The position numbers were made by a program, and so were the translations under genes. Shown here one piece after another: positions 1-64,000 of a stretch of 64,000 nucleotides of DNA (the first letter of the stretch is position 1; the number at the start of each line of letters is the position of its first letter). The notes under the pieces are model-generated. The model searched no databases. It worked only from the letters and a program-made list of their open reading frames with translations, and was not told where the DNA came from. The stretch is taken from assembly GCF_009908265.2 (NCBI RefSeq), contig NZ_JAAATX020000006.1:62001-126000 (forward strand). The letters run 5' to 3'. This DNA comes from Paragemmobacter amnigenus (lineage in GTDB: Bacteria > Pseudomonadota > Alphaproteobacteria > Rhodobacterales > Rhodobacteraceae).

Positions 1-122
1 TCGGCGGATTTGGCATAGCCGACAATTTCCTTCGCCAGACCATTCGCCCGCATCGCATGGGCCATGGACGAGGCGATGAGGCCCAACCCTATCAGTGCGA
101 CACGGTTATAGAGCGCGGCCAT
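1..122 (-). CDS. tyrC: Prephenate/arogenate dehydrogenase, N-terminus only
   Basis: Partial gene running off the left edge; only about 40 residues are present. They read [19 protein letters not shown], a Rossmann NAD(P)-binding start (GLGLIAS in place of GxGxxG) typical of TyrA/TyrC dehydrogenases, which convert prephenate or arogenate on the way to tyrosine. The ATG shares one base with the hisC stop (TGATG), so it is probably translationally coupled to hisC. A hisC-tyrC order is usual in Rhodobacteraceae and supports the call; the catalytic part lies outside the window. Confidence 0.75.
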   Translation of the reverse strand, partial: MAALYNRVALIGLGLIASSMAHAMRANGLAKEIVGYAKSA

Positions 123-1207
123 CACCGGACCCCTTTGAACTGCGCCACGGCATGGGCGACGCGGCGGCAAGAGGCCTCGTCCCCGACGGTGATCCGCAGG
201 CAATGCGGCAGTTTATAGCCCGCCACCCGCCGCACGATCAGCCCCTGCTGCTGCAGGAAGGTATCGCAGGCCACCGCTTCCTCTTCGGATGCAAAGCGCG
301 CCAGAACGAAATTCGCCATCGACGTATCCGACGGCACGCCCAGTTCCGCCAGCGACTCGGACAGCCAGTGCCGCATGCGCGCATTCTCGGTCCGGCAGCG
401 GGTGACGAAGTCCTGATCGCGCACGGCGGCCTCGGCCGCGTCAAGCTGTGTGGTGGACAGGTTGAACGGTCCGCGGATGCGGTTGAGCACGTCGATGATC
501 GCCTTTGGCCCGTAGCCCCAGCCGATCCGCAACCCGCCCAGACCGTAGATCTTGGAGAAGGTCCGCGTCATCACGACATTGCTGCGTGCCTCGATGATCG
601 ACAGCCCCGCATCATAGCCTTCGACATATTCGGCATAGGCCCCGTCCAGCACGAGAATGGCCTGTTTGGGCAGGCCCGCCGCCAGACGCTCGATCTCGGC
701 AGTCGAGATCATCGTGCCGGTCGGGTTGTTCGGATTGGCGATGAAGACAAGCTTCGTACGGCGGTTGCAGGCGGCAAGGATCGCGTCGACATCCGTCGTG
801 CGTTCCCGTTCGCGCACTTCGACCGGCGTGGCGCCGACGGCCAGCGCGCTGATGCGGTACATCAGGAAACCGTGTTCGGTGAAGACCACCTCGTCCTTCG
901 GTCCGGCATAGGCCTGACAGAGGAAGGTGATGATCTCGTCCGAACCCACGCCGCAGATCACCCGTGCTGCATCCAGCCCATGCACCTCGGCGATCGCCTC
1001 GCGCAGCGAGGAATGGTCGGTCGAGGGATAGCGGTGCAGCGAGTGGACGCTGCGCTGGAACGCTTCTTTCGCGCGGTCGGACGGGCCGAAGGGATTCTCG
1101 TTGGACGAGAGTTTGACGACATTGGTCATGCCCGCGACATGGGCCTTACCGCCCTCGTACAGCGCGATATCAAGGATGCCGGGTTGCGGGCGGATGGCGT
1201 CGGTCAT
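122..1207 (-). CDS. hisC: Histidinol-phosphate aminotransferase
   Basis: A 361-residue fold-type I PLP aminotransferase, the usual HisC length. Seen in the sequence: the N-terminal [10 protein letters not shown] substrate-loop motif (about residues 34-43), NPNNPTGT (158-165), LDGAYAEYV (187-195), and the PLP lysine K219 in [20 protein letters not shown]. It transfers the amino group from glutamate to imidazole-acetol phosphate in histidine synthesis. HisC-like enzymes beside tyrC often also act on aromatic 2-oxo acids, and the overlapping tyrC start points to a role in tyrosine/phenylalanine synthesis too. The histidine genes hisS-Z-G lie 7.5 kb away, not in the same operon. Confidence 0.9.
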
Positions 1208-1285
1208 TTTGGCAAGATTCCCCTCATGCTGCGGGGTTCTACCGACGGGCGCGCAGCAAGGCCAGACGGAATGTCGCGGCGGGGA

Positions 1286-1816
1286 TCACTTCGTCGACCG
1301 CGCCTGCAACCAGTCCATCAGCGCCATCAGCACGCCCGAGACGACGAAGGTCAGATGGATGATGGTCAGCCACAGCAGCGTGCGGTCATCCGCGGCGGGG
1401 GTTTCGGGATCGCCGATCTCCATGAAGCGTTTGAGCAGGTGGATGCCCGAGATCGCGACGATCGAGGCGATGAGCTTCATCTTCAGCCCGCCGAAATCCA
1501 CCTTTCCCATCCAGTCGGGCCGGTCGGTGCCCGCGTCGAAATCGAATTTCGACACGAAATTCTCGTACCCCGAGAACATGACAATCAGCAGCAGGTTCGC
1601 CGCAAGCGTCAGGTCGATCAGGGTAAGCACCACAAGGATCGTTTTTTCCGGACTGAGCGTCAGGACCTGCGGCGCGTAATGCACGAGTTCGCGCAGGAAG
1701 ATGACGGTCATCATCCCCAATGCGACAACCAGCCCCAGATACATGGGCGCCATCAACCAGCGCGACGCAAAGAGTCCCCGCTCGAAACGGTCTTCAAGTG
1801 CCTGCTTGCGTGCCAT
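1286..1816 (-). CDS. YqhA/UPF0114 (TIGR00645) membrane protein
   Basis: A small integral membrane protein of 176 residues when started at MARKQALEDRFERGLF; an ATG 16 codons upstream is in frame but the chosen one gives the usual family start. Visible segments are four hydrophobic helices (WLMAPMYLGLVVALGMMTVIFL; ILVVLTLIDLTLAANLLLIVMF; LKMKLIASIVAISGIHLL; LLWLTIIHLTFVVSGVLMALM) and the family motif FSGYENFVSKFD. The family is widespread in proteobacteria; its function is not established. It lies between hisC and rpsD on the same strand, separated from rpsD by a clear terminator, so it is likely transcribed on its own or with hisC-tyrC. Confidence 0.8.
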   Translation of the reverse strand: MARKQALEDRFERGLFASRWLMAPMYLGLVVALGMMTVIFLRELVHYAPQVLTLSPEKTILVVLTLIDLTLAANLLLIVMFSGYENFVSKFDFDAGTDRPDWMGKVDFGGLKMKLIASIVAISGIHLLKRFMEIGDPETPAADDRTLLWLTIIHLTFVVSGVLMALMDWLQARSTK

Positions 1817-1872
1817 CGCCCTGTGTCCTGCCCTGCCTGACCCAAACCTGTCGCGACTTGTCACAAAAGCAA

Positions 1873-1896
1873 GAGGCCCGCCATAAGGCGGGCCTC
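1873..1896 (-). terminator. Rho-independent terminator of rpsD
   Basis: Perfect inverted repeat GAGGCCCGCC-ATAA-GGCGGGCCTC (10-base arms, 4-base loop), followed on the minus strand by TTGCTTTTGT. It lies 25 bases beyond the rpsD stop and separates rpsD from the YqhA-like gene. Confidence 0.85.
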
Positions 1897-1921
1897 GCTC
1901 CGGTGCACCAAGGTGCAGCGA

Positions 1922-2542
1922 TCAGTTCTTCGCGTAGTATTCGACGACGAGGTTCGGTTCCATCTGCACCGGATAGGGCACATCGCCCAGAGCCGGGGTG
2001 CGGACGAACTTGGCGGTCATCTTGGAGTGATCCACCTCGATGTAGTCCGGAACATCACGCTCGGTCAGGGCGACGGCTTCCAGAACCAGCGCCATCTGCT
2101 TGGACTTCTGGCGCACTTCGACGATGTCGCCTTCCTTGACGCGGTAGGAGGCGATGTTCACGCGCTTGCCGTTCACGGTCACGTGGCCGTGGTTCACGAA
2201 CTGGCGGGCGGCGAAGATCGTCGGAACGAACTTGGCGCGGTAGACAACGGCGTCGAGACGGCGCTCCAGCAGACCCACCAGCATCTCGCCGGTGTCGCCG
2301 CGCACACGCTCGGCCTCGGCATAGATCTTGCGGAACTGCTTTTCGGTCAGGTCGCCGTAATAGCCCTTGAGCTTCTGCTTGGCGCGCAGCTGCGTACCGA
2401 AGTCGGACAGCTTGTTCTTGCGGCGCTGGCCGTGCTGGCCGGGGCCGTATTCGCGCTTGTTCACCGGGGACTTCGGACGGCCCCAGATGTTTTCGCCCAT
2501 GCGGCGGTCGATCTTGTACTTGGCAGAGGTGCGTTTGGTCAC
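1922..2542 (-). CDS. rpsD: 30S ribosomal protein S4
   Basis: A primary 16S rRNA-binding protein of 206 residues when started at the GTG encoding [21 protein letters not shown], which is the conserved alphaproteobacterial S4 start; the reading frame stays open upstream, but those residues are not S4-like. An AAGGAG ribosome binding site seven bases before the GTG confirms this start. The S4 domain is plain in [48 protein letters not shown] (about 95-145). It is a single-gene unit with its own promoter and terminator, outside the large ribosomal operons, as is usual in this group. Confidence 0.97.
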
Positions 2543-2661
2543 CGCTGATCTCCTTCGTTTCGTTTTGAAGGGCGTTGTCCTTTGGCCCGAAGGCCCGACA
2601 GGCATCCCCTTGCGGGGGCCACCAACACCAATGAAAAGCCCCGGCGCAATGCACCGGGACG
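2543..2661 (-). other. Structured 5' leader of rpsD
   Basis: About 120 untranslated bases between the predicted transcription start and the GTG of rpsD. Going downstream it contains a hairpin with CCCGGTGC/GCGCCGGG arms (2641-2660) right at the expected 5' end, followed by CTTTTC, then a GC-rich segment with a GGCC-TTCG-GGCC mini-hairpin (about 2583-2598). S4 is a translational autoregulator in several bacteria, so this leader could carry a control element; that is inference, as no known S4 pseudoknot was recognised. Confidence 0.4.
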
Positions 2662-2667
2662 GGGGGG

Positions 2668-2695
2668 CTTATACAGCCGCTCGGGGCGGAGTCAA
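2668..2695 (-). promoter_or_regulatory. Sigma-70 type promoter of rpsD
   Basis: On the minus strand TTGACT (2690-2695), a 16-base spacer and TATAAG (2668-2673), placed 126 bases before the rpsD start. It is a close match to the housekeeping consensus, as expected for a ribosomal protein gene. Confidence 0.75.
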
Positions 2696-2718
2696 CCGCT
2701 GCCTGTCATGGCCTCCGG

Positions 2719-3798
2719 TCATATCGCCCTGTCATGGCGCAAAAGGGCGACCTCGCTGCTGGACAGGTTGCGGCGCGCGTAATCGCCATAGGCCTGCGGA
2801 TTGATGTCCACCCCGGGCACCACCTCGACCAGACCTGCCCTCTGGGAAGGGTCCAGCATGTCGAGCGTGGTGTTGGACGGGTGGAAGCTTTCCGTCTCGA
2901 TTCCATTGGCGAAGACGATGCTGTGCCGGTCCAGCAGGATGTGGATATAGGTCACTTCGCGCAGGCTGTGGTCCAGCAGGATCGTCGTGTCGTTCACCAA
3001 ATCCTCGGCCTTGACCAGCACTTCCGATGTGCCGAACAGCGACAGCGCGCCCGGCCCCTTGACCAGAATCCGGTGGGCCGGCGACACGATCAGGTCGGGG
3101 TCGGGCCGGTCCTGTCCCATGGCGCCGGAACGCAGGCGGATCGGGCGCAGGTGAGGCATAGCGTAAAGCCGCGCACCCGACATCCGCCGGCTGCCGGACC
3201 AGAGGATCGGCTGCGGCCCGTCATCCTTGGTCAGCACCATGTCGCCGGGTTCCAGCGACTGGATCAGACGGGGACCGTCCGGCGTGGCGATGCGGGTTCC
3301 GGGGGTGAAGCAGATCACCCCGCCCCCTTCGCGCCCGCCCGAAGCCACCCGCGCGCGGTCGATCGAGGCGCGGACCACCCAAAGGTCGCGGTCCGTGGGC
3401 GGCAACTCGCCAAACGCCATCAGAATGCGCGTTCCCGTATCGGGCACCGCAATGATGGTCAGCGAGAAGCTCTGTATCCCGTCGGTGACGATGAAACCCT
3501 GATCGGGCGTTTCATCCTCGTCCGCCGCCATTTGCGCCGAAAGGTCACCCGCCGGGGTCTTGCCCAATGCGGTCCCCACCAGCCGTTTCACCACACGCGC
3601 CGCACGACGGCGCATCTCTGCCTGCCCCTCGGCACCTTCCAGACGCAGAAGGTCTGCCGCGCCGTCGATACGCACTGCCTCGCCCGACCAGCGCCATGAG
3701 GCGCCGACGACGAGGAGGTCAATCGCCGCCCCTGCCAAACCATCTATTTCTGTCTGTGCCCAAGAGATGACAAACGTGCCACGAAAGCCCGTCACCAT
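2719..3798 (-). CDS. Hint-domain (Hint_2 type) protein
   Basis: A 359-residue protein with two parts. Residues 1 to about 150 are a domain I do not recognise, containing RAARVVKRLVGTALGK and a region resembling a sensor or binding domain. From about residue 155 a hedgehog/intein fold begins at VICFTPGTRIATPDGPRLIQSLEPGDMVLT; the CFTPGT box with an N-terminal Cys and the downstream SPAHRILVKGP motif (the TxxH-like block) are hallmarks of the Hint_2 family common in Rhodobacteraceae. Known Hint domains cleave the peptide bond before this Cys. A C-terminal HN splice junction with an extein is not evident, so autoprocessing without splicing is more likely. The biological role is unknown. Confidence 0.75.
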   Translation of the reverse strand: MVTGFRGTFVISWAQTEIDGLAGAAIDLLVVGASWRWSGEAVRIDGAADLLRLEGAEGQAEMRRRAARVVKRLVGTALGKTPAGDLSAQMAADEDETPDQGFIVTDGIQSFSLTIIAVPDTGTRILMAFGELPPTDRDLWVVRASIDRARVASGGREGGGVICFTPGTRIATPDGPRLIQSLEPGDMVLTKDDGPQPILWSGSRRMSGARLYAMPHLRPIRLRSGAMGQDRPDPDLIVSPAHRILVKGPGALSLFGTSEVLVKAEDLVNDTTILLDHSLREVTYIHILLDRHSIVFANGIETESFHPSNTTLDMLDPSQRAGLVEVVPGVDINPQAYGDYARRNLSSSEVALLRHDRAI

Positions 3799-3902
3799 GT
3801 CCTGTATGCCTGCTCGTACTTTTGTTTTTATGAGCAGACCTTAGGACATATACAGACTTTCGGCTATATCATTCCTGCAACAGGCCGGAAAAAGACGGTC
3901 GA

Positions 3903-4811
3903 TCAGAATTTCACGCGCAGGTTGACGGACCCCACGATCTGGTCCGCGGGCTGTTCGTCATATTCGCGGCCAAGCCATGTCAGCCCATAGAAGGCCTCGC
4001 TTTCACCGCCCTGCCAGTGGACGCCCGCGCGCAGACGCGAGCGGGTGTCGGACAGGGTATTGGGGTCGGCCTCGATGAAGTATTCGCTGTCGAACACCTG
4101 CGCGATGTCCCCGCCCAGGGTCAGGCTGATGCCTTCCCCGGTATTGCCACGCGCGACGCGGAACCGCTGGCCGGTCGTCACGTCGCGCAGCATCAGCGCG
4201 CCTTGGGCGAAATGGCCGAAGGAGATGTCACCGCCGACACGGACCAGCGTTTCCGCGCCGACCTGCGCCTCGGCGAAGGGGCGGACCTGGGCCGGACCGA
4301 AGGACAGGCTGCGTCCGATCTCGGCCGTGGCGGTGGGAAAGACATCATCGCCGATCTGTCCGCCAAAGACGGTGGGGGCGGGCAGACCCAGCAGGTCGTG
4401 CAGGTCTGCATGCAATCCGCTGATCCGGGTCTGCGGGCCGACGATCACGGCATCCGCGCCAAGACTGGTTTCGATCCCTGCCATGTCGAAATGGGTATGC
4501 ATCCCGAAGGACAAGGCCCCGACATAGCGGCGGTCTGTCGCCGCAGGCGTGACCAGATCGGCTGGCGAGATCGTCTCGAGCCGCATCCGGAATTCGAGGA
4601 TCTCTCCCGGCATCGCGGGAAGCGTGCCGCGCCAGTTGGGGCCCCTTACCCGGCTGAGCGCATAGGAACCGGTGCGCCACCGGTCACGCCCGTCGCCGAT
4701 GGCGTCATTCGTCAGAAGCCGCCCCCAGCCAAGCGTCACGCGTTCCTGCGATTCGGCAGGAAGGGGAAGCGACAGGGCAAGGGCAACGAAAGCCACAAGG
4801 GGTGCGCGCAT
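3903..4811 (-). CDS. LpxR-like lipid A deacylase (DUF2219)
   Basis: A 302-residue outer-membrane beta-barrel candidate. It begins with a signal peptide (MRAPLVAFVALALSLPLPAES) and ends in NLRVKF with a C-terminal Phe, as expected of a barrel. The LTNDAIGDGRDRW block corresponds to the family's NDxFxxTDR active-site segment, and GPQTRISGLHADLHDLLG to the region with the catalytic His. LpxR removes the 3'-acyloxyacyl chain from lipid A and needs calcium. The barrel strands and the match in both blocks support the family; whether it is enzymatically active on this organism's lipid A is inferred. It starts by itself after the 558-base gap. Confidence 0.65.
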   Translation of the reverse strand: MRAPLVAFVALALSLPLPAESQERVTLGWGRLLTNDAIGDGRDRWRTGSYALSRVRGPNWRGTLPAMPGEILEFRMRLETISPADLVTPAATDRRYVGALSFGMHTHFDMAGIETSLGADAVIVGPQTRISGLHADLHDLLGLPAPTVFGGQIGDDVFPTATAEIGRSLSFGPAQVRPFAEAQVGAETLVRVGGDISFGHFAQGALMLRDVTTGQRFRVARGNTGEGISLTLGGDIAQVFDSEYFIEADPNTLSDTRSRLRAGVHWQGGESEAFYGLTWLGREYDEQPADQIVGSVNLRVKF

Positions 4812-5369
4812 GGATCATCCGTCTGTTAGCCCCCCCAGGCTGACGGGACATTAACCTGTGCTCACGCCCGCGGCTAGTGCTGTAAGGCAACAGCTTTGTT
4901 AACTTGGATTATCAGTTCGCGTGGCGTGAACTGGAAGTGACGCCAACTCACGACTCCACGACAGACGCCAATAGAAACACGCCCCTACCCGCGACACGCC
5001 GCGCGGCGGGAGGCGCTATTGTATGCAATCCGGCAGTTTCATCACCTTCGTCACGAAGGTTTACGGCTTCGTCACCGCGCAGTTTCCCATACGGAAGTAT
5101 CATGCGATCACATAATTGATCGCCGTCGGCAGTGTAGATGGTGACCAGTGTTCCGATGCCCATGTCCCCCGAAGACGCGGCATCACGGTGGCTGGCGGCG
5201 ATCATGCAAAGCGTGTGCGCCGCCATGTGTAGATGGTGTCCAGTGTTCCGGCGAAGGGTCGCAGACCCGACAAAGGATGTTTCTGGCGGCAAGTACGCGG
5301 TGATTGATCGCCGCCGGCCTTTTGGATGGTGACAGTGTATCGATGCCCACGTCCCCCGAAGGCGCGGCA
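4812..5369. other. 558-base gap with no supported gene
   Basis: No convincing coding region on either strand. The left part (4812-4930) should hold the promoter of the LpxR-like gene. At 5041-5076 there is a short hairpin (CCTTCG-TCA-CGAAGG) and a second CTTCGTCAC copy. From 5118 on, repeat copies related to the nrdJ 3' end fill the rest (separate entry). Open frames here overlap the repeats and resemble nothing known. Confidence 0.6.
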
Positions 5370-5391
5370 TCAGGTTCGGCTGGCGGCGATC
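5118..5391. repeat. Degenerate 86-base repeats at the nrdJ 3' end
   Basis: Two 86-base copies, 5118-5203 and 5306-5391, both beginning GATCGCCG and ending TGGCGGCGATC, sharing GATGCCCA, TGTCCCCCGAAG/CGTCCCCCGAAG and CGCGGCATCA. Between them (about 5217-5250) is a shorter third copy of the GTAGATGGTG-CCAGTGTTCCG part. The right copy contains the last codons and stop of nrdJ; relative to it the left copy is out of register by a small indel just after the AASR-encoding bases. Confidence 0.65.
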
Positions 5392-7691
5392 GACTTACCC
5401 CCACCTAACCCGCACTTAGAATAGCCGCAGCTGGCGCAGGTCATGCAACCCTCGACCATGCGCATGTCATAGCTGCCGCAGGAGGAACAGGCCTTGCCCT
5501 TGGGCGCGCCCAGCGCCACCACCTCGGCCTTGGGGTCGGATTTCAGGCCCAGCCCCTCGCCCGCGATGAAGCCGATGTCGATCAGGTGGCGTTCGATCAC
5601 CCCGCCGATGGCCGCAAGGATGGACGGGATATAGCGCCCCTCCATCCACGCCCCGCCGCGCGGGTCGAAGACGGCCTTCAGCTCCTCAACCACGAAGGAA
5701 ATATCGCCGCCACGCCGGAAAACCGCACTGACCATACGGGTCAGAGCCACGGTCCAGGCGAAATGTTCCATGTTTTTCGAGTTGATAAAGACCTCGAAGG
5801 GGCGGCGATGGCCTGCGATGACGATGTCGTTGACCGTGATGTAGAGCGCGTGTTCCGACCCCGGCCATTTCAGCTTGTAGGTCTGCCCTTCCAGCGCGGC
5901 GGGGCGGTCCAGCGGTTCGGAAAGATAAACCACCTCGGCCCCGTCGGTGCCCTGCTGCACGGTGGCGGGCGCCTCGGCCGGGGTCTTGTCGGAGCTTTCC
6001 GACACGGTCAGGACAGAGCCGGTCACATCATTCGGTCGATAGGTGGTACAACCCTTGCAACCCTGGTCCCAGGCGGCCATGTAGACCTCCTTGAAATCGT
6101 CGAAGCTGATGTCTTCGGGGCAGTTGATGGTTTTCGAGATGGAGCTGTCCACCCACTTCTGCGCCGCCGCCTGCATGCGGACATGGTCCAGCGGGGGCAG
6201 GGTCTGGGCGTTGACGAAGTAATCCGGCAGGAGCGCGTCGCCGTTCTTTTCGCGCCACAGGCGGACGGCGTAGTCGACCACCTCTTCTTCCGTCCGCGAA
6301 CCGTCCTTTTGCAGCACCTTTCGGGTATAGGCATAGGCGAAGACCGGTTCGATACCGGATGACACGTTGCCCGCATAGAGGCTGATCGTGCCGGTGGGGG
6401 CGATCGAGGTCAGCAGGGCGTTGCGGATGCCCTTGGCACGGATTGCGTGCTTTACCTCGTCGGGCATGACGCGAAGTGAACCTGACGACAGGAACTTTTC
6501 GGCGTCGAACAGGGGGAAGGCGCCCTTCTCGGCGGCCAGATCGGCCGAGGCGAGATAGGCCGAGCGTGCGATCGCGGCCATCCACTCCTCGGTCGCGCGG
6601 GCGGCGGCGTCGGAGCCGTAGCGCAGCCCCACCATCAGCAGCGCATCGGCCAGACCGGTGACGCCAAGGCCGATGCGGCGTTTCGCCTGCGCCTCGGCCG
6701 CCTGTTGCGGCAGGGGGAAGCGGCTGGCATCTATGACATTGTCCATCATGCGGACGGCGGTGCGGACGAGGCGGTCAAGCGCGGCCATGTCCATCGCGGC
6801 GAATTTGGTAAACGCGCCGTTAACCAGCGTCGGCAGGTTGATGGAGCCCAGAAGGCAGGCGCCATAGGGCGGAAGGGGCTGTTCGCCGCAGGGGTTGGTC
6901 GCGGCGATGGTTTCGCAATAGGCCAGATTGTTCATCGCGTTGATCCGGTCGATGAAGATCACGCCCGGTTCGGCGAAGTCATAGGTGTTGCGCATGATCC
7001 GGTTCCACAGATCGCGCGCCTGCACCGTGCGATAGACCTTGCCGTCGAAGACGAGTTCCCACGGACCGTCGGCCTTTACCGCCGCCATGAAGGCATCGGT
7101 CACTAGCACGGAAAGGTTGAACATCCGCAAACGGGCGGGATCTTTCTTCGCCTCGATGAAGGTTTCGATATCGGGGTGGTCGCAGCGCATGGTGGCCATC
7201 ATCGCGCCGCGGCGGCTGCCTGCCGACATTATGGTGCGGCACATCGCATCCCAGACATCCATGAAGGACAGAGGGCCCGATGCATCGGCGGCGACCCCCT
7301 TCACCTCGGCCCCGCGGGGGCGGATGGTGCTGAAATCATAGCCGATTCCGCCGCCCTGCTGCATGGTCAGCGCGGCCTCTTTCAGCCCGTCGAAGATGCC
7401 GCCCATGTTGTCGGGGATCGTGCCCATGACGAAGCAGTTGAAGAGCGTGACGGAACGCCCCGTGCCTGCGCCCGCGGTGATGCGACCTGCGGGCAGGAAT
7501 TTGAAATCCTCCAAGGCTTCGTAAAATTCGGCCTCATACCGGGCGGGATCGGCTTCGACCTCGGCCAGGGCGCGGGCGATCCGGCGCCAGCTGTCCTCGA
7601 CCGTGCCGTCGATGGGGGTGCCGTCCGCCTCTTTGAAGCGGTACTTCATGTCCCAGATCTGTTCGGCGATGGGGGCGGAGAAGCGGGACAT
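5370..7691 (-). CDS. nrdJ: B12-dependent (class II) ribonucleotide reductase
   Basis: Reduces ribonucleotides to deoxyribonucleotides with adenosylcobalamin as radical source. 773 residues from MSRFSAPIAEQIWD; this start was preferred to an ATG 22 codons upstream because it matches the family. Visible are NPCGEQPLPPYGACLLGSINL with the radical-site cysteine region, the paired LFNCFVMGTIPDN cysteine, NVIDASRFPLPQQ, and a C-terminal cysteine cluster (CSSCGSYDMRMVEGCMTCASCGYSKCG) that re-reduces the active site. After SKCG the protein carries about 12 extra residues (LGGGKSIAASRT) that run into the 86-base repeat, suggesting the original end was altered. It is transcribed divergently from the DUF1489 gene. 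Confidence 0.92.
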   Translation of the reverse strand: MSRFSAPIAEQIWDMKYRFKEADGTPIDGTVEDSWRRIARALAEVEADPARYEAEFYEALEDFKFLPAGRITAGAGTGRSVTLFNCFVMGTIPDNMGGIFDGLKEAALTMQQGGGIGYDFSTIRPRGAEVKGVAADASGPLSFMDVWDAMCRTIMSAGSRRGAMMATMRCDHPDIETFIEAKKDPARLRMFNLSVLVTDAFMAAVKADGPWELVFDGKVYRTVQARDLWNRIMRNTYDFAEPGVIFIDRINAMNNLAYCETIAATNPCGEQPLPPYGACLLGSINLPTLVNGAFTKFAAMDMAALDRLVRTAVRMMDNVIDASRFPLPQQAAEAQAKRRIGLGVTGLADALLMVGLRYGSDAAARATEEWMAAIARSAYLASADLAAEKGAFPLFDAEKFLSSGSLRVMPDEVKHAIRAKGIRNALLTSIAPTGTISLYAGNVSSGIEPVFAYAYTRKVLQKDGSRTEEEVVDYAVRLWREKNGDALLPDYFVNAQTLPPLDHVRMQAAAQKWVDSSISKTINCPEDISFDDFKEVYMAAWDQGCKGCTTYRPNDVTGSVLTVSESSDKTPAEAPATVQQGTDGAEVVYLSEPLDRPAALEGQTYKLKWPGSEHALYITVNDIVIAGHRRPFEVFINSKNMEHFAWTVALTRMVSAVFRRGGDISFVVEELKAVFDPRGGAWMEGRYIPSILAAIGGVIERHLIDIGFIAGEGLGLKSDPKAEVVALGAPKGKACSSCGSYDMRMVEGCMTCASCGYSKCGLGGGKSIAASRT

Positions 7692-7813
7692 TTGGCGCCT
7701 ATCTTGCGTTGGTTTTGAGCAAGCCCCCAACATACGCGAAGGGGGTGGGATGGTCAAACCTTGCGGGTCCGGTGGTTAACGCTAGAGTCCCGACCGGAGA
7801 CCCCGGGGGAATC

Positions 7814-8242
7814 GTGGCTTACGTCAATATCCTGAAGCTTTGCGTCGGCGCGGACAGTGTCGAGGATCTGGTCGACTGGCAGGAGAGCCAGCGGCACAGA
7901 TGGCCGAAGGGCTGTGCGGTGCATGTGACGCGGATGTGGCCCAAGCGCGAGGCAGAGGTTCTGGCGGGCGGGTCGCTCTACTGGGTCATCAAAGGGGTCA
8001 TCCTTGCCCGCCAACGCATTGTCGGGCTTGAGAAAATCGATGGCGCGGACGGGGTGCAGCGCTGCGCGCTGGTACTGGACGCAGAGGTCATCCGGACCGA
8101 GGGCGCGGCGCGGCGGCCGTTTCAGGGGTGGCGCTATCTGGACCCTGCGGAAAGCCCGCGCGACCTGCCCAAGGGGCGCGAGCGCGAGGATGCGCTGCCG
8201 CCGGAACTGGCGCAGGCTTTGGCGGAAATCGGGCTGCGGTAG
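7814..8242 (+). CDS. DUF1489 family protein
   Basis: A 142-residue cytosolic protein starting at a GTG (MAYVNILKLCVGADSVEDL); the open frame extends further upstream, but the NILKLCVG block is the conserved family start. Motifs visible: LKLCVGADSVEDLVDWQ, WPKREAEVLAGGSLYWVIKGVILARQRI and FQGWRYLDPAESPRDLP near the C-terminus. The family is almost confined to alphaproteobacteria and its function is unknown; it is probably a small conserved housekeeping protein. It is divergent from nrdJ across about 120 bases and convergent with the small secreted protein gene. Confidence 0.8.
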   Translation: MAYVNILKLCVGADSVEDLVDWQESQRHRWPKGCAVHVTRMWPKREAEVLAGGSLYWVIKGVILARQRIVGLEKIDGADGVQRCALVLDAEVIRTEGAARRPFQGWRYLDPAESPRDLPKGREREDALPPELAQALAEIGLR

Positions 8243-8291
8243 CTGTACCGTCGGCTGTGCAGAGCGTTGTACCGCAAACTGTCAGCACGCA

Positions 8292-8319
8292 GCGAACGCT
8301 TCATTGCGGAAGCGTTCGC
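8292..8319. terminator. Hairpin between convergent genes
   Basis: Perfect 11-base arms GCGAACGCTTC and GAAGCGTTCGC around the loop ATTGCG, between two convergent genes. There is no clear T-run on either side, so it is only a possible bidirectional terminator. Its TTC-loop-GAA core with TTGC in the loop resembles the hairpins at 14.1 kb. Confidence 0.5.
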
Positions 8320-8341
8320 ATTCCGGGCGCCGTCGAGAGGT

Positions 8342-8686
8342 TCAGAAGTTGTTGGGATTGCCGTCGATCAGGGTTCCGGTGCCATCCTCGGCCCCGTCCT
8401 TGATCCATGCGACCTGATCGCCGGACAGGCGAACGCCCCAGCAGCTCGCCCCTTCGCCATAGTCGAAGCACATCGCGTCGCCTTCCACCGTCCATTTGCC
8501 GGTGTAGCCGTCGCCCTTGATGGTGCCATCCTCGGCGTAAAACTCGGTATAGGCGCCAGAGGCGATCATGGAGCCCTGCACGGTCTTGCCCGAGATCGCG
8601 GACTTGATCGTCTCGCCAGTGGCGAGGTCCTGCGCGAAGGCGGGAAGGGCAAGGAGGAGGGCGGTAGCGGTCAGACGGAGATGCAT
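8342..8686 (-). CDS. Small secreted protein, DUF995-like
   Basis: A 114-residue protein with a clear Sec signal peptide (MHLRLTATALLLALPAFAQ, cleavage after FAQ). The mature part has a GKWTVEGDAMCFDYGEGASCWGVRLSGDQVAWI segment with two Cys that could form a disulfide; this KW-VEGD-CF-Y-CW pattern recalls the small periplasmic DUF995-type domain, a family of unknown function seen in rhizobia and Rhodobacteraceae. It is likely a periplasmic protein. It has its own AAAAGGGAT-type ribosome binding site and stands alone between hisG and the DUF1489 gene. Confidence 0.6.
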   Translation of the reverse strand: MHLRLTATALLLALPAFAQDLATGETIKSAISGKTVQGSMIASGAYTEFYAEDGTIKGDGYTGKWTVEGDAMCFDYGEGASCWGVRLSGDQVAWIKDGAEDGTGTLIDGNPNNF

Positions 8687-8750
8687 CCGGGATATCCCTT
8701 TTGTTCACCAGAAGGGGAGGTAGTCCTTGGCGCAGGACGTCAAGCTTTGG

Positions 8751-9458
8751 TCACAGATCGGCAGGCGGCGCGACATCGACGCGGGCGGCGAGGGCAGCCA
8801 GCGTGGCGCGCTCGGCCTGCGTCCAATCCGCGTTGCGCGACAGGAAGAGCACCGCCTGAGACTGGTGGACCAGACCGTCCGACAGCACCTTGAGGTGGTT
8901 GGCGCGCAGCGTCTCGCCGGTGGAGGTGATGTCGGCGATGGCCTCGGCGGTCAGGTTCTTGACCGTGCCTTCGGTCGCGCCTTGGCTGTCCACCAGTTGG
9001 TAATCCGCCACGCCGTTCTTCGTCAGGAAGTCGCGGACGAGGCGGTGGTATTTCGTGGCGATCCGCAGGCGGTGGCCGTGGGCAGCGCGGAAGGCGGCGG
9101 CGGCGGCGTCGAGGTCGTCGAGCGTGTCGACGTCGATCCATGCGGCGGGGACGGCGATGATGAGGTCGGCATGGCCGAAGCCCAAGGGGGCGAGTTCGGT
9201 GACTTGTGACGGCCAGTCGGCCAGCTTGTCGCGCACGAGGTCCGATCCGGTGACGCCAAGGTGGATGCGGCCCGCGGAGAGTTCGCGCGGGATTTCACCG
9301 GCGGAGAGGAGGACGAGTTCCACCCCGTCGATCCCTTCGACCGCGCCGGAATATTCGCGGTCATTGCCGGTCTGGCGCATGGTGATGCCGCGCGCGCCGA
9401 ACCAGTCGAAGGTCTTTTCCATCAGCCGGCCTTTGGAGGGGACGCCGATTTTCAGCAT
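8751..9458 (-). CDS. hisG: ATP phosphoribosyltransferase, short form
   Basis: First enzyme of histidine synthesis, joining ATP and PRPP. 235 residues, the short-form length that lacks the regulatory C-terminal domain and needs HisZ. Visible: KIGVPSKGRLME at the start, LGVTGSDLV (about 67-75), and the PRPP loop DITSTGETLRANHLKVL near residue 177. The hisZ stop and the hisG ATG share a base (TGATG), so the two partners of the hetero-octamer are translationally coupled. It is the last gene of hisS-hisZ-hisG. Confidence 0.93.
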   Translation of the reverse strand: MLKIGVPSKGRLMEKTFDWFGARGITMRQTGNDREYSGAVEGIDGVELVLLSAGEIPRELSAGRIHLGVTGSDLVRDKLADWPSQVTELAPLGFGHADLIIAVPAAWIDVDTLDDLDAAAAAFRAAHGHRLRIATKYHRLVRDFLTKNGVADYQLVDSQGATEGTVKNLTAEAIADITSTGETLRANHLKVLSDGLVHQSQAVLFLSRNADWTQAERATLAALAARVDVAPPADL

Positions 9459-10558
9459 CAGACAGCTCCCTTCAGGCGGGCGACGAGGCCGGGGCGGATG
9501 ACGCCGCCGACGGCGGGGATGGAGCGGCCCTGCCCGAGGACGGCGGTCAGCGCGTCATAGCGGCCGCCCGAGGCGACGGGGGGAAGGGCGGGGTCCGTCG
9601 CGTGGAAGCTGAACACGAAGCCGTCGTAATATTCGAGGCTGGTGCGGCCATGCGATGCCTCGAACGGCAGGGTCGCGGTGTCGGTGCCGAAGCCGTCAAG
9701 CGCGTCGAGGCGGGCGGCGAAGCGGTCCACGGCGGGGGCGATGGCGGGCAGCATCGGGGTGATGCCGCGCAGGTGGTTCAGTGCGGCGCGGGCGGGCGCT
9801 TGCAGTGATAGCAGGTCGTAGAGGAGCGCGGCCTCGGGCGCGGCGATGGGGGGCGTTGCCGCATCCTCGATCAGGGCGCGGGCGCGGGCGGCGATGTCTT
9901 CGGGGCTGCGCAGGCCGACATGGGTTCCGGCGGCGAGGGTCAGCGCCTCGGGGCTGTCCTTTTGCAGATGGTGCAGGAGGGCGGCGCGGGCGGCGGGCAT
10001 GGGCGCGCGGCCCGAGAAGCGGTCGAGCAGCGCGCGGAAGCGGTGGGGCCGCCAGATGTGGCGCAGGAGCGCGGCCTTGCGGCGGTCGGTGGTGGACAGG
10101 CCACGGACGGCGGCCATGAGGATGCCGATATCACCGGTAGCCGCACGCAGGTTCAGGGGGGCGAGCAGGCGCGCGAAGAGGGCGAAGACCTGCGCGTCGG
10201 CCTGTTCGGGGGCGGTGCGGTCGAAGAGTTCGAAGCCCACCTGCAGGTATTCGGAGGCGCGGGGGCCTGCGGTATCCTGTTTGCGGAACACCTCGCCCAT
10301 GTAGCAATAGCGCGCGGGTTCGGCGCCGTGGGCCATGTGGGCCTGCACCACAGGGACGGTGAAGTCGGGGCGCAGCATCATCTCGCCGCGCAGGGGGTCG
10401 GTCGTGACATAGGCGCGGGCGCGGATGTCTTCGCCGTAAAGATCGAGCAGGGTTTCGGCGGGCTGGAGGATGTCAGCCTCCACCGGAACCGCCCCTTCGG
10501 CGCGGAAGGCGGCGAAGAGGGTTTCGGCCTCGGCCCGTATCGCGGCCTTGGGCGTCAT
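9458..10558 (-). CDS. hisZ: ATP phosphoribosyltransferase regulatory subunit
   Basis: A 366-residue class II aminoacyl-tRNA-synthetase-like protein without aminoacylation activity that binds short HisG and gives histidine feedback control. Seen: [34 protein letters not shown], the motif-2 like region [13 protein letters not shown], and [23 protein letters not shown] near the end. It starts at [12 protein letters not shown], overlapping the hisS stop by four bases (ATGA). It lacks the anticodon-binding domain found in its upstream neighbour HisS, which is what distinguishes the two paralogues. Confidence 0.88.
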
Positions 10559-12054
10559 TTGCCCAGCATCTTCCGCACCGCCGCGACCAGTTCGGCGCGG
10601 GGGACTTCGACCTGTGCGGGGCGGTCTTTCCATTCTTCCAGCGTGGCGTTCTGCGCGATCTGCGCGCCGAGGATCAGGTCCTTCAGGATGACGCTGCCCT
10701 TTTCGGCCTCGTTCCCCCCTTGGATCACGGCGACGGGGGATTGGCGTTTGTCGGCGTATTTCAGCTGGTTGCCGAAGTTCTTGGGGTTGCCGAGATAGAC
10801 TTCGGCGCGCAGCCCCGCGTTCCTGAGGTCGGCGACCATGCCCATGTAATCGGCCATGCGGTCGCGGTCCATGACGGTGACGACGACGGGGCCGGTCGTG
10901 TCGGCCCCTGCCCGCCCCTTGGCCCGCAGGGCGGCAAGCAGGCGGTCCACCCCGATGGAGACGCCGGTGGCGGGGACGGATTGGCCGGTGAAGCGTTTGA
11001 CCAGATCGTCATAGCGTCCCCCGCCGGAGACGGAGCCGAATTGGCGCTTGCGGCCCTTTTCGTCGAGGATTTCGAAGGTCAGTTCGGCCTCGAACACCGG
11101 GCCGGTGTAATAACCCAAGCCACGCACGACGCCGGGATCGATCAGGATGCGGTCGGACCCGTAGCCTTGGCGGTCGAGCAGTTCGGCGATGGTTTCAAGC
11201 TCTGCCACGCCTTCGCCGCCCGTGACGGAAGCGCCGACGAGTTCGCGCAGGCGGGCGACGGTGGCGGCGCCGGTGTCGCGGCGGGCGGCCATGAAGGCCA
11301 TGACGACCTCGGCCTGTTCGGCGGCAAGTCCCGCGCCCTTGGTGAAATCGCCGGACTCATCCTTGCGGCCTTCGCCCAGCAAGGCGCGGACGCCGGTTTC
11401 GCCAAGGCGGTCGATCTTGTCGATGGCGCGCAGGACGATGCCGCGTTCGGCGGCGAAGCGGTCGGGATCGGCGGGGTCGAGGACGCCCGCCACTTCCATT
11501 ACGCCGTTCAGAACCTTGCGGTTGTTGACGCGCACGATGTAGTCGCCGCGCGGTATGCCCACGGTTTCCAGCGCGTCCGACAGCATGGCGCAAATTTCGG
11601 CATCCGCCGCGACCGACGGCGCGCCGACGGTATCGGCATCGCATTGGTAGAACTGGCGGAACCGACCCGGCCCCGGCTTTTCGTTGCGCCAGACGGGGCC
11701 CATCGCATAGCGGCGATAGGGCGAGGGCAGGTCGTTCCTGAACTGCGCCGCGACGCGGGCCAAGGGCGCGGTCAGGTCATAGCGCAGGGCGAGCCAGTCG
11801 GCATCCTCGTCCTGCCACGCAAAGACGCCTTCGTTGGGGCGGTCCACGTCGGGCAGGAATTTTCCCAGCGCCTCGACCGTTTCGACGGCAGAGGTTTCCA
11901 GCGGGTCGAAGCCGTAGCGGTGGTAGACCTCGGCGATCTTGTCCAGCATCGCCTTGCGTTCGGTCACCTCGGCCCCGAAGTAATCGCGGAACCCCTTGGG
12001 GGTTTCGGCGCGGGGGCGGCGCGTCTTTGCCTCGGGGGCTTTGTCCTGTGCCAT
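10555..12054 (-). CDS. hisS: Histidyl-tRNA synthetase
   Basis: Charges tRNA-His. 499 residues from [14 protein letters not shown]. Class II motifs: motif 1 region [20 protein letters not shown], motif 2 [32 protein letters not shown], the histidine A motif [13 protein letters not shown] and motif 3 [31 protein letters not shown], followed by a C-terminal anticodon-binding domain (about 405-499). Longer than E. coli HisS, as usual in alphaproteobacteria. It heads the operon hisS-hisZ-hisG with four- and one-base overlaps, which keeps the HisG regulator and the synthetase using the same amino acid together. Confidence 0.95.
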
Positions 12055-12141
12055 GCTGCGGGCCTTTGGCTTTTCTTCGGGGTCCGTGTATCGGATGGGG
12101 ACAGGCCCGGCAAGCAGGGGCGGCAAGCGGCGGAGGGTTCG

Positions 12142-12339
12142 ATGGCGGATGCGGTGCTGGAAGAGAAAGTCGCGCATCTGATGCGGGCGGTGGACGATCT
12201 GTCCGACGTCGTGGCGGGCCATGCGAAAGAGATCGAGCGGCTGACGCGGCTGGTGCAGCTTCTGGTCGAACGCGAGGCCGAGCGCGAGGCGATGGCGGTG
12301 GACGGGCCTGCCGCGAATGTGAGGCCGCCGCATTGGTGA
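12142..12339 (+). CDS. slyX: SlyX family protein
   Basis: A 65-residue all-helical protein with heptad-like spacing ([40 protein letters not shown]), expected to be a coiled coil, ending in the SlyX signature PPHW. A GGAGGG ribosome binding site lies just before the ATG at 12142. SlyX is widespread in proteobacteria; its function is not known (the name comes from its position next to slyD in E. coli). It runs divergently from hisS across 87 bases and is followed after 39 bases by the AbrB-family gene, possibly in one transcript. Confidence 0.8.
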
Positions 12340-12378
12340 CGGGTTGAAACCGGCGGACCTGCACGGCAGGAACGGCGT

Positions 12379-13449
12379 ATGGGATTTCTGGATGGATTAC
12401 GGCGGGTGGACTATGCGGCGCTGGCGATGACGCTGGCGCTGGGGTCCGCCGGTGGTGCGGTGGCCCTTGCGCTGCACCTGCCGCTGGCGCTGCTGCTGGG
12501 GTCGCTGCTGGTCACCGCGGTGATCGCGGCGGCGGGGTGGCGACCCTTCGGGCGGGCCGTGCTGCTGCCGGTCAAGTTGCGGTCGGCCTTTGTGCCGGTG
12601 ATCGGGGTGTCGATCGGCGGGGCCTTCACGCCCGAGGTGGTGGGGCAGGCGGGCGCGTGGTGGCCGTCGCTTCTGGCGCTGGGTCTGTTCCTGCCCTTGG
12701 CCCATGCGACGGGCTATCTGGTCTATCGCATGGGCGGTCTGCCACGGCTGGAAAGCTTTTTCGGGTCGGTCCCCGGCGGGCTGATCGAGACGGTGCAGAT
12801 GGGCGAGGAGGCGGGCGGTGACGTGCGGCTGATGACCGTGCTGCAATTCCTGCGGCTGATCCTGACCATCATCTTCGTGCCGTTGATCTTCATGGTGCTG
12901 ACGGGGGGTGCGGTCGGATCGGCCAGCGGCACGGCGATGCCTGCCGCTACCGTGCCGCTGACGGCGCAGGAGGTGGCGGTGCTGCTGGCGGCGGGGGCGT
13001 CGGGTCTGTGGATCGGGCGGCTGGTGCGGCTGCCTGCGGCCATCATGACCGGGCCAATCCTGTTTTCCGCCGTGGCCCATGCGACAGGGTTGGTGCACGG
13101 GGTCCCGCCGGCATGGCTCGTCGGCGTGACGCAGGTCGTGGTGGGCTGCGGGCTGGGCGCGCGCTTTGCGGGGGCGGACCGGCGGATGCTGGCCCGCGCG
13201 GTGCCGCTGGCCGTTGCAAATGCGGTGCTGGCGCTGGGGATCACCTTTGCCTTTGCGCGGGGTCTGGCGCCCTTGACCGGCGAACCCGTCGCCGCCGTCT
13301 TTCTGGCCTTTGCGCCCGGCGGTCTGGCCGAGATGAGCCTGATCGCGCTGAGCCTGCAGATGAGCGTGGTCTATGTCACCGTCCACCATGTGCTTAGGAT
13401 CGTCCTGTCGGTGATGATGGCAAAGGGGGCGCGTCGATGGATCGGTTGA
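12379..13449 (+). CDS. AbrB-family membrane protein (PF05145 type)
   Basis: A 356-residue polytopic membrane protein with about ten hydrophobic segments arranged as two related halves: the first contains [22 protein letters not shown], the second [22 protein letters not shown]. The [34 protein letters not shown] and [32 protein letters not shown] blocks (PGGLxEM followed by V-HHxLR) are the family's repeated signature. Members are annotated as putative ammonia monooxygenase or AbrB-duplication transporters; a transporter role is plausible but substrate unknown. It overlaps the next gene by 13 bases. Confidence 0.8.
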
Positions 13450-14099
13450 AGGGGATGCGGCAACGGGATTGGGCGCGGCTGTTCGCCTTTGCCTGCGTGG
13501 CGGTGGGGTTGGGGCTTTCCCTTGCGGGCTATGCGGGCGCGCAGTGGGATGCGCTGATCCTGCTGCTGGGGTCGCTGATGCTGCTGCGCGCAGCGGTGGA
13601 AGGGCCGTCGCCCGACCGCGCGGCGGGGCTGATGCGCGCGCTGCGGGTGGTGCTGTTCATGCTGGCCTTTGCCGCCGTGAACCGCGCGCAGGGGGGAGTG
13701 GAGGGGGCTGTTCAAGGCGTTCTGGGCAACCGCGTGCTATGGGCAGTGGCGGTGCTGCTGTTTGCGCTGCCGCTGCTGCGGCGGGGGCTGGCGTGGGGAA
13801 CGGCGCACGGGGCGGCGGTGGAGTGTGCGGCGCTGGCCCTTGTGGCGGGGCTGGGCTGGCTGGTCTACCGCTGGCTGGAGGGCGCGGGGGACATGGCGGC
13901 GCTGCGGACGCTGGTCGCGGTGGCGGCGGTCGCCAATGCCGCGCCGATCTGGCTGCGGAGGGGCGAGCCCGTCGTCGCGGCGGCGGCGGCAGGTGTGGCG
14001 CTGGTCTGTCTGATCGCGGCGCCGGGCGCGGCGGTCTGGCCGGTGGCAGCCGGTGCGGTTCCGGTCGCCGTGCTGTCCGGCTGGTTGCGGAGGGGCTGA
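13437..14099 (+). CDS. Membrane protein of unknown function
   Basis: A 220-residue hydrophobic protein with about seven predicted membrane segments (for example LFAFACVAVGLGLSLAGYAG, WDALILLLGSLMLL, VLFMLAFAAV, VLWAVAVLLFALPLL, VECAALALVAGLGWLVYRWL). It starts inside the end of the AbrB-family gene (13-base overlap), so the two are co-translated and may work together. The layout is loosely like a TctB small transport subunit, but no family motif was recognised. Its stop codon is the first arm of the hairpin array at 14097. Confidence 0.55.
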   Translation: MDRLKGMRQRDWARLFAFACVAVGLGLSLAGYAGAQWDALILLLGSLMLLRAAVEGPSPDRAAGLMRALRVVLFMLAFAAVNRAQGGVEGAVQGVLGNRVLWAVAVLLFALPLLRRGLAWGTAHGAAVECAALALVAGLGWLVYRWLEGAGDMAALRTLVAVAAVANAAPIWLRRGEPVVAAAAAGVALVCLIAAPGAAVWPVAAGAVPVAVLSGWLRRG

Positions 14100-14215
14100 T
14101 TTTTCTTGCGAAAAATCAGGCGGCGATCCTTCTGGCGAAGGATCGGGCCCTGCGGGTGGGGACGGGTTTTCGCAAGAAAACCCGGGGCAAAAATTCTTCG
14201 CAGAAGAATTTTGCC
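14097..14215. repeat. Array of four hairpins with a constant core
   Basis: Four hairpins in 119 bases between convergent genes: 14097-14118 (arms TGATTTTTC/GAAAAATCA, loop TTGC), 14124-14145 (CGATCCTTC/GAAGGATCG, loop TGGC), 14163-14184 (CGGGTTTTC/GAAAACCCG, loop GCAA) and 14190-14212 (AAAATTCTTC/GAAGAATTTT, loop GCA). All have TTC before and GAA after the loop; loops 1-2 and 3-4 are inverse orientations of T(T/G)GC. The first begins with the stop codon of the upstream gene and the last lies next to the dnaE stop. Together they may terminate transcription from both sides. Confidence 0.8.
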
Positions 14216-14216
14216 G

Positions 14217-17200
14217 TCAGACCTCTTCGACCATCACCACGCCCGCCATGGCCTTGATCGCGCCCTTGATCTGGGGCGTCACAGGATAGGGTTGGGGCAG
14301 CATCACGTCGATCTCGCGCCCCGTGTCATCCGGCACGCAGATGGTGATCGCAGCCTTCGAGCGCCCTTCGACACGCGCCAGAAGAGCCGCGACCGATGCC
14401 GCCGCCTCGGCCCTGTTCAGATGGATACGCAGGGCCGACGCCCCCGCCTCGGCCGCGACCGAGTCGATGGGCTGCACACCGTTGGCGAGGAGTTTCACCC
14501 CCTCGCCATCGGGATCGGCGCGCACGGTCAGCACCACGTTCTTGCCCGGTTCCAGATGGTCGCGGCAGGCCTCGAGCACATCGGAGAACACGGTCACCTC
14601 GTAAAGCCCCGTGGGATCGGACAGCGAGACGAAGGCAAACCGGTTGCCCTTGGCCGATTTCTTTTCCTGACGTGCCGAGACGGAACCTGCCATCTTGACC
14701 ACGGTCGTGCCGCGTTCGGCCAGACGGATGACCTCGGTCAAGGTTTTCACGTCCTTGCGGCGCAGCGCGCCCATGTAATCATCCAGCGGGTGGCCCGACA
14801 GGTAAAAGCCCACCGCCTGATGTTCCTGCGCCAGACGTTCCACGGGCAGCCAGTCGTCGCGCCGCGCGATGCGGGGTTCGGGGATGTCGGCCCCCGCTTC
14901 GCCGAAGAGCGAGACCTGCGAGGAGGCGCGCGCCTCGTGGATGGCCGCGGAATAGGCGACGAGGGCATCGAGCGCCTCGAACACGCGGGCGCGGTTGGAG
15001 TCGATCTGGTCGAAGGCCCCCGCGCGGGCGAGCATTTCCAGCGGGCGCTTGCCCACGCGTTTGAGGTCGGTGCGGCGGGCAAAGTCGAAGAGGGTGGCGA
15101 AGGGTTTGTCGCCCCGCGCCTCGACGATGAGCTTCATCGCCTCGACCCCCACATTCTTCAACGCGCCCAGCGCATAGACGATCTGGCCGTCCACCACGGT
15201 GAAGGTGGCGAGCGAGCGGTTGACGCAGGGCGGCACGGTGGTGATGCCCAGCTTGTCCACCTCGCGCTTGTAGACGGCCAGCTTGTCGGTCAGGTGGATG
15301 TCGCAATTCATGACGGCGGCCATGAATTCGACGGGGTAATTCGCCTTCAGATAGGCGGTCTGGTAGCTGACCACGGCATAGGCGGCGGCGTGGGATTTGT
15401 TGAAGCCGTAATTGGCGAATTTCTCCAGCAGGTCGAAAACCTCGCCCGCCTTTTTCGCGTCGATGTTGTGGGTGGCCTTGGCGCCTTCGATGAATTTCGG
15501 GCGTTCCTTGGCCATCTCCTCGGCGATCTTCTTGCCCATCGCGCGGCGAAGCAGGTCGGCGCCACCAAGGCTGTAGCCCGCCATGACCTGCGCGATCTGC
15601 ATCACCTGTTCCTGATAGACGATGATGCCCTGCGTTTCTTTCAGGATGTGGTCGATGGTGGGGTGGATGGATTCAAGGTCGCGCTGGCCGTTCTTGACCT
15701 CGCAATAGACGGGGATGTTCTCCATCGGGCCGGGACGGTAGAGCGCGACGAGGGCCACGATATCTTCGATGCAGGTGGGCTTCATCCGGCGCAGCGCGTC
15801 CATCATGCCCGACGATTCCACCTGGAATACGGCAACCGTCTTGGCGGCGGCGTACAGGTCGTAGGTAGGTTTGTCGTCCAGCGGGATGAGGCTGATGTCC
15901 AGCGTCACGCCGCGCAGTTTCAGAAGGTCCAGCGCGTTCTGGATGACGGTCAGGGTTTTCAGCCCCAGAAAGTCGAACTTCACCAGACCCGCGGCTTCGA
16001 CCCATTTCATGTTGAACTGGGTGGCGGGCATGTCGGAGGCCGGGTCCTGATAGAGCGGGACCAGCTCGTCCAGCGGCCTGTCCCCGATCACCACCCCCGC
16101 GGCATGGGTGGAGGCATTGCGATAGAGCCCCTCGATCTGTTCGGCATAGGTCAGCAGGCGACCCACCACCTCTTCCTTCGCCGCCTCGCGCAGGCGGGGT
16201 TCGTCGGCCAGCGCCTTGGTGATGGAGACGGGCTTGACCCCTTCCAGAGGGATCATCTTGGACAGGCGGTCCACCTGACCGAAGGGCATCTGCAAGACAC
16301 GCCCCACGTCGCGCACCGCGGCCTTGGACAGCAGCGCGCCGAAGGTGATGATCTGGCCCACCTTCTCGCGCCCGTAACGCTCCTGAACGTAGCGGATCAC
16401 CTCTTCGCGGCGGTCCATGCAGAAGTCGATGTCGAAGTCGGGCATCGACACGCGTTCGGGGTTCAGGAAACGTTCGAAGAGCAGCGCATAGCGCAGCGGG
16501 TCAAGGTCGGTGATCGTCAGCGCATAGGCGACAAGGGAACCCGCCCCCGACCCCCGCCCGGGACCGACGGGGATGTCGTGGTCCTTGGCCCATTTGATGA
16601 AGTCGGACACGATCAGGAAATAGCCGGGGAAACCCATCTTCTCGATGATGCCCAGCTCGAAATCCAGACGCGCCTGATACTCCTCGGGCGTGGCGGCGTG
16701 GGGGATGACCTTGAGCCGCGCCTGCAACCCCTCGTTCGCCTGACGGCGCAACTCCTGCACCTCGTCATCGGCAAAGCGGGGCAGGATCGGCTTGCGCTTG
16801 TAGGCGGCAAAGGCGCAGCGGCGCGCGATTTCGACCGTGTTCTCCAGCGCCTCGGGCAGGTCGGCGAAGAGCGCGCACATCTCTGCCTCGGATTTCAGAT
16901 AGTGCTGGGGCGTCAGGCGGCGGCGGGGCTGGCTCTGGTCGACATAGGCCTTTTCGGCGATGCAGATCAGGGCGTCATGCGCCTCGAACATCTCGGTCTT
17001 GGGGAAGTAGACGTCGTTGGTGGCGACAAGGGGCAGGCCCATGTCATAGGCCATCTCGACGAAGCCGCGTTCGGTGGCGGCCTCGGCCTCGGTCAGGCGC
17101 CCGCCTTCGCCGGGGTGGCGCTGGAGTTCGACATAGAGCCGGTCGCCGAAGGCCGCATGCAGGCGCTCCAGCAGGGCGCGCGCGCGGGTCCCCTGCCCCG

Positions 17201-17648
17201 TCTGCAGGAACCTGCCCACCGGCCCCTCGGCCCCGCCGGTCAGGCAGATCAGGCCCGCCGAATATCTCTCCAGCTCCTCCAGCGTGACCTGATTGAGCTG
17301 GCCGCCCTTGTCCACGTAGAGGCAGGTGTTCAGCTTCATCAGGTTCATGTAGCCCGCCTCGGACTGGGCGAGCAGGACGACGGGCGCGGGCAGGCGCAGC
17401 TTTTCGCCCTGTTGCGCGGGGTCGTATTCGACGGACACCTGACAGCCCACGATGGGCTGCACCCCCGCATCCTTGGCGGTGACGGAAAATTCCAGCGCGC
17501 AGAACATGTTGTTCGTGTCGGTCACGGCAATCGCCGGCATCTCGGCGGCGGCGGCGAGCTTCACGAGCTTTTTCACCGGAATCGCGCCTTCCAGCAGCGA
17601 ATGTTCGGTATGGACACGCAGGTGGATGAATCGGGGGGCGCTGGACAT
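14217..17648 (-). CDS. dnaE: DNA polymerase III alpha subunit
   Basis: The replicative polymerase. 1143 residues from MSSAPRFIHLRVHTEHSLLEGAI, slightly short of E. coli DnaE (1160). Order of parts: PHP domain (about 6-75 onward), polymerase core with GPGRGSGAGSLVAY (362-375) and the catalytic PDFDIDF (403-409, aspartates D404/D406/D408), LTYAEQIEGLYRNASTHAAGVVI, fingers region GIIVYQEQVMQIAQVMAGYSLGGADLLRRAMGKK, helix-hairpin-helix part, then an OB fold (TVVKMAGSVSARQEKKSAKGNRFAFVSLSD). No close Shine-Dalgarno precedes the ATG. It is divergent from xdhA. Confidence 0.95.
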   Translation of the reverse strand: MSSAPRFIHLRVHTEHSLLEGAIPVKKLVKLAAAAEMPAIAVTDTNNMFCALEFSVTAKDAGVQPIVGCQVSVEYDPAQQGEKLRLPAPVVLLAQSEAGYMNLMKLNTCLYVDKGGQLNQVTLEELERYSAGLICLTGGAEGPVGRFLQTGQGTRARALLERLHAAFGDRLYVELQRHPGEGGRLTEAEAATERGFVEMAYDMGLPLVATNDVYFPKTEMFEAHDALICIAEKAYVDQSQPRRRLTPQHYLKSEAEMCALFADLPEALENTVEIARRCAFAAYKRKPILPRFADDEVQELRRQANEGLQARLKVIPHAATPEEYQARLDFELGIIEKMGFPGYFLIVSDFIKWAKDHDIPVGPGRGSGAGSLVAYALTITDLDPLRYALLFERFLNPERVSMPDFDIDFCMDRREEVIRYVQERYGREKVGQIITFGALLSKAAVRDVGRVLQMPFGQVDRLSKMIPLEGVKPVSITKALADEPRLREAAKEEVVGRLLTYAEQIEGLYRNASTHAAGVVIGDRPLDELVPLYQDPASDMPATQFNMKWVEAAGLVKFDFLGLKTLTVIQNALDLLKLRGVTLDISLIPLDDKPTYDLYAAAKTVAVFQVESSGMMDALRRMKPTCIEDIVALVALYRPGPMENIPVYCEVKNGQRDLESIHPTIDHILKETQGIIVYQEQVMQIAQVMAGYSLGGADLLRRAMGKKIAEEMAKERPKFIEGAKATHNIDAKKAGEVFDLLEKFANYGFNKSHAAAYAVVSYQTAYLKANYPVEFMAAVMNCDIHLTDKLAVYKREVDKLGITTVPPCVNRSLATFTVVDGQIVYALGALKNVGVEAMKLIVEARGDKPFATLFDFARRTDLKRVGKRPLEMLARAGAFDQIDSNRARVFEALDALVAYSAAIHEARASSQVSLFGEAGADIPEPRIARRDDWLPVERLAQEHQAVGFYLSGHPLDDYMGALRRKDVKTLTEVIRLAERGTTVVKMAGSVSARQEKKSAKGNRFAFVSLSDPTGLYEVTVFSDVLEACRDHLEPGKNVVLTVRADPDGEGVKLLANGVQPIDSVAAEAGASALRIHLNRAEAAASVAALLARVEGRSKAAITICVPDDTGREIDVMLPQPYPVTPQIKGAIKAMAGVVMVEEV

Positions 17649-17893
17649 GGGCGGCAGCCTAGCGCGGCACCGCGCGGGGGGAAAGACCGCCCCTTCTTTC
17701 GGCAAAAGACGAAACTGCTTCCAAGAAACGCGGAAAGGTTCTGCTGGACAGGTGGCGCGCGGGCTTGCTTCACTGCTAGGAAGGGAAACAGGCAAACCGG
17801 ACAAACCGGGGCCAGGGGCGCGTGGGCCGCTTTACGCCGCATCGGGCGGACACGCAACATGCCTCGAACGGGGAGAAGGCGGCGGGTTGAGAC

Positions 17894-19309
17894 ATGGCCG
17901 GGATTGCGTTTCTGCTCAATGGAACGCCGGTCCGCGTGGAGGGGGAGCCCCCGACGCGGACCCTTCTCGACTGGCTGCGCGAAGGGCGCGGTCTTTGCGG
18001 AACGAAGGAAGGCTGCAACGAGGGCGACTGTGGCGCCTGCACGGTGATGGTCACCGATGCGGGGGGGTCACGGGCGCTGAACGCCTGCATCCTGTTTTTG
18101 CCGCAGCTTGACGGCAAGGCGGTGCGGACGGTCGAGGGGATCGCGGGGCCGGATGGCGAAATGCATCCGGTGCAGGCGGCGATGGTGGCGCATCACGGGT
18201 CGCAATGCGGCTTCTGCACGCCGGGCTTCGTGGTGTCGATGGCGGTCGGTCACCTGAACGGGCGGCGGGATCATGACGACGTGCTGGCGGGCAACCTCTG
18301 CCGCTGCACGGGCTATGCCCCCATCATCCGCGCGGCCGAGGCCGTGGAAGGCGCGCCGGTGCCCGAATGGATGAAGGAGGATGCCGCCTTCATCTCGGCC
18401 CAAATACTCTCGGGGGGTGAGGCCGCAGGCCGAGGGGGGCAGACGGCCCCCCTGCCCGGCTTCCGCCCCGCGTCATCGGATGAACTGGCGGACTGGTATG
18501 TGCAGAACCCGGGCGCAACCCTGATCGCAGGGGCGACGGATGTGGGGCTCTGGGTGACCAAGGCGCTGCGCGACCTGTCGCCGGTGGCCTTCCTGAACGG
18601 CGTGACGGACCTGCAGCAGATCGAACGGCAGGGGGGCATGCTGCATGTGGGCGCGTGCGTCACCATCGCCGCGCTGCGCGAGGCGGTGGCGGAGCGGTTG
18701 CCGTCGTTTGGCGAGTTGCTGCGGCGCTATGCGTCGGAGCAGGTGCGGAATGCGGCCACCATCGGGGGCAACATCGCCAATGGGTCGCCCATCGGGGATG
18801 GTCCGCCCGCGCTGATCGCGCTGGGGGCCACGCTGCATCTGCGGCGGGGCGATGCGATGCGGTCGATCCCGCTGGAGGCGTTCTTCCTCGACTATCGCAA
18901 GCAGGATCGGCAGGCGGGGGAATTCGTGGCGGGGATCAGTTTCCCCGAAAGCGCGCCTGCCTTGCGCTGTTACAAACTGTCCAAGCGGTTCGATCAGGAC
19001 ATCTCGGCCGTCTGCGGCTGTTTCAACGTGACGGTGGGGGGCGGCCGCGTGACGGCGGCGCGGATCGCATTCGGCGGGATGGCAGGCATTCCGAAGCGGG
19101 CGGCGGCGGTGGAGTCGGCGCTGGTGGGGCAGCCGTGGACCGAGGCCACGATGCGCGCGGCGATGGCGGCCTTCGCGCAGGATTTCACGCCGCTGAGCGA
19201 TATGCGGGCCAGTGCGGGCTATCGGCTGGAGACGGCGGCGAACATGCTTCTGCGCTATTTCCATGAATTGAGCGGCGTGCCCGTCTCGGTTCTGGAGGTG
19301 CAGCCATGA
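17894..19309 (+). CDS. xdhA: Xanthine dehydrogenase small subunit (FeS/FAD)
   Basis: The electron-transfer subunit that passes electrons from the XdhB molybdenum site to NAD+. 471 residues. N-terminal [2Fe-2S] domain with [16 protein letters not shown] (about 36-51), second cluster [13 protein letters not shown] and [16 protein letters not shown] (about 112-150); FAD domain with [17 protein letters not shown] and [19 protein letters not shown]. The linker between them (about residues 165-187) is encoded by a copy of the dispersed GC-rich repeat, reading [18 protein letters not shown]. First gene of xdhABC; its stop overlaps the xdhB start (ATGA). Confidence 0.95.
18387..18453 (+). repeat. Dispersed GC-rich repeat, copy a, inside xdhA
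   Basis: Contains the family core CTCGGCCCAAATACTC, then a G-run and a hairpin with arms AGGGGGGC/GCCCCCCT (18433-18440 and 18446-18453). The first 29 bases are identical to the inverted copy at 24.3 kb. It lies in frame in the linker of XdhA. Confidence 0.75.
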
Positions 19310-21720
19310 GCATGGGCAAGCCCCTTCCCCATGATGCGGCCCCCCTGCATGTGACGGGTGTGGCGCGCTATGTGGATGACATCCCGCTCCCTGCGGGGGC
19401 GCTGCATCTGGCCTTCGGTCTGTCCACCGTCGCGCATGGCGAGATCGTATCGCTGGACCTGTCCGCCGTGCGCGCGGCAGAAGGCGTGGTGGCGGTGCTG
19501 TCGGCCGAAGATTTCGACGAGATGCCGGATTGCAGCCCGTCGGTGCATGACGAGCCTTTGCTGGCGATGGGTCGGGTGCATTACGTGGGCCAGCCGGTCT
19601 TCCTTGTCGCGGCGACCAGCCATCTGGCCGCGCGCAAGGCGGTGCGTCTGGCGCGGGTGGAGCTGCGGGAACTGTCCGCGCTTCTGACTGTCGATGACGC
19701 GCTGGCGGCGAACAGCCGGTTCGAGCAGGGGCCGGTGATCTGGACCAAGGGCGATCCGGCGGGGGCGCTGGCCAAGGCGGCGCGGGTGGTCGAAGGGTCG
19801 TTCGAGGTCGGCGGGCAGGAGCATTTCTATCTGGAAGGTCAGGTCGCCGCCGCCCTGCCGCAGGAGGGCGGGGATGTGGTCATCCAGTCCTCGACCCAGC
19901 ATCCGACGGAAATCCAGCACAAGGTCGCCCATGCCCTGCACCTGCCGATGAGCGCGGTTCGGGTGGAGGTGCGGCGGATGGGCGGCGGGTTCGGGGGCAA
20001 GGAAAGCCAGGGCAACGCCCTTGCCATTGCCTGCGCCGTGATGGCGGTGCGGACGGGGCGGGCCTGCAAGATGCGCTATGACCGCGATGACGACATGGTC
20101 ATCACGGGCAAGCGGCATGACCTGCGGATCGTCTACCGCGCGGGGTTTGACGGGCAGGGCCGCGTGACGGGGCTGGAATTCAAGCATCTCTTCCGCTGCG
20201 GCTGGGCGCAGGACCTGTCGCTGCCGGTAGCGGATCGGGCGATGCTCCATGCGGACAATTGCTATCACCTGCCGGACATCCGGATCGAAAGCCACAGGTT
20301 GCGGACCAATACCCAGAGCGCGACGGCCTTCCGCGGCTTTGGCGGGCCGCAGGGGATGGTGGGGATAGAACGGGTGATGGATCACATCGCCCACGCCCTG
20401 GGCCGTGATCCGCTGGAGGTGCGGCGCGCGAATTTCTATCGCGCGATGGCCGCGGCCCCGGGGGTTTCACCCCCGGACCCCCAAGGTATCTTGCCCGAGA
20501 CGAAGGAGGGGGTCGATCTGGCCTCGCGCGGGGCGGCGGTTCCGGTGGGGTCGCATGCGCTGCCGACGGACGGGCCGGTGCAGACGACGCCCTATCACAT
20601 GCCGGTCGAGGATTTCGCGGGGCATGAGCTGGTGGCGGAGCTGGTGCGGTCGTCGGACTACGTGGCGCGGCGGGCGGCGATTGCGGAATGGAACCGTGGC
20701 AGCCCCGTCCTGAAGCGGGGGATCGCGCTGACGCCGGTGAAGTTCGGGATTTCCTTCACGCTGACGCACCTCAATCAGGCGGGGGCCTTGGTGCATGTGT
20801 ATCAGGACGGGTCCATCCAGTTGAACCATGGCGGGACCGAAATGGGGCAGGGTCTGTTCCAGAAGGTCGCGCAGGTGGTGGCGGGGGTGTTCGGGGTCGA
20901 TCCGGCGGTGGTGAAGATCACGGCGACGGATACGGGCAAGGTGCCCAACACCTCGGCCACGGCGGCATCGAGCGGGTCGGACCTGAACGGGATGGCGGCC
21001 AAGGCGGCGGCGGAGGTGATCCGCGGGCGGCTGGCGGCCTTCATCGCGGAAAAGCATCAGGTGAAGCCCGCGGCGGTGAAGTTCGTGGATGGCATGGTGC
21101 GCGTGGCGGGCGAGGAATATGATTTCGCCCGTGTCGCGGGTTGGGCCTATCAGGCGCGGGTGTCGCTGTCGTCGACCGGGTTCTATGCGACGCCCAAGAT
21201 CGTGTGGGACCGGATGCGCGGGGTGGGGCGGCCGTTCTTCTACTTTGCCTATGGCGCGGCGGTGACCGAGGTGGTGATCGACACGCTGACGGGCGAGAAC
21301 CGCATCCTGCGGGCGGATTTGCTGCATGACACGGGGAGCAGTCTGAATACCGCGCTGGATATCGGGCAGGTGGAAGGCGCCTATGTGCAGGGTGCGGGCT
21401 GGCTGACGACGGAAGAGCTGGTCTGGGACGGCAAGGGGCGGCTGGCGACGCATGCGCCGTCGACCTACAAGATTCCCGCCTGTTCGGACCGGCCGCGGGT
21501 GTTCAACGTGGCGCTCTGGGGGCGGCCCAACCGCGAGGAGTCGGTGGGGCGGTCCAAGGCGGTGGGCGAGCCGCCCTTCATGCTGGGGATATCGGCGCTT
21601 TATGCGCTGTCCGATGCGGTGGCGGCCTGTGGCGACGGGTCGGTCTATCCGTCGCTGGATGCGCCCGCGACGGCAGAGCGGGTGCTGGCGGCGGTGAAGC
21701 GGGTGCGCGGGGATGCGTGA
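19306..21720 (+). CDS. xdhB: Xanthine dehydrogenase large subunit (molybdenum)
   Basis: Oxidises hypoxanthine to xanthine and xanthine to urate at a molybdopterin centre. 804 residues. Seen: [24 protein letters not shown] (Moco contact), [21 protein letters not shown] with the substrate-contact Arg, [37 protein letters not shown], and the catalytic Glu in [19 protein letters not shown]. Near residues 384-402 the sequence [18 protein letters not shown] is the translation of a dispersed repeat copy; it sits in a proline-rich stretch that makes the subunit longer than the roughly 777 residues I recall for Rhodobacter capsulatus XdhB. Start ATG at 19306; a second ATG two codons later is possible. 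Confidence 0.95.
20456..20512 (-). repeat. Dispersed GC-rich repeat, copy b, inside xdhB
   Basis: A 57-base (19-codon) segment with hairpin arms CCGGGGG/CCCCCGG around TTTCA at 20458-20476 and, on the minus strand, CTTCGTCTCGGGCAAGATAC, a diverged form of the family core. Orientation is opposite to copy a. The reading frame passes through it without interruption. Confidence 0.65.
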
Positions 21721-21726
21721 GGGAAA

Positions 21727-21760
21727 GCGAAATCTGACACAGATTTCGCGCCGAAATCTG
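21727..21760 (+). promoter_or_regulatory. Competing hairpins between xdhB and xdhC
   Basis: CGAAATCTG occurs at 21728-21736 and 21752-21760, with its complement CAGATTTCG between them at 21740-21748. The middle arm can pair with either neighbour (loops of 3 bases), giving two exclusive hairpins in the 62-base spacer just before xdhC. It could be an attenuator-like or RNA-stability element, or simply a repeat. Confidence 0.5.
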
Positions 21761-21782
21761 CGCGCAGGACTTGGGGGTGCGG

Positions 21783-22724
21783 ATGTTTGATCTGGACGCC
21801 CTGCAAGACGCGGTTTGCCGGCATGGCCGGGTGGCGCGCGTGATGGTCGCCGCGCATGACGGGTCGTCCCCGCGCGAGGTGGGGGCGGCGATGCTGGTCT
21901 GGGAGGGCGGGCAGTCGGGCACCATCGGCGGCGGCGCGCTGGAGTTCGAGGCGGTGGCGCGGGCGCGCGGGATGCTGGGCGCGGGGGGCGCGCGGCTGGA
22001 CCGCGAGGCGCTGGGGCCGAAGCTGGGCCAGTGCTGCGGCGGCGCGGTGACGGTGCTGACCGAGGTTTACGAGGCTGCGTCGCTGCCCGTGGCAGAGGCG
22101 GGCGTCATCGCGCGGGCGGTGGACGGGCGGGCGATGCCGCTGGCCGTGAAGCGGATGCTGGCGCGGGCGCGGGGCGAGGGGGTGATGCCCGTGCCTGCGC
22201 TGGTACAGGGCTGGATGGTGGAGCCGGTGGCGCGGCCCGCGCGGCGGGTCTGGGTCTGGGGCGCGGGGCATGTCGGGCGCGCGCTGGTGGCGGTGCTGGC
22301 GCCGTTGCCGGGCGTGGCTGTGACATGGGTCGATGTGGCGGAAGGGCGGTTTCCGCAGGCGGTGCCCGCGGGTGTGGTTTGCCGGATCGCGGCGGACCCT
22401 GCGGCGTTGGTGGCCGAGGCGCCTGCGGGGGCGGAGCATTATATCCTGACCTTTTCGCACGCGCTGGATCTGGAGCTGTGCCACCGGCTGCTGATGCGGG
22501 GCTTTGCGGCCTGCGGTTTGATCGGGTCGGCCACGAAACGGGCGCGGTTCCGGTCGCGGCTGGTGGCGCTGGGGCACGGGGCGGCAGAGATCGCGCGGAT
22601 CGATTGCCCTATTGGCGATCCCGCGCTGGGAAAGCATCCGCAGGCGATTGCGGTGGGGGTTGCCATGGCCTTCCTGCGTCGGGAAAAGACGGAAAACGCG
22701 TCACGACAGGAGAACGCGGGATGA
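21783..22724 (+). CDS. xdhC: Xanthine dehydrogenase accessory protein XdhC
   Basis: Binds molybdenum cofactor, promotes its sulfuration and delivers it to XdhB; it is not part of the final enzyme. 313 residues from MFDLDALQDAV; a TTG four codons upstream is also possible but the ATG has a GGGGG run at a suitable distance. Motifs: DGSSPREVGAAMLVW, GTIGGGALEFEAVARAR and GQCCGGAVTVLTEVY in the N-terminal half, then a Rossmann-like WVWGAGHVGRALVAVL (about 155-170) and the C-terminal SATKRARFRSRL and CPIGDPALGKHPQAIAVGVA. Its last bases overlap the next start (ATGA), tying it to the transporter genes. Confidence 0.92.
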   Translation: MFDLDALQDAVCRHGRVARVMVAAHDGSSPREVGAAMLVWEGGQSGTIGGGALEFEAVARARGMLGAGGARLDREALGPKLGQCCGGAVTVLTEVYEAASLPVAEAGVIARAVDGRAMPLAVKRMLARARGEGVMPVPALVQGWMVEPVARPARRVWVWGAGHVGRALVAVLAPLPGVAVTWVDVAEGRFPQAVPAGVVCRIAADPAALVAEAPAGAEHYILTFSHALDLELCHRLLMRGFAACGLIGSATKRARFRSRLVALGHGAAEIARIDCPIGDPALGKHPQAIAVGVAMAFLRREKTENASRQENAG

Positions 22725-24259
22725 CGGGGACGGGGACGGGGACGGAACTGCTGGCCATCAGCGGGGTGACCAAGGCCTATCCGGGCGTGGTGGCCAACAG
22801 CGATGTGTCGTTTTCCATCAGCGAGGGCGAGGTTCACGCCCTGCTGGGAGAGAATGGCGCGGGCAAGTCGACGCTGGTCAAGATGATCTACGGGCTGGTG
22901 AAGCCGGATGCAGGTTCGATGCGGTTCCGCGGGGCCGATTACGCGCCGGCCGAGCCGCGCGCGGCGCGGGCCGCCGGTGTCGCCATGGTGTTCCAGCATT
23001 TCAGCCTGTTCGAGGCGCTGAACGTGGCCGAGAACGTGGCGCTGGGGATGGAGAACCCGCCGCCCATGCGCGAGCTTGCCAGCCGGATCAAGGCGGTGAG
23101 CGAGGAATATGGCCTGCCCTTGGACCCCGGGCGGATGGTGGGCGACCTGTCGGCGGGCGAGCGGCAGAGGGTGGAGATCATCCGTTGCCTGTTGCAGGAC
23201 CCGAAGCTGCTGATCATGGACGAGCCGACTTCCGTTCTGACGCCGCAGGAGGTGGAGATCCTGTTCAAGACGCTGCGGCAGTTGTCGTCCGAGGGGACGG
23301 CGATCCTTTATATCAGTCACAAGCTGGAGGAGATCCGCGCGCTGTGCGACGAGGCGACGATCCTGCGGCGGGGAAAGGTCGTGGCGACCTGCACCCCGCG
23401 CGAGCGGTCGGCGCGCGAGATGGCGGAATTGATGGTGGGCGCGACGCTGACCCCGCCGGCGCGGGCGGCGCAGGAAAAGGGGGCGGTCGCGCTGGAGGTG
23501 GCGGGGCTGTCGGTGGCGTCGCCCATTCCCTTTGGCACGAGTTTGAAGGACGTGTCCTTCGCGGTGCGGAAGGGCGAGGTGCTGGGCATCGCGGGGGTTG
23601 CGGGCAACGGGCAGGACGAATTGCTGCTGGCCCTGTCGGGCGAGTTGCGCTGTTCTGCGGGGGCGGTGAGGATCGACGGGGTGCCGATGGGCGATCAGGG
23701 GCCGAACGCGCGGCGCGCGGCGGGTCTGGTCGCGGCACCGGAAGAGCGGCTGGGCCATGCGGCGGCGCCGGATATGTCGCTGGTGGAAAACGCGTTGCTG
23801 TCGGGGGCGGTGCGGAAGGGGCTGGTGAAGGGCGGCTTCATCGACTGGGCGGCGGCGGGGGAGTTTGCCGCCGGGATCGTGAGGGATTTCGACGTGAGGA
23901 CGCCTGGTACGCATGTGGCGGCGCGGGCGCTGTCGGGCGGGAATCTGCAGAAATTCGTCGTGGGGCGCGAGCTGTCGCAGGCGCCGTCGGTCATCGTGAT
24001 CAACCAGCCCACATGGGGCGTGGATGCGGCGGCGGCGGCGGCGATCCGGCAGGCGATCCTCGACCGTGCGGCGGGGGGGGCGGCGGTTGTCGTCATCTCG
24101 CAGGATCTGGACGAGCTTTTGGAGATCGCGGACCGCTTCGCCGCGCTGAACGAGGGGCGGTTGACCGCGCCGCGGCCGGTGGAGGGGCTGACCATCGACG
24201 AGATCGGGCTGATGATGGGCGGTGCCCACGGGATGGAGGTCGCGCATCATGGGCATTGA
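22721..24259 (+). CDS. BMP-type purine/nucleoside ABC transporter ATPase
   Basis: 512 residues with two ABC cassettes in tandem, as in sugar and BMP-family importers. First cassette: Walker A GENGAGKST (43-51), LSAGERQRVEIIRCLLQDPKLLIMDEPTSVLTPQEV. The second has the degenerate GVAGNGQDELLLAL in place of Walker A, LSGGNLQKFVVGRELSQAP, and INQPTWGVD in place of a standard Walker B. It energises uptake together with the two permeases and the lipoprotein-like binding protein downstream. An AGGAG site precedes the ATG, which overlaps xdhC. The first eight codons are four GACGGG-type hexamers (MTGTGTGTEL), an unusual start that could be trimmed or vary. Confidence 0.88.
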   Translation: MTGTGTGTELLAISGVTKAYPGVVANSDVSFSISEGEVHALLGENGAGKSTLVKMIYGLVKPDAGSMRFRGADYAPAEPRAARAAGVAMVFQHFSLFEALNVAENVALGMENPPPMRELASRIKAVSEEYGLPLDPGRMVGDLSAGERQRVEIIRCLLQDPKLLIMDEPTSVLTPQEVEILFKTLRQLSSEGTAILYISHKLEEIRALCDEATILRRGKVVATCTPRERSAREMAELMVGATLTPPARAAQEKGAVALEVAGLSVASPIPFGTSLKDVSFAVRKGEVLGIAGVAGNGQDELLLALSGELRCSAGAVRIDGVPMGDQGPNARRAAGLVAAPEERLGHAAAPDMSLVENALLSGAVRKGLVKGGFIDWAAAGEFAAGIVRDFDVRTPGTHVAARALSGGNLQKFVVGRELSQAPSVIVINQPTWGVDAAAAAAIRQAILDRAAGGAAVVVISQDLDELLEIADRFAALNEGRLTAPRPVEGLTIDEIGLMMGGAHGMEVAHHGH

Positions 24260-24283
24260 GGGCGGCGTGGTGCGGGGTGGATA

Positions 24284-24340
24284 CCCCGGGGGCCGTCAGC
24301 CCCCGGACCCCCGAGAGTATTTGGGCCGAGATGAAGGGGG
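24284..24340 (-). repeat. Dispersed GC-rich repeat, copy c
   Basis: Fills the gap between the ABC ATPase and first permease genes. Hairpin arms CCGGGGG/CCCCCGG (24286-24306), then the inverted core GAGTATTTGGGCCGAG. Its plus-strand end GATGAAGGGGG is positioned as the Shine-Dalgarno sequence of the permease start at 24347. Confidence 0.75.
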
Positions 24341-24346
24341 TGCGGC

Positions 24347-25435
24347 ATGGTGAGGCTTGAGAAGCGACCTTCGCCCAGTGCCTTCTGGCAATGGGCGACG
24401 CCGGTGCTGGCGGTGGTGCTGACCATGATCGCGGGCGGGATCATGTTCGCGCTTCTGGGCAAGAACCCCGTGGAGGCGATCCGGACCATCTTCTGGGACC
24501 CGCTGTTCAACGAACAGTTCGCGGCCTATTCGCGGCCGCAACTGCTGGTGAAGGCGGGGCCGCTGATCCTGATCGCGGTGGGGCTGTCGCTGGGGTTCCG
24601 CGCCGGCATCTGGAACATCGGGGCCGAGGGGCAGTACATCATGGGCGCGATCTTCGGCGCGGGGGTGGGGCTGGCGCTATACCCTGTCGAGACGCGCTGG
24701 GTGTTCCCGCTGATGGTGGTGGCGGGGGTGTTCGGGGGGTGGCTCTGGGCGATGATCCCCGCGATCCTGAAGACGCGGTTCAACACCAATGAAATCCTCG
24801 TCTCGCTTCTGCTGGTCTATGTGGCGCAAAACATCCTTGCCTCCATGTCGCTGGGGCTGCTGCGCAATCCCGAAGGGGGCGGCTTTCCGGGCAGCCGGAA
24901 TCTGGGGCAGATCCCGGCGATGGCGAACCCCGAACTGATCCCCGGCACGGGGATGCATTGGGGGGTGATCGCGGCCTTCGTCGTGGTGATCGCGGCCTAT
25001 GTCATGCTGCAGCGGCACATCCTCGGCTTTCATATCAAGCTGTCGGGGCAGGCGCCGCGCGCGGCGCGGTTCGCGGGGGTCAGCCCGCAGCGGCTGGTGG
25101 TGCTGTGCATGGGGATTTCCGGCGCGCTGGCCGGTGCGGCGGGGCTGTTCGAGGTGGCGGGGCCGTCGGGGCAGATCAGCATCGACTTCAACGTGGGCTA
25201 CGGGTTCACCGCGATCATCGTGGCATTCCTTGGCCGGTTGAACCCGATCGGCATCCTGCTGGCGGGCTTGCTGATGGCGCTGACCTATATCGGGGGCGAG
25301 CTTGCGTCCTTCATGCTGTCGCTGCCTTCGGCCGCCATTCAGGCCTTTCAGGGGATGCTGTTGTTCTTCCTGCTGGCGGTCGACCTTCTGACCAATTACC
25401 GCGTCCGGTTCGGCGCGAAGCGCGAGGTGGCGTGA
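24347..25435 (+). CDS. BMP-type ABC transporter permease 1
   Basis: A 362-residue inner-membrane permease of the branched-chain/ribose type, with about ten hydrophobic segments. Recognisable are GLSLGFRAGIWNIGAEGQYIMGAI and the coupling loop LSGQAPRAARFAGVSPQRLVVLCMGISGALAGAAGLFEVAG, typical of NupP/YufP-like permeases of purine nucleoside importers. It forms the translocation pore with permease 2, whose start shares a base with this stop (TGATG). Its ribosome binding site is provided by the end of repeat copy c. Confidence 0.87.
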   Translation: MVRLEKRPSPSAFWQWATPVLAVVLTMIAGGIMFALLGKNPVEAIRTIFWDPLFNEQFAAYSRPQLLVKAGPLILIAVGLSLGFRAGIWNIGAEGQYIMGAIFGAGVGLALYPVETRWVFPLMVVAGVFGGWLWAMIPAILKTRFNTNEILVSLLLVYVAQNILASMSLGLLRNPEGGGFPGSRNLGQIPAMANPELIPGTGMHWGVIAAFVVVIAAYVMLQRHILGFHIKLSGQAPRAARFAGVSPQRLVVLCMGISGALAGAAGLFEVAGPSGQISIDFNVGYGFTAIIVAFLGRLNPIGILLAGLLMALTYIGGELASFMLSLPSAAIQAFQGMLLFFLLAVDLLTNYRVRFGAKREVA

Positions 25436-26367
25436 TGGATATCGGCGGCATCAATCCGGCAATCCTGATCGCCTCGCTCATGGTGGCCTCGGTCCCGATC
25501 ATCCTTGCCGCCATCGGCGAGCTGGTGGTGGAGAAGGCGGGCGTCCTGAACCTGGGCGTCGAGGGGATGATGATCATGGGGGCGATCTGCGGATTCGCCA
25601 CGGCGGTGGGCACGGGCAACCCCTATCTGGGTTTCGTCGGTGGCGCGGCGGGGGCGATGGCGCTGGCGCTGGTCTTCGGGTTCCTGACGCAGTTCCTGCT
25701 GGCCAACCAGGTGGCGACGGGGCTGGCGCTCACGCTGTTCGGGCTGGGCCTGTCCAGCATGATCGGGCAGGGCTATGTGGGCATCAAGCCGCCTGCGACG
25801 CAGAAGCTGGAGCTGGGGCCGCTGGCGGATATCCCGTTCTTCGGGACGATCCTCTTCGAGCATGACTGGATGGTCTATATGTCCATCGCGATCATCGCGG
25901 CGGTCTGGGCGGTGCTGAAATACACGCGCACGGGGCTGATCCTGCGGGCGGTGGGGGAAAGCCACGATGCGGCCCATGCGCTGGGCTACAAGGTGCGGCG
26001 CATCCGGATGCTGGCGGTGCTGTTCGGCGGCGCCATGTCGGGGCTGGGCGGGGCCTATATCAGCCTGATCCGCGTGCCGCAGTGGACGGACGGCATCACG
26101 GCGGGGGCGGGGTGGATCGCACTGGCCATCGTCGTCTTTGCCAGCTGGAAGCCGTGGCGGGTTCTGCTGGGCGCCTATCTCTTTGGCGGGATTACAGTTC
26201 TGCAGCTGAACCTGCAGGCAGCGGGGGCACGTATACCTGTGGAGTACTTGTCGATGAGCCCGTATCTGATAACCATCCTCGTGCTGGTCATCATGTCCTC
26301 TGGCAAGGGCAAGGCGGCGCTGAATGCGCCGGCCGCGCTGGGCCAGAACTTCCACGCCTCGCGCTGA
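25435..26367 (+). CDS. BMP-type ABC transporter permease 2
   Basis: The second pore subunit, 310 residues from MDIGGINPAILIASL. Features: GELVVEKAGVLNLGVEGMMIMGAICGF, the usual start of NupQ/YufQ-like permeases, and the coupling region LILRAVGESHDAAHALGYKVRRIRMLAVLFGGAMSGLGGAYISL. About eight membrane segments. One-base overlap with permease 1; the binding-protein gene follows after 49 bases. Confidence 0.87.
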   Translation: MDIGGINPAILIASLMVASVPIILAAIGELVVEKAGVLNLGVEGMMIMGAICGFATAVGTGNPYLGFVGGAAGAMALALVFGFLTQFLLANQVATGLALTLFGLGLSSMIGQGYVGIKPPATQKLELGPLADIPFFGTILFEHDWMVYMSIAIIAAVWAVLKYTRTGLILRAVGESHDAAHALGYKVRRIRMLAVLFGGAMSGLGGAYISLIRVPQWTDGITAGAGWIALAIVVFASWKPWRVLLGAYLFGGITVLQLNLQAAGARIPVEYLSMSPYLITILVLVIMSSGKGKAALNAPAALGQNFHASR

Positions 26368-26416
26368 GGCCATAACGAAACCGGGGCCGGATCAGGCCCG
26401 AACTGGGGAGCAAGAA

Positions 26417-27514
26417 ATGAAGAGAAGAACCATCCTGAAGGGCGGCGCGGCGCTGGGCCTCGTCTCGGTCATGGGCGGTCGCATGGCGATGGCGCAGGGG
26501 CTGGAAAAGGTGAAGGCCGGCTTTGTCTATGTCGGCCCGATCGGGGATGGCGGCTGGACCTTCCAGCACCATCAGGGCGCGCTGGCCGTGCAGGAAGCCT
26601 ATGGCGACAAGGTCGAGATCGTGTGGCAGGAAAACGTGCCCGAGGGCGCGGATGCCGAGCGCGTTCTGACGCAGATGGCGCTGTCGGGCTGCAACATCAT
26701 CTTCACGACCTCCTTCGGCTACATGGACCCGACCAATGCGGTGGCGGCCAAGTTCCCCGATGTGAAGTTCGAGCATGCCACCGGCTACAAGCGCGACCAT
26801 GCCAACGTGTCGACCTATAACGCGCGCTTCTACGAAGGCCGCGCGGTGCAGGGCCATATCGCGGGCAAGATGACCAAGACGAACAAGATCGGCTATATCG
26901 GGTCCTTCCCGATCCCTGAGGTCATCATGGGGATCAACAGCTATTACCTGCACGCCAAGAAGGTGAATCCGGACGTCGAGCTGTCGGTGGTCTGGGCCTT
27001 CACCTGGTTCGATCCGGCGAAAGAGGCGGATGCGGCCAAGGCCCTGATCGATCAGGGTGTGGACGTGATCGCGTCGCATACCGATTCCACCGCGCCGCTG
27101 GCCGAGGCCGCAAAGACCAACGGGGCCGTTATCGGCTTTGGTCAGGCGTCGGACATGGCCGATTACAAGCCCAGCCCGCGCGTGTCGTCGATCATCGACA
27201 ACTGGGCGCCCTATTACGTCAAGCGCGTGGGTGCGCTGCTGGATGGCACCTATGAGCAGGCGGATGCATGGGAAGGCATCGCGGGCGGCGAAGTGGAGAT
27301 CGGCGAGATCACCGATGCCGTTCCGGCCGATGTGAGGGCCGAGGCCGAGGCGCTGCGCGATTCCATCGCGGCGGGCACCTACCACCCCTTCACCGGCCCG
27401 ATCAACAAGCAGGACGGTTCCGCATGGCTGGCCGAGGGCCAGACCGCGCCGGATGGCGACCTGCTGGGCATGATGTTCTATGTCGAGGGCATCACGGGCG
27501 AAATCCCGTCCTGA
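26417..27514 (+). CDS. BMP-family substrate-binding protein
   Basis: The periplasmic binding component of the importer. 365 residues from MKRRTILKGGAALGLVSVMGG, a twin-arginine (Tat) signal (RRTILK) followed by a hydrophobic stretch and AMAQ cleavage site. The mature protein begins KVKAGFVYVGPIGDGGWTFQHHQGALAVQ, the BMP (PnrA-like) fold start, and has IGYIGSFPIPEVIMGINSYYLHAKKVNPD. BMP proteins bind purine nucleosides, and the position after xdhABC indicates purines or nucleosides as substrate; exact ligand is inference. A terminator follows directly, marking the end of this operon. Confidence 0.88.
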   Translation: MKRRTILKGGAALGLVSVMGGRMAMAQGLEKVKAGFVYVGPIGDGGWTFQHHQGALAVQEAYGDKVEIVWQENVPEGADAERVLTQMALSGCNIIFTTSFGYMDPTNAVAAKFPDVKFEHATGYKRDHANVSTYNARFYEGRAVQGHIAGKMTKTNKIGYIGSFPIPEVIMGINSYYLHAKKVNPDVELSVVWAFTWFDPAKEADAAKALIDQGVDVIASHTDSTAPLAEAAKTNGAVIGFGQASDMADYKPSPRVSSIIDNWAPYYVKRVGALLDGTYEQADAWEGIAGGEVEIGEITDAVPADVRAEAEALRDSIAAGTYHPFTGPINKQDGSAWLAEGQTAPDGDLLGMMFYVEGITGEIPS

Positions 27515-27533
27515 TTTCTTCGCTGACCGTGTC

Positions 27534-27559
27534 AAAGGCCCGCTCCGGCGGGCCTTTTT
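27534..27559 (+). terminator. Terminator of the xdh-ABC transporter operon
   Basis: Perfect arms AAAGGCCCGC/GCGGGCCTTT with loop TCCG and a TTTTT run, 20 bases after the BMP gene stop. Confidence 0.9.
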
Positions 27560-27586
27560 CGTTGCACGGGGGCGGATCGTCGCAGG

Positions 27587-27600
27587 GTGATTTAGATCAA
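27587..27600 (+). promoter_or_regulatory. FNR/FnrL-type box upstream of sqr
   Basis: GTGAT-TTAG-ATCAA matches the FNR-family consensus TTGAT-N4-ATCAA at 9 of 10 positions, two bases before the SqrR-like operator. It suggests control by oxygen through an FNR/Crp-family regulator. Confidence 0.6.
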
Positions 27601-27601
27601 T

Positions 27602-27623
27602 TACATTCGTATCTTTGAATGTA
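27602..27623 (+). promoter_or_regulatory. SqrR/BigR-type operator upstream of sqr
   Basis: Inverted repeat TACATTC-N8-GAATGTA, containing exactly the ATTC-N8-GAAT pattern described for SqrR/BigR persulfide-sensing ArsR-family repressors. It lies 39 bases before the sqr start. Confidence 0.7.
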
Positions 27624-27661
27624 TTATGCGCGGATGAACCTTTGGAGGGAGGACTATCCGC

Positions 27662-28948
27662 ATGGCGCATGTCGTGGTGTTGGGGGCGGGTCTGGGCGGG
27701 GCCATCATGGCCTATGAACTGCGGGACCAGCTTCGCAAGGAAGACAAGGTCACGGTGGTGACGAAGGACCCGAAATATCACTTCGTCCCGTCCAACCCGT
27801 GGATCGCGGTGGGTTGGCGGCAGCGCGAGGAGATCACGGTCGATCTGGAGCCGACGATGCGGAAGAAGGGGATCGACTTCATCCCCGTCGCGGCGGAAAA
27901 GCTGCACCCCGAGGAAAAGCGCATCGCGCTGGTGAACGGGCAGTCGGTTTCCTACGACTATCTGGTGATCGCGACGGGGCCCGAACTGGCCTTTGACGAG
28001 ATCGAGGGGTTCGGGCCGCATGGCGGCTTCACCCAGTCGGTCTGCCATATCGACCATGCCGAACAGGCCCGCGCGGTGTTCGAGGAGCTGGTGAAGAACC
28101 CCGGCCCCGTCATCATCGGCGCGGCGCAGGGGGCGTCCTGTTTCGGTCCGGCCTATGAATTCCTGTTCATCCTTGAAACCGCGCTGCGGCGGGCCAAGGT
28201 GCGCGACCGCGTGCCGATGACCTTTGTCACGTCGGAGCCTTACATCGGGCATCTGGGGCTGGACGGGGTGGGCGACACCAAGGGTCTGCTGGAATCCGAA
28301 ATGCGGGCCAAGCACATCAAATGGATGACCTCGACCAAGGTGAAGAAGGTCGAGGCGGGCAGGATGACAGTCGAGGAGATCGCGGAGGACGGGTCGTCCA
28401 AGGGAGAGAAGGAATTGCCCTTCGCCTTTTCGATGATGCTGCCCGCCTTCCGGGGGATCAAGCCGGTGTCGGGGATCGAGGGGCTGTCGAACCCGCGCGG
28501 GTTCACCATCGTGGACCGCCACCAGCAGAACCCGAAATACCCAGAAATCTTTGCCGTGGGCGTCTGCGTGGCCATCCCGCCGATGGGGCCGACGCCGGTG
28601 CCGGTGGGCGTACCCAAGACCGGCTTCATGATCGAATCGATGGTGACGGCCACCGCGCACAACATCGGCAATCTGGTGCGCGGCAAGGCGCCCGACCGCG
28701 TGGGCACCTGGAACGCCGTCTGTCTGGCCGATTTCGGGGACGGGGGCGTGGCCTTTGTCGCGCAGCCGCAGATTCCGCCGCGCAACGTCAACTGGTCGTC
28801 CAGCGGCAAGTGGGTGCACATGGCCAAGATCGGCTTTGAAAAGTACTTCATCCGCAAGCTGCGCAAGGGCGTGTCCGAGCCGTTCTATGAAACGCTGGCG
28901 CTCAAGACGCTGGGGATCGACAAATTGAAGGAAACCCATACGGGTTGA
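27662..28948 (+). CDS. sqr: Sulfide:quinone oxidoreductase, type I-like
   Basis: Oxidises sulfide to polysulfide/persulfide and passes electrons to the quinone pool; a membrane-bound FAD protein. 428 residues. FAD-binding GAGLGGAIMAYEL at the start, FVPSNPWIAVGWRQR (41-55), VICATGPELAF-like IATGPELAF (103-111), and the second dinucleotide region GAAQGASCFGPAYEF. The three redox cysteines of the family are present: C128 (QSVCHIDH), C160 (GASCFGPAYE) and C354 (WNAVCLADFGD). The C-terminal KIGFEKYFIRKLRKGVSEPFYE matches the membrane-binding helices of Acidithiobacillus-type SQR. Preceded by FNR- and SqrR-type sites and a GGAGGGAGG ribosome site; followed by a terminator. Confidence 0.9.
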   Translation: MAHVVVLGAGLGGAIMAYELRDQLRKEDKVTVVTKDPKYHFVPSNPWIAVGWRQREEITVDLEPTMRKKGIDFIPVAAEKLHPEEKRIALVNGQSVSYDYLVIATGPELAFDEIEGFGPHGGFTQSVCHIDHAEQARAVFEELVKNPGPVIIGAAQGASCFGPAYEFLFILETALRRAKVRDRVPMTFVTSEPYIGHLGLDGVGDTKGLLESEMRAKHIKWMTSTKVKKVEAGRMTVEEIAEDGSSKGEKELPFAFSMMLPAFRGIKPVSGIEGLSNPRGFTIVDRHQQNPKYPEIFAVGVCVAIPPMGPTPVPVGVPKTGFMIESMVTATAHNIGNLVRGKAPDRVGTWNAVCLADFGDGGVAFVAQPQIPPRNVNWSSSGKWVHMAKIGFEKYFIRKLRKGVSEPFYETLALKTLGIDKLKETHTG

Positions 28949-28961
28949 CCTGACAGAGTGA

Positions 28962-28991
28962 CGCGGGCCGCAGGTCATTCTGCGGCCCGCG
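28962..28991 (+). terminator. Terminator of sqr
   Basis: Arms CGCGGGCCGCAG/CTGCGGCCCGCG (12 bases) with loop GTCATT and a short CCTTT tail, 14 bases after the sqr stop. Confidence 0.65.
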
Positions 28992-29029
28992 CCTTTCCAA
29001 GCGGGCCGCGCCGTGGCAGGGTCGCGCCC

Positions 29030-29938
29030 ATGATGACGAACCCTTCCCTTGCCTTCGGCTGCATGCAGTTCGGCGGGCGCGCCGATGCGGCCGCGTCGCG
29101 CGCGATGTATGACGCGGCGCGGGCGGCGGGGATCGTGCAGTTCGACACGGCGCATGGCTATACCGATGGCGCGTCCGAGCGGCTGCTGGGGCAGTTCGCG
29201 CGGGGCGACGATGCGGTGCGGATCGCCACCAAGGTGGGCTATGACGGCGGCGCGGGGCGGGCCAACCTGACCGCGCAGTTCGAGACGAGCCTGCGGCGGC
29301 TGGGGGTCGAGGGGGTCGATCTGCTGTATCTGCACCGCTTCGATCCTGCGACCTCGCTGGAGGAATGGATCGGCCTGTTTGTGGAATGGCAGCATCAGGG
29401 CCGCATCGCGCGGATCGGCGTGTCGAATTTCGCGGCCTGGCAAGTGATGAAGGTGCAGGCGGTGGCCGCGCGCTTTGGCAGCCGGATCGACGTGATCCAG
29501 CCGATGTACAATCTGGTGAAGCGACAGGTCGAGGTGGAGATCCTGCCCATGTGCGCCGATCAGGGGATCGAGGTGCAGGCCTATTCGCCGCTGGGCGGAG
29601 GGTTGCTGACCGGGAAATATGCCGCCGGTCAGGGCGGGCGACTGGTGGAGGATACGCGCTATGCCGCGCGCTATGCCCCGCCCGCGATGCATGCGGCGGC
29701 AGATGGACTGGCACGGATCGCGGAGGAGATCGGTGTCGATCCTGCGACGCTGGCCGTCGCATGGGTCATGTCCTGCCCCATCGCGCCCGTGATACCGCTG
29801 ATATCGGCACGGGACGCGGCGCAGTTGCGCCCGTCGCTGGCGGCCAGGGATTTCGCGATGGATGCGGAGCTGCGGGCGCGCCTTTCGGCGCTCTATCCCG
29901 CGCCGCCGCCCGCGACGGACAGGATCGAGGAAGCATGA
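29030..29938 (+). CDS. Aldo/keto reductase
   Basis: A 302-residue NADPH-dependent TIM-barrel oxidoreductase. Motifs: FDTAHGYTDGASERLLGQF with the catalytic Asp and Tyr, RIATKVGYDG with the catalytic Lys, VDLLYLHRFDP (the His), GRIARIGVSNFAAWQV and AYSPLGGGLLTGKY. It is closest to the yeast-type AKR/YajO-Tas group; substrate unknown. Two ATGs in tandem (29030 and 29033) are both possible starts. Its stop overlaps the next ATG by four bases (ATGA), so it forms a pair with the DauA-like oxidase, and both could act on an amino-acid derived carbonyl. Confidence 0.82.
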   Translation: MMTNPSLAFGCMQFGGRADAAASRAMYDAARAAGIVQFDTAHGYTDGASERLLGQFARGDDAVRIATKVGYDGGAGRANLTAQFETSLRRLGVEGVDLLYLHRFDPATSLEEWIGLFVEWQHQGRIARIGVSNFAAWQVMKVQAVAARFGSRIDVIQPMYNLVKRQVEVEILPMCADQGIEVQAYSPLGGGLLTGKYAAGQGGRLVEDTRYAARYAPPAMHAAADGLARIAEEIGVDPATLAVAWVMSCPIAPVIPLISARDAAQLRPSLAARDFAMDAELRARLSALYPAPPPATDRIEEA

Positions 29939-31008
29939 GCGATTTTCTGGTGATCGGCGGCGGCATCGGCGGCATCTCGGCGGCGGCGCGGCTGTCGGAA
30001 CTTGGCTCTGTCACCGTGCTGGAGGCGGAGGGGGCGCTGGCGCACCATGCCTCGGGCCGGTCGGCGGCGCTGTATGAGCCGCGCTATGGCGCGCCTGCGG
30101 TGGTGGAATTGTCGCTGGCGTCAGAGGCGCATTTCCGCGCGACGGAAAACATCCTGTCCCCGCGCGGGTTGATGAGCGTGGCAAAGGCCGACCAGCGCGC
30201 CGAATTCGACGCCGAGGTGCGGGATTTCCAGCTGGAGGTCGTGTCGGTCGACGAAGCGCGGGCGGTGGTGCCGGTGCTGAACCCGGATGTGGTGGCCTTT
30301 GCCGCCGTGGCGGATCATGCCTGGGACATCGACACGGACCTTCTGTTGCAGGGTTTTGCGCGCGAGGCGAAGGGGCGCGGGGCGCAGATCGTCACGGGCG
30401 CGCGGGTGACGGCCATCGCGCGGGGCGGCGAAGGCTGGGTCGTGCAGTCGGCGGCGGGGGAGTTCACGGGCCGCGTTCTGGTCAATGCGGCGGGGGCCTG
30501 GGTGGATCAGGTGGCGGTGATGGCGGGGGTGCGTCCGCTGGGCTTTACCCCCAACCGGCGGTCCATGGCGCGGATACCGGCGCCGGGCGGTCTGGATATC
30601 AGCCGCTGGCCCATGATCTTTGGCGCGGGCGAGGCGTGGTATGCCAAGCCCGATGCGGGCGCGCTGATCGTGTCGCCGGCGGAAGAGCACCCGCAGGAAC
30701 CGCATGACGCATGGGCCGATGACATGGTGCTGGCCGAAGGGCTGGCGCGGTACGAAGAGATGGTGACGGAACCCGTGACGCGGCTGATTTCCAACTGGGC
30801 GGGCCTGCGGACATTCGCGCCGGACCGCGTGCTGGTGATCGGGCGCGACGCGCGCGAGGCGGATTTCTTCTGGCTGGCGGGTCAGGGGGGATACGGGTTC
30901 CAGACCTGCCCCGCGGCAAGCCTTCTGGCCGCCGACCTGATCGGCGGGCGGGCGACGGACCTGTCGGACGGGCTGGTTGCCGCGCTGGACCCCGCGCGGT
31001 TCGGATAA
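29935..31008 (+). CDS. FAD-dependent oxidoreductase, DauA-like
   Basis: 357 residues, an amine/amino-acid oxidase of the DAO family. FLVIGGGIGGISAAARL is the FAD Rossmann start; HHASGRSAALYEPRYGAP, VLVNAAGAWVDQVAVMAGVRPLGFTPNRRS, WAGLRTFAPDRVLVIGRD and FFWLAGQGGYGFQTCPA follow in the order seen in Pseudomonas D-arginine dehydrogenase DauA. That suggests oxidative deamination of a D-amino acid, with the aldo/keto reductase upstream; the substrate is not certain. It overlaps the upstream gene by four bases. Confidence 0.78.
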   Translation: MSDFLVIGGGIGGISAAARLSELGSVTVLEAEGALAHHASGRSAALYEPRYGAPAVVELSLASEAHFRATENILSPRGLMSVAKADQRAEFDAEVRDFQLEVVSVDEARAVVPVLNPDVVAFAAVADHAWDIDTDLLLQGFAREAKGRGAQIVTGARVTAIARGGEGWVVQSAAGEFTGRVLVNAAGAWVDQVAVMAGVRPLGFTPNRRSMARIPAPGGLDISRWPMIFGAGEAWYAKPDAGALIVSPAEEHPQEPHDAWADDMVLAEGLARYEEMVTEPVTRLISNWAGLRTFAPDRVLVIGRDAREADFFWLAGQGGYGFQTCPAASLLAADLIGGRATDLSDGLVAALDPARFG

Positions 31009-31011
31009 CAT

Positions 31012-31027
31012 ATTCCTTTTTATGAAT
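31012..31027 (+). promoter_or_regulatory. SqrR/BigR-type operator upstream of AhpD-like gene
   Basis: ATTC-CTTTTTAT-GAAT, the same ATTC-N8-GAAT pattern as upstream of sqr, starting 3 bases after the previous stop and 90 bases before the AhpD-like start. Confidence 0.6.
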
Positions 31028-31032
31028 TCGTT

Positions 31033-31046
31033 TTGACCCAGATCAA
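31033..31046 (+). promoter_or_regulatory. FNR/FnrL-type box upstream of AhpD-like gene
   Basis: TTGAC-CCAG-ATCAA, 9 of 10 positions of the FNR-family consensus, five bases after the SqrR-type operator and 55 bases before the start codon. Confidence 0.65.
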
Positions 31047-31101
31047 GGCGGGGCATCTGTGCCCTGCCCTATCGGTGGCCCGTCAGAAGAAGGGCTTACC
31101 G

Positions 31102-31455
31102 ATGGGTTACAAGGCGAAGATCGCGGATATGCGCGGCGAGATCCGCGCGATGAACAAGCTGATCCCCGAGGCGGCGGCGGGCTTCGCCACGCTGTCAAAG
31201 GCGGTGAAGGAAAACGGGCCGCTGTCCTTCAAGGAAAAGGAATATGTGGCGCTGGCCATCGCCATCAGCCAGCGCTGCGAGCCTTGCATCAATTTCCATG
31301 TCGAGGCGCTGATGAAATCCGGCGCCACGCGCGAGGAGCTGGGCGATGTCCTGTCCATGTCGATCCAGATGGGCGGCGGGCCCGCGCTGATGTATGCGGC
31401 CCATGCGCTGGCCTGCTGGGACGAGCTGGCGGCGCCTGCGGTGGCGGCGGAATAG
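31102..31455 (+). CDS. AhpD-like carboxymuconolactone decarboxylase family
   Basis: A 117-residue protein of the CMD/AhpD fold, usually a trimer or hexamer. It carries the AhpD redox motif in LSFKEKEYVALAIAISQRCEPCINFHVEALMKSGAT: a Glu, a CxxC pair (CEPC) and the following His. AhpD-type proteins use the CxxC for peroxide or disulfide reduction. Its promoter region has the same operator pair as sqr, so it may belong to the sulfide/persulfide response; that link is inference. The start at MGYKAKIADMRG follows an AAGGG site. The GH25 gene follows after 40 bases. Confidence 0.8.
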   Translation: MGYKAKIADMRGEIRAMNKLIPEAAAGFATLSKAVKENGPLSFKEKEYVALAIAISQRCEPCINFHVEALMKSGATREELGDVLSMSIQMGGGPALMYAAHALACWDELAAPAVAAE

Positions 31456-31495
31456 CGCGCGCACCCGCGCAAAGGGGCGTGACAGGGAACGGCGG

Positions 31496-32308
31496 ATGGG
31501 CCAGCATCGGCCCATCATGCTGCGCCTCGTCCCGTTCCTCTTCGCCCTGATGCTTGCCGCCTGCGGCGGGCGCGCGCCCGCCCCGATGGATACGGGCGCG
31601 ATCCCTGCGCCGCCCGTGAACCGCCCGAATTTCGGGGATGCCGACCCCGCGAGCTTTGGTCGCAACGGACCGGAGGACCACCCCGTCCACGGCATCGACC
31701 TTGCGCGGTTCCAGACGGATGTGGACTGGCGGCAGGCGCGGGCGAACGGCGTGAGCTTCGCCTTCATCAAGGCGACAGAGGGCGGCGATCTGGTCGACCC
31801 GATGTTCCGCGACCACTGGCGCGGCGCGGGACGGGCGGGCGTGCCGCGCGGAGCCTATCATTTCTTCTACCACTGCCGCCCCGCGGCGGAACAGGCCGCC
31901 TTCTACATCCGCACCGTGCCGCGCGTGGCGGGCAGCCTGCCGCCGGTGCTGGACATGGAATGGACGCCCTTCTCGCCCACCTGCACCATCCGCCGCGCGC
32001 CCGATGTGATCCGCTCCGAGGCGCGGATATTCCTCGACATCGTCGAGGCGCATTACGGCAAGCGGCCGATCATCTATTCCACGGTGGATTTCTACCGCGA
32101 GAACCAGATGTGGAAGGTCGGCAACTACCCGTTCTGGCTGCGCTCGGTCGCCGCCCATCCGGACGAGGTCTATGGCGGGCGGCACTGGACCTTCTGGCAA
32201 TACACCTCGACCGGCCTGATCCCCGGCATCGCCGGAGAGGTGGATATCAACGTCTTCGACGGCAGCCGCGAGGATTGGGCGCGCTGGCTGGCGGCACATG
32301 CGGGCTGA
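31496..32308 (+). CDS. GH25-family lysozyme-like lipoprotein
   Basis: A 270-residue exported protein. The N-terminus has a signal with lipobox LAAC (Cys23), so it is probably a lipoprotein; a second ATG at residue 8 (MLRLVPFL) could be the true start. The glycoside hydrolase family 25 (muramidase) domain begins near residue 63: GIDLARFQTDVDW with D68, SFAFIKATEGG, GAYHFFYHC, and the catalytic pair D153/E155 in VLDMEW, then IYSTVDFYREN and FWQYTSTGLIPGI. It should cleave peptidoglycan between MurNAc and GlcNAc. Its stop directly abuts the stop of the chemoreceptor gene on the other strand. Confidence 0.88.
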   Translation: MGQHRPIMLRLVPFLFALMLAACGGRAPAPMDTGAIPAPPVNRPNFGDADPASFGRNGPEDHPVHGIDLARFQTDVDWRQARANGVSFAFIKATEGGDLVDPMFRDHWRGAGRAGVPRGAYHFFYHCRPAAEQAAFYIRTVPRVAGSLPPVLDMEWTPFSPTCTIRRAPDVIRSEARIFLDIVEAHYGKRPIIYSTVDFYRENQMWKVGNYPFWLRSVAAHPDEVYGGRHWTFWQYTSTGLIPGIAGEVDINVFDGSREDWARWLAAHAG

Positions 32309-32318
32309 CTAGGCCCGC
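32300..32318. terminator. Hairpin holding both convergent stop codons
   Basis: Arms GCGGGC/GCCCGC with the loop TGACTAG. The loop contains the plus-strand TGA of the GH25 gene and the minus-strand TAG (CTA) of the chemoreceptor gene. Short and without T-runs, so termination is only a suggestion. Confidence 0.4.
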
Positions 32319-34042
32319 CGCGCCACCTTGGCCGCATCGATGCCTGCGCCGGCGAGCATCGCGCTGATCTGCTGCATGAGCTCGGCGGGCATGCCGGACA
32401 GGTCCAGCGTGCCGTCGGCCATGCGGGCGGGGGCGCGCAGGCGGAAGCGGGCGATGGCGGCGCGCATCGCCTCGGACGAGGATTGCAATTCGGCGGCACC
32501 TGCGGCGAGCTGTTCTGCCTGACCGCTGGTCGCGGTGGCGGAATTCGCCACCTCGCCGATGGAGGTGGTGATCTGCGCAACGGCGCGGGCCTGTTCGTCG
32601 CCCGAGGAGGCGATGGAGGAGACGAGGGTTTCCACCTCGGCGATGTCATGGGCGATGCGGTCGAAGGCGCGGCGGGTGTCGTCGGCGATCGACACGCCGG
32701 ACGCCACACGCTGCGCCGCATCCTCGATCAGGTCGCCGCTTTCGCGCGCGGCACGGGCCGAGCGTCCGGCAAGGTTGCGCACCTCTTGCGCCACGACGGC
32801 GAAGCCACGGCCATACTGGCCTGCGCGCGCGGCCTCGACCGCGGCGTTCAGGGCCAGAAGGTTGGTCTGGAAGGCGATCTCGTCGATGACCTTGATGATC
32901 TTGGCGATGTCGTCCGACGAGGTGCGGATCGCCTCCATCGCCTGCACCATACCGATGACCTTTTCGCGCCCCTCGGTCGTGGCGTTCGAGGCGGAAGAGG
33001 CGCGGTGGCTGGCCAGTTTGGCCGAGCTGGCATTGGCGCGGACCTGCGCGTCGGTCTCTTCGGCCGAGGCGGAAATCTCGTCGACCGAGGTGCTGGCCAC
33101 CTGTGCATTGTCGGCCAGCATCTGCGCGCTGGAGGCGATCTGTTCGATGGTCGCCGTGACCTGCGTCACCTGTTCGCCGATCTCGTGGAAGGTGGCGTTC
33201 AGTCCCTCATAGGCGCGCCCGAAGGCGTCGGCGATCTGGCGGAATTCCCCGGGGAAGGTGTCGGGGCGGATGTCGCGGTCCAGGCGGCCCTCGACGATGT
33301 CGATCGACATCGCCTCGATCTCTCCGATCGTGCGGCGGAAGGTGTCGCGGATGCTGTCCATCGCCTCGTTGATGAAGACGCGGTCGCCGGTGAAGCGTTC
33401 GAGCGGATGGTCGAAGTCGCCGCGCGCGAAGGCCTCGGCGCAGGTGATGATCTTGCGCTTGGTCGAGATGTGATCGCGGACCATCTGGTTCACCCGCGCG
33501 ACAAGGTCGCCGAAGATCGGGTTGAACAGGGTTTCATCCATGTAGTCGTGGATCTTGCCCGCCTTGTGCGCGGCGGACATGCGCGACAGCTCGGCCATCA
33601 GGCGGTCGATCTGCTGCGTGTTCTCCTCGAGCGCGGTGAGGTCCTGCCATTCGACGAAAAGACCCACCGTGCGGCCGGTCGCGTCGTGATGCGGGATCGC
33701 GCGGAAGGCCAGACGGCGGCCGCCCACGGTGAATTTGCCGTCATGCGGTTTGGCAAGGTCGGCCATCAGGCGGCGCTGGTAGGCGGGATTCTTGTGGAAC
33801 AGGTCGATGGATTTGCCCACCACCTCGCGCGCGGTGAAATGCGGCAGGTCGCGGCGGATCTCCTCCTCGATCGCCTCGAACATGCGATAGGCGGCCTCGT
33901 TCACGAAGCGGACGACCATGTCGGTGTCGGCCACCATCACGGGGTTGGACAGATGGTCCAGCACCGCCATCGGATTGAAACGGGCGGAAAAGGTCGCGAG
34001 TTCTTCATGAGGGAGGGAGGAATCGGTCACCGCTTGAGTCAT
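32309..34042 (-). CDS. Soluble PAS-containing methyl-accepting chemotaxis protein
   Basis: 577 residues with no membrane segment, so a cytosolic chemoreceptor. Residues about 27-140 are a PAS domain ([21 protein letters not shown] ... [31 protein letters not shown]). A helical linker with HAMP-like repeats follows ([29 protein letters not shown]), then the signalling domain with the CheA/CheW-binding tip [44 protein letters not shown]. It should sense an internal signal, possibly redox or a small molecule bound by PAS, and modulate CheA. It is alone here, without che genes. Confidence 0.92.
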
Positions 34043-34134
34043 CGTTACGTCCTGTCATTCGCGTTGCGGGATCAGCAGATCCCCCTTCGGCAAGGAGAAA
34101 CGGCCGAAAATCCGCGTTGTTGAATGCAGGCATG

Positions 34135-34166
34135 AAAAAAGGGCCGGCAGCATGTGCCACCGGCCC
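34135..34166 (-). terminator. Terminator of the DMGDH-like gene
   Basis: On the minus strand GGGCCGG...CCGGCCC (with inner GGCA/TGCC pairing) followed by TTTTTT, 19 bases beyond the stop of the 832-residue oxidoreductase. Confidence 0.9.
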
Positions 34167-34184
34167 CCGTAAAGCTCGCCGCTC

Positions 34185-36683
34185 TCAGCCGTCGATGCGG
34201 ATGCGGGCGTTGGACGGGTCGAAGGGGCTGTCCTCGGTCACGACCGCGTCCCATTCCTGACGCAGCATCTTGACCTTCAGCTTCGTGCCCACCTCGGCCA
34301 GATCGGGGCGGACATAGCCCATGCCGATCTGCTTGCCGAAGGCCACGGACCAGCCGCCGGACGTCAGACGACCGACCTTTTCGCCGTTCAGGAGGAGCGC
34401 TTCCTTGCCCCACGGATCGGCGTCCGACGGGCCGTCGATCAGCAGCGTGACGCATTTCGACCGGATGCCGGTTTCCAGCATCTTGGCCTTGCCGCGGAAG
34501 TCCTTGGACAGGTCGACGAAGCGGTCCAGCGCAGCCTCGAGCGGGGTCGCGTCGCGGCCCAGTTCGTTGCCGAAGGCGCGATAGGATTTTTCCTGCCGCA
34601 GCCAGTTCTGCGCGCGGGCGCCCACGCCCTTCAGCCCGTGCTTTTCGCCCACGGACCAGATCAGGTCCCACAGGTAGCGGCCGAATTCGATGGGGTAGTG
34701 CAGTTCCCAGCCAAGCTCGCCCGTATAGGCCACGCGGACGGCGCGGACGGGGCACATGCCCAGTTCGATGTCGCGGTAGGAGAGCCACGGGAAGCGCTTG
34801 TTGCCCAGCACGGTGTCGGGGTTGGCGTCCTTGACGATGTCCTTCAGCAGGGCGCGGGCATTCGGACCGGCAAGGGCGAAGACGCCCCATTGCGTGGTGA
34901 TGTCGTGGATGTCGATATAGCCGCCACCCTGCGCCATCCAGTCCTCGGCCGCCTTGATCAGGAAGTCGGCGTCATAGGCCGTCCATGCCCCAGCGGAGAT
35001 GAGGTAGTACTCGTTCTCTTTCAGCCGCACGATGGTGTATTCGGTGCGGGTCGTGCCGTGGTCGGTCAGGGCGTAGGTCAGATTGATCCGGCCCACATTC
35101 GGCAGCTTGTTGCAGGTGAAATGGTCGAGGAAGGCGGTCGCGCCGGGGCCACGCACGAGGTGCTTGGTGAAGGCGGAGGCGTCGATGATGCCCACGGTGT
35201 TGCGGACGGCCTGCGCCTCGGCCTCGGCATAGGGCCACCACGTGCCGCGGCGGAAGCTGCGGCCGTCATGGTCGAAGGACGCGGGGGCGTCCTTGGGGCC
35301 GTAGTAGTTGGGGCGTTCCCAGCCGTTCACCTGACCGAACTGCGCGCCCATTTCCTTTTGCCGGTCATAGGCCGGGGCGGTGCGCAGGGGGCGGCAGGCT
35401 TCGCGTTCCTCGTCCGGGTGGTGCAGGATGAAGACGTGTTCGTAGCATTCCTCGTTCTTGCGCGCGGCGTATTCGGTCGTCATCCAGTTGCCGTAACGCT
35501 TGGGGTCGAGGGAGGCCATGTCGATTTCGGCTTCGCCTTGCGTCATCATCTGGGCAAGGTAATAGCCCGTGCCGCCCGCGGCGGTGATGCCGAAGGAGAA
35601 GCCTTCCGCGATCCACATGTTGCGCAGGCCGGGGACGGGGCCGACCAGCGGGTTGCCGTCGGGGGTATAGCAGATCGGGCCGTTGTAATCGTCCTTGAGG
35701 CCCACGGTTTCCGACGACGGGATGCGGTGGATCATGGACATGTATTCCGCCTCGATCCGTTCGAGATCGAGCGGGAAGAGGTCGGCGCGGAACGACTCCG
35801 GCACGTCATAGAGGAAGCGGGCCGGGGCGTTGCGTTCGTAAGGGCCGAGGATCCAGCCGCCGCGTTCTTCGCGCACGTACCACTTGGCGTCGGCGTCGCG
35901 CAGGACGGGGTGCTGCGGGTTGGTCTTGCGCCATTCGACCAGCGCGGGGTCCGGTTCGGTGACGATGTACTGGTGTTCGACCGGGATCGCGGGAATCTTG
36001 ATGCCCAGAAGCCGCGCCGTGCGCTGGGCGTGGTTGCCCGTGGCGGTGACGACATGTTCGGCGTGGATGTCGTAGGTTTCTTCCGTGGGGAGCAGGTTGC
36101 CGCCCTTGTCCTCCATCCGCGTCACCGACACGATCCATTCCGACCCCGTCCAGCGGTAGCCGTTCACCTGGATCTTGCGTTCGATGGTGGCACCCAGTTG
36201 CCGCGCGCCCTTGGCCATGGCCTGCGTCACGTCGGCGGGGTTAATGTAGCCGTCCTGCGGGTGATAGAGCGCGCCGACGAGGTCTTCGGTGCGGACCAGC
36301 GGCCAGCGGTCCTTGATTTCCTTGGGCGACAGGAATTCGTGGTAGACGCCTGCGGTTTCGGCCACCGACGAATACAGCATGTATTCATCCATGCGCTCCT
36401 GCCGCTGCGCCATGCGCAGGTTGCCCACCACGTAGAAGCCGGGGTTCAGGCCCGTCTCGGCCTCCAGCCCCTTGTAGAAATCGACCGAGTATTTGTGGAT
36501 GTGGGTCGTCGCGTAGGACATGTTGAACAGCGGCAGCAGGCCCGCGGCGTGCCAGGTGGAGCCTGCGGTGAGTTCATCGCGTTCCACCAGCATCGTATCC
36601 CATCCCGCCTTGGCGAGGTGATAGGCGATGCCGTTGCCGACGGCACCGCCGCCGACGACGAGGGCTTTGACATGGGTTTTCAT
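34185..36683 (-). CDS. Dimethylglycine/sarcosine dehydrogenase-like, FAD-GcvT fusion
   Basis: 832 residues. FAD-binding oxidase half: KALVVGGGAVGNGIAYHLAKAG, the covalent-flavin motif DELTAGSTWHAAGLLPLF (His46 in TWHAAG), and GFSFGITAAGGTGYYLAQMM near residue 385. A short FAO_M linker (TEYAARKNEECYEHVF) leads into a GcvT-like tetrahydrofolate-binding half from about 440: INLTYALTDHGTTRTEYTIVRLKENEYYLISAG, GVFALAGPNARALL, RVAYTGELGWELHYP, and a C-terminal barrel. Such proteins demethylate N-methylated amino acids such as dimethylglycine, sarcosine or 4-methylaminobutyrate and pass the methylene to folate. The exact substrate cannot be told; no glycine-betaine pathway gene is next to it. Confidence 0.82.
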   Translation of the reverse strand: MKTHVKALVVGGGAVGNGIAYHLAKAGWDTMLVERDELTAGSTWHAAGLLPLFNMSYATTHIHKYSVDFYKGLEAETGLNPGFYVVGNLRMAQRQERMDEYMLYSSVAETAGVYHEFLSPKEIKDRWPLVRTEDLVGALYHPQDGYINPADVTQAMAKGARQLGATIERKIQVNGYRWTGSEWIVSVTRMEDKGGNLLPTEETYDIHAEHVVTATGNHAQRTARLLGIKIPAIPVEHQYIVTEPDPALVEWRKTNPQHPVLRDADAKWYVREERGGWILGPYERNAPARFLYDVPESFRADLFPLDLERIEAEYMSMIHRIPSSETVGLKDDYNGPICYTPDGNPLVGPVPGLRNMWIAEGFSFGITAAGGTGYYLAQMMTQGEAEIDMASLDPKRYGNWMTTEYAARKNEECYEHVFILHHPDEEREACRPLRTAPAYDRQKEMGAQFGQVNGWERPNYYGPKDAPASFDHDGRSFRRGTWWPYAEAEAQAVRNTVGIIDASAFTKHLVRGPGATAFLDHFTCNKLPNVGRINLTYALTDHGTTRTEYTIVRLKENEYYLISAGAWTAYDADFLIKAAEDWMAQGGGYIDIHDITTQWGVFALAGPNARALLKDIVKDANPDTVLGNKRFPWLSYRDIELGMCPVRAVRVAYTGELGWELHYPIEFGRYLWDLIWSVGEKHGLKGVGARAQNWLRQEKSYRAFGNELGRDATPLEAALDRFVDLSKDFRGKAKMLETGIRSKCVTLLIDGPSDADPWGKEALLLNGEKVGRLTSGGWSVAFGKQIGMGYVRPDLAEVGTKLKVKMLRQEWDAVVTEDSPFDPSNARIRIDG

Positions 36684-36818
36684 GGGGGCGACTCCGCGGA
36701 AGCTGTTTTGTCCCTATCTGCCCGAATGCGCGGCGGACGGGCAAGACAACCCGACCCTTGGCAGACAAAAGCGACATCCCTGTAAAATGGGCGACTTCGC
36801 CGCGGGGGGCTTGGCCGG

Positions 36819-36842
36819 AGGCTGGGCAATATTGCCCGGCCT
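36819..36842. repeat. Palindrome with core GGGCAATATTGCCC, copy 1
   Basis: A near-perfect 24-base palindrome (AGGC-T arms with one G-U type mismatch) centred on the 14-base core at 36824-36837, just beyond the znuB stop on the minus strand. The same core occurs at 56527. Confidence 0.7.
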
Positions 36843-36845
36843 GCG

Positions 36846-37637
36846 TCAGGACCGCCGCATCCGACCGAAAATGGCGGACAGCGCGAACAGGATCGCGGCG
36901 GCGGCGATGATCGAGGGGCCGGCGGGCGTATCTTCCCACAGCGACAGTTGCAGCCCCGCAAGGGCGCTGGCCGCGCCGAAGAGCGTCGCCAGAAGTGCCA
37001 TGCTTTCCGGCGTGCGCGACAGGCCGCGTGCGGCGGCGGCGGGGATGATGAGCAGGGCCGCGATGAGGAGGGCGCCCACGACCTTGATCGCCACGGCCAC
37101 GACGACGGCCAGCGCCAGCGTCAGCACCAGCCGTTCCCGCGCGGGGTTCAGGCCCGAGGCATGGGCAAGGTCTTCGTTCAGGGTCGAGGTAAGCAGCGCC
37201 TGCCAGCGCCACGCAAGCAGCCCGAGGACGAGCACCGCCCCCCCCCAGATGAAGCCCAGATCGGCGCGCGACACGGCAAGGATGTCTCCGAACAGCCATG
37301 CCGACAGGTCCGTCCGCGCCCCCGGCACGAAAGAGACGGCGACCAGACCGAAAGCCAGCGCGGAATGGGCCAGAACGCCCAGCGTGGTGTCCATCGCCCA
37401 GCCGCGCGCGGCAAGCGTGGCCACCGTCACCGCCATTGCCAGCGCGATGACAAGCGTTCCAGCCACCACAGGCAGCCCCGTCGCCAGCGCCAGCGCAACG
37501 CCGAGGATTGCCGCGTGGGATGTGGCATCCCCGAAATAGGCCATGCGCCGCCAGACGACGAAAGACCCCAGCGGTCCCGTCGCCAGTGACAGGCCCAGCC
37601 CTGCAAGGGCGGCGCGCACAAGGAAATCGTCAAGCAT
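36846..37637 (-). CDS. znuB: Zinc ABC transporter permease
   Basis: 263 residues from MLDDFLVRAALAG; an ABC-3 family permease with about eight membrane segments. The family pattern is visible in GPLGSFVVWRRMAYFGDATSHAAILGVALA (the conserved GDATSHA block) and VGALLIAALLIIPAAAARGLS. It forms the pore for zinc import with ZnuC and ZnuA. It overlaps znuC by eight bases and is the last gene of zur-znuC-znuB. Confidence 0.92.
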   Translation of the reverse strand: MLDDFLVRAALAGLGLSLATGPLGSFVVWRRMAYFGDATSHAAILGVALALATGLPVVAGTLVIALAMAVTVATLAARGWAMDTTLGVLAHSALAFGLVAVSFVPGARTDLSAWLFGDILAVSRADLGFIWGGAVLVLGLLAWRWQALLTSTLNEDLAHASGLNPARERLVLTLALAVVVAVAIKVVGALLIAALLIIPAAAARGLSRTPESMALLATLFGAASALAGLQLSLWEDTPAGPSIIAAAAILFALSAIFGRMRRS

Positions 37638-38427
37638 GGTGGTGCCCGTGGCTGTCGGCGTGGTCATGGTCATGCGCGTGGCGGGGGTGGGCATGGCCCT
37701 GCCCGCCCGCATCATGGCTGTGGTCGTGGACATGCTGGTAAAGCGCCAGCGCGCCTTGCGTGCCCAGCCCGAACAGCGCGCGGTATTCCGGCGCGGTCGA
37801 CACCACGCGGGGCGTGCCTTCGCAGCAGATATGCCCGTTCAGGCAGATCACACGGTCCGAGGCCGCCATGACGACATGCAGGTCGTGGCTGACCATCAGC
37901 ACCGCCACGCCGGTCTCGCGCCGGACCTCCTCGATCAGGCGGTAGAAGGCGGCCTCGCCGGGCTGGTCCAGCCCCTGCGTCGGCTCGTCCAGCACCAGAA
38001 GCTGCGGTTGCGACAGCAGGGCGCGGGCCAGCAGCACGCGCTGGAACTGCCCGCCGGACAGGTCCGCCATCTGGCGCTGCGCCACGTCTGGCAGGCCGAC
38101 GCGGGCCAGCGCCGCCGCCGCCGCCGCATCCGCCACGCGGGCGGGCAGCGACAGGAAGCGGCGGACGGTCATCGGCAGGGTGCGGTCGATGGCAAGGCGC
38201 TGCGGCACATAGCCGATCCCCAGCCCCGCGCGGCGCGTCACACGACCCCGCGTTGCGGGCAGGATGCCCAGAAGCGCGCGCAAAAGGGTCGATTTGCCCG
38301 AGCCGTTGGGGCCGAGGATCGTCACGATCTCGCCCGGGCGGATGGCAAGGGTGACGTCGCTCAGTACCGGATGGGCGTCGAGCGTGACCGTCAGGTGATC
38401 GGCACGGATCAGCGCGTCATCCGTCAT
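37630..38427 (-). CDS. znuC: Zinc ABC transporter ATPase
   Basis: 265 residues with Walker A GPNGSGKSTLLRALL (about 39-53), signature LSGGQFQRVLLARALL and Walker B LLVLDEPTQGLD. The C-terminal tail is His-rich (YQHVHDHSHDAGGQGHAHPRH and more), a common feature of zinc-handling proteins. It powers zinc uptake with ZnuA and ZnuB. It starts at MTDDALIRADHL and overlaps the zur stop by four bases. Confidence 0.95.
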   Translation of the reverse strand: MTDDALIRADHLTVTLDAHPVLSDVTLAIRPGEIVTILGPNGSGKSTLLRALLGILPATRGRVTRRAGLGIGYVPQRLAIDRTLPMTVRRFLSLPARVADAAAAAALARVGLPDVAQRQMADLSGGQFQRVLLARALLSQPQLLVLDEPTQGLDQPGEAAFYRLIEEVRRETGVAVLMVSHDLHVVMAASDRVICLNGHICCEGTPRVVSTAPEYRALFGLGTQGALALYQHVHDHSHDAGGQGHAHPRHAHDHDHADSHGHHHA

Positions 38428-38948
38428 GCGCCCGCCCCCCGGCAAGCGGGGCACAGACCCAGCGCCTCGATGTTGGAACGTTCGATGGCAAAGCCCAGCG
38501 CGGCGGCGGCATGGTCCAGCGCCTCGCGGACCGGGGCGGCGGGGGCCTCGGCCACATGGTTGCAGGCGCGGCAGATGAGGAAGGCGGGGGCGTGCGCCTC
38601 GCCGGGGTGCATGCAGGCGGCAAAGGCGTTCAGGCGCCGGATGCGGTGGGCAAGACCGTTTTCCACAAGGAAATCCAGCGCGCGATAGGCGACGGGGGGC
38701 TGGTTGCCGAAACCTTCGCCCGCCAGCCGTTGCAGCACGTCATAGGCGCCCAGCGCGCGGTGCTCCTCCAGCAGGATTTCCAGCACGCGGCGGCGCACGG
38801 GGGTCAGCTTCACGCCCTGCTCGGCGGCCAGAGCCTCGGCCCGGGCAAGGACGTCGCCGGAGCAGTGGCTGTGATCATGCCGCGCAAAGGCGGCCTGCGG
38901 TGCCGCGGCACAGCCCGGACAGGCGTCGGAATGATGGGCGTGGGGCAT
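38424..38948 (-). CDS. zur: Zinc uptake regulator, Fur family
   Basis: 174 residues. A Fur-type winged helix (VKLTPVRRRVLEILLEEHRALGAYDVLQRL, QPPVAYRALDFLVENGLAHRI) followed by a dimerisation/metal domain with FAACMHPGEAHAPAFLICRACNHVAEAP and a C-terminal CPACRG, giving Zn-binding CxxC pairs. The N-terminus has a His/Cys-rich addition (MPHAHHSDACPGCAAAP). It represses the znu genes when zinc is sufficient. The first gene of zur-znuC-znuB, divergent from znuA across a Zur box, so it is probably autoregulated. Confidence 0.93.
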   Translation of the reverse strand: MPHAHHSDACPGCAAAPQAAFARHDHSHCSGDVLARAEALAAEQGVKLTPVRRRVLEILLEEHRALGAYDVLQRLAGEGFGNQPPVAYRALDFLVENGLAHRIRRLNAFAACMHPGEAHAPAFLICRACNHVAEAPAAPVREALDHAAAALGFAIERSNIEALGLCPACRGAGA

Positions 38949-38962
38949 GGGCGCCTCTTGAC

Positions 38963-38979
38963 ATGTTATAGTATAACAT
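38963..38979. promoter_or_regulatory. Zur box
   Basis: Perfect palindrome ATGTTATA-G-TATAACAT in the 64 bases between zur (minus) and znuA (plus). It fits the alphaproteobacterial Zur box (GTTATA-N-TATAAC) and should control both directions. Confidence 0.9.
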
Positions 38980-39012
38980 ACATAGGCCCGACAGGTTGTC
39001 CAGAAAGGCCAG

Positions 39013-40056
39013 ATGATGCGTTATATCATATCCTTTGCCGCCACCAGCCTTGTCGCCGCCCTGCCCGCATGGGCCGAGGTGCCGCGCGTGGTGACGGATA
39101 TCCACCCCGTACATTCCCTCGTGGCGCAGGTGATGGGCGATCTTGGGACGCCCGAACTTCTGCTGGAGCGTGGCGCGAACGAGCATGACTTCCAGCTGCG
39201 CCCGTCACAGGCGGCGGGGCTGGAGGCGGCGGATCTGGTGGTCTGGATCGGGCCGGAGCTTACGCCCTGGCTGGCACGCGCGCTGGACGGCGTGGGCAGC
39301 GGGGCGGCGCAACTGTCGCTGCTGGCGGCCGAGGGGACCGAGACACGCGCCTTCAGCGCGGATGGCGCGCACCGGCACGGAGCGGAGGACGACGCACACG
39401 AAGAGCACGGGCACGAGGACCACGGCCACGACGAGCAAGGTCATGGCGGGCACGAGGACGCGGGACAGGCCGACGCCGCCCATGGCGAGGACACGCATGA
39501 CGGGCATGGCGCAGAGGAAGGTCACGCCCATGAGGGCACCGATCCCCATGCATGGCTCGACCCGCACAATGCCAAGGTCTGGCTGCAGGCGATCGCAGCC
39601 GAACTGGGCCGGATCGACCCCGGCAATGCCGCGACCTATGCCGCGAATGCCGCCGCCGCCGCCCTGCGGGTGGATGCGGTCGATGCGGAACTGGCCGCCA
39701 CGCTGGCTGCGGTGAAGGGCAGGCCGCTCGTCGTCTATCACGACGCCTACGGATACTTCGCCGCGCATTACGGTCTGGACATCTTCGGCTCGGTCGCGCT
39801 GGGAGATGCCACGGCACCTGGGGCCGCGCGTCTGGCAAGCCTGCGCGACGGCATGGCGGCCGGCGGGGCGGTCTGTCTTTTCCCCGAGGCGCAGCATGAC
39901 GATGGCCTGATCCAGACCCTTGCCGAAACGCCCGGAACCCGCATCGGGGCGGCGCTTGACCCGAACGGGTCGCTGCAGGAGCCCGGCCCCGCCGCATGGG
40001 AGGGGATGATGCGCGCGCTGGCCGCCGCGCTGGCCGGTTGCGCCACGGCGGGCTGA
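39013..40056 (+). CDS. znuA: Zinc ABC transporter binding protein
   Basis: 347 residues, with a signal peptide (MMRYIISFAATSLVAALPAWA). A cluster A-I metal-binding fold: TDIHPVHSLVAQVMGD, LLERGANEHDFQLRPSQAAGLEAADLVVWIGPELTPWL with a zinc-ligand His, then GTDPHAWLDPHNA and VYHDAYGYFAAHYGL with further ligands. Between about residues 119 and 177 lies a long His/Asp/Glu-rich loop (HEEHGHEDHGHDEQGHGGHEDAG type), typical of zinc-specific members and thought to collect zinc. It captures zinc in the periplasm for ZnuBC. An AAAGG site precedes the ATG pair; the second ATG is possible too. Confidence 0.95.
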   Translation: MMRYIISFAATSLVAALPAWAEVPRVVTDIHPVHSLVAQVMGDLGTPELLLERGANEHDFQLRPSQAAGLEAADLVVWIGPELTPWLARALDGVGSGAAQLSLLAAEGTETRAFSADGAHRHGAEDDAHEEHGHEDHGHDEQGHGGHEDAGQADAAHGEDTHDGHGAEEGHAHEGTDPHAWLDPHNAKVWLQAIAAELGRIDPGNAATYAANAAAAALRVDAVDAELAATLAAVKGRPLVVYHDAYGYFAAHYGLDIFGSVALGDATAPGAARLASLRDGMAAGGAVCLFPEAQHDDGLIQTLAETPGTRIGAALDPNGSLQEPGPAAWEGMMRALAAALAGCATAG

Positions 40057-40127
40057 CCGGACCGGCCCAAACCGCTTGACCCCCGCCGCAGGCTTCGCCA
40101 CCACTTGGGCAACGGTGGGGAGAGGGC

Positions 40128-41114
40128 ATGGCACAGCAACAGCTCGGGGTGGCACCCTTTGGCATGACCGCGAAGGGCGAGGCGGTCCAGCGCGTGACGC
40201 TGGGCCGTGACGGGCTGACCGTATCGGTCCTGACATGGGGTGCGGTGCTGCAAGGCGTCTGGCTGGAGGGGGATGCGCGCAGCCTGACGCTGGGGTCCGA
40301 CAGGCTGGCCGATTATGAGGGCGCGATGCGCTATCACGGTTCGCTCATCGGGCCGGTTGTCAACCGGCTGAGCGGTGCGCGGGCGCGGGTCGCGGGGCAG
40401 GAGTTGCGGTTCGAGGCAAATCAGGACGGGCAGCACTGCCTTCACTCGGGCAGCGCGGGCACGCATCTGAAGGTCTGGCGGCTGGCCGAGGCGACCGAGG
40501 ACACCGTCCGGCTGGAACTGGACCTGCCCGATGGCGAGGGCGGTTTTCCGGGCAACCGCCGCGTGGCGGCGACATGGCGCGTGGACGGGGCGAGCCTGCA
40601 TCTGCATGTCCATGTCACGACCGACCGCACGACGCCCGTGAACTTTGCCAATCACAGCTACTGGAACCTTGACGGCACGCCGACCTATGCAGGCCACCGC
40701 CTGTGGATCGCGGCCGACCGCTACCTGCCCACGACGCCGGACTTCACCCCCACCGGCGAGGTGCGGCCGGTCGAGGCGGAGGGGATGGATTTCCGCAAGT
40801 CCCGCCGTGTCGAACCCGGGGCACCGGCCTTGGACAATTGCTTCTGTCTGTCCGATGGCCATACGGACCTGCGCGAGGTGCTGCGCCTGACCGGACAGTC
40901 GGGCATCGGCCTGTCGGTGGCGACGACCGAAGCGGGCATCCAGATCTATGATGCCCGAAACGCCCTGCGTCCCGGACGCGGCGCGCATGAGGGGCTGGCG
41001 ATCGAGGCGCAGGGTTGGCCCGACGCGCCGAACCACGGGGGCTTTCCCTCCATCGACCTCGGGCCAGGGCAGGATTACCGCCAGCACACCCGCTGGCAAT
41101 TCACGCGCGGCTGA
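40128..41114 (+). CDS. galM: Aldose 1-epimerase
   Basis: 328 residues, interconverts the alpha and beta anomers of sugars such as galactose. The family motifs are present: GPVVNRLSGARA, QDGQHCLHSGSAGTHLKVW with an active-site His, TPVNFANHSYWNL containing the catalytic His (HSYWNL), and a C-terminal EAQGWPDAPNH block. The catalytic Glu is likely E285-region (AIEAQGWPDAPNH). It stands alone, with no sugar pathway genes next to it, between znuA and the RTX gene. Confidence 0.88.
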   Translation: MAQQQLGVAPFGMTAKGEAVQRVTLGRDGLTVSVLTWGAVLQGVWLEGDARSLTLGSDRLADYEGAMRYHGSLIGPVVNRLSGARARVAGQELRFEANQDGQHCLHSGSAGTHLKVWRLAEATEDTVRLELDLPDGEGGFPGNRRVAATWRVDGASLHLHVHVTTDRTTPVNFANHSYWNLDGTPTYAGHRLWIAADRYLPTTPDFTPTGEVRPVEAEGMDFRKSRRVEPGAPALDNCFCLSDGHTDLREVLRLTGQSGIGLSVATTEAGIQIYDARNALRPGRGAHEGLAIEAQGWPDAPNHGGFPSIDLGPGQDYRQHTRWQFTRG

Positions 41115-41358
41115 GCGGGTCCGTCCGGCAGTTCTGCTGCCTGCATGTTTCCCCTATGCAAAAGTGCATGGCGTGCTATCCTTTCGGTTGGGGCTTTGTT
41201 TGGACAGGATCGGCGTGATGGGCGCGGTGCTGTTCCTTTCTTGTGTTTTGATGGTGAGCGGTCTTGCAGACCCGTTGTGTCACGAGTGATCCGATGCGCG
41301 TCATTCCGACCGCGCGACAGGTCCATCTGGCCGCTCTTGCAACAGCGGGAGATTGGCT

Positions 41359-44300
41359 ATGGCGACGACCGGCGCGGACCTGATTTTCGGGACGGACAAC
41401 AACGACGTGATCGCCGGTTTGGCGGGAAGCGACACGCTTTACGGCGGCCCGACCTCGCTCTCGGCGGGACTGGGGGATGACACCCTGTCTGGCGATGACG
41501 GGACTGACAGGCTTTTCGGCGGCGCTGGCAATGATGTCCTGACGGGAGGGGCCGGGGCGGATACGCTGGATGGCGGGGCGGGGAATGACACGCTGCGTGG
41601 CGATGTCGCGGCGGGGTCCGAATTCGACGACAGTTTCGGAGAGACTGACACGCTGCATGGCGCGGATTCGCTTATCGGCGGGGGTGGCGCGGACCTGATC
41701 ATCGGTGGCGGCGGCGCGGACAGCCTGTTTGGCGGGGATGGCGCGGATACGCTCTATGGCAATGCTGGCAGCGACCAGTTGCAGGGCGGCGACGGCGACG
41801 ACGACCTCTATGGAGGCAACGGCAATGATACGCTTGTTGCGGGGGCAGGCGATGACGTGCTGTACGGTGGCGCTGGTGGCGACTCGCTTTCGGGCGAAGG
41901 CGGCAATGACTCGATCTATGCCGGCGATGGGAATGACACGCTTGCAGGCGGATTGGGCGACGACCTGCTGGATGCAGGGTCGGGCAGCGACACGGTCTTT
42001 GGCGGCTTTGGCAATGATTTGATCTACGGCGACGACTCGGTCGGGGGCAGCGCGGATTCCATCGACGCGGGCGACGGCAGCGACATCGTCTATGCAGATG
42101 GCGGAAACGACACCGTCATCGGCGGAGAGGGGAACGATTACATCGACGGCGGCGAGGGAGCCGACTCGCTGACCGGCGGGGTCGGGATGGATTCGCTTTC
42201 TGGAGACGACGGGGCAGACCGACTGTTCGGTGGCGCTGCGAATGACTACATTTATGGCGGGAACGGCAATGATTTCATCGAAGGCGGCGATGGCGATGAT
42301 GTCCTGACTGGAGGGCTCGGTGATACCTCCAATTCCACCCTTGCCGGGGGCAATGCCAACGACACGATGTTCGGCGGGGCTGGGAATGACGAAATCCATG
42401 GCGGCAGCGGCAGTGACAGCATTGACGGCGGGACGGGCAATGACTGGATAAATGGCGCTGACTTCCTCAATCCCTCCTTGGACGGGCGGGATACGCTTCT
42501 GGGCGGGGATGGCGACGACACGATCACCGGCGGCAGTCTTGCCGATGTCATCGACGGCGGGACGGGAAATGACGTCATAGAGGCCGGAGACGGCAACGAT
42601 GTGTCCATCCGCGGCGGGGCCGGTCATGACGATATCTCGGGCGGGGCGGGCCATGATTCATTGCAGGGCGAGGCGGGCAACGATCGGCTGGACGGTGGCG
42701 CGGACAACGACACGCTGCTGGGCGGGGACGGCAACGACAGGCTGATCGGCGGAACGCAGCGGGACAGCCTGATCGGGGGGGCCGGTTCGGATATCCTGTT
42801 CGGCGACCGCGATCTTTCCAGCCCGGATGTGCAGCTTGTCAGTGACGAGATGAACGACACGCTCGACGGCGGCGCGGGCGATGACGCGCTGTTCGGCGAC
42901 GCAGGCAATGACAGCCTGCTGGGCGGTGACAACTCGGATATTCTGGTCGGCGGGTCCGGTCAGGACAAGCTGCTGGGCGGCGCGGGCAATGACGTGCTTC
43001 ATGGCGATCTTGTCGAACTCGGGTCTGGCAGCCTGTCCTTGGATGCGCTTTTTGCGAATTTGCTGCGGCTGAACGAGACCGGTGAGGACGGGAATGACGA
43101 ACTTCTGGGGAATGGCGGCGACGATCTGATCATCGGCCATGGCGGCAATGACGTGATCGACGGCGACGACCTGAACGGTGCAGGGGTCGGCAATGACACG
43201 ATCTTCGGCGGGGGCGGCGATGACGTGATCCGCGGCGGCGGCGGGAATGACCTGATCTTTGCCGATGGCGGGAAAGACCAGTCCTTCGGCAATGCGGGGA
43301 ATGACACGATCTTTGCCGGTAGCGGGAACGGGCAGGATACCGTCTTTGCCTATGGCGGCGATGGCGCGGATGAAATCTTCGGCTTTGACCCGTCTTTCAA
43401 TGGTTCGGGCCACTACGAACTGCGCGGCGGCTTGGGGAATGACACGATCTATGCGGGCTGGATGGATTCCGGCAACAAGCTGTTCGGCGAAGGCGGCGAC
43501 GACCTGCTTTATGCCAATGGCAACAGCACCCTCGAAGGCGGCGATGGTGCCGATACGTTGGTCGCGGCCTATGGCAGCGTTCTGGATGGCGGCGCGGGGC
43601 GGGATATCATCTTCATCCAGTCCGGCACGACCGATACGGTGATCCGCAATTACTCGGCCGCGGATGATATTCTGGTGATCGAGGCGGGCGATTACGCGGT
43701 GCTGAGCGTCACCGAGAGTGGTGGAAATACGATCATCAAGATCGGGGAGCAAACCATCGCCACGCTGATCGGATTTGACTGGAACAATGGCGTCATTGAT
43801 CCGCTGGCACCGTTGTCGACAGGACAGGTGCGGTCGAACCTGAAGATCGCCCTTGCGGGCGCGCAGCCGACCCTTGGCACGGGCAACGACACCTATGCCG
43901 GAACCATGGGTGACGACACGATCTATGGCGGGGACGGCAACGACACCCTGCGGGGCGATTTCGGCGATGACACGATCGAAGGCGGCAATGGCAATGACCA
44001 GTTGTTCGGTGGCTTTGGCGATGACACCATCCGTGGCGGAACGGGCAATGACAGCATTGACGGCGGCGCGGGGCATGACAGCCTGCGGGGCAATTCGGGC
44101 AACGACACCATCTTCGGCGGGGCCGGAGATGACTCGCTTGCCGGGGGTGACGGCAATGACAGCGTGACCGGCGGCACCGGAGACGACACGCTGGGCGGCG
44201 GCACGGGCAACGATACCCTGTCGGGCGACGATGGTCTGGACGAGATTTTCGGCGATGAGGGGCGCGACTCGATCTCGGGCGGGGCGGGCAATGACACGCT

Positions 44301-46794
44301 GGACGGCTGGACGGGCAATGACACGATCCAGGGCGGCGATGGCGATGACCTGATCTTTGGCGGACCGTCACCGAACGCCGAACTTTCGGGCGCCATCGAA
44401 CGGGATGACGACCTGCTGCGCGGCGGAAACGGGAATGACTATATCCTGGGCCACGGCGGCAACGACACGCTGGAGGGCGAGGCCGGAAACGACACGCTGG
44501 AAGGCGGGGCCGGTTTCGACAGCCTGCTGGGCGGGACCGGCGATGACGAGCTTGTGGGCGGCGATGGTGCCGACATGCTCAAGGGCGAGGCGGGGAACGA
44601 CTCGCTCTATGGCGACAGTGGGCCCGAGAGCCTGCATCGCGGGCAGGACACGCTGGAAGGCGGCGACGGGCATGACTCGCTGGTCGGCGGCGGCGGGCGT
44701 GACGTGCTTTATGGCGGGACAGGCAATGATTTCCTGAAGGGCGACTGGTATCCGAACGCAGGCCAGTTTGAAGACGACCTTATCTGGGCCGCCGGTGCCG
44801 ACACGCTCTTCGGCGGGGACGGGGATGACACGATCGAGGGCGTCTATGGCAACGACCTTGCCTATGGCGGCATCGGCAACGATTCATTCTGGGCCGATGA
44901 CGGGCAGGACACGCTTTATGGCGATGCAGGGAACGACATCCTTGAAGGTGGCCGTGGCGACGACAGCCTGTTCGGCGGCGACGGCGAGGATGAACTCTTC
45001 GGCGACAAGGGCGACGACGTCTATGACGGCGGCGCGGGCCATGACCTTCTGAGCGACTGGGACGGCCACAACGTCATGAACGGCGGTGCGGGCAATGACA
45101 CGGTCTTTGGCGCAGGCGGCGGCGAGGATACCATCGCAGGCGGGGATGGCGCGGATTTCCTGAACGGCAACGGCGGTGACGACAGCATCACGGGCGATGC
45201 GGGTGCCGACAATCTGCGTGGCGGTGGCGGCAACGACCGGCTGGATGGCGGTGCCGACAACGACATGATCTATGACGGAAGCGGCGACGACACGCTGATC
45301 GGCGGCGCGGGGGATGACGAGCTGTTCATGTGGAACGGGACCGACGTCGCCTTTGGCGGTGACGGGGCCGACAGCTTCTACTTTGGCGCGCGCGGCGATG
45401 CGGCCTTCGGGGGCGGCGGGACCGACAGCTTCTTCCTGTGGCCGGCAATCGATGGCGAGGTCTATATCGAAGGCGGTGACGCAGCAGACCTGACGGTGAT
45501 CGAGAATACCGGTGCCACCAACAGCAAGGTGATCTTCGCCGACTTCAACCCTGCAGGCGGCGATGCGATCCGCGTCATCGACTATGACTTCACGGCAACG
45601 CAGGACGGCCTGACCGGCGCCCCCCTGACGGCGGCGATTGCCGGATGGAGAGGCGGGCTGACCATCGACAGCTTCGATGACTCCTATCTGGTCGTCACGA
45701 TTGGCGGCAGCGGCATAGAGCTCCACTTCCCGACGATCAGCGTGACCTCGCCGGAATCGGTCATCAACGCCATCCTTGCGGCGATCACCCCCGTCGGCAA
45801 CACCGAGCGTCTGGGCAGCGATCTGGCCAATGATACGATCAACGGTACCGCGGGCTATGACGCCCTCTACGGACTGGCCGGAAATGACAGCCTGTCGGGC
45901 AATGACGGCCATGACGAGCTTTACGGCGGGATCGGCAATGACACGCTGTCAGGCGGCAACGGCTGGGATTTCCTTGACGGCGGCGACGGCAATGACAGCC
46001 TTGTGGGCGGGGCCGGAGGCGACACGCTTGTTGCCGGCAACGGCAACGACACCATGACCGGCGGAAGCGGATCGGACCTGTTCGTCTGGGACATCCGCCG
46101 CGAAGGGGCAAAGACCATCACGGACTTCGCGCCCAACATCGACACCCTGCGCGTCGTCGTGGGGGTGGACTTTGACCCCGACATCCTCGACTCGGCCGTC
46201 CGGATCGTGGGCGGGAACACGGTGGTGGGCGACAGTTTCGCATCGCTGACCGTGACCGGCGTGGGCAGCCTTGTGCAGATGGGTGATCTGAACGTCCAGA
46301 TTGCCGTCGAAGGCAGCGAAGAGAGCGAGTCCATTGTGGGCTTTTCGAATCTTTCCGAGGAGATTCGAAACAACCTGCTGTTCGGGATGGGCGGAGACGA
46401 CGCGCTGGTCGGCGGCGACGATGGCGACGACACGATCTATGGTGGCGACGGAAACGACACCATCGACTCCAACGGCGGCTGGTGGAACGAGCTTTATGGC
46501 GGGGACGGCGACGACACCCTGTATCTGAGCGGCGACGGCTTGATGGAAGGCGGCGCGGGCCGCGATACCTTTGTCTTTACGCGCTCAGAGTTTGGCTACG
46601 CCTATGGGGAAGTGACCGACTTCGACCAGAGGAGTGACTGGATCGTCATCGACAATCCGGACTTGACGATAGATGATCTGTACTTCGAAACCTCCAGCGA
46701 CGGCACCTTGATTTTCTGGGGTGATGGCGAGATCTGGGTTGCTGGCAAGACGCCAGCAGATTTGACACCGCGGATCGTGTTCGACGTCGATTGA
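41359..46794 (+). CDS. Giant RTX calcium-binding repeat protein
   Basis: 1811 residues of mostly GGxGxDxUx nonapeptide repeats (GGAGNDTLxGG type), each pair forming a calcium-filled parallel beta-roll. No Sec signal; such proteins are exported by a type I system using a C-terminal signal. Two or three non-repeat islands break the roll, near residues 770-835 (DIIFIQSGTTDTVIRNYSAADD...) and about 1360-1480 (FADFNPAGGDAIRVIDYDF). The C-terminal DTFVFTRSEFG and DFDQRSDWIVIDNPDLTID part resembles the RTX cap before the secretion signal. A GGGAG site precedes ATG 41359. No catalytic domain was recognised, so an adhesin or surface-layer role is as likely as a toxin. No type I secretion genes are in the window. 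Confidence 0.9.
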   Translation: MATTGADLIFGTDNNDVIAGLAGSDTLYGGPTSLSAGLGDDTLSGDDGTDRLFGGAGNDVLTGGAGADTLDGGAGNDTLRGDVAAGSEFDDSFGETDTLHGADSLIGGGGADLIIGGGGADSLFGGDGADTLYGNAGSDQLQGGDGDDDLYGGNGNDTLVAGAGDDVLYGGAGGDSLSGEGGNDSIYAGDGNDTLAGGLGDDLLDAGSGSDTVFGGFGNDLIYGDDSVGGSADSIDAGDGSDIVYADGGNDTVIGGEGNDYIDGGEGADSLTGGVGMDSLSGDDGADRLFGGAANDYIYGGNGNDFIEGGDGDDVLTGGLGDTSNSTLAGGNANDTMFGGAGNDEIHGGSGSDSIDGGTGNDWINGADFLNPSLDGRDTLLGGDGDDTITGGSLADVIDGGTGNDVIEAGDGNDVSIRGGAGHDDISGGAGHDSLQGEAGNDRLDGGADNDTLLGGDGNDRLIGGTQRDSLIGGAGSDILFGDRDLSSPDVQLVSDEMNDTLDGGAGDDALFGDAGNDSLLGGDNSDILVGGSGQDKLLGGAGNDVLHGDLVELGSGSLSLDALFANLLRLNETGEDGNDELLGNGGDDLIIGHGGNDVIDGDDLNGAGVGNDTIFGGGGDDVIRGGGGNDLIFADGGKDQSFGNAGNDTIFAGSGNGQDTVFAYGGDGADEIFGFDPSFNGSGHYELRGGLGNDTIYAGWMDSGNKLFGEGGDDLLYANGNSTLEGGDGADTLVAAYGSVLDGGAGRDIIFIQSGTTDTVIRNYSAADDILVIEAGDYAVLSVTESGGNTIIKIGEQTIATLIGFDWNNGVIDPLAPLSTGQVRSNLKIALAGAQPTLGTGNDTYAGTMGDDTIYGGDGNDTLRGDFGDDTIEGGNGNDQLFGGFGDDTIRGGTGNDSIDGGAGHDSLRGNSGNDTIFGGAGDDSLAGGDGNDSVTGGTGDDTLGGGTGNDTLSGDDGLDEIFGDEGRDSISGGAGNDTLDGWTGNDTIQGGDGDDLIFGGPSPNAELSGAIERDDDLLRGGNGNDYILGHGGNDTLEGEAGNDTLEGGAGFDSLLGGTGDDELVGGDGADMLKGEAGNDSLYGDSGPESLHRGQDTLEGGDGHDSLVGGGGRDVLYGGTGNDFLKGDWYPNAGQFEDDLIWAAGADTLFGGDGDDTIEGVYGNDLAYGGIGNDSFWADDGQDTLYGDAGNDILEGGRGDDSLFGGDGEDELFGDKGDDVYDGGAGHDLLSDWDGHNVMNGGAGNDTVFGAGGGEDTIAGGDGADFLNGNGGDDSITGDAGADNLRGGGGNDRLDGGADNDMIYDGSGDDTLIGGAGDDELFMWNGTDVAFGGDGADSFYFGARGDAAFGGGGTDSFFLWPAIDGEVYIEGGDAADLTVIENTGATNSKVIFADFNPAGGDAIRVIDYDFTATQDGLTGAPLTAAIAGWRGGLTIDSFDDSYLVVTIGGSGIELHFPTISVTSPESVINAILAAITPVGNTERLGSDLANDTINGTAGYDALYGLAGNDSLSGNDGHDELYGGIGNDTLSGGNGWDFLDGGDGNDSLVGGAGGDTLVAGNGNDTMTGGSGSDLFVWDIRREGAKTITDFAPNIDTLRVVVGVDFDPDILDSAVRIVGGNTVVGDSFASLTVTGVGSLVQMGDLNVQIAVEGSEESESIVGFSNLSEEIRNNLLFGMGGDDALVGGDDGDDTIYGGDGNDTIDSNGGWWNELYGGDGDDTLYLSGDGLMEGGAGRDTFVFTRSEFGYAYGEVTDFDQRSDWIVIDNPDLTIDDLYFETSSDGTLIFWGDGEIWVAGKTPADLTPRIVFDVD

Positions 46795-46865
46795 TTTCGT
46801 GGCGACGGGGGTTGAGACACCCCGGCAATCTGCTACCGAAAATCCGGCCGAACTCTGATCTCTGA

Positions 46866-46899
46866 CAAAAAAGGCGCATCCCGGAGGGGTGCGCCCTTT
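46866..46899. terminator. Bidirectional terminator between RTX and puuD
   Basis: Stem GGCGCATCCC/GGGGTGCGCC (one G-U pair), loop GGA. On the minus strand it is followed by TTTTTTGTC, strong for puuD; on the plus strand by CTTTC, weaker for the RTX gene. Confidence 0.85.
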
Positions 46900-46920
46900 C
46901 GCAAAACCCGAGATGCGGGG

Positions 46921-48174
46921 TCACCCCTCAACCCCGCCCCGCTCTGCGGCGCGGAACCAGTCCACGATGGCGGCGCGTTCGGCGGGTTCGATGTAGCTGA
47001 GGTTGCCGGGCGGCATGGCATGGCTGATGCCCGCCTGCAGATAGATGCGCCGCGCCTCGTGCGCGATCTGGGCGGGGGTTTCGAGGACCACCCCCTTGGG
47101 CGCCCAATACATCCCTTCCCAGACGGGTTCTGCGGCGTGGCACATGGAACAGCGGCCCTGCACTATGGAGACCACCTCGTCAAAGCCGGTGGCCGAGGCA
47201 TAGGTCAGCGCCGCACCCGACAGCGAGGCCCCCTCTTGCCCCGCATCGACGGTCCGCATGTTGGCCGTCGACAGCCATGCGATGACAAGGAACAGCACCG
47301 CCGTCACGCCCCATGTCCAATGCGGGCTGCCCTTGCGGGCGTGCTGGGTGTTGAACCAATGGCGGATGGTGACGCCCATCAGAAAGACCAGCGACGCGAT
47401 CAGCCAGTTGTACTGCGTGGCAAAGACCAGCGGATAGTGGTTCGACAGCATCAGGAACAGCACGGGCAGCGTGAGGTAGTTGTTATGCGTGCTGCGCTGC
47501 TTGGCGATCTTGCCGTATTTCGGGTCCGGCGTGCGCCCCGCCTTGAGGTCGGCCACCACGATTTTCTGGTTGGGAATGATGACCATGAAGACGTTGGCCG
47601 ACATGATCGTCGCCGTGAAGGCCCCCAGATGGATCAGCGCCGCGCGGCCCGAGAAGACCTGCGTATAGCCCCAGGCCATCGCCACCAGCACGACGAACAG
47701 CGCCACCATGAGCCCCGTCTGGTTGGCATTCACGAAAACCTTGCAAAGCGTGTTGTAAGCCAGCCATCCGAAGGCCAGCGAGGCCAGCGAGATCGCCACC
47801 GCCTGCCATGTCTGCAACTCCATCACGGTCGGGTCGATCAGGTACAGGTCGGACCCGAGGTAATAGACCAGAACCAGCATGGCGAAACCCGACAGCCACG
47901 TGGCATAGCTTTCCCATTTGAACCAGGTCAGATGCTCGGGCAGGCGGTCGGGGGCCACCAGATATTTCTGGATATGGTAAAAGCCGCCGCCATGGACCTG
48001 CCATTCCTCGCCATGTGCCTTTTCGGGCATTCCGGGCGCCTTTCGCAGGCCAAGGTCCAGCGCGATGAAGTAGAAGGACGATCCGATCCACGCGATGGCG
48101 GTGATCACATGCGTCCAGCGGGCGGCAATCTCGACCCATTCCCACAGCACGGCCCAGTCATAGATGCCTTCCAT
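46921..48174 (-). CDS. puuD: Membrane urate oxidase with cytochrome c domain
   Basis: 417 residues. Converts urate to 5-hydroxyisourate in the inner membrane. About eight hydrophobic segments follow the start MEGIYDWAVLWEWVEIAARW, with HGGGFYHIQKY, YTQVFSGRAALIHLGAFTATIMSANVFMVIIPNQ and the QRSTHNNYLTLPVLFLML block, all typical of PuuD. The C-terminal part is a cytochrome c domain with the heme site CSMCH (about residues 336-340) and a later M in SHAMPPGN as likely sixth ligand. The start was set at the ATG with AGGGGAG nine bases before it; an upstream ATG overlaps that site. It is divergent from the PDZ protein gene. Confidence 0.9.
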   Translation of the reverse strand: MEGIYDWAVLWEWVEIAARWTHVITAIAWIGSSFYFIALDLGLRKAPGMPEKAHGEEWQVHGGGFYHIQKYLVAPDRLPEHLTWFKWESYATWLSGFAMLVLVYYLGSDLYLIDPTVMELQTWQAVAISLASLAFGWLAYNTLCKVFVNANQTGLMVALFVVLVAMAWGYTQVFSGRAALIHLGAFTATIMSANVFMVIIPNQKIVVADLKAGRTPDPKYGKIAKQRSTHNNYLTLPVLFLMLSNHYPLVFATQYNWLIASLVFLMGVTIRHWFNTQHARKGSPHWTWGVTAVLFLVIAWLSTANMRTVDAGQEGASLSGAALTYASATGFDEVVSIVQGRCSMCHAAEPVWEGMYWAPKGVVLETPAQIAHEARRIYLQAGISHAMPPGNLSYIEPAERAAIVDWFRAAERGGVEG

Positions 48175-48385
48175 CGGCGCGGCTCCCCTCTCGTTTGCCA
48201 AAGGCTATACCGCCATGCATTCGCCTGTTAATCCTTCAAATAACCAATCACTTTCAAACCACGGCAAATAATGGCAAGCCGCCGGAGCAGGGATCGTGCC
48301 CCGGGGACATGACGCAAAGGCCCTTGGCAGGTCGCGTGGGCGGACCTAAGGTCCAGCGGGGGCGAGTATGTGGTTTGGGAGTGCC

Positions 48386-49738
48386 ATGAAGGTAAAAGGT
48401 CGTGTGTCGGGGCTGGTTGCCGCCCTGTTTGTGCTGGTTCCGGCCCTGTTCGGCCCGTCAGGGGCAGAGGCGCAGAAAAGGGCCGCCTCGCCTTCACCCT
48501 ATGTCTCCAACGCGCTTGATGCCGTCCTGCTGCCGGTCACGACATCGGTGGTGCAGGCCTTCAACCTGCCCAAATCTGCCAGCGGGGTCGTCATCGCCTC
48601 GGTCCAGCCGGGCGGGATTGCAGATCTTTACGGCATGGACCCCGGCGAGGTCATCACGTCGATCGCGGGCAAGCAGATCCGCCGTCCGGTCGATCTGGAC
48701 TCGCTGGTGCGGTACAATCTGTCGGACGATGGCGACTATTTCTACATGGAAGGGCTGCGAAAGGGAAAACCCAAGCGGACCATCGTCTGGCTGGAACCCG
48801 ACGATTACAGCACGACCCTACCCGTGCGCGAGGCACCGCGCTGGCGGGGCTATCGCGGCGAATACTTCGACTATGTGACGTGGTTCCGCCCCTATTGGTA
48901 CGAGATCGAGGAGATCTACACCTATTCCTACACCTATGTCGAAGAGGTCATCGTCACCGACATCTTCATCAGCACGGTGTCGAGCAGCGAGAGTTACTTC
49001 TATTACGACTATACCGAGATCACGTCGGTCGAGATCCGCGAGGATTGGGTCTCGGTCGAGGAAGACATCTATTGCGGCGACGTGACGGGCTATGGCTGCG
49101 GGGTCGAGGAGATCGGCTATCCCGATGCCGACAGCTTTGACCCGCAAAGCTTTGCCGAGACGGGGGAAGAGGATGTCGGCGGCGATTACTGCAGCGCCTT
49201 CCCCGACGACCCCTATTGCACCGGCGAGGTGGCGGGGGCCACGGATTGCAGCGAAACCCCCGACGCGCCGGACTGCTTGGTCGAGGAGGCAGCCGCAGGT
49301 GATTACGGCACCGGAGAGGAGGGGGACGGGGCATCGGACGGGACTGCCTATGATGACCCCGCCTATGACGACACGGCCACCGATGACGCGGACGTCGCGG
49401 GCGAGGCGGGCTATGACGACACGACCGATGGCGACCTGTCCGGCGAGGAAGGCTATCAGGAAGAGTCCTATGACGAGCCGGTGGCCGACGACGCCACCGG
49501 GGAAGAGTCCTACGAAGAGCCGGCTGTCGAGGAAGGCTATGAGGAAGGCTCCTATGACGAGCCTTCGGCAGGAGAGGAAAGCTACGACAGCAGCGGCACC
49601 GACGAGGCCTATGAAGAGCCTGCCTATGAGGAACCCGCCGCCGAGGAACCCGTCTACGACGAACCGGCCTATGACGGGGGCGGCGAGGGTGGTGGTGAGT
49701 GCTATTTCGACGAGGACGGGGTCGAAATCTGTCCGTGA
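48386..49738 (+). CDS. Secreted PDZ protein with a Tyr-rich acidic tail
   Basis: A 450-residue exported protein of unknown function. Residues 1-29 are a Sec signal peptide (cleavage near GAEA|Q). Residues about 55-137 form a PDZ domain (VVQAFNLPKSASGVVIASVQPGGIADLYGMDPGEVITSIAGKQI), which normally binds C-terminal peptides. The middle (about 140-235) is rich in Tyr, Glu and Val/Ile (WYEIEEIYTYSYTYVEEV), and the rest is intensely acidic with repeats such as YEEPAYEEPAAEEPVYDEPAYD, plus four cysteines around 245-305 that could form disulfides. The tail resembles calcium-loving or mineral-surface proteins more than an enzyme. No protease triad is present. It has its own terminator. Confidence 0.6.
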   Translation: MKVKGRVSGLVAALFVLVPALFGPSGAEAQKRAASPSPYVSNALDAVLLPVTTSVVQAFNLPKSASGVVIASVQPGGIADLYGMDPGEVITSIAGKQIRRPVDLDSLVRYNLSDDGDYFYMEGLRKGKPKRTIVWLEPDDYSTTLPVREAPRWRGYRGEYFDYVTWFRPYWYEIEEIYTYSYTYVEEVIVTDIFISTVSSSESYFYYDYTEITSVEIREDWVSVEEDIYCGDVTGYGCGVEEIGYPDADSFDPQSFAETGEEDVGGDYCSAFPDDPYCTGEVAGATDCSETPDAPDCLVEEAAAGDYGTGEEGDGASDGTAYDDPAYDDTATDDADVAGEAGYDDTTDGDLSGEEGYQEESYDEPVADDATGEESYEEPAVEEGYEEGSYDEPSAGEESYDSSGTDEAYEEPAYEEPAAEEPVYDEPAYDGGGEGGGECYFDEDGVEICP

Positions 49739-49749
49739 CCGGACACAGG

Positions 49750-49778
49750 AAGGGGCGCCCCTCGCGCCCCTTTCTTTT
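49750..49778 (+). terminator. Terminator of the PDZ protein gene
   Basis: Stem AAGGGGCGC/GCGCCCCTT with loop CCCTC and the tail TTCTTTT, 12 bases after the stop. Confidence 0.85.
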
Positions 49779-49850
49779 CGGGCGTCCTTCTGGCATTTCT
49801 TGTAAATGCGCCACCGCTTTCAACGGGTGGCTTAAAATGGGCGCGTGCCG

Positions 49851-50783
49851 ATGTCCTATGTGAACAACATCCGCATGTTCGTGCGGGTCTATGAACTGGG
49901 CAGCATGAGTGCGGCCGCCCGTGACCAGCGCTGTTCACCCGCCGTCGCCTCGGCCCGCATTTCCGAGCTGGAAAAGCATCTGGGCGTGCGGCTGTTCAAC
50001 CGCACCACACGCAGCCTTCAACCGACCGAGAACGGCCGCATCTTCTATGACGGCGCGCGCCGCGTGCTGGAGGCGATCGACGAAGCCGAGGCGGCGGTGA
50101 TGGACGTGACGCAGAACCCGCGCGGGACGATCTTTGTCGCGGCCCCGCTTGGCATCGGGCGGCGGTTCATCGCGCCCCATGTACCCGCCTTCAAGGACCA
50201 GTTTCCGCAGATCGACGTCCGCCTGCGCCTGTCCGACCGCGTGATCGACGTGACGGGCGAGGGGCTGGACATCGCCTTCCACCTCGGGCTGCTCGAGGAT
50301 TCCACGCTGAAGGTGCGGCTGGTGGCCGATTGCCCGCGCGTGCTCTGCGCCGCGCCAGCCTATGTCGAACGGCGCGGGATGCCCGCCGATGGCGCGGCGC
50401 TTGTCAGTGACCGGCATGACTGTCTGAACCTGCGCTTTCCGGGGGCCAAGGAATTCCAGTGGACCCTGTCCACCCCCGACGGCCCCCGCCGGTTCGAGAT
50501 CATGGGGCCCTTCGAATCCGATGATGGCGACGTGCTGACGGGCTGGGCGCTGGACGGGCGGGGGATCGTGATGAAACCGATCTTCGAGGTGGCCGAACAT
50601 CTGAAGGCGGGCCTTCTGGTTCCCGTCGCCACCGCCACGCCGCCGCTGCCCACTCAGCTTTCGGTCCTGTCGCAGCACCGCAGGCTGAAGGACCCCAAGG
50701 TGCGGCTCTTCACCGATTACATCATCGCCCGCATCAAGGCCGACATGGCCGCGCGGATGGAAGGTCTGGGCGACCTGATCTGA
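49851..50783 (+). CDS. LysR-family transcriptional regulator
   Basis: 310 residues from MSYVNNIRMFVRVYELG. The N-terminal winged helix is clear: GSMSAAARDQRCSPAVASARISELEKHLGVRLFNRTTRSLQPTENG. The effector domain (about 90-300) contains GTIFVAAPLGIGRRFIAPHVPAFKDQFPQIDVRLRLSDRVID and is of the CrgA/DsdC-like subclass. It is upstream of uraH, puuE-uraD, ureidoglycine aminohydrolase and allA on the same strand (apart from uraH), and may regulate purine catabolism; that is inferred from position only. Its stop shares a base with the next start (TGATG). A GTG six bases upstream is an alternative start. Confidence 0.88.
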   Translation: MSYVNNIRMFVRVYELGSMSAAARDQRCSPAVASARISELEKHLGVRLFNRTTRSLQPTENGRIFYDGARRVLEAIDEAEAAVMDVTQNPRGTIFVAAPLGIGRRFIAPHVPAFKDQFPQIDVRLRLSDRVIDVTGEGLDIAFHLGLLEDSTLKVRLVADCPRVLCAAPAYVERRGMPADGAALVSDRHDCLNLRFPGAKEFQWTLSTPDGPRRFEIMGPFESDDGDVLTGWALDGRGIVMKPIFEVAEHLKAGLLVPVATATPPLPTQLSVLSQHRRLKDPKVRLFTDYIIARIKADMAARMEGLGDLI

Positions 50784-51454
50784 TGCCCGCGCTGCTGACC
50801 GTCCATGCCGAGGGCCAATGGCAGGTCGACCGTGCCGCAGGTACGGGCGACGATCTGGTCATCGCCTTTTCCAGCATCGGGCACGATCCGGCGCGGATGC
50901 CGTCGCCGGAATTCGTGGCATCTGCCACCGCAGGCGGGCGGCGGGCGGTCTTCGTGATGGATCGCGGGCGAAGCTGGGGCACGGAGGCGGGCTTCCTGCC
51001 CGCCCTGCGCGCGGGGCTGGCGGACGCCGGACCTGCCGCGCGCATCCTCTGCGTCGGGTCGTCCATGGGGGCGGTGATGGCCCTGCGCGCGGCCCCCGTC
51101 GCGGCGGCCACGGCCACGCTGGCCTTCGGCCCGCAATCCGACCTGACCGATCCGCGCTGGCACCACCTGACCCGCGGCCTGCCGCCCCTGCCCCTGCCCG
51201 CGCCGCAGGGCTGGACCATCCTCTGCCACGCTCTGGCCGACGATGCCGCGCAGGCGGCGGGCTTTGCGCCCGCCCGCGGCACCGACCACCTGCTCTTCCC
51301 CGCCATCGCCCATTCCGACCTGACCGCGCATCTGAAATCGCGCGGCCTGCTGGCGGGCCTTGTCGACGCGGCCCTGACCGGCGACCGCCGCCGCCTTCTG
51401 CGCATCGCCACCGGCGCGGGCGCGCTGCAACGCCGCCACCACCCGCTGCCCTAA
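50783..51454 (+). CDS. Alpha/beta-hydrolase-like protein
   Basis: 223 residues. A nucleophile elbow is visible in ILCVGSSMGAVMALRAAPV (about residues 88-106, Ser in GSSMG), and near the C-terminus FPAIAHSDLTAHL may supply the His. The N-terminal half has VIAFSSIGHDP, and RRAVFVMDRGRSWGTEAG resembles a substrate-lid region. It should be a small serine hydrolase or esterase; substrate unknown. It starts at the end of the LysR gene with a one-base overlap, so it is likely co-transcribed with it. No purine-specific feature was seen. Confidence 0.55.
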   Translation: MPALLTVHAEGQWQVDRAAGTGDDLVIAFSSIGHDPARMPSPEFVASATAGGRRAVFVMDRGRSWGTEAGFLPALRAGLADAGPAARILCVGSSMGAVMALRAAPVAAATATLAFGPQSDLTDPRWHHLTRGLPPLPLPAPQGWTILCHALADDAAQAAGFAPARGTDHLLFPAIAHSDLTAHLKSRGLLAGLVDAALTGDRRRLLRIATGAGALQRRHHPLP

Positions 51455-51511
51455 GATATCACTGATCGCAGCCGTAACCCCTTTTGCGCCACAGCCAAGG
51501 GGGACCGGATC

Positions 51512-51727
51512 ATGGCCAGCATCATCATCCGCAATCTGGAAGAGGACGTGAAAGCGCGGCTGAAACTGCGCGCCGCCTCGCGCGGGCATTCGATGGAGGA
51601 AGAGGCCCGCGACATCCTGCGCCGTTCCGTCGGGGCCGCCGATCCCCGCGCCGATCTGGGCACCGCCATCGCCGCCCGCTTCGCCGCGCTGGGCGTGACC
51701 CTGCCGCCGATGCAGCGGGGCGCGTGA
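51512..51727 (+). CDS. FitA/VapB-like antitoxin
   Basis: A 71-residue ribbon-helix-helix protein: ASIIIRNLEEDVKARLKLRAASRGHSMEEEARDILRRSV is the FitA signature (strand, then two helices, ending in EEARDIL). The last part (TAIAARFAALGVTLPPMQRGA) is the toxin-binding tail. It should bind its own promoter as a dimer and neutralise the PIN toxin encoded one base downstream. An AAGGGGGA site precedes the ATG at 51512. Confidence 0.88.
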   Translation: MASIIIRNLEEDVKARLKLRAASRGHSMEEEARDILRRSVGAADPRADLGTAIAARFAALGVTLPPMQRGA

Positions 51728-51728
51728 C

Positions 51729-52154
51729 GTGATCGTCCTCGACACCCCCGTCCTCTCGGCCCTGATGGACCCGACGCCCGATCCGCGCCTGCTGGAGTGG
51801 TTCGCGCGCAACCCTGCGGGAACGCTCTACATCTCCACCGTGACCGAGGCGGAACTTCTTGCCGCCGCCGCGCGCCTGCCGGACGGGCTGCGCCAGCGCA
51901 CCATCGCCCAGATCGACGCCATGGTGGGCGAGGATTTCGCAGGCCGCGTCCTGTCCTTCGACAGCGCCGCCGCGCGCGATCTGGCCGCGATCCTTGCGCG
52001 ATCCGCCCGCACGGGGCGCGCGCTGCCGATGGTTGCGGCGCAGAACGCCGCCATCGCGCGGGCAAACGGCGCGCAACTGGCGACGCTGGACCCCGCCGCC
52101 TATGACGGCTTCGGGATCGACTGTCTGGACCCGCTGGCTCAGGACCCGCGATAG
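51729..52154 (+). CDS. FitB/VapC-like PIN toxin, altered active site
   Basis: 141 residues starting at a GTG one base after the antitoxin stop. PIN ribonuclease layout: [14 protein letters not shown] with Asp5, [19 protein letters not shown] with Glu42, [24 protein letters not shown] and [11 protein letters not shown]. Compared with the usual PDAxIAAxA motif the third acidic residue is missing (Ala103 in [11 protein letters not shown]), and DTN is DTP at the start. It may be inactive or poorly active as an RNase. Its 3' end overlaps the uraH gene on the other strand by 16 bases. Confidence 0.8.
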
Positions 52155-52495
52155 GTCGAATAGGCAAAGGGCGAGATCAGCAGCGGCACATGGTAATGCT
52201 GCCCCGCATCCGGCACGCCAAAGCGGATCGGGATCTCGTCCAGAAACAGCACACCCTCGCCCGCCTGCCCCGTCGCGCGCAGATAATCGCCCGCCGAAAA
52301 GACCAGTTCATAGGTGCCGGTCGTGAACCCCTCGCCCGTCAGCATGGGCGCGTCTGTGCGGCCATCGGCATTGGTCACCGTCTCGGCGATCTTGTGATGC
52401 GCGCCTCCGCTGACACGGTAAAGCGCGATCCGCACCCCCGCCGCGGGCTTGCCCCGCGCCGTATCCAGAACATGCGTCGTCAACCGTCCGGCCAT
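52139..52495 (-). CDS. uraH: 5-hydroxyisourate hydrolase
   Basis: Transthyretin-like enzyme that converts 5-hydroxyisourate to OHCU. 118 residues from [21 protein letters not shown], with a strong AGGAGG site before the ATG. Family residues: [12 protein letters not shown] (His), [27 protein letters not shown] (Arg in DGR), and the C-terminal signature [18 protein letters not shown]. It acts between PuuD and UraD. It is divergent from puuE-uraD across 160 bases holding a possible operator, and its 3' end overlaps the toxin gene. Confidence 0.95.
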
Positions 52496-52575
52496 CTTGC
52501 GCCTCCTGCCTGTTGTCACGCCCATCCTAACCGCTTTCCGCCCGTTCCGGCGACCGCCCCGCAACCGGAAAGGTC

Positions 52576-52599
52576 TTATCGGCATTTTTTGATAATGCC
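52576..52599. promoter_or_regulatory. Candidate operator between uraH and puuE
   Basis: Overlapping inverted repeats TTATC-N10-GATAA and GGCATT-N7-AATGCC in the 160-base divergent region. The dyad shape fits a LysR-type site and a LysR gene lies 2.7 kb upstream; the link is inference. Confidence 0.4.
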
Positions 52600-52655
52600 T
52601 TTCGGAAATCCCGCCTAAGCTTTGCCCAAAGACCGCCAATTCAGGGACAGATGCA

Positions 52656-54071
52656 GTGAACCGTTACCCGCGCGACTTCCGGGGCCACGGCCCCAATCCG
52701 CCAGATGCGAAATGGCCGGGGGGGGCAAAGATCGCCGTCTCGCTGGTGCTGAACTATGAAGAGGGCGGCGAGAACAACATCCTGCATGGCGACGGGCAGT
52801 CCGAAGCCTTCCTGTCCGACATCGCCGGTGCCGCGCCATGGCCGGGGATGCGGCACTGGAATATGGAATCCATCTATGACTACGGCGCGCGGGCGGGCTT
52901 CTGGCGTCTGCACCGGCTGTTCACGCAGATGGATATTCCCGTCACCATCTACGGCGTGACCTCGGCCCTTGCGCGCAACCCCGAACAGGTCGCCGCGATG
53001 AAGGCCGCAGGGTGGGAGATCGCCTCGCACGGTCTGAAATGGGTCGACCACCGCGACATGCCAGAGGAGGAAGAGCGCCGCCAGATCGCGGAATCCTTAC
53101 GCCTGCACGAAGAGGTGGTCGGTGAACCCCCGCGCGGCTGGTATACGGGGCGCTGTTCGATGAACACGGTCCGCCTGACCGCGGAAACCGCGCGGCTGGA
53201 CTGGATTTCCGACACCTATGACGACGACCTGCCCTACTGGATGGAGGCGGGCGACCGCGACCAGTTGGTGATCCCCTACACGCTCGAAGCCAACGACATG
53301 CGCTTTGCCACCGCGCCGGGCTATATCGAGGGCGAGCAGTTCTTCACCTATCTGAAAGACAGCTTCGACACGCTCTATGCCGAAGGCCAGCAGGGCCGCG
53401 CCAAGATGTTCTCGATCGGGCTGCATTGCCGCCTGATCGGGCGGCCGGGCAAGATCGCGGGGCTGAAACGCTTTCTCGACTATGCGCGCGGGCATGAGGG
53501 CGTCTGGTTCCCCCGCCGCATCGACATCGCGCGGCACTGGGCGGCGACGCATCCGCACAAAAGGATCGAACGTCCGTCGCGCATGACGAAGGACCGTTTC
53601 GTCGAACGCTTCGGCGGGATCGTGGAACATTCGCCCTGGGTTGCGGAACGGGCATGGGCGCTGGAACTCGGCCCCGCGCATGACAGCGCGACGGGTCTGG
53701 CCAATGCCCTGCACCGCGTGCTGCGGACGGCCAGCCGCGACGAAAGGCTGGGCGTGCTGCGCGCCCATCCCGACCTTGCGGGCAAGCTTGCCGCCGCGAA
53801 ACGCCTGACGCCCGAATCCACTGCCGAACAGGCCAGCGCGGCGCTGGATGCCCTGACGGACGAGGAACGCGCGACCTTCCAGCGGCTCAACACGGCCTAT
53901 GTGGAAAAGCACGGCTTCCCCTTCATCATCGCCGTGCGCGACAACACCAAGGCGTCCATCCTTGCCGCCTTCGAAACCCGCATCGGCAACGACACCGACA
54001 CCGAATTCGCCACCGCCTGCGGACAGGTCGAACGCATCGCGGAACTGCGCCTGAAGGATATCCTGCCATGA
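52656..54071 (+). CDS. Allantoinase PuuE fused to OHCU decarboxylase
   Basis: 471 residues, starting at GTG 52656. Residues 1 to about 300 are a metal-independent PuuE-type allantoinase of the polysaccharide deacetylase fold ([88 protein letters not shown]). From about 307 to the end is a UraD domain ([33 protein letters not shown] with the key His, [16 protein letters not shown]). So one protein makes S-allantoin from OHCU and opens it to allantoate. Such fusions are known in proteobacteria. Its stop overlaps the next start (ATGA). Confidence 0.92.
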
Positions 54072-54910
54072 CCGGCTATTACGCACCCCCGGGCGGTCTG
54101 CCCCCGCAAACCAGCCTGATGACCGGCCGCGCGGTGTTCACCGACGCCTATGCCTTCATCCCCAAGGGCGTATTCTCGGACATTGTCACCAGCTACCTGC
54201 CCAGCTGGGACAAGACGCGCCTCTGGCTGATCGCGCGGCCCATGACGGGCTTTTCCGAAACCTTCTCGCAATATGTGATGGAGGTCGCCCCCGGCGGCGG
54301 GTCGGACACGCCCGATCCGGACGCGGGCGTGGAACACTGGCTGTTCTTCACCGGCGGTCTGGCCACCGTCACCGTGGGCGGCGTCGGGACCGAGGCCGAG
54401 GCGGGCAGCTACTTCTACATCCCCGCCGGCACGCCATGGACCCTGCTGGCCGAGGGCGCCGAACCCGCGCGCTTCCATTGGCTGCGCAAGGTCTATGAAC
54501 CCGCGCCGGGCGTGCCTGCGCCGGACCCCATCATCATCAACGAACGCGACCTTGCCCCCATCGCCATGCCCGACACGCAGGGACGCTGGGCCACCACCCG
54601 CTTTGCCGACCCGACCGACCTGCGCCACGACGCCCATGTGAACATCGTGACCTTCCAGCCCGGCGGCGTGATCCCGTTCGAGGAAACCCACGTGATGGAA
54701 CACGGTCTCTACGTCCTCGAAGGCAAGGCCGTCTACAAGCTGAACAAGGACTGGGTCGAGGTGGAGGCAGGCGACTTCATGTGGCTGCGCGCCTATTGCC
54801 CGCAGGCCTGCTATGCCGCAGGCCCCGGCCCCTTCCGCTATCTGCTCTACAAGGACGTCAACCGCCACGCCAAGCTGCGCGGGCCGGGGGCCTTTGGCGC
54901 GCTGCGCTGA
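54068..54910 (+). CDS. allE: (S)-ureidoglycine aminohydrolase
   Basis: 280 residues; a bicupin manganese enzyme that releases ammonia from S-ureidoglycine to give S-ureidoglycolate. Cupin 1 includes EHWLFFTGGLATVTVGGVGTEAEAGSYFYIPAGTPW, and cupin 2 FQPGGVIPFEETHVMEHGLYVLEGKAVYKLNKDWVEVEAGDFMWLRAYCPQACYAAG with the metal ligands [43 protein letters not shown] is the family start. It overlaps puuE-uraD by four bases. Another name in use is UGHY/YlbA. Confidence 0.9.
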   Translation: MTGYYAPPGGLPPQTSLMTGRAVFTDAYAFIPKGVFSDIVTSYLPSWDKTRLWLIARPMTGFSETFSQYVMEVAPGGGSDTPDPDAGVEHWLFFTGGLATVTVGGVGTEAEAGSYFYIPAGTPWTLLAEGAEPARFHWLRKVYEPAPGVPAPDPIIINERDLAPIAMPDTQGRWATTRFADPTDLRHDAHVNIVTFQPGGVIPFEETHVMEHGLYVLEGKAVYKLNKDWVEVEAGDFMWLRAYCPQACYAAGPGPFRYLLYKDVNRHAKLRGPGAFGALR

Positions 54911-54916
54911 TCGCGT

Positions 54917-54970
54917 CCATTTTCCGTCCACAAATATCCCGGGGGGTGCGGGGGGCTGGCCCCCCGCGGC
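54917..54970 (+). repeat. Dispersed GC-rich repeat, copy d
   Basis: In the gap between ureidoglycine aminohydrolase and allA: CCATTTTCCGTCCACAAATA, then CCCGGGGGG and a hairpin with 8-base arms GCGGGGGG/CCCCCCGC around CTGG. Closest to copy e. Confidence 0.75.
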
Positions 54971-54983
54971 AAAAGGCAGAACG

Positions 54984-55457
54984 ATGCAGACCATCAAGAT
55001 CAAACCCCTGACCGCCGAAGCCTTCGCCCCCTATGGCGAGGTGCTGGAGGCTGCGGGCGATTTCCGGCTGATCAATGCGGGCCTCTGCCGCCGCCACCAT
55101 GACCGCGCGGGTCTGGACTTCGGCCCCGCCGGACGCGCGGGGATTTCCATCTTCAAGGCCGAGCTGCGGTCGCTGCCCTATGCCTTCAACCTGATCGAAC
55201 GCCACCCCGACGGATCGCAGGCCTTCATCCCGATGTCCGCCGACCCCTTCCTCGTCATTGTCAGCGACGGGCCGACGGCCACGCCCCATGCCTTCGTCAC
55301 GGACGGGGCGCAGGGCATCAACCTGCGCCGCGGGACGTGGCATGGCGTGCTGACGCCACTGGGCGGGCCGGGGCTATTTGCCGTGATCGACCGGATCGGC
55401 CAGACCCCCAATCTCGAGGAATACCGCTTTTCCGAAAGCTGGACGGTCACGCCCTAG
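54984..55457 (+). CDS. allA: Ureidoglycolate lyase
   Basis: 157 residues. Splits S-ureidoglycolate into glyoxylate and urea. The family pattern is MQTIKIKPLTAEAFAPYGEVLEAAG at the start, LIERHPDGSQAFIPMSADPFLVIV (the HPxGSQAFIP signature) and RRGTWHGVLTPLG. An AAAGG site lies shortly before the ATG. It is the last ureide gene and yields the glyoxylate that the neighbouring bhc genes can use. It is convergent with the gap gene, with three bases between stops. Confidence 0.94.
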   Translation: MQTIKIKPLTAEAFAPYGEVLEAAGDFRLINAGLCRRHHDRAGLDFGPAGRAGISIFKAELRSLPYAFNLIERHPDGSQAFIPMSADPFLVIVSDGPTATPHAFVTDGAQGINLRRGTWHGVLTPLGGPGLFAVIDRIGQTPNLEEYRFSESWTVTP

Positions 55458-55460
55458 GGC

Positions 55461-56435
55461 TCAGCCCATCCGCATCGCCACATCCAGCATCCGGTTGGAA
55501 AAGCCCCATTCATTGTCATACCAGCCAAAGACGCGCAGCATGCCGCCCGCCGTCACCCGTGTTTCGGGGCAGGCCATGACGATGCTTTCCGGCCGCGCCC
55601 GCAGGTCGGTCGACACGAGCGGCCGGTCCGTCGCGCCGATCACGCCACCCGCCGCGCGGAATGCGGCGTTCACCTCTTCCGCGGTTGCCCGCCGCTCTGT
55701 CATCACCGACAGGTCGACGCACGAGACCGAGGCGGTGGGAACGCGCACCGCCGACCCCTCGATCCGGCCCGCGATCTGGGGCAGCACCACATCGACAAGG
55801 CGGCTGGCCGAGGTCGTCGTCGGCACCATCGACAGCGCCGCGGCGCGCGAGCGCGGGTAATCGGCGGCAGGGGCATCCACCGTGGGCTGGCTGCCGGTAT
55901 AGCAATGGATCGTCGTCATCGACCCCGTCACCACCCCCCAGCGGTCATGGATCAGCCGTGCCAGCGGCGCCAGCGCATTCGTGGTGCAAGAGGCGTTGGA
56001 GACGATCGCCTGCCCCGCAAGCGCCGCATCATTGGCCCCGAGCACGACCGTGAAATCCGCGGCCTTCGACGGCCCCGACACCAGCACACGCCGCGCCCCC
56101 GCGCGCAGGCCGCGTTCCGCCACATCGCGGGCATCCGCGCGGCCTGTGCATTCCATCACCACATCCACGCCCGACAGGTCCAGCGCCGATATGTCGGGCG
56201 TGCGGTGCAGCGGGATCGCCACCCCGTTCACCACCAGCGCCCCCGATTGCAGTGCCACGCTGCCGTGCCACGGGCCGAAGACGGAATCGTATTCGAAGAG
56301 ATAGGCGCACATCTCGGCCGCCGCGATGTCGTTGATCCCCGCCACCGTCAGGTCCGGCCAGCGGTCCGGCGACTGGATCAGCGCGCGCAGCACCGACCGC
56401 CCGATCCGCCCGAAGCCGTTGATGAAGACGCGCAT
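55461..56435 (-). CDS. gap: Glyceraldehyde-3-phosphate dehydrogenase
   Basis: 324 residues from MRVFINGFGRIGRSVLRALI. Has the NAD-binding INGFGRIGR and INDIAAAEMCAYLFEYDSVFG, catalytic Cys150 in SNASCTTNALAPL, and RVPTASVSCVDL and WYDNEWGFSNRMLD. Oxidises glyceraldehyde 3-phosphate in glycolysis, or works in reverse in gluconeogenesis. Shorter than the usual 330-340 and rather diverged (GMLRVFGWYDNE, many Ala), so it may be a second isozyme rather than the main glycolytic one. Its place between the ureide and bhc genes suggests use during growth on C2 compounds, but this is inference. Confidence 0.85.
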   Translation of the reverse strand: MRVFINGFGRIGRSVLRALIQSPDRWPDLTVAGINDIAAAEMCAYLFEYDSVFGPWHGSVALQSGALVVNGVAIPLHRTPDISALDLSGVDVVMECTGRADARDVAERGLRAGARRVLVSGPSKAADFTVVLGANDAALAGQAIVSNASCTTNALAPLARLIHDRWGVVTGSMTTIHCYTGSQPTVDAPAADYPRSRAAALSMVPTTTSASRLVDVVLPQIAGRIEGSAVRVPTASVSCVDLSVMTERRATAEEVNAAFRAAGGVIGATDRPLVSTDLRARPESIVMACPETRVTAGGMLRVFGWYDNEWGFSNRMLDVAMRMG

Positions 56436-56522
56436 TGCCGAACTCCCCTGCCCGCTGGCGCACAGACAGACCACGGCCTGCGACGGGCTTCAATGCCTGA
56501 AACGCGATATGATCAAACGGCA

Positions 56523-56544
56523 GGATGGGCAATATTGCCCATCC
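56523..56544. repeat. Palindrome with core GGGCAATATTGCCC, copy 2
   Basis: A perfect 22-base palindrome (GGAT + core at 56527-56540 + ATCC) between the bhcD stop and the gap start, both minus. Same core as at 36824. Confidence 0.75.
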
Positions 56545-56550
56545 CACGGG

Positions 56551-57510
56551 TCACAACGCCACCTCGATCCCTAGGCCCCGCTCGCGCGCCCGCGCCACGG
56601 CCACGGCGGCCACGGCCAGATCCTGCAGGCCCACGCCCGTCCCGTCGAACAGCGTGATCTCCTCTGCCGACCGCCGCCCCGCATCCGCGCCCGTCAGCAC
56701 CGCGCCAAGCGGCGTGATGTCCCCCGCCGCCACCAGCCCCGCCGCCATCGCGTGCTGCGCCTCGCCGATCGTGACCGACTGCGCCACCTCGTCCGTGAAG
56801 AGCCGCGCCTTGGCGACAAGTGCGGTTTCCACCTCTTGCTTGCCCTTGGTGTCGGTGCCCATACAGGCCAGATGGGTGCCCGCCCGCACATGCCCCGCCA
56901 TCAGCGACGCAGCGGGGGACGAGGTGATGGTGATGATCGCATCCGCCTCTGCCATCCGCTCCAGCGGCACGGCCTCGAAGGGCAGGCCCAGTTCCGCCGC
57001 CACCTCGGCCAGTTTCGGCAGCATCTCGGGATGCAGGTTCCAGCCGATCACGCGATCCCACTGCCGCACCCGCGCTGCCGCGCGCAACTGGAACCCCGCC
57101 TGATGCCCCGCACCGACCATCCCCAGCACCCGCGCCTCCCGCCGCGCCAGCCGGTCGATGGACAGGGCCGAGGCCGCCGCCGTCCGCAGCGCGGTCAGCA
57201 GGTTGCCCCCCACCATCGCCGTCGGACGGCCCGAGTCGGGATCGAAGAGATAGACCGTGGACTGGTGGTTGGTGATCCCGCGCGCCATGTTGCCCGGAAA
57301 ATACCCCCCCGCCTTCACGCCCAGCATCCCCCCCGCGCGGTCCAGCCCGGATTTGAACCCGTACTGCCGCCCCTCGCCCAGCGCCTCGCGCACGACGGGG
57401 AAGTTGTAGGCCTGATCCCGCGCCATGGCGGCAAAGGTCGCCGCCACCGCGTCATAGGCATCCTGGGCAGAGACGAGGTCGGCAATCAGCGCCTCGGGAA
57501 CGATCAGCAT
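56551..57510 (-). CDS. bhcD: Iminosuccinate reductase, ornithine cyclodeaminase family
   Basis: 319 residues. Family motifs: GGMLGVKAGGYFPGN, STVYLFDPDSGRPTAMVGGNLLTALRTAAASALSIDRLAR, and the Rossmann VLGMVGAGHQAGFQLRAAARV, then TDEVAQSVTIGEAQHAM. Alone it would be called an ornithine cyclodeaminase-like enzyme; its position with BhcA, BhcB and BhcC identifies it as the last step of the beta-hydroxyaspartate cycle, reducing iminosuccinate to aspartate with NADH. AAGGA precedes the start. It is the last gene of the bhcABCD set. Confidence 0.9.
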   Translation of the reverse strand: MLIVPEALIADLVSAQDAYDAVAATFAAMARDQAYNFPVVREALGEGRQYGFKSGLDRAGGMLGVKAGGYFPGNMARGITNHQSTVYLFDPDSGRPTAMVGGNLLTALRTAAASALSIDRLARREARVLGMVGAGHQAGFQLRAAARVRQWDRVIGWNLHPEMLPKLAEVAAELGLPFEAVPLERMAEADAIITITSSPAASLMAGHVRAGTHLACMGTDTKGKQEVETALVAKARLFTDEVAQSVTIGEAQHAMAAGLVAAGDITPLGAVLTGADAGRRSAEEITLFDGTGVGLQDLAVAAVAVARARERGLGIEVAL

Positions 57511-57573
57511 CGCATGTCCTTCGGGGAAAAGGGGGGAAGGCGCGCGCAGGCATCCCCGCGCGCGCCTGTCGGA

Positions 57574-58737
57574 TCAATAGGCCTTGCCGCGCGCCGACAC
57601 CGGCCAGACCACCTCGACCTTGCCGCCGCGCACGCCCACATACCAGTCATGGACGTTGCAGGTCGGGTCGCAATGGCCGGGCACCAGACGCAGCTTGTCA
57701 TTGACCTTCAGCACGCCCTGCGGGTCGTCGATCACGCCATGCTCGTCGCTGCACTTGATGTATTTCACATCCGTCCGGCCATGGATGACCGGCAGCCCGC
57801 TATCAACCGACTGCGCCTTCAGCCCCGCGTCGCAGATCGCGCGGTCGGCCTTGGCGTGGGACATGACCGAGGTCAGGATGAACAGCGCATTCTCCCATTC
57901 CCCCTGATCAATCCGCTTGCCATCCTTGTCGAGGATGCGCCCGTAATCGGCATCCATGAAGGCGTAGGAACCGCACTGAAGCTCGTTATAGACCCCCGAA
58001 TTTCCTTCGAAGTAATAGGACCCCGTGCCACCGCCCCCGACGATGTCGCAGTCGATCCCTTCCGCCTTCAGCGCATCGACCGCATCGCGCACCATGGCGA
58101 CCGCGATGTCGATCTTGGCCTTGCGGTCCTCGTATTTGTCCATGTGCTGCATCGCGCCCTGATAGGCTTGGATGCCCGCGAATTTCAGCCCCGGCGCGGC
58201 GGCAATCGCCTTGGCCAGAGCCACCACCGCAGGCGTCGTCGTCACGCCACACCGCCCCGCGCCGCAATCGATCTCCACCAGACATTCGATGGTCGTGCCG
58301 TGCTTCACCGCCGCCGCCGACAGATCGGCCACATTGGCCGGATCATCCACGCAGCAGATCGTCCGCGCGCCCAGCTTCGGTATCCGCGCCAGACGGTCGA
58401 TCTTGGCCGGATCGCGCACCTGGTTGCTGACCAGCACGTCCTTGATCCCGCCCCGGGCAAAGACCTCGGCCTCGCTCACCTTCTGGCAGCAGACGCCGCA
58501 GGACCCGCCCAGCCGTTCCTGCAGCAGGGCCACATCCACCGACTTGTGCATCTTGCCATGCACGCGGTGACGCACGCCCATCGCCTTGGCGAAGTTGCCC
58601 ATCTTCACGATGTTGCGCTCCAGCGCGTCCAGATCCAGCACGAGGCAGGGCGTCTGGATATCCGCCTCGGCCATCCCCGGCAGCGCGGGGATGTCATAGC
58701 CCACTTCCAGCCCGTCCAGTTTCACAGGTGCGTTCAT
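57574..58737 (-). CDS. bhcC: Beta-hydroxyaspartate aldolase
   Basis: 387 residues from MNAPVKLDG. A PLP-dependent D-threonine aldolase/alanine racemase-like fold: PCLVLDLDALERNIVKMGNFAKAMGVRHRVHGKMHKSVDVA with the PLP lysine K62, GVCCQKVSEAEVF, DIVGGGGTGSYYFEGNSGVYNELQCGSYAFMD, and the metal site HCDPTCNVHDWY near the end. In the cycle it joins glyoxylate and glycine into (2R,3S)-beta-hydroxyaspartate. It overlaps nothing but sits five bases after bhcB, so the two are co-translated. Confidence 0.9.
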   Translation of the reverse strand: MNAPVKLDGLEVGYDIPALPGMAEADIQTPCLVLDLDALERNIVKMGNFAKAMGVRHRVHGKMHKSVDVALLQERLGGSCGVCCQKVSEAEVFARGGIKDVLVSNQVRDPAKIDRLARIPKLGARTICCVDDPANVADLSAAAVKHGTTIECLVEIDCGAGRCGVTTTPAVVALAKAIAAAPGLKFAGIQAYQGAMQHMDKYEDRKAKIDIAVAMVRDAVDALKAEGIDCDIVGGGGTGSYYFEGNSGVYNELQCGSYAFMDADYGRILDKDGKRIDQGEWENALFILTSVMSHAKADRAICDAGLKAQSVDSGLPVIHGRTDVKYIKCSDEHGVIDDPQGVLKVNDKLRLVPGHCDPTCNVHDWYVGVRGGKVEVVWPVSARGKAY

Positions 58738-58742
58738 ATCCC

Positions 58743-59705
58743 TTACCCCTTCATCCAAGGCAGCTTGTCCAGATCCACATTCCCGCCGGTCAGGATCACC
58801 CCGACCCGCTTGCCCCGGAACCGGTCCGGGTTCTTCAGGATCACCGCCAGCGGCACGGAACAGCTGGCCTCGATCACGATCTTCATCCGCTTCCAGTGCA
58901 GCTTCATCGCCTCCACGATCTCGTCCTCGGTCGCGGTCAGGACATCGGTCGCGTAGGTCTTCACGAAATGCCAGGTCAGCTCCTTCAGCGGCACCTTCAA
59001 CCCGTCGGCCACCGTGTCGGGCGCATCATCCGCGATGATGTGGCCCGCGCGGAAACTGCGCGCCGCGTCATCGGCATTCACCGGCTCGGCGGCAAAGATC
59101 TCCACCTTCGGCGCGATGGCGGACAGGGTCAGGCAGGTGCCGGAAATCATCCCGCCCCCGCCGATGGGGGCCACCACGGCCTCCAGCCCCTCCACCTGCT
59201 CCATCAACTCGCGCGAGCAGGTCCCCTGCCCCGCGATGACGCGCGGGTCGTTGTAGGGATGCACGAAATCCGCCCCCGTGCGCGCCTGCACCTCGGCAAA
59301 GACCGCCTCGCGGCTGCTGGTCGACGGCTCGCATTCCACGATCACCCCGCCATAGCCGCGCACCGCATCCTTCTTGGCCTGCGGCGCCGTGCGTGGCATC
59401 ACCACCGTGCAGGGTATCCCCCGCCGCCCCGCCGCATAGGACAGGCTCAGCGCATGGTTCCCGCTGCTATGGGTGGCAACCCCCCGCTCCAGCTGATCCT
59501 CGCGCAACCCGAAGACGGCGTTCGACGCCCCCCGCACCTTGAACGCGCCCGCCTTCTGGAAGTTCTCGCATTTGAAGAACAGCTCCGCCCCCGTCAGCTC
59601 GTTCAGGAACGAAGACGTCAACACCGGCGTGCGGTGGATATAGGGCCTGATCCTTTCATGCGCCGCGACCACATCGTCATAGGTCGGCACCACCATCTCT
59701 GCCAT
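58743..59705 (-). CDS. bhcB: Beta-hydroxyaspartate dehydratase
   Basis: 320 residues from MAEMVVPTYDDVVAA. A PLP enzyme of the threonine dehydratase/serine racemase family: CENFQKAGAFKVRGA with PLP lysine K56, SSGNHALSLSYAAGRRGIP, and the phosphate loop PIGGGGMISGTCL. In the cycle it removes water from beta-hydroxyaspartate to give iminosuccinate. By itself it could be taken for serine/threonine dehydratase; order bhcA-B-C-D supports the assignment. Upstream gap contains repeat copy e. Confidence 0.9.
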   Translation of the reverse strand: MAEMVVPTYDDVVAAHERIRPYIHRTPVLTSSFLNELTGAELFFKCENFQKAGAFKVRGASNAVFGLREDQLERGVATHSSGNHALSLSYAAGRRGIPCTVVMPRTAPQAKKDAVRGYGGVIVECEPSTSSREAVFAEVQARTGADFVHPYNDPRVIAGQGTCSRELMEQVEGLEAVVAPIGGGGMISGTCLTLSAIAPKVEIFAAEPVNADDAARSFRAGHIIADDAPDTVADGLKVPLKELTWHFVKTYATDVLTATEDEIVEAMKLHWKRMKIVIEASCSVPLAVILKNPDRFRGKRVGVILTGGNVDLDKLPWMKG

Positions 59706-59720
59706 GTCGCGCACCCCTGC

Positions 59721-59776
59721 CTCCATTTTCCGTTCCCAAATATCCCGGGGGTCCGGGGGCTGGCCCCCGGTCCCGC
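59721..59776 (+). repeat. Dispersed GC-rich repeat, copy e
   Basis: In the 79-base gap between bhcA and bhcB: CCATTTTCCGTTCCCAAATA, CCCGGGGG, and a hairpin CCGGGGG/CCCCCGG around CTGG (59753-59770). Nearly the same as copy d. Confidence 0.75.
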
Positions 59777-59784
59777 CGCATCCG

Positions 59785-60975
59785 TCATTCCGCCGCCATG
59801 GCCATGGGCGCGGCCGACCCGCGATAGAACTCCGCCGCCGCCGCCACACCCGATCCCAGCCGCACGCCCCAGCCCAGATCGGCCATGCACATCTCGGCCG
59901 TCGCAAGGCCCCCCAGCACCATCACATCCGTCAGCATCCCCAGATGCCCGATGCGGAACACCTTGCCCGCCACCTCGCCCAGTCCTACACCGAAGGCCAC
60001 GCCGTATTTCTCGGCCGCCAGCTTCACCAGATCGGTCCCGTTGCACCCCGCAGGCACCACCACCGCCGTCACCGTGTCGGAACAAAGATCCGCCGACGCC
60101 GCGCAGGGCCGCATCCCCCAGGCCGCCACCGCGCGCCGCACCCCTTCGGCCAGCCGCGCATGGCGGGCATAGACGGCCTCCAGCCCCTCGTCCTCCAGCA
60201 TCTCGATGGACTTCGCCAGGCCCGCAATCAGCCCTACCGCGGGCGTGTAGGGATACCCCCCCGCCGCATAGCCCTTCAGCATGTCGCGGAAATCGAAGAA
60301 GGTCCGCGCCATCCGCGCCCCCTCCATCGCGGCAAGGGCCTTGTCCGACACGCCAAGGATCGCCAGACCGGCCGGCAGCATGAACCCCTTCTGGCTGCCC
60401 GCCACGGCGATATCCACACCCCAACCGGCCATGTCGAACGGCATCGACCCGATGGACGACACCCCGTCCACGAACAGCATCGCCCCATGCCCCGCCGCAT
60501 CCATCGCCCGCCGGATGCCACCGATATCCGACCGCACACCCGTCGCCGTCTCGTTATGGGTCGCCAGAACCGCCTTGATCCGCCCGGCCCCATCAGCCCG
60601 CAGCGCCGCCTCGATGGCGGCGATCGGCGCGCCCTGCCCCCAGGGCGTCTCGATGATCTGCACCTCCAGCCCGTGGCGCTGGCACAGGTCGATCCAGCGG
60701 TGGCTGAACATCCCGAACCGCGCGGCCAGAACCGTATCGCCGGGCGACAGGGTGTTGGTGATCGCGGCTTCCCATCCCCCCGTGCCAGTGGACGGCAGGA
60801 TGATCACCTCGCCCCCCTCCATCCGCAGCACGCGCCGCACCCCCGCCACCGCCGGACGGAACAGCCGCCCAAAGGCCGCCGAACGATGGTCGATCGTCGG
60901 CATGTCGCAGGCCTTGCGGATCACCTCGGGGATGTTGGTCGGACCGGGAATGAAGACGGGATTCTGGAAGGACAT
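59785..60975 (-). CDS. bhcA: Aspartate:glyoxylate aminotransferase
   Basis: 396 residues. A serine-glyoxylate aminotransferase-like PLP enzyme: GPTNIPEVIRKACDMPTIDHRSAAFGRLF, ILPSTGTGGWEAAITNTLSPGD, ATHNETATGVRSDIGGIRR, DGVSSIGSMPFDM and the PLP lysine K196 in AGSQKGFMLPAGL. In the cycle it converts glyoxylate to glycine using aspartate as amino donor, producing oxaloacetate. First gene of bhcABCD, preceded by GGAG and divergent from bhcR. It could be mistaken for a phosphonate or photorespiratory enzyme, but the cluster decides. Confidence 0.92.
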   Translation of the reverse strand: MSFQNPVFIPGPTNIPEVIRKACDMPTIDHRSAAFGRLFRPAVAGVRRVLRMEGGEVIILPSTGTGGWEAAITNTLSPGDTVLAARFGMFSHRWIDLCQRHGLEVQIIETPWGQGAPIAAIEAALRADGAGRIKAVLATHNETATGVRSDIGGIRRAMDAAGHGAMLFVDGVSSIGSMPFDMAGWGVDIAVAGSQKGFMLPAGLAILGVSDKALAAMEGARMARTFFDFRDMLKGYAAGGYPYTPAVGLIAGLAKSIEMLEDEGLEAVYARHARLAEGVRRAVAAWGMRPCAASADLCSDTVTAVVVPAGCNGTDLVKLAAEKYGVAFGVGLGEVAGKVFRIGHLGMLTDVMVLGGLATAEMCMADLGWGVRLGSGVAAAAEFYRGSAAPMAMAAE

Positions 60976-61032
60976 CGGGGCAACTCCACCTTGGATTGCC
61001 CTGACCCTACGCCCGCCGACCCGATCCCGCAA

Positions 61033-61065
61033 TTTTTTCGAAAAGATTTTTCATTCAACGAAAAA
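61033..61065. promoter_or_regulatory. Candidate BhcR operator
   Basis: In the AT-rich part of the 151-base gap between bhcA and bhcR: the palindrome TTTTCGAAAA (61035-61044) and the inverted repeat TTTTTC-N7-GAAAAA (61047-61065). IclR-type regulators commonly bind such dyads in the divergent promoter region. Confidence 0.45.
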
Positions 61066-61126
61066 CCCGCTATCCTGCCGTCAAATCAACCGCTTGCGCT
61101 TTTTCACCCGAACCGGACGCCCGACA

Positions 61127-61939
61127 ATGCCCACAAAACCCCGTGGCCGCCCCAAGGCCTTCCACGACAAGACCGACCAGAACACCGTCCAGGCGCTCGA
61201 CCGCGCGCTGGGCCTCCTCTCCACCCTCGCCGCCCATCCGGGCCTGACGCTGTCGGAACTGGCCGAAACCTCCGGTCAGGCCGTCGCCACCGTCTTCCGC
61301 GCCCTCGTCACCCTGCAATCGCATGGGATGGTGGAAGTGGAGGAGCCCGGTCAGGTCTGGCACATCGGCCCTGCCGCCTTCCGCGTCGGCACCGCCTTCC
61401 TGCGCCGGACCAAGGTCGTCGAACGCGCGCGGGGGCCAATGGACCAGCTCATGCGCGACACCGGCGAAACAGCCAATCTGGGGGTCGAGGTGGGGGATGA
61501 AGTCCTTTTCCTCAGCCAGGTCGAAACGCACGAGGCGATCCGCGCCTTCTTCCCCCCCGGGACCAAGGCGCCCATGCATGTCTCGGGCATCGGCAAGGCG
61601 CTGCTCGCCTGGTATCCCGAGGACAAGGTCAGGGGCATCCTGTCGCGCAAGGGGATGGAACGCTTCACCACCCTCACCCACACCTCGGACAGCGCGCTGT
61701 TGCGCGACCTTGCCCGCACGCGCGAACGCGGCTTTGCCATCGACGATCAGGAACGCGCCGAAGGGATGCGCTGCGTCGCAGCCCCCATCTTCAACGCCCA
61801 TGGCGAACCCGTCGCGGGCCTGTCGGTCAGCGGCCCCGCCTTCCGCATGGCGCTGTCCGACGCCGCCCGCCTTGGCGCCCTCGTCCGCGCCGCCGCGGAT
61901 CGGGTGACCGAGGCGACGGGCGGCGAAAGACCCGCCTGA
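61127..61939 (+). CDS. bhcR: IclR-family regulator of the bhc genes
   Basis: 270 residues from MPTKPRGRPKAFHD. Helix-turn-helix: VQALDRALGLLSTLAAHPGLTLSELAETSGQAVATVFRALVTLQSHGMVE. The C-terminal effector domain (about 85-265) contains ETANLGVEVGDEVLFLSQV, APMHVSGIGKALLAWYP, and GMRCVAAPIFNAHGEPVAGLSVSGPAFRM, typical of IclR. In Paracoccus, BhcR controls the bhc operon and responds to glyoxylate. It is divergent from bhcA; its stop is directly followed by repeat copy f. Confidence 0.88.
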   Translation: MPTKPRGRPKAFHDKTDQNTVQALDRALGLLSTLAAHPGLTLSELAETSGQAVATVFRALVTLQSHGMVEVEEPGQVWHIGPAAFRVGTAFLRRTKVVERARGPMDQLMRDTGETANLGVEVGDEVLFLSQVETHEAIRAFFPPGTKAPMHVSGIGKALLAWYPEDKVRGILSRKGMERFTTLTHTSDSALLRDLARTRERGFAIDDQERAEGMRCVAAPIFNAHGEPVAGLSVSGPAFRMALSDAARLGALVRAAADRVTEATGGERPA

Positions 61940-62012
61940 TTTCATCTCGGCCCAAATACTCGCAGGGGGAGAGGGGCGCGCGCGCCCCTCGGGGGGCGGC
62001 AGCCCCCCCTTT
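61940..62012 (+). repeat. Dispersed GC-rich repeat, copy f
   Basis: Directly after the bhcR stop: TTTCATCTCGGCCCAAATAC, TCGCAGGGGG, then two hairpins, GAGGGGCGCG-type and GGGGGGC/GCCCCCC around GGCA (61991-62008). The last is followed by TTTCG and may also terminate bhcR. Confidence 0.75.
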
Positions 62013-62050
62013 CGCACAGGCGTGCCGCCGGGAACGGCGGCTCCGCGTGA

Positions 62051-63223
62051 TTATTGCAGGTCGCGGAACGCCGCCTGCATCCGCGCCACCGCCTCCTCCA
62101 CCATCGCGCGGGGGGCGGCGATGTTGAACCGCAGGAAGCTTTCCCCGCCCGCCCCGAAGCTCGACCCGTGGTTGGTGGCGATCTTCGCCTCCTTCTCGAC
62201 CCGCGCGATGAATTCCGCCGCGTCCATCCCCGTGCCGGAAAAATCCAGCCAGGCCAGATAGGTCGCCTCCAGCGGCATGGACCGCAGCCCCGGAATGGCC
62301 GCCATCCCCGCATCGAAGACCCGCCGGTTCCCGTCCAGATAGGCCATCAGCGCATCCACCCATGCCGCGCCTTCGGGCGAATAGGCCGCCGTCGCCATGT
62401 GCATCCCGAAACTGTTGCCCGAAATGCCCAGCGCCATGATCTTCGCCGCGAACTTCCCCCGCAGCACGGGGTCCGCGATGATGACATTGCCCGTATGGCT
62501 GCCCGCGATGTTGAAGGTCTTGGTCGTCGCCGTCATCATCACCAGCCGGTCCGCGATATCCGGCGCGGCCAGCGGCATCGGCACATGCGTCTGCCCCGGA
62601 TAGACCAGATCATGGTGGATCTCGTCCGAGACGAGGATCAGGTCATGCCGCTTGCAGAACTCCGCCACCCCGCGCAGCTCGGCCGCCGTCCAGACCCGCC
62701 CGCCGGGATTGTGGGGCGAGCAGAGGATGAACATCCGCTCTGTCCCCGTCATCATCGCGTCCCAGCCGTCGAAATCCATCTCGTAACGGCCATCCACCAC
62801 CGCCAGCGGACATTCCCGCACCTCACGCCCCGCCGCTTTGATCGTGCGGGCAAAGGCGTGATAGACCGGCGTCGTCAGCACCACCGCATCCCCCGGCGCG
62901 GTGAACGCCTCCAGACACAGCCCCGTGCCATTCACCAGACCGTGGGTGGTGAAGATATCCCCCGTCTCGACCGACCAGCCGTGGCGCGTTTGCATCCACC
63001 AGCGGATCGCCTCCAGATAGGCGCTGTCATCCCCGAAATAGCCATAGACCCCATGCGCCGCCATCCGGTCCACCGCCGCCTGCACGCAGGCCGGCGGGCG
63101 GAATTCCATGTCCGCCACCCACATGGCAAGCCCGCCCTCGGCAGGGACGCCATAGTACTTCTCCATCATGTCCCATTTCACGCAATGGGTGCCGATGCGG
63201 TTGATCGGGGTGTCGAAGTCCAT
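62051..63223 (-). CDS. patB: MalY/PatB-type cystathionine beta-lyase/aminotransferase
   Basis: 390 residues. PLP fold type I of the MalY/PatB kind: MWVADMEFRPPACVQAA, GVYGYFGDDSAYLEAIRWWM, CSPHNPGGRVWTAAEL, VSDEIHHDLVYPG, and the PLP lysine K235 in TATTKTFNIAG. C-terminal ATYLAWLDFSG and NHGSSFGAGGESFLRFNIAAPR. Such enzymes cleave the C-S bond of cystathionine or cysteine conjugates. It stands alone next to the bhc genes; a link to glyoxylate is not evident. Convergent with bhcR. Confidence 0.88.
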   Translation of the reverse strand: MDFDTPINRIGTHCVKWDMMEKYYGVPAEGGLAMWVADMEFRPPACVQAAVDRMAAHGVYGYFGDDSAYLEAIRWWMQTRHGWSVETGDIFTTHGLVNGTGLCLEAFTAPGDAVVLTTPVYHAFARTIKAAGREVRECPLAVVDGRYEMDFDGWDAMMTGTERMFILCSPHNPGGRVWTAAELRGVAEFCKRHDLILVSDEIHHDLVYPGQTHVPMPLAAPDIADRLVMMTATTKTFNIAGSHTGNVIIADPVLRGKFAAKIMALGISGNSFGMHMATAAYSPEGAAWVDALMAYLDGNRRVFDAGMAAIPGLRSMPLEATYLAWLDFSGTGMDAAEFIARVEKEAKIATNHGSSFGAGGESFLRFNIAAPRAMVEEAVARMQAAFRDLQ

Positions 63224-63303
63224 GTCCGCCCTCTGTTCGCTGTGACAGGCACAGGCATAGCAAGACGGAACCTTCGTTCCAAGATGGAAATTTGAAGCGA
63301 TAC

Positions 63304-63337
63304 AATGTTCCGAAATTTCATACCTACATAGAACATT
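63304..63337. promoter_or_regulatory. Inverted repeat upstream of def and patB
   Basis: AATGTTC-N20-GAACATT in the AT-rich divergent gap (63224-63445) between patB and def. An additional pair GAAATTT/AAATTTC overlaps it. It could be a regulator site, with no known match. Confidence 0.35.
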
Positions 63338-63445
63338 TTACCGATAAAGCGGAATTATCCGGAATACTGGACCAAGGCCACCGCCCGCCACCCCGCTCCT
63401 GTCCCGCCATTGCAGGACCGGCCCCTTTTCCGCTAATCAGGCCGC

Positions 63446-63967
63446 ATGATCCGTCCCATCCTGATCCATCCCGACCCGCGCCTCAAGAAGCTCTGCGAAC
63501 CCGTCGCCGAGATATCGGCAGACATGGGCAAACTGGCCGAGGACATGCTGCAGACCATGTATGATGCCCCCGGCATCGGCCTTGCCGCGCCGCAGATCGG
63601 CGTGACCAAGCGGCTGATCGTCATGGACTGCGTCAAGGGCGAAGATCAGGCCCCCCGCCCCATCGCCATGTTCAACCCCGTCATCACATGGTCCTCCGAA
63701 GAGCTGTCGACCTACGAGGAAGGCTGCCTCTCCATCCCCGACCAATATGCCGAGGTGCAGCGCCCCGCCGAGGTGCGCGTGACATGGACCGGCCTTGACG
63801 GCAAAAGCCACGAGGAACAGTTCGCCGGTCTCTGGGCCACCTGCGTGCAGCACGAGATCGACCACCTGAACGGCAAGCTCTTCATCGATTATCTGGGCCC
63901 GCTGAAACGCCAGATGATCACCCGCAAGATGGAAAAGCTGAAGCGCGAACGCGCGCGGCAGGGCTGA
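63446..63967 (+). CDS. def: Peptide deformylase
   Basis: Removes the formyl group from new proteins. 173 residues. All three motifs: GIGLAAPQ (43-50), EGCLSIP (92-98; metal Cys94) and QHEIDHLNG (135-143; His136, Glu137, His140). MIRPILIHPDPRLKKLCEPV is the usual start. It shares one base of its stop with the ATG of the next gene (TGATG), which appears to be another deformylase-like gene; such def pairs are typical in Rhodobacteraceae. Confidence 0.96.
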   Translation: MIRPILIHPDPRLKKLCEPVAEISADMGKLAEDMLQTMYDAPGIGLAAPQIGVTKRLIVMDCVKGEDQAPRPIAMFNPVITWSSEELSTYEEGCLSIPDQYAEVQRPAEVRVTWTGLDGKSHEEQFAGLWATCVQHEIDHLNGKLFIDYLGPLKRQMITRKMEKLKRERARQG

Positions 63968-64000
63968 TGGCGGTCCTGCCCGTCCTGACATGGCCCGACG
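63967..64000 (+). CDS. Second deformylase-like gene, N-terminus only
   Basis: Only 11 residues are present (MAVLPVLTWPD), cut off by the window edge. The start matches the beginning of deformylase-like proteins found directly after def in related genomes, and the ATG overlaps the def stop. The rest cannot be assessed. Confidence 0.55.
   Translation, partial: MAVLPVLTWPD

What the first reader, a model, noticed from the sequence alone, without database searches (positions are those of the whole stretch)
20456..20512. A dispersed repeat is translated as part of XdhB
A 57-base (19-codon) copy of a GC-rich repeat, with its hairpin (CCGGGGG/CCCCCGG), lies inside xdhB and is read as [18 protein letters not shown]. 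The same repeat occurs between genes elsewhere in the window. It keeps the frame, and XdhB is longer here than the roughly 777 residues I recall for the R. capsulatus protein, in just this region. This resembles the protein-coding palindromic elements (RPE) of Rickettsia, but in a Rhodobacteraceae enzyme. It may add a surface loop between domains of the molybdenum subunit.
Basis: partly seen in the sequence, partly recalled or inferred. Interest (0 to 1): 0.72.

Follow-up and report, generated by a model that had tools for sequence, protein, structure and literature searches.

The report
Intergenic repeat translated inside xanthine dehydrogenase
A short hairpin repeat that bacteria of the Rhodobacter family carry in many copies, nearly always between genes, also sits inside both genes of xanthine dehydrogenase and is read there as linker sequence, in dozens of genera and with frequent loss and replacement.

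Summary
Window 20458-20505 (+), 16 in-phase codons of xdhB (residues 385-400), matches a covariance model of 29 other copies from this genome (E 1.8e-10). The ~52-nt repeat has over 100 copies here, occurs in 95 of 120 family genomes and is nearly absent elsewhere in the class.

Beyond the finding:
(1) A second copy lies antisense in xdhA (18388-18450), in the Fe-S/FAD linker.
(2) The repeat is almost purely intergenic. Of 122 copies classified here 3 are inside genes: xdhA, xdhB, bchB. In another genus 1 of 76 is, again xdhB.
(3) It recurs across the family: 89 of 174 XdhB loops, all sense, and 66 of 162 XdhA linkers, all antisense. Presence turns over: in the same genus 9 of 17 loops have it and 8 are 9-13 residues long. 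R. capsulatus XdhB (1JRO) seems to hold a remnant.

It works like a Rickettsia palindromic element or an intragenic REP but fails membership tests for both. Most likely it is a REP-like, 3'-of-gene element tolerated, and repeatedly renewed, at permissive interdomain linkers of one enzyme.

The parts
20458..20505 (+). Repeat copy translated in XdhB (codons 385-400, [16 protein letters not shown]), in the linker between MoCoBD_1 and MoCoBD_2
   Evidence: R1 38.8 bits, E 1.8e-10; Pfam domain limits; frame
18388..18450 (-). Second coding copy: repeat antisense inside xdhA, about residues 165-186 (around [20 protein letters not shown]), in the linker between Fer2_2 and FAD_binding_5
   Evidence: R1 36.8 bits, E 7.7e-10; inside predicted gene; Pfam 79-148 / 190-352
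20506..20580 (+). Rest of the XdhB interdomain loop ([25 protein letters not shown]), variable, not repeat
   Evidence: loop comparison
17894..19309 (+). xdhA, xanthine dehydrogenase small subunit
   Evidence: ORF, Pfam Fer2, Fer2_2, FAD_binding_5, CO_deh_flav_C
19306..21720 (+). xdhB, xanthine dehydrogenase Moco subunit, 804 aa
   Evidence: ORF, Pfam, homologue of 1JRO chain B
24286..24336 (+). Intergenic copy between an ABC-transporter ATPase gene and a permease gene
   Evidence: R1 51.4 bits; gene limits; Pfam of neighbours
54918..54967 (-). Intergenic copy
   Evidence: R1 46.9 bits; genes end 54910 / start 54984
59724..59770 (-). Copy between two minus-strand genes (3-nt overlap with one)
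   Evidence: R1 49.6 bits; genes 58743-59726 and 59785-60975
61940..61990 (-). Intergenic copy between convergent genes
   Evidence: R1 31.3 bits; genes 61127-61939 (+) and 62051-63223 (-)

Best explanation
The segment is a copy of a Rhodobacteraceae-specific, REP-like dispersed element: ~52 nt, a G/C hairpin followed by ACCCCC, a covarying triplet and TATTTGG...GATGAAG. The element normally lies between genes, typically within a few tens of nucleotides of a stop codon (shown), and probably acts or persists as a transcribed structure 3' of genes (inferred). Copies inside genes are rare (shown), presumably because most are purged (inferred). The interdomain linkers of XdhB and XdhA are exceptional permissive sites where an element with open reading frames is read through as variable linker without harm to the folded domains (position shown, tolerance inferred). 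A copy was probably acquired early in the family. It has since been inherited, decayed, deleted and renewed, by new insertion or by conversion from other genomic copies, many times (turnover shown, exact mechanism inferred).
For: Repeat identity. Copy number: 64 pattern matches, 0 in the control; 153 model matches at E<=1, 122 of them at E<=1.3e-5. Family restriction: 95 of 120 family genomes including this one; in a class-wide set of 115 only this genome and 3 with one weak match each. Intergenic habit: of 122 own-genome copies 117 intergenic, 2 at gene edges, 3 inside (third is BchB); in another genus 75 of 76 intergenic, the one inside being xdhB. Placement: convergent pairs 35 against divergent 6, window background 7 against 8; the upstream gene's 3' end faces the element in 79 of 117, median 22 nt. 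Family-wide coding copies: XdhB loops >=8 bits in 96 of 194 loci against 0 of 1164 reversed or codon-shuffled controls, highest control 7.8; 89 of 174 after removing duplicates, all sense; XdhA linkers 66 of 162 against 2 of 972 controls, all antisense. In the one-per-genome family set: XdhB 39 of 90, XdhA 21 of 87, either 48 of 87. Turnover: 41 changes on the loop-free XdhB tree (200 shuffles: minimum 49, mean 58), so heritable but labile; same genus 9 of 17 loops with it (one at only 8.0 bits), 8 with loops of 9-13 residues; in L091/L093/L094 the repeat follows the DLTSRGA segment, in L032, sister of L094, it precedes it; L118 and L097 (694 of 747 aligned residues identical) carry different repeat subtypes. 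The three own-genome hosts carry it between Pfam domains.
Against: If linkers in general tolerate it, more host genes would be expected; only xdhA, xdhB and bchB were seen among 122 copies, so something special to XDH is not excluded. A copy on a Paracoccus plasmid lies inside a MOSC domain, not between domains. One fixed orientation per gene argues for one old insertion, or homologous renewal, over many free insertions. No transposase was identified. The AlphaFold model is poor overall (mean pLDDT 58.6), so 'flexible' rests on sequence and length variability. No expression or protein data.
Confidence: 0.72

Rival explanations
1. The copies in xdhA and xdhB are kept by selection because the hairpin in the mRNA, or the encoded linker, does something useful at the domain boundary, for example pausing the ribosome between domains during cofactor loading or setting subunit expression.
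For: Both subunits of one enzyme are hosts, both at domain boundaries, at least one copy in 48 of 87 family genomes; hairpin arms stay complementary in many coding copies whose amino acids differ (seen by eye); xdhB is the only intragenic host among 76 copies in another genus.
Against: 8 of 17 readable same-genus loops are only 9-13 residues, and 54 of 162 loci have neither copy at 8 bits; RNA folding energies of the xdhB and xdhA copies are no better than shuffles (z -0.60 and -0.52).
Confidence: 0.17
2. A single ancestral insertion in each gene, inherited vertically and merely eroded, with no later insertion or conversion.
For: Same orientation in all 89 XdhB and all 66 XdhA cases; presence clusters on the tree relative to shuffles; eroded forms such as GASGGDISAKMK.
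Against: Copies with strong scores to a model built in another genus (L094 55.8 bits, L113 54.9); a different place in the loop in L094 and in its sister L032; different subtypes in close relatives.
Confidence: 0.08
3. Chance resemblance of GC-rich coding sequence to a GC-rich repeat.
For: Element and genome are both GC-rich; the loop is rich in Pro, Gly and Ala.
Against: 0 of 1164 codon-shuffled or reversed loops reach 8 bits, though the highest reaches 7.8; E 1.8e-10; one orientation only.
Confidence: 0.01
4. A true member of a known class: RAYT-dependent REP or Rickettsia palindromic element.
For: Palindromic, high copy, 3' of genes, occasional in-frame copies in ORFs, as described for REPs.
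Against: No conserved GTAG or CGTC at the stem foot; no PF01797 match in this genome, 12 of 120 in the family; length and intragenic share unlike RPE.
Confidence: 0.02

Closest known systems
Rickettsia palindromic elements (RPE)
   Same: Palindromic repeat found in frame in protein-coding genes; same class of bacteria (the latter recalled).
   Different: RPE ~150 bp and nearly half of the first set in ORFs of unrelated genes (passage of PMC10969869); here ~52 nt, 4 of 198 classified copies intragenic, and the same two linkers of one enzyme reused across a family.
REP elements (GTAG and CGTC super-families; PMC3733652)
   Same: Small palindromes in high copy, mainly between convergent or unidirectional genes, close to 3' ends, some inside ORFs (section 15 read).
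   Different: No conserved GTAG or CGTC tag, no Y1 transposase found in this genome; longer conserved 3' tail with a covarying triplet. The paper's main text has no occurrence of Rhodobacter, Paracoccus, Roseobacter or Ruegeria.
Intragenic REPs in Xanthomonas recB
   Same: Different REPs at about the same site in the same gene of related species.
   Different: There two species and one gene; here two subunit genes in dozens of genera, in opposite orientations.
Rhodobacter capsulatus xanthine dehydrogenase (1JRO, 2W3R)
   Same: Orthologue; chain B residues 383-399 (GGLSAPPSPPEPIATKK) align with repeat-encoded GGLSAPPGPPEDISRQK of Gemmobacter caeni L106.
   Different: Shorter loop (777-aa protein); its DNA was not examined, nor whether the loop is ordered in the crystal.

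Membership tests
REP (GTAG/CGTC) | Short palindrome in high copy, intergenic, 3' of genes | tested here: met
REP (GTAG/CGTC) | GTAG or CGTC tetranucleotide at one end of the palindrome | tested here: not met
   no such conserved tetranucleotide at the stem foot in 31 aligned copies
REP (GTAG/CGTC) | Associated Y1 tyrosine transposase (RAYT, PF01797) | tested here: not met
   0 in own genome and same-genus G104; 12 of 120 family genomes
Rickettsia palindromic element | Present in frame in conserved protein genes | tested here: met
   in-frame copies in xdhB, xdhA, bchB; translation itself not measured
Rickettsia palindromic element | ~150 bp unit, large share of copies in ORFs of unrelated genes | tested here: not met
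   ~52 nt; 3 of 122 and 1 of 76 copies inside genes; definition
Rickettsia palindromic element | Sequence homology to a known RPE family | not tested
   no RPE sequence was fetched
Known structured RNA (Rfam 15) | Match above a family's gathering score | tested here: not met
   0 matches in the window, gathering threshold only

The most novel reading that the evidence does not exclude
Xanthine dehydrogenase of the Rhodobacteraceae is a family-wide landing pad for a structured, RNA-like repeat: both subunit genes keep, lose and re-acquire copies at their domain boundaries, in opposite orientations, because the hairpin (perhaps with an H-type pseudoknot) or the linker it encodes affects co-translational folding, cofactor loading or xdh mRNA. 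This would be a dispersed repeat under recurrent selection as part of one enzyme.
Probability: 0.2. Interest if true: 0.85.

Novelty: new variant of a known kind. Interest (0 to 1): 0.62.

Why it matters
Repeats translated into proteins are best known from Rickettsia (recalled). Here, in free-living bacteria, an element that is otherwise nearly all intergenic has entered the same two linkers of a conserved, crystallised enzyme and turned over there in dozens of genera. It gives a natural experiment (empty, filled, eroded and refilled sites, some within one genus) for how dispersed DNA becomes protein, and suggests that the R. capsulatus XDH structure already contains such a segment. The element itself, with a covarying triplet suggestive of a pseudoknot and no transposase found, was not described in any paper found by the searches made (open-licence papers only).

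Tried and rejected
Tried without result: Rfam on the window at gathering thresholds (no match); scan of viral contigs with XdhA (nothing encoding a relative); Y1/RAYT transposase as the mobiliser (none here); AlphaFold2 of XdhB from 49 close homologues (mean pLDDT 58.6: residues 379-438 are low, but so are many others, so it carries little weight; no fold search was run on it); RNA folding energies (z -0.77 for an intergenic copy, -0.60 xdhB, -0.52 xdhA, -2.14 for 24284-24340).

Literature: I saw the search listings (searches returned no paper); none of the listed titles or abstract starts describes this repeat or repeats in XDH. Read: section 15 and passages of PMC3733652; passages of PMC10969869.

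Considered and rejected: chance similarity; a clade-private insertion; the idea that R. capsulatus XdhB lacks the segment.

Against or limiting: in the covariation test two of five measures (pairs with changes on both sides; further pair types) do not exceed the shuffles, and the copies are related. The highest loop control is 7.8 bits, just under the 8-bit cut; at 12 bits the counts are 82 of 194 loci (76 of 174 after removing duplicates) for XdhB and 62 of 162 for XdhA, with no control reaching it. The XdhB samples are not random: best 80 of 572 confirmed hits; 90 of 149 family genomes, the top 30 plus 60 picked by hand mainly from the higher scores; and the genus. One search read 194 of 197 loci; one search then dropped 19 duplicates and one short row (L318). 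XdhA linkers could be read in 162 of 174. R1 was run on 100 of the 110 XdhB loci then held. Of 153 own-genome matches the 122 best were classified by a home-made codon-model gene finder trained on the window and also used on G051. In G051 a weaker XdhA copy (R1 17.8 bits, profile 15.0 bits) fell below the cut, so it is not among the 76. Counts per genome are capped by the tool. BchB linkers were judged by eye: 8 of 17 readable in the genus look repeat-derived.

Full report
What is there. xdhB runs 19306-21720 (+) and encodes 804 residues. Codons 385-400 (20458-20505) read [16 protein letters not shown] and form a copy of a dispersed repeat. I aligned 29 other copies from the same genome, built a covariance model R1 and searched the window: the xdhB copy scores 38.8 bits, E 1.8e-10.

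The repeat. Consensus CCGGGGG-loop-CCCCCGG-ACCCCC-NNN-GGATATTTGGG..GATGAAG or ..GGAAAATG. A 24-nt pattern with up to 3 mismatches gives 64 matches in the 4.14-Mb genome against 0 for the reversed pattern; R1 gives 153 matches at E<=1. Three bases of the hairpin loop covary with the three bases after ACCCCC: 88% of cells pair and compensatory changes occur at all three pairs; for hairpin and triplet together, paired cells drop from 90% to at most 60% when partners are slid. This is the pattern of an H-type pseudoknot in RNA (or a single-strand DNA contact). The copies are related, two of the five measures do not exceed the shuffles, and simple folding energies are mostly not unusual, so the pseudoknot is a suggestion. 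R1 hits 95 of 120 family genomes, this one included, while of 115 genomes drawn from the class only this genome and three others match, the three with one weak match each. Among plasmid records the repeat is found in Paracoccus, Gemmobacter, Fuscovulum, Sagittula and Thalassococcus, with one match in the actinobacterium Paraoerskovia at E 0.02.

Where copies lie. With a codon-model gene finder, 117 of the 122 best own-genome copies are intergenic, 2 at gene edges and 3 inside genes: xdhA, xdhB and bchB. The window is 90% coding, so genes are strongly avoided. Convergent flanking pairs (35) far exceed divergent ones (6), against 7 and 8 in the window's gene order, and the 3' end of the upstream gene faces the element in 79 of 117 cases at a median of 22 nt, much as described for REP elements. 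In another genus (G051) 75 of 76 copies are intergenic and the one inside a gene is in xdhB; a weaker XdhA copy there fell below the cut.

Position in the proteins. In XdhB the insert lies between MoCoBD_1 (146-377) and MoCoBD_2 (446-730); in XdhA between Fer2_2 (79-148) and FAD_binding_5 (190-352); in BchB between Oxidored_nitro (1-390) and PCP_red (461-505). A MOSC-domain protein on a Paracoccus ferrooxidans plasmid also carries a copy (APGVSHPRTPVGYLENG), there inside the MOSC domain rather than between domains.

Family comparison. The XdhB loop between NFY and the QTTPYHM region is 4 to 83 residues long in 194 loci. A nucleotide profile of the own-genome copies scores >=8 bits in 96 of 194 loci (89 of 174 after removing duplicates) and in 0 of 1164 reversed or codon-shuffled controls, the highest control being 7.8; the 89 are all sense. 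XdhA linkers: 66 of 162 against 2 of 972 controls; the 66 are all antisense. Both copies occur together in 40 of 162, neither in 54. In the set of one locus per family genome, nearly all of different genera, XdhB carries it in 39 of 90, XdhA in 21 of 87 and at least one in 48 of 87. None of these samples is random. R. capsulatus XdhB (1JRO) has GGLSAPPSPPEPIATKK where Gemmobacter caeni L106, whose DNA matches R1 at 40.4 bits, has GGLSAPPGPPEDISRQK, so the known crystal structure probably includes a remnant; its DNA was not examined.

Turnover. On a loop-free XdhB tree presence/absence needs 41 changes; 200 label shuffles need at least 49, mean 58 (FastTree, many weak forks). In the window's genus 9 of 17 readable loops carry it (one only at 8.0 bits) and 8 have loops of 9-13 residues; two more genomes could not be read. 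In Pseudotabrizicola L091, L093 and L094 the repeat sits after the DLTSRGA segment, while in L032, sister of L094 (693 of 747 aligned residues identical), it sits before it; L118 and L097 (694 of 747) carry different repeat subtypes. Fresh insertion or conversion by another genomic copy is the simplest reading. bchB shows the same kind of presence and absence within the genus (by eye).

Mechanism. Shown: repeat identity, frame, domain-boundary position, intergenic habit, recurrence across the family, turnover. Inferred: that gene copies are purged by selection, that the linkers tolerate the insert, and that it is mobile or converted today. Not known: what moves it. PF01797 transposases were not found in this genome and were found in 12 of 120 family genomes. 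The fixed orientation in each gene suggests one early insertion with homologous renewal more than free insertion.

Comparison with the known. It works like RPE (in-frame palindromes in genes; passage) and like intragenic REPs, for which reuse of about one site in recB of two Xanthomonas species has been noted. It fails two tests for membership in GTAG/CGTC REPs (tag, transposase) and differs from RPE in size and in the share of copies in ORFs. I found no paper on this repeat in the searches listed, which cover open-licence papers only.

Noticed in passing
window 24286-24336, and genome-contig loci at about 7789-8158: R1 matches (E up to 0.4) lie at about the same distance downstream of xdhB as the window's ATPase/permease copy in 21 of the 100 loci searched (many loci do not reach that far), so some intergenic positions may be conserved across genera; neighbours were not checked.
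   Followed up: no
L025:1487-1538 (own genome C1:308732-308783): High-scoring copy (73.9 bits) read in frame in BchB (light-independent protochlorophyllide reductase) before the PCP_red domain; present or absent among same-genus BchB proteins.
   Followed up: partly
L370:1501-1540: Copy translated inside the MOSC domain of a YiiM-like protein on Paracoccus ferrooxidans plasmid pFER4; like XDH possibly a molybdenum-cofactor-related protein (recalled), n = 1.
   Followed up: partly
own genome: Copies are skewed to one strand of the contigs as held (47 reverse, 17 forward by pattern; 76 and 46 of the 122 model matches), unexplained; may reflect contig orientation.
   Followed up: no
A2 columns 11-13 with 28-30: Hairpin-loop triplet covaries with the triplet after ACCCCC (TGC/GCA, CAC/GTG, GAC/GTC, TCC/GGA), suggestive of an H-type pseudoknot in the intergenic element.
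   Followed up: partly
XdhB loops, e.g. L033, L117, L106: A second recurrent loop module, GTGHR(Y/F)GGxHSP, occurs with or instead of the repeat in several genera; origin unknown.
   Followed up: no
window 41359-46794: Predicted gene with many 27-nt-spaced repeats, RTX-like by appearance.
   Followed up: no
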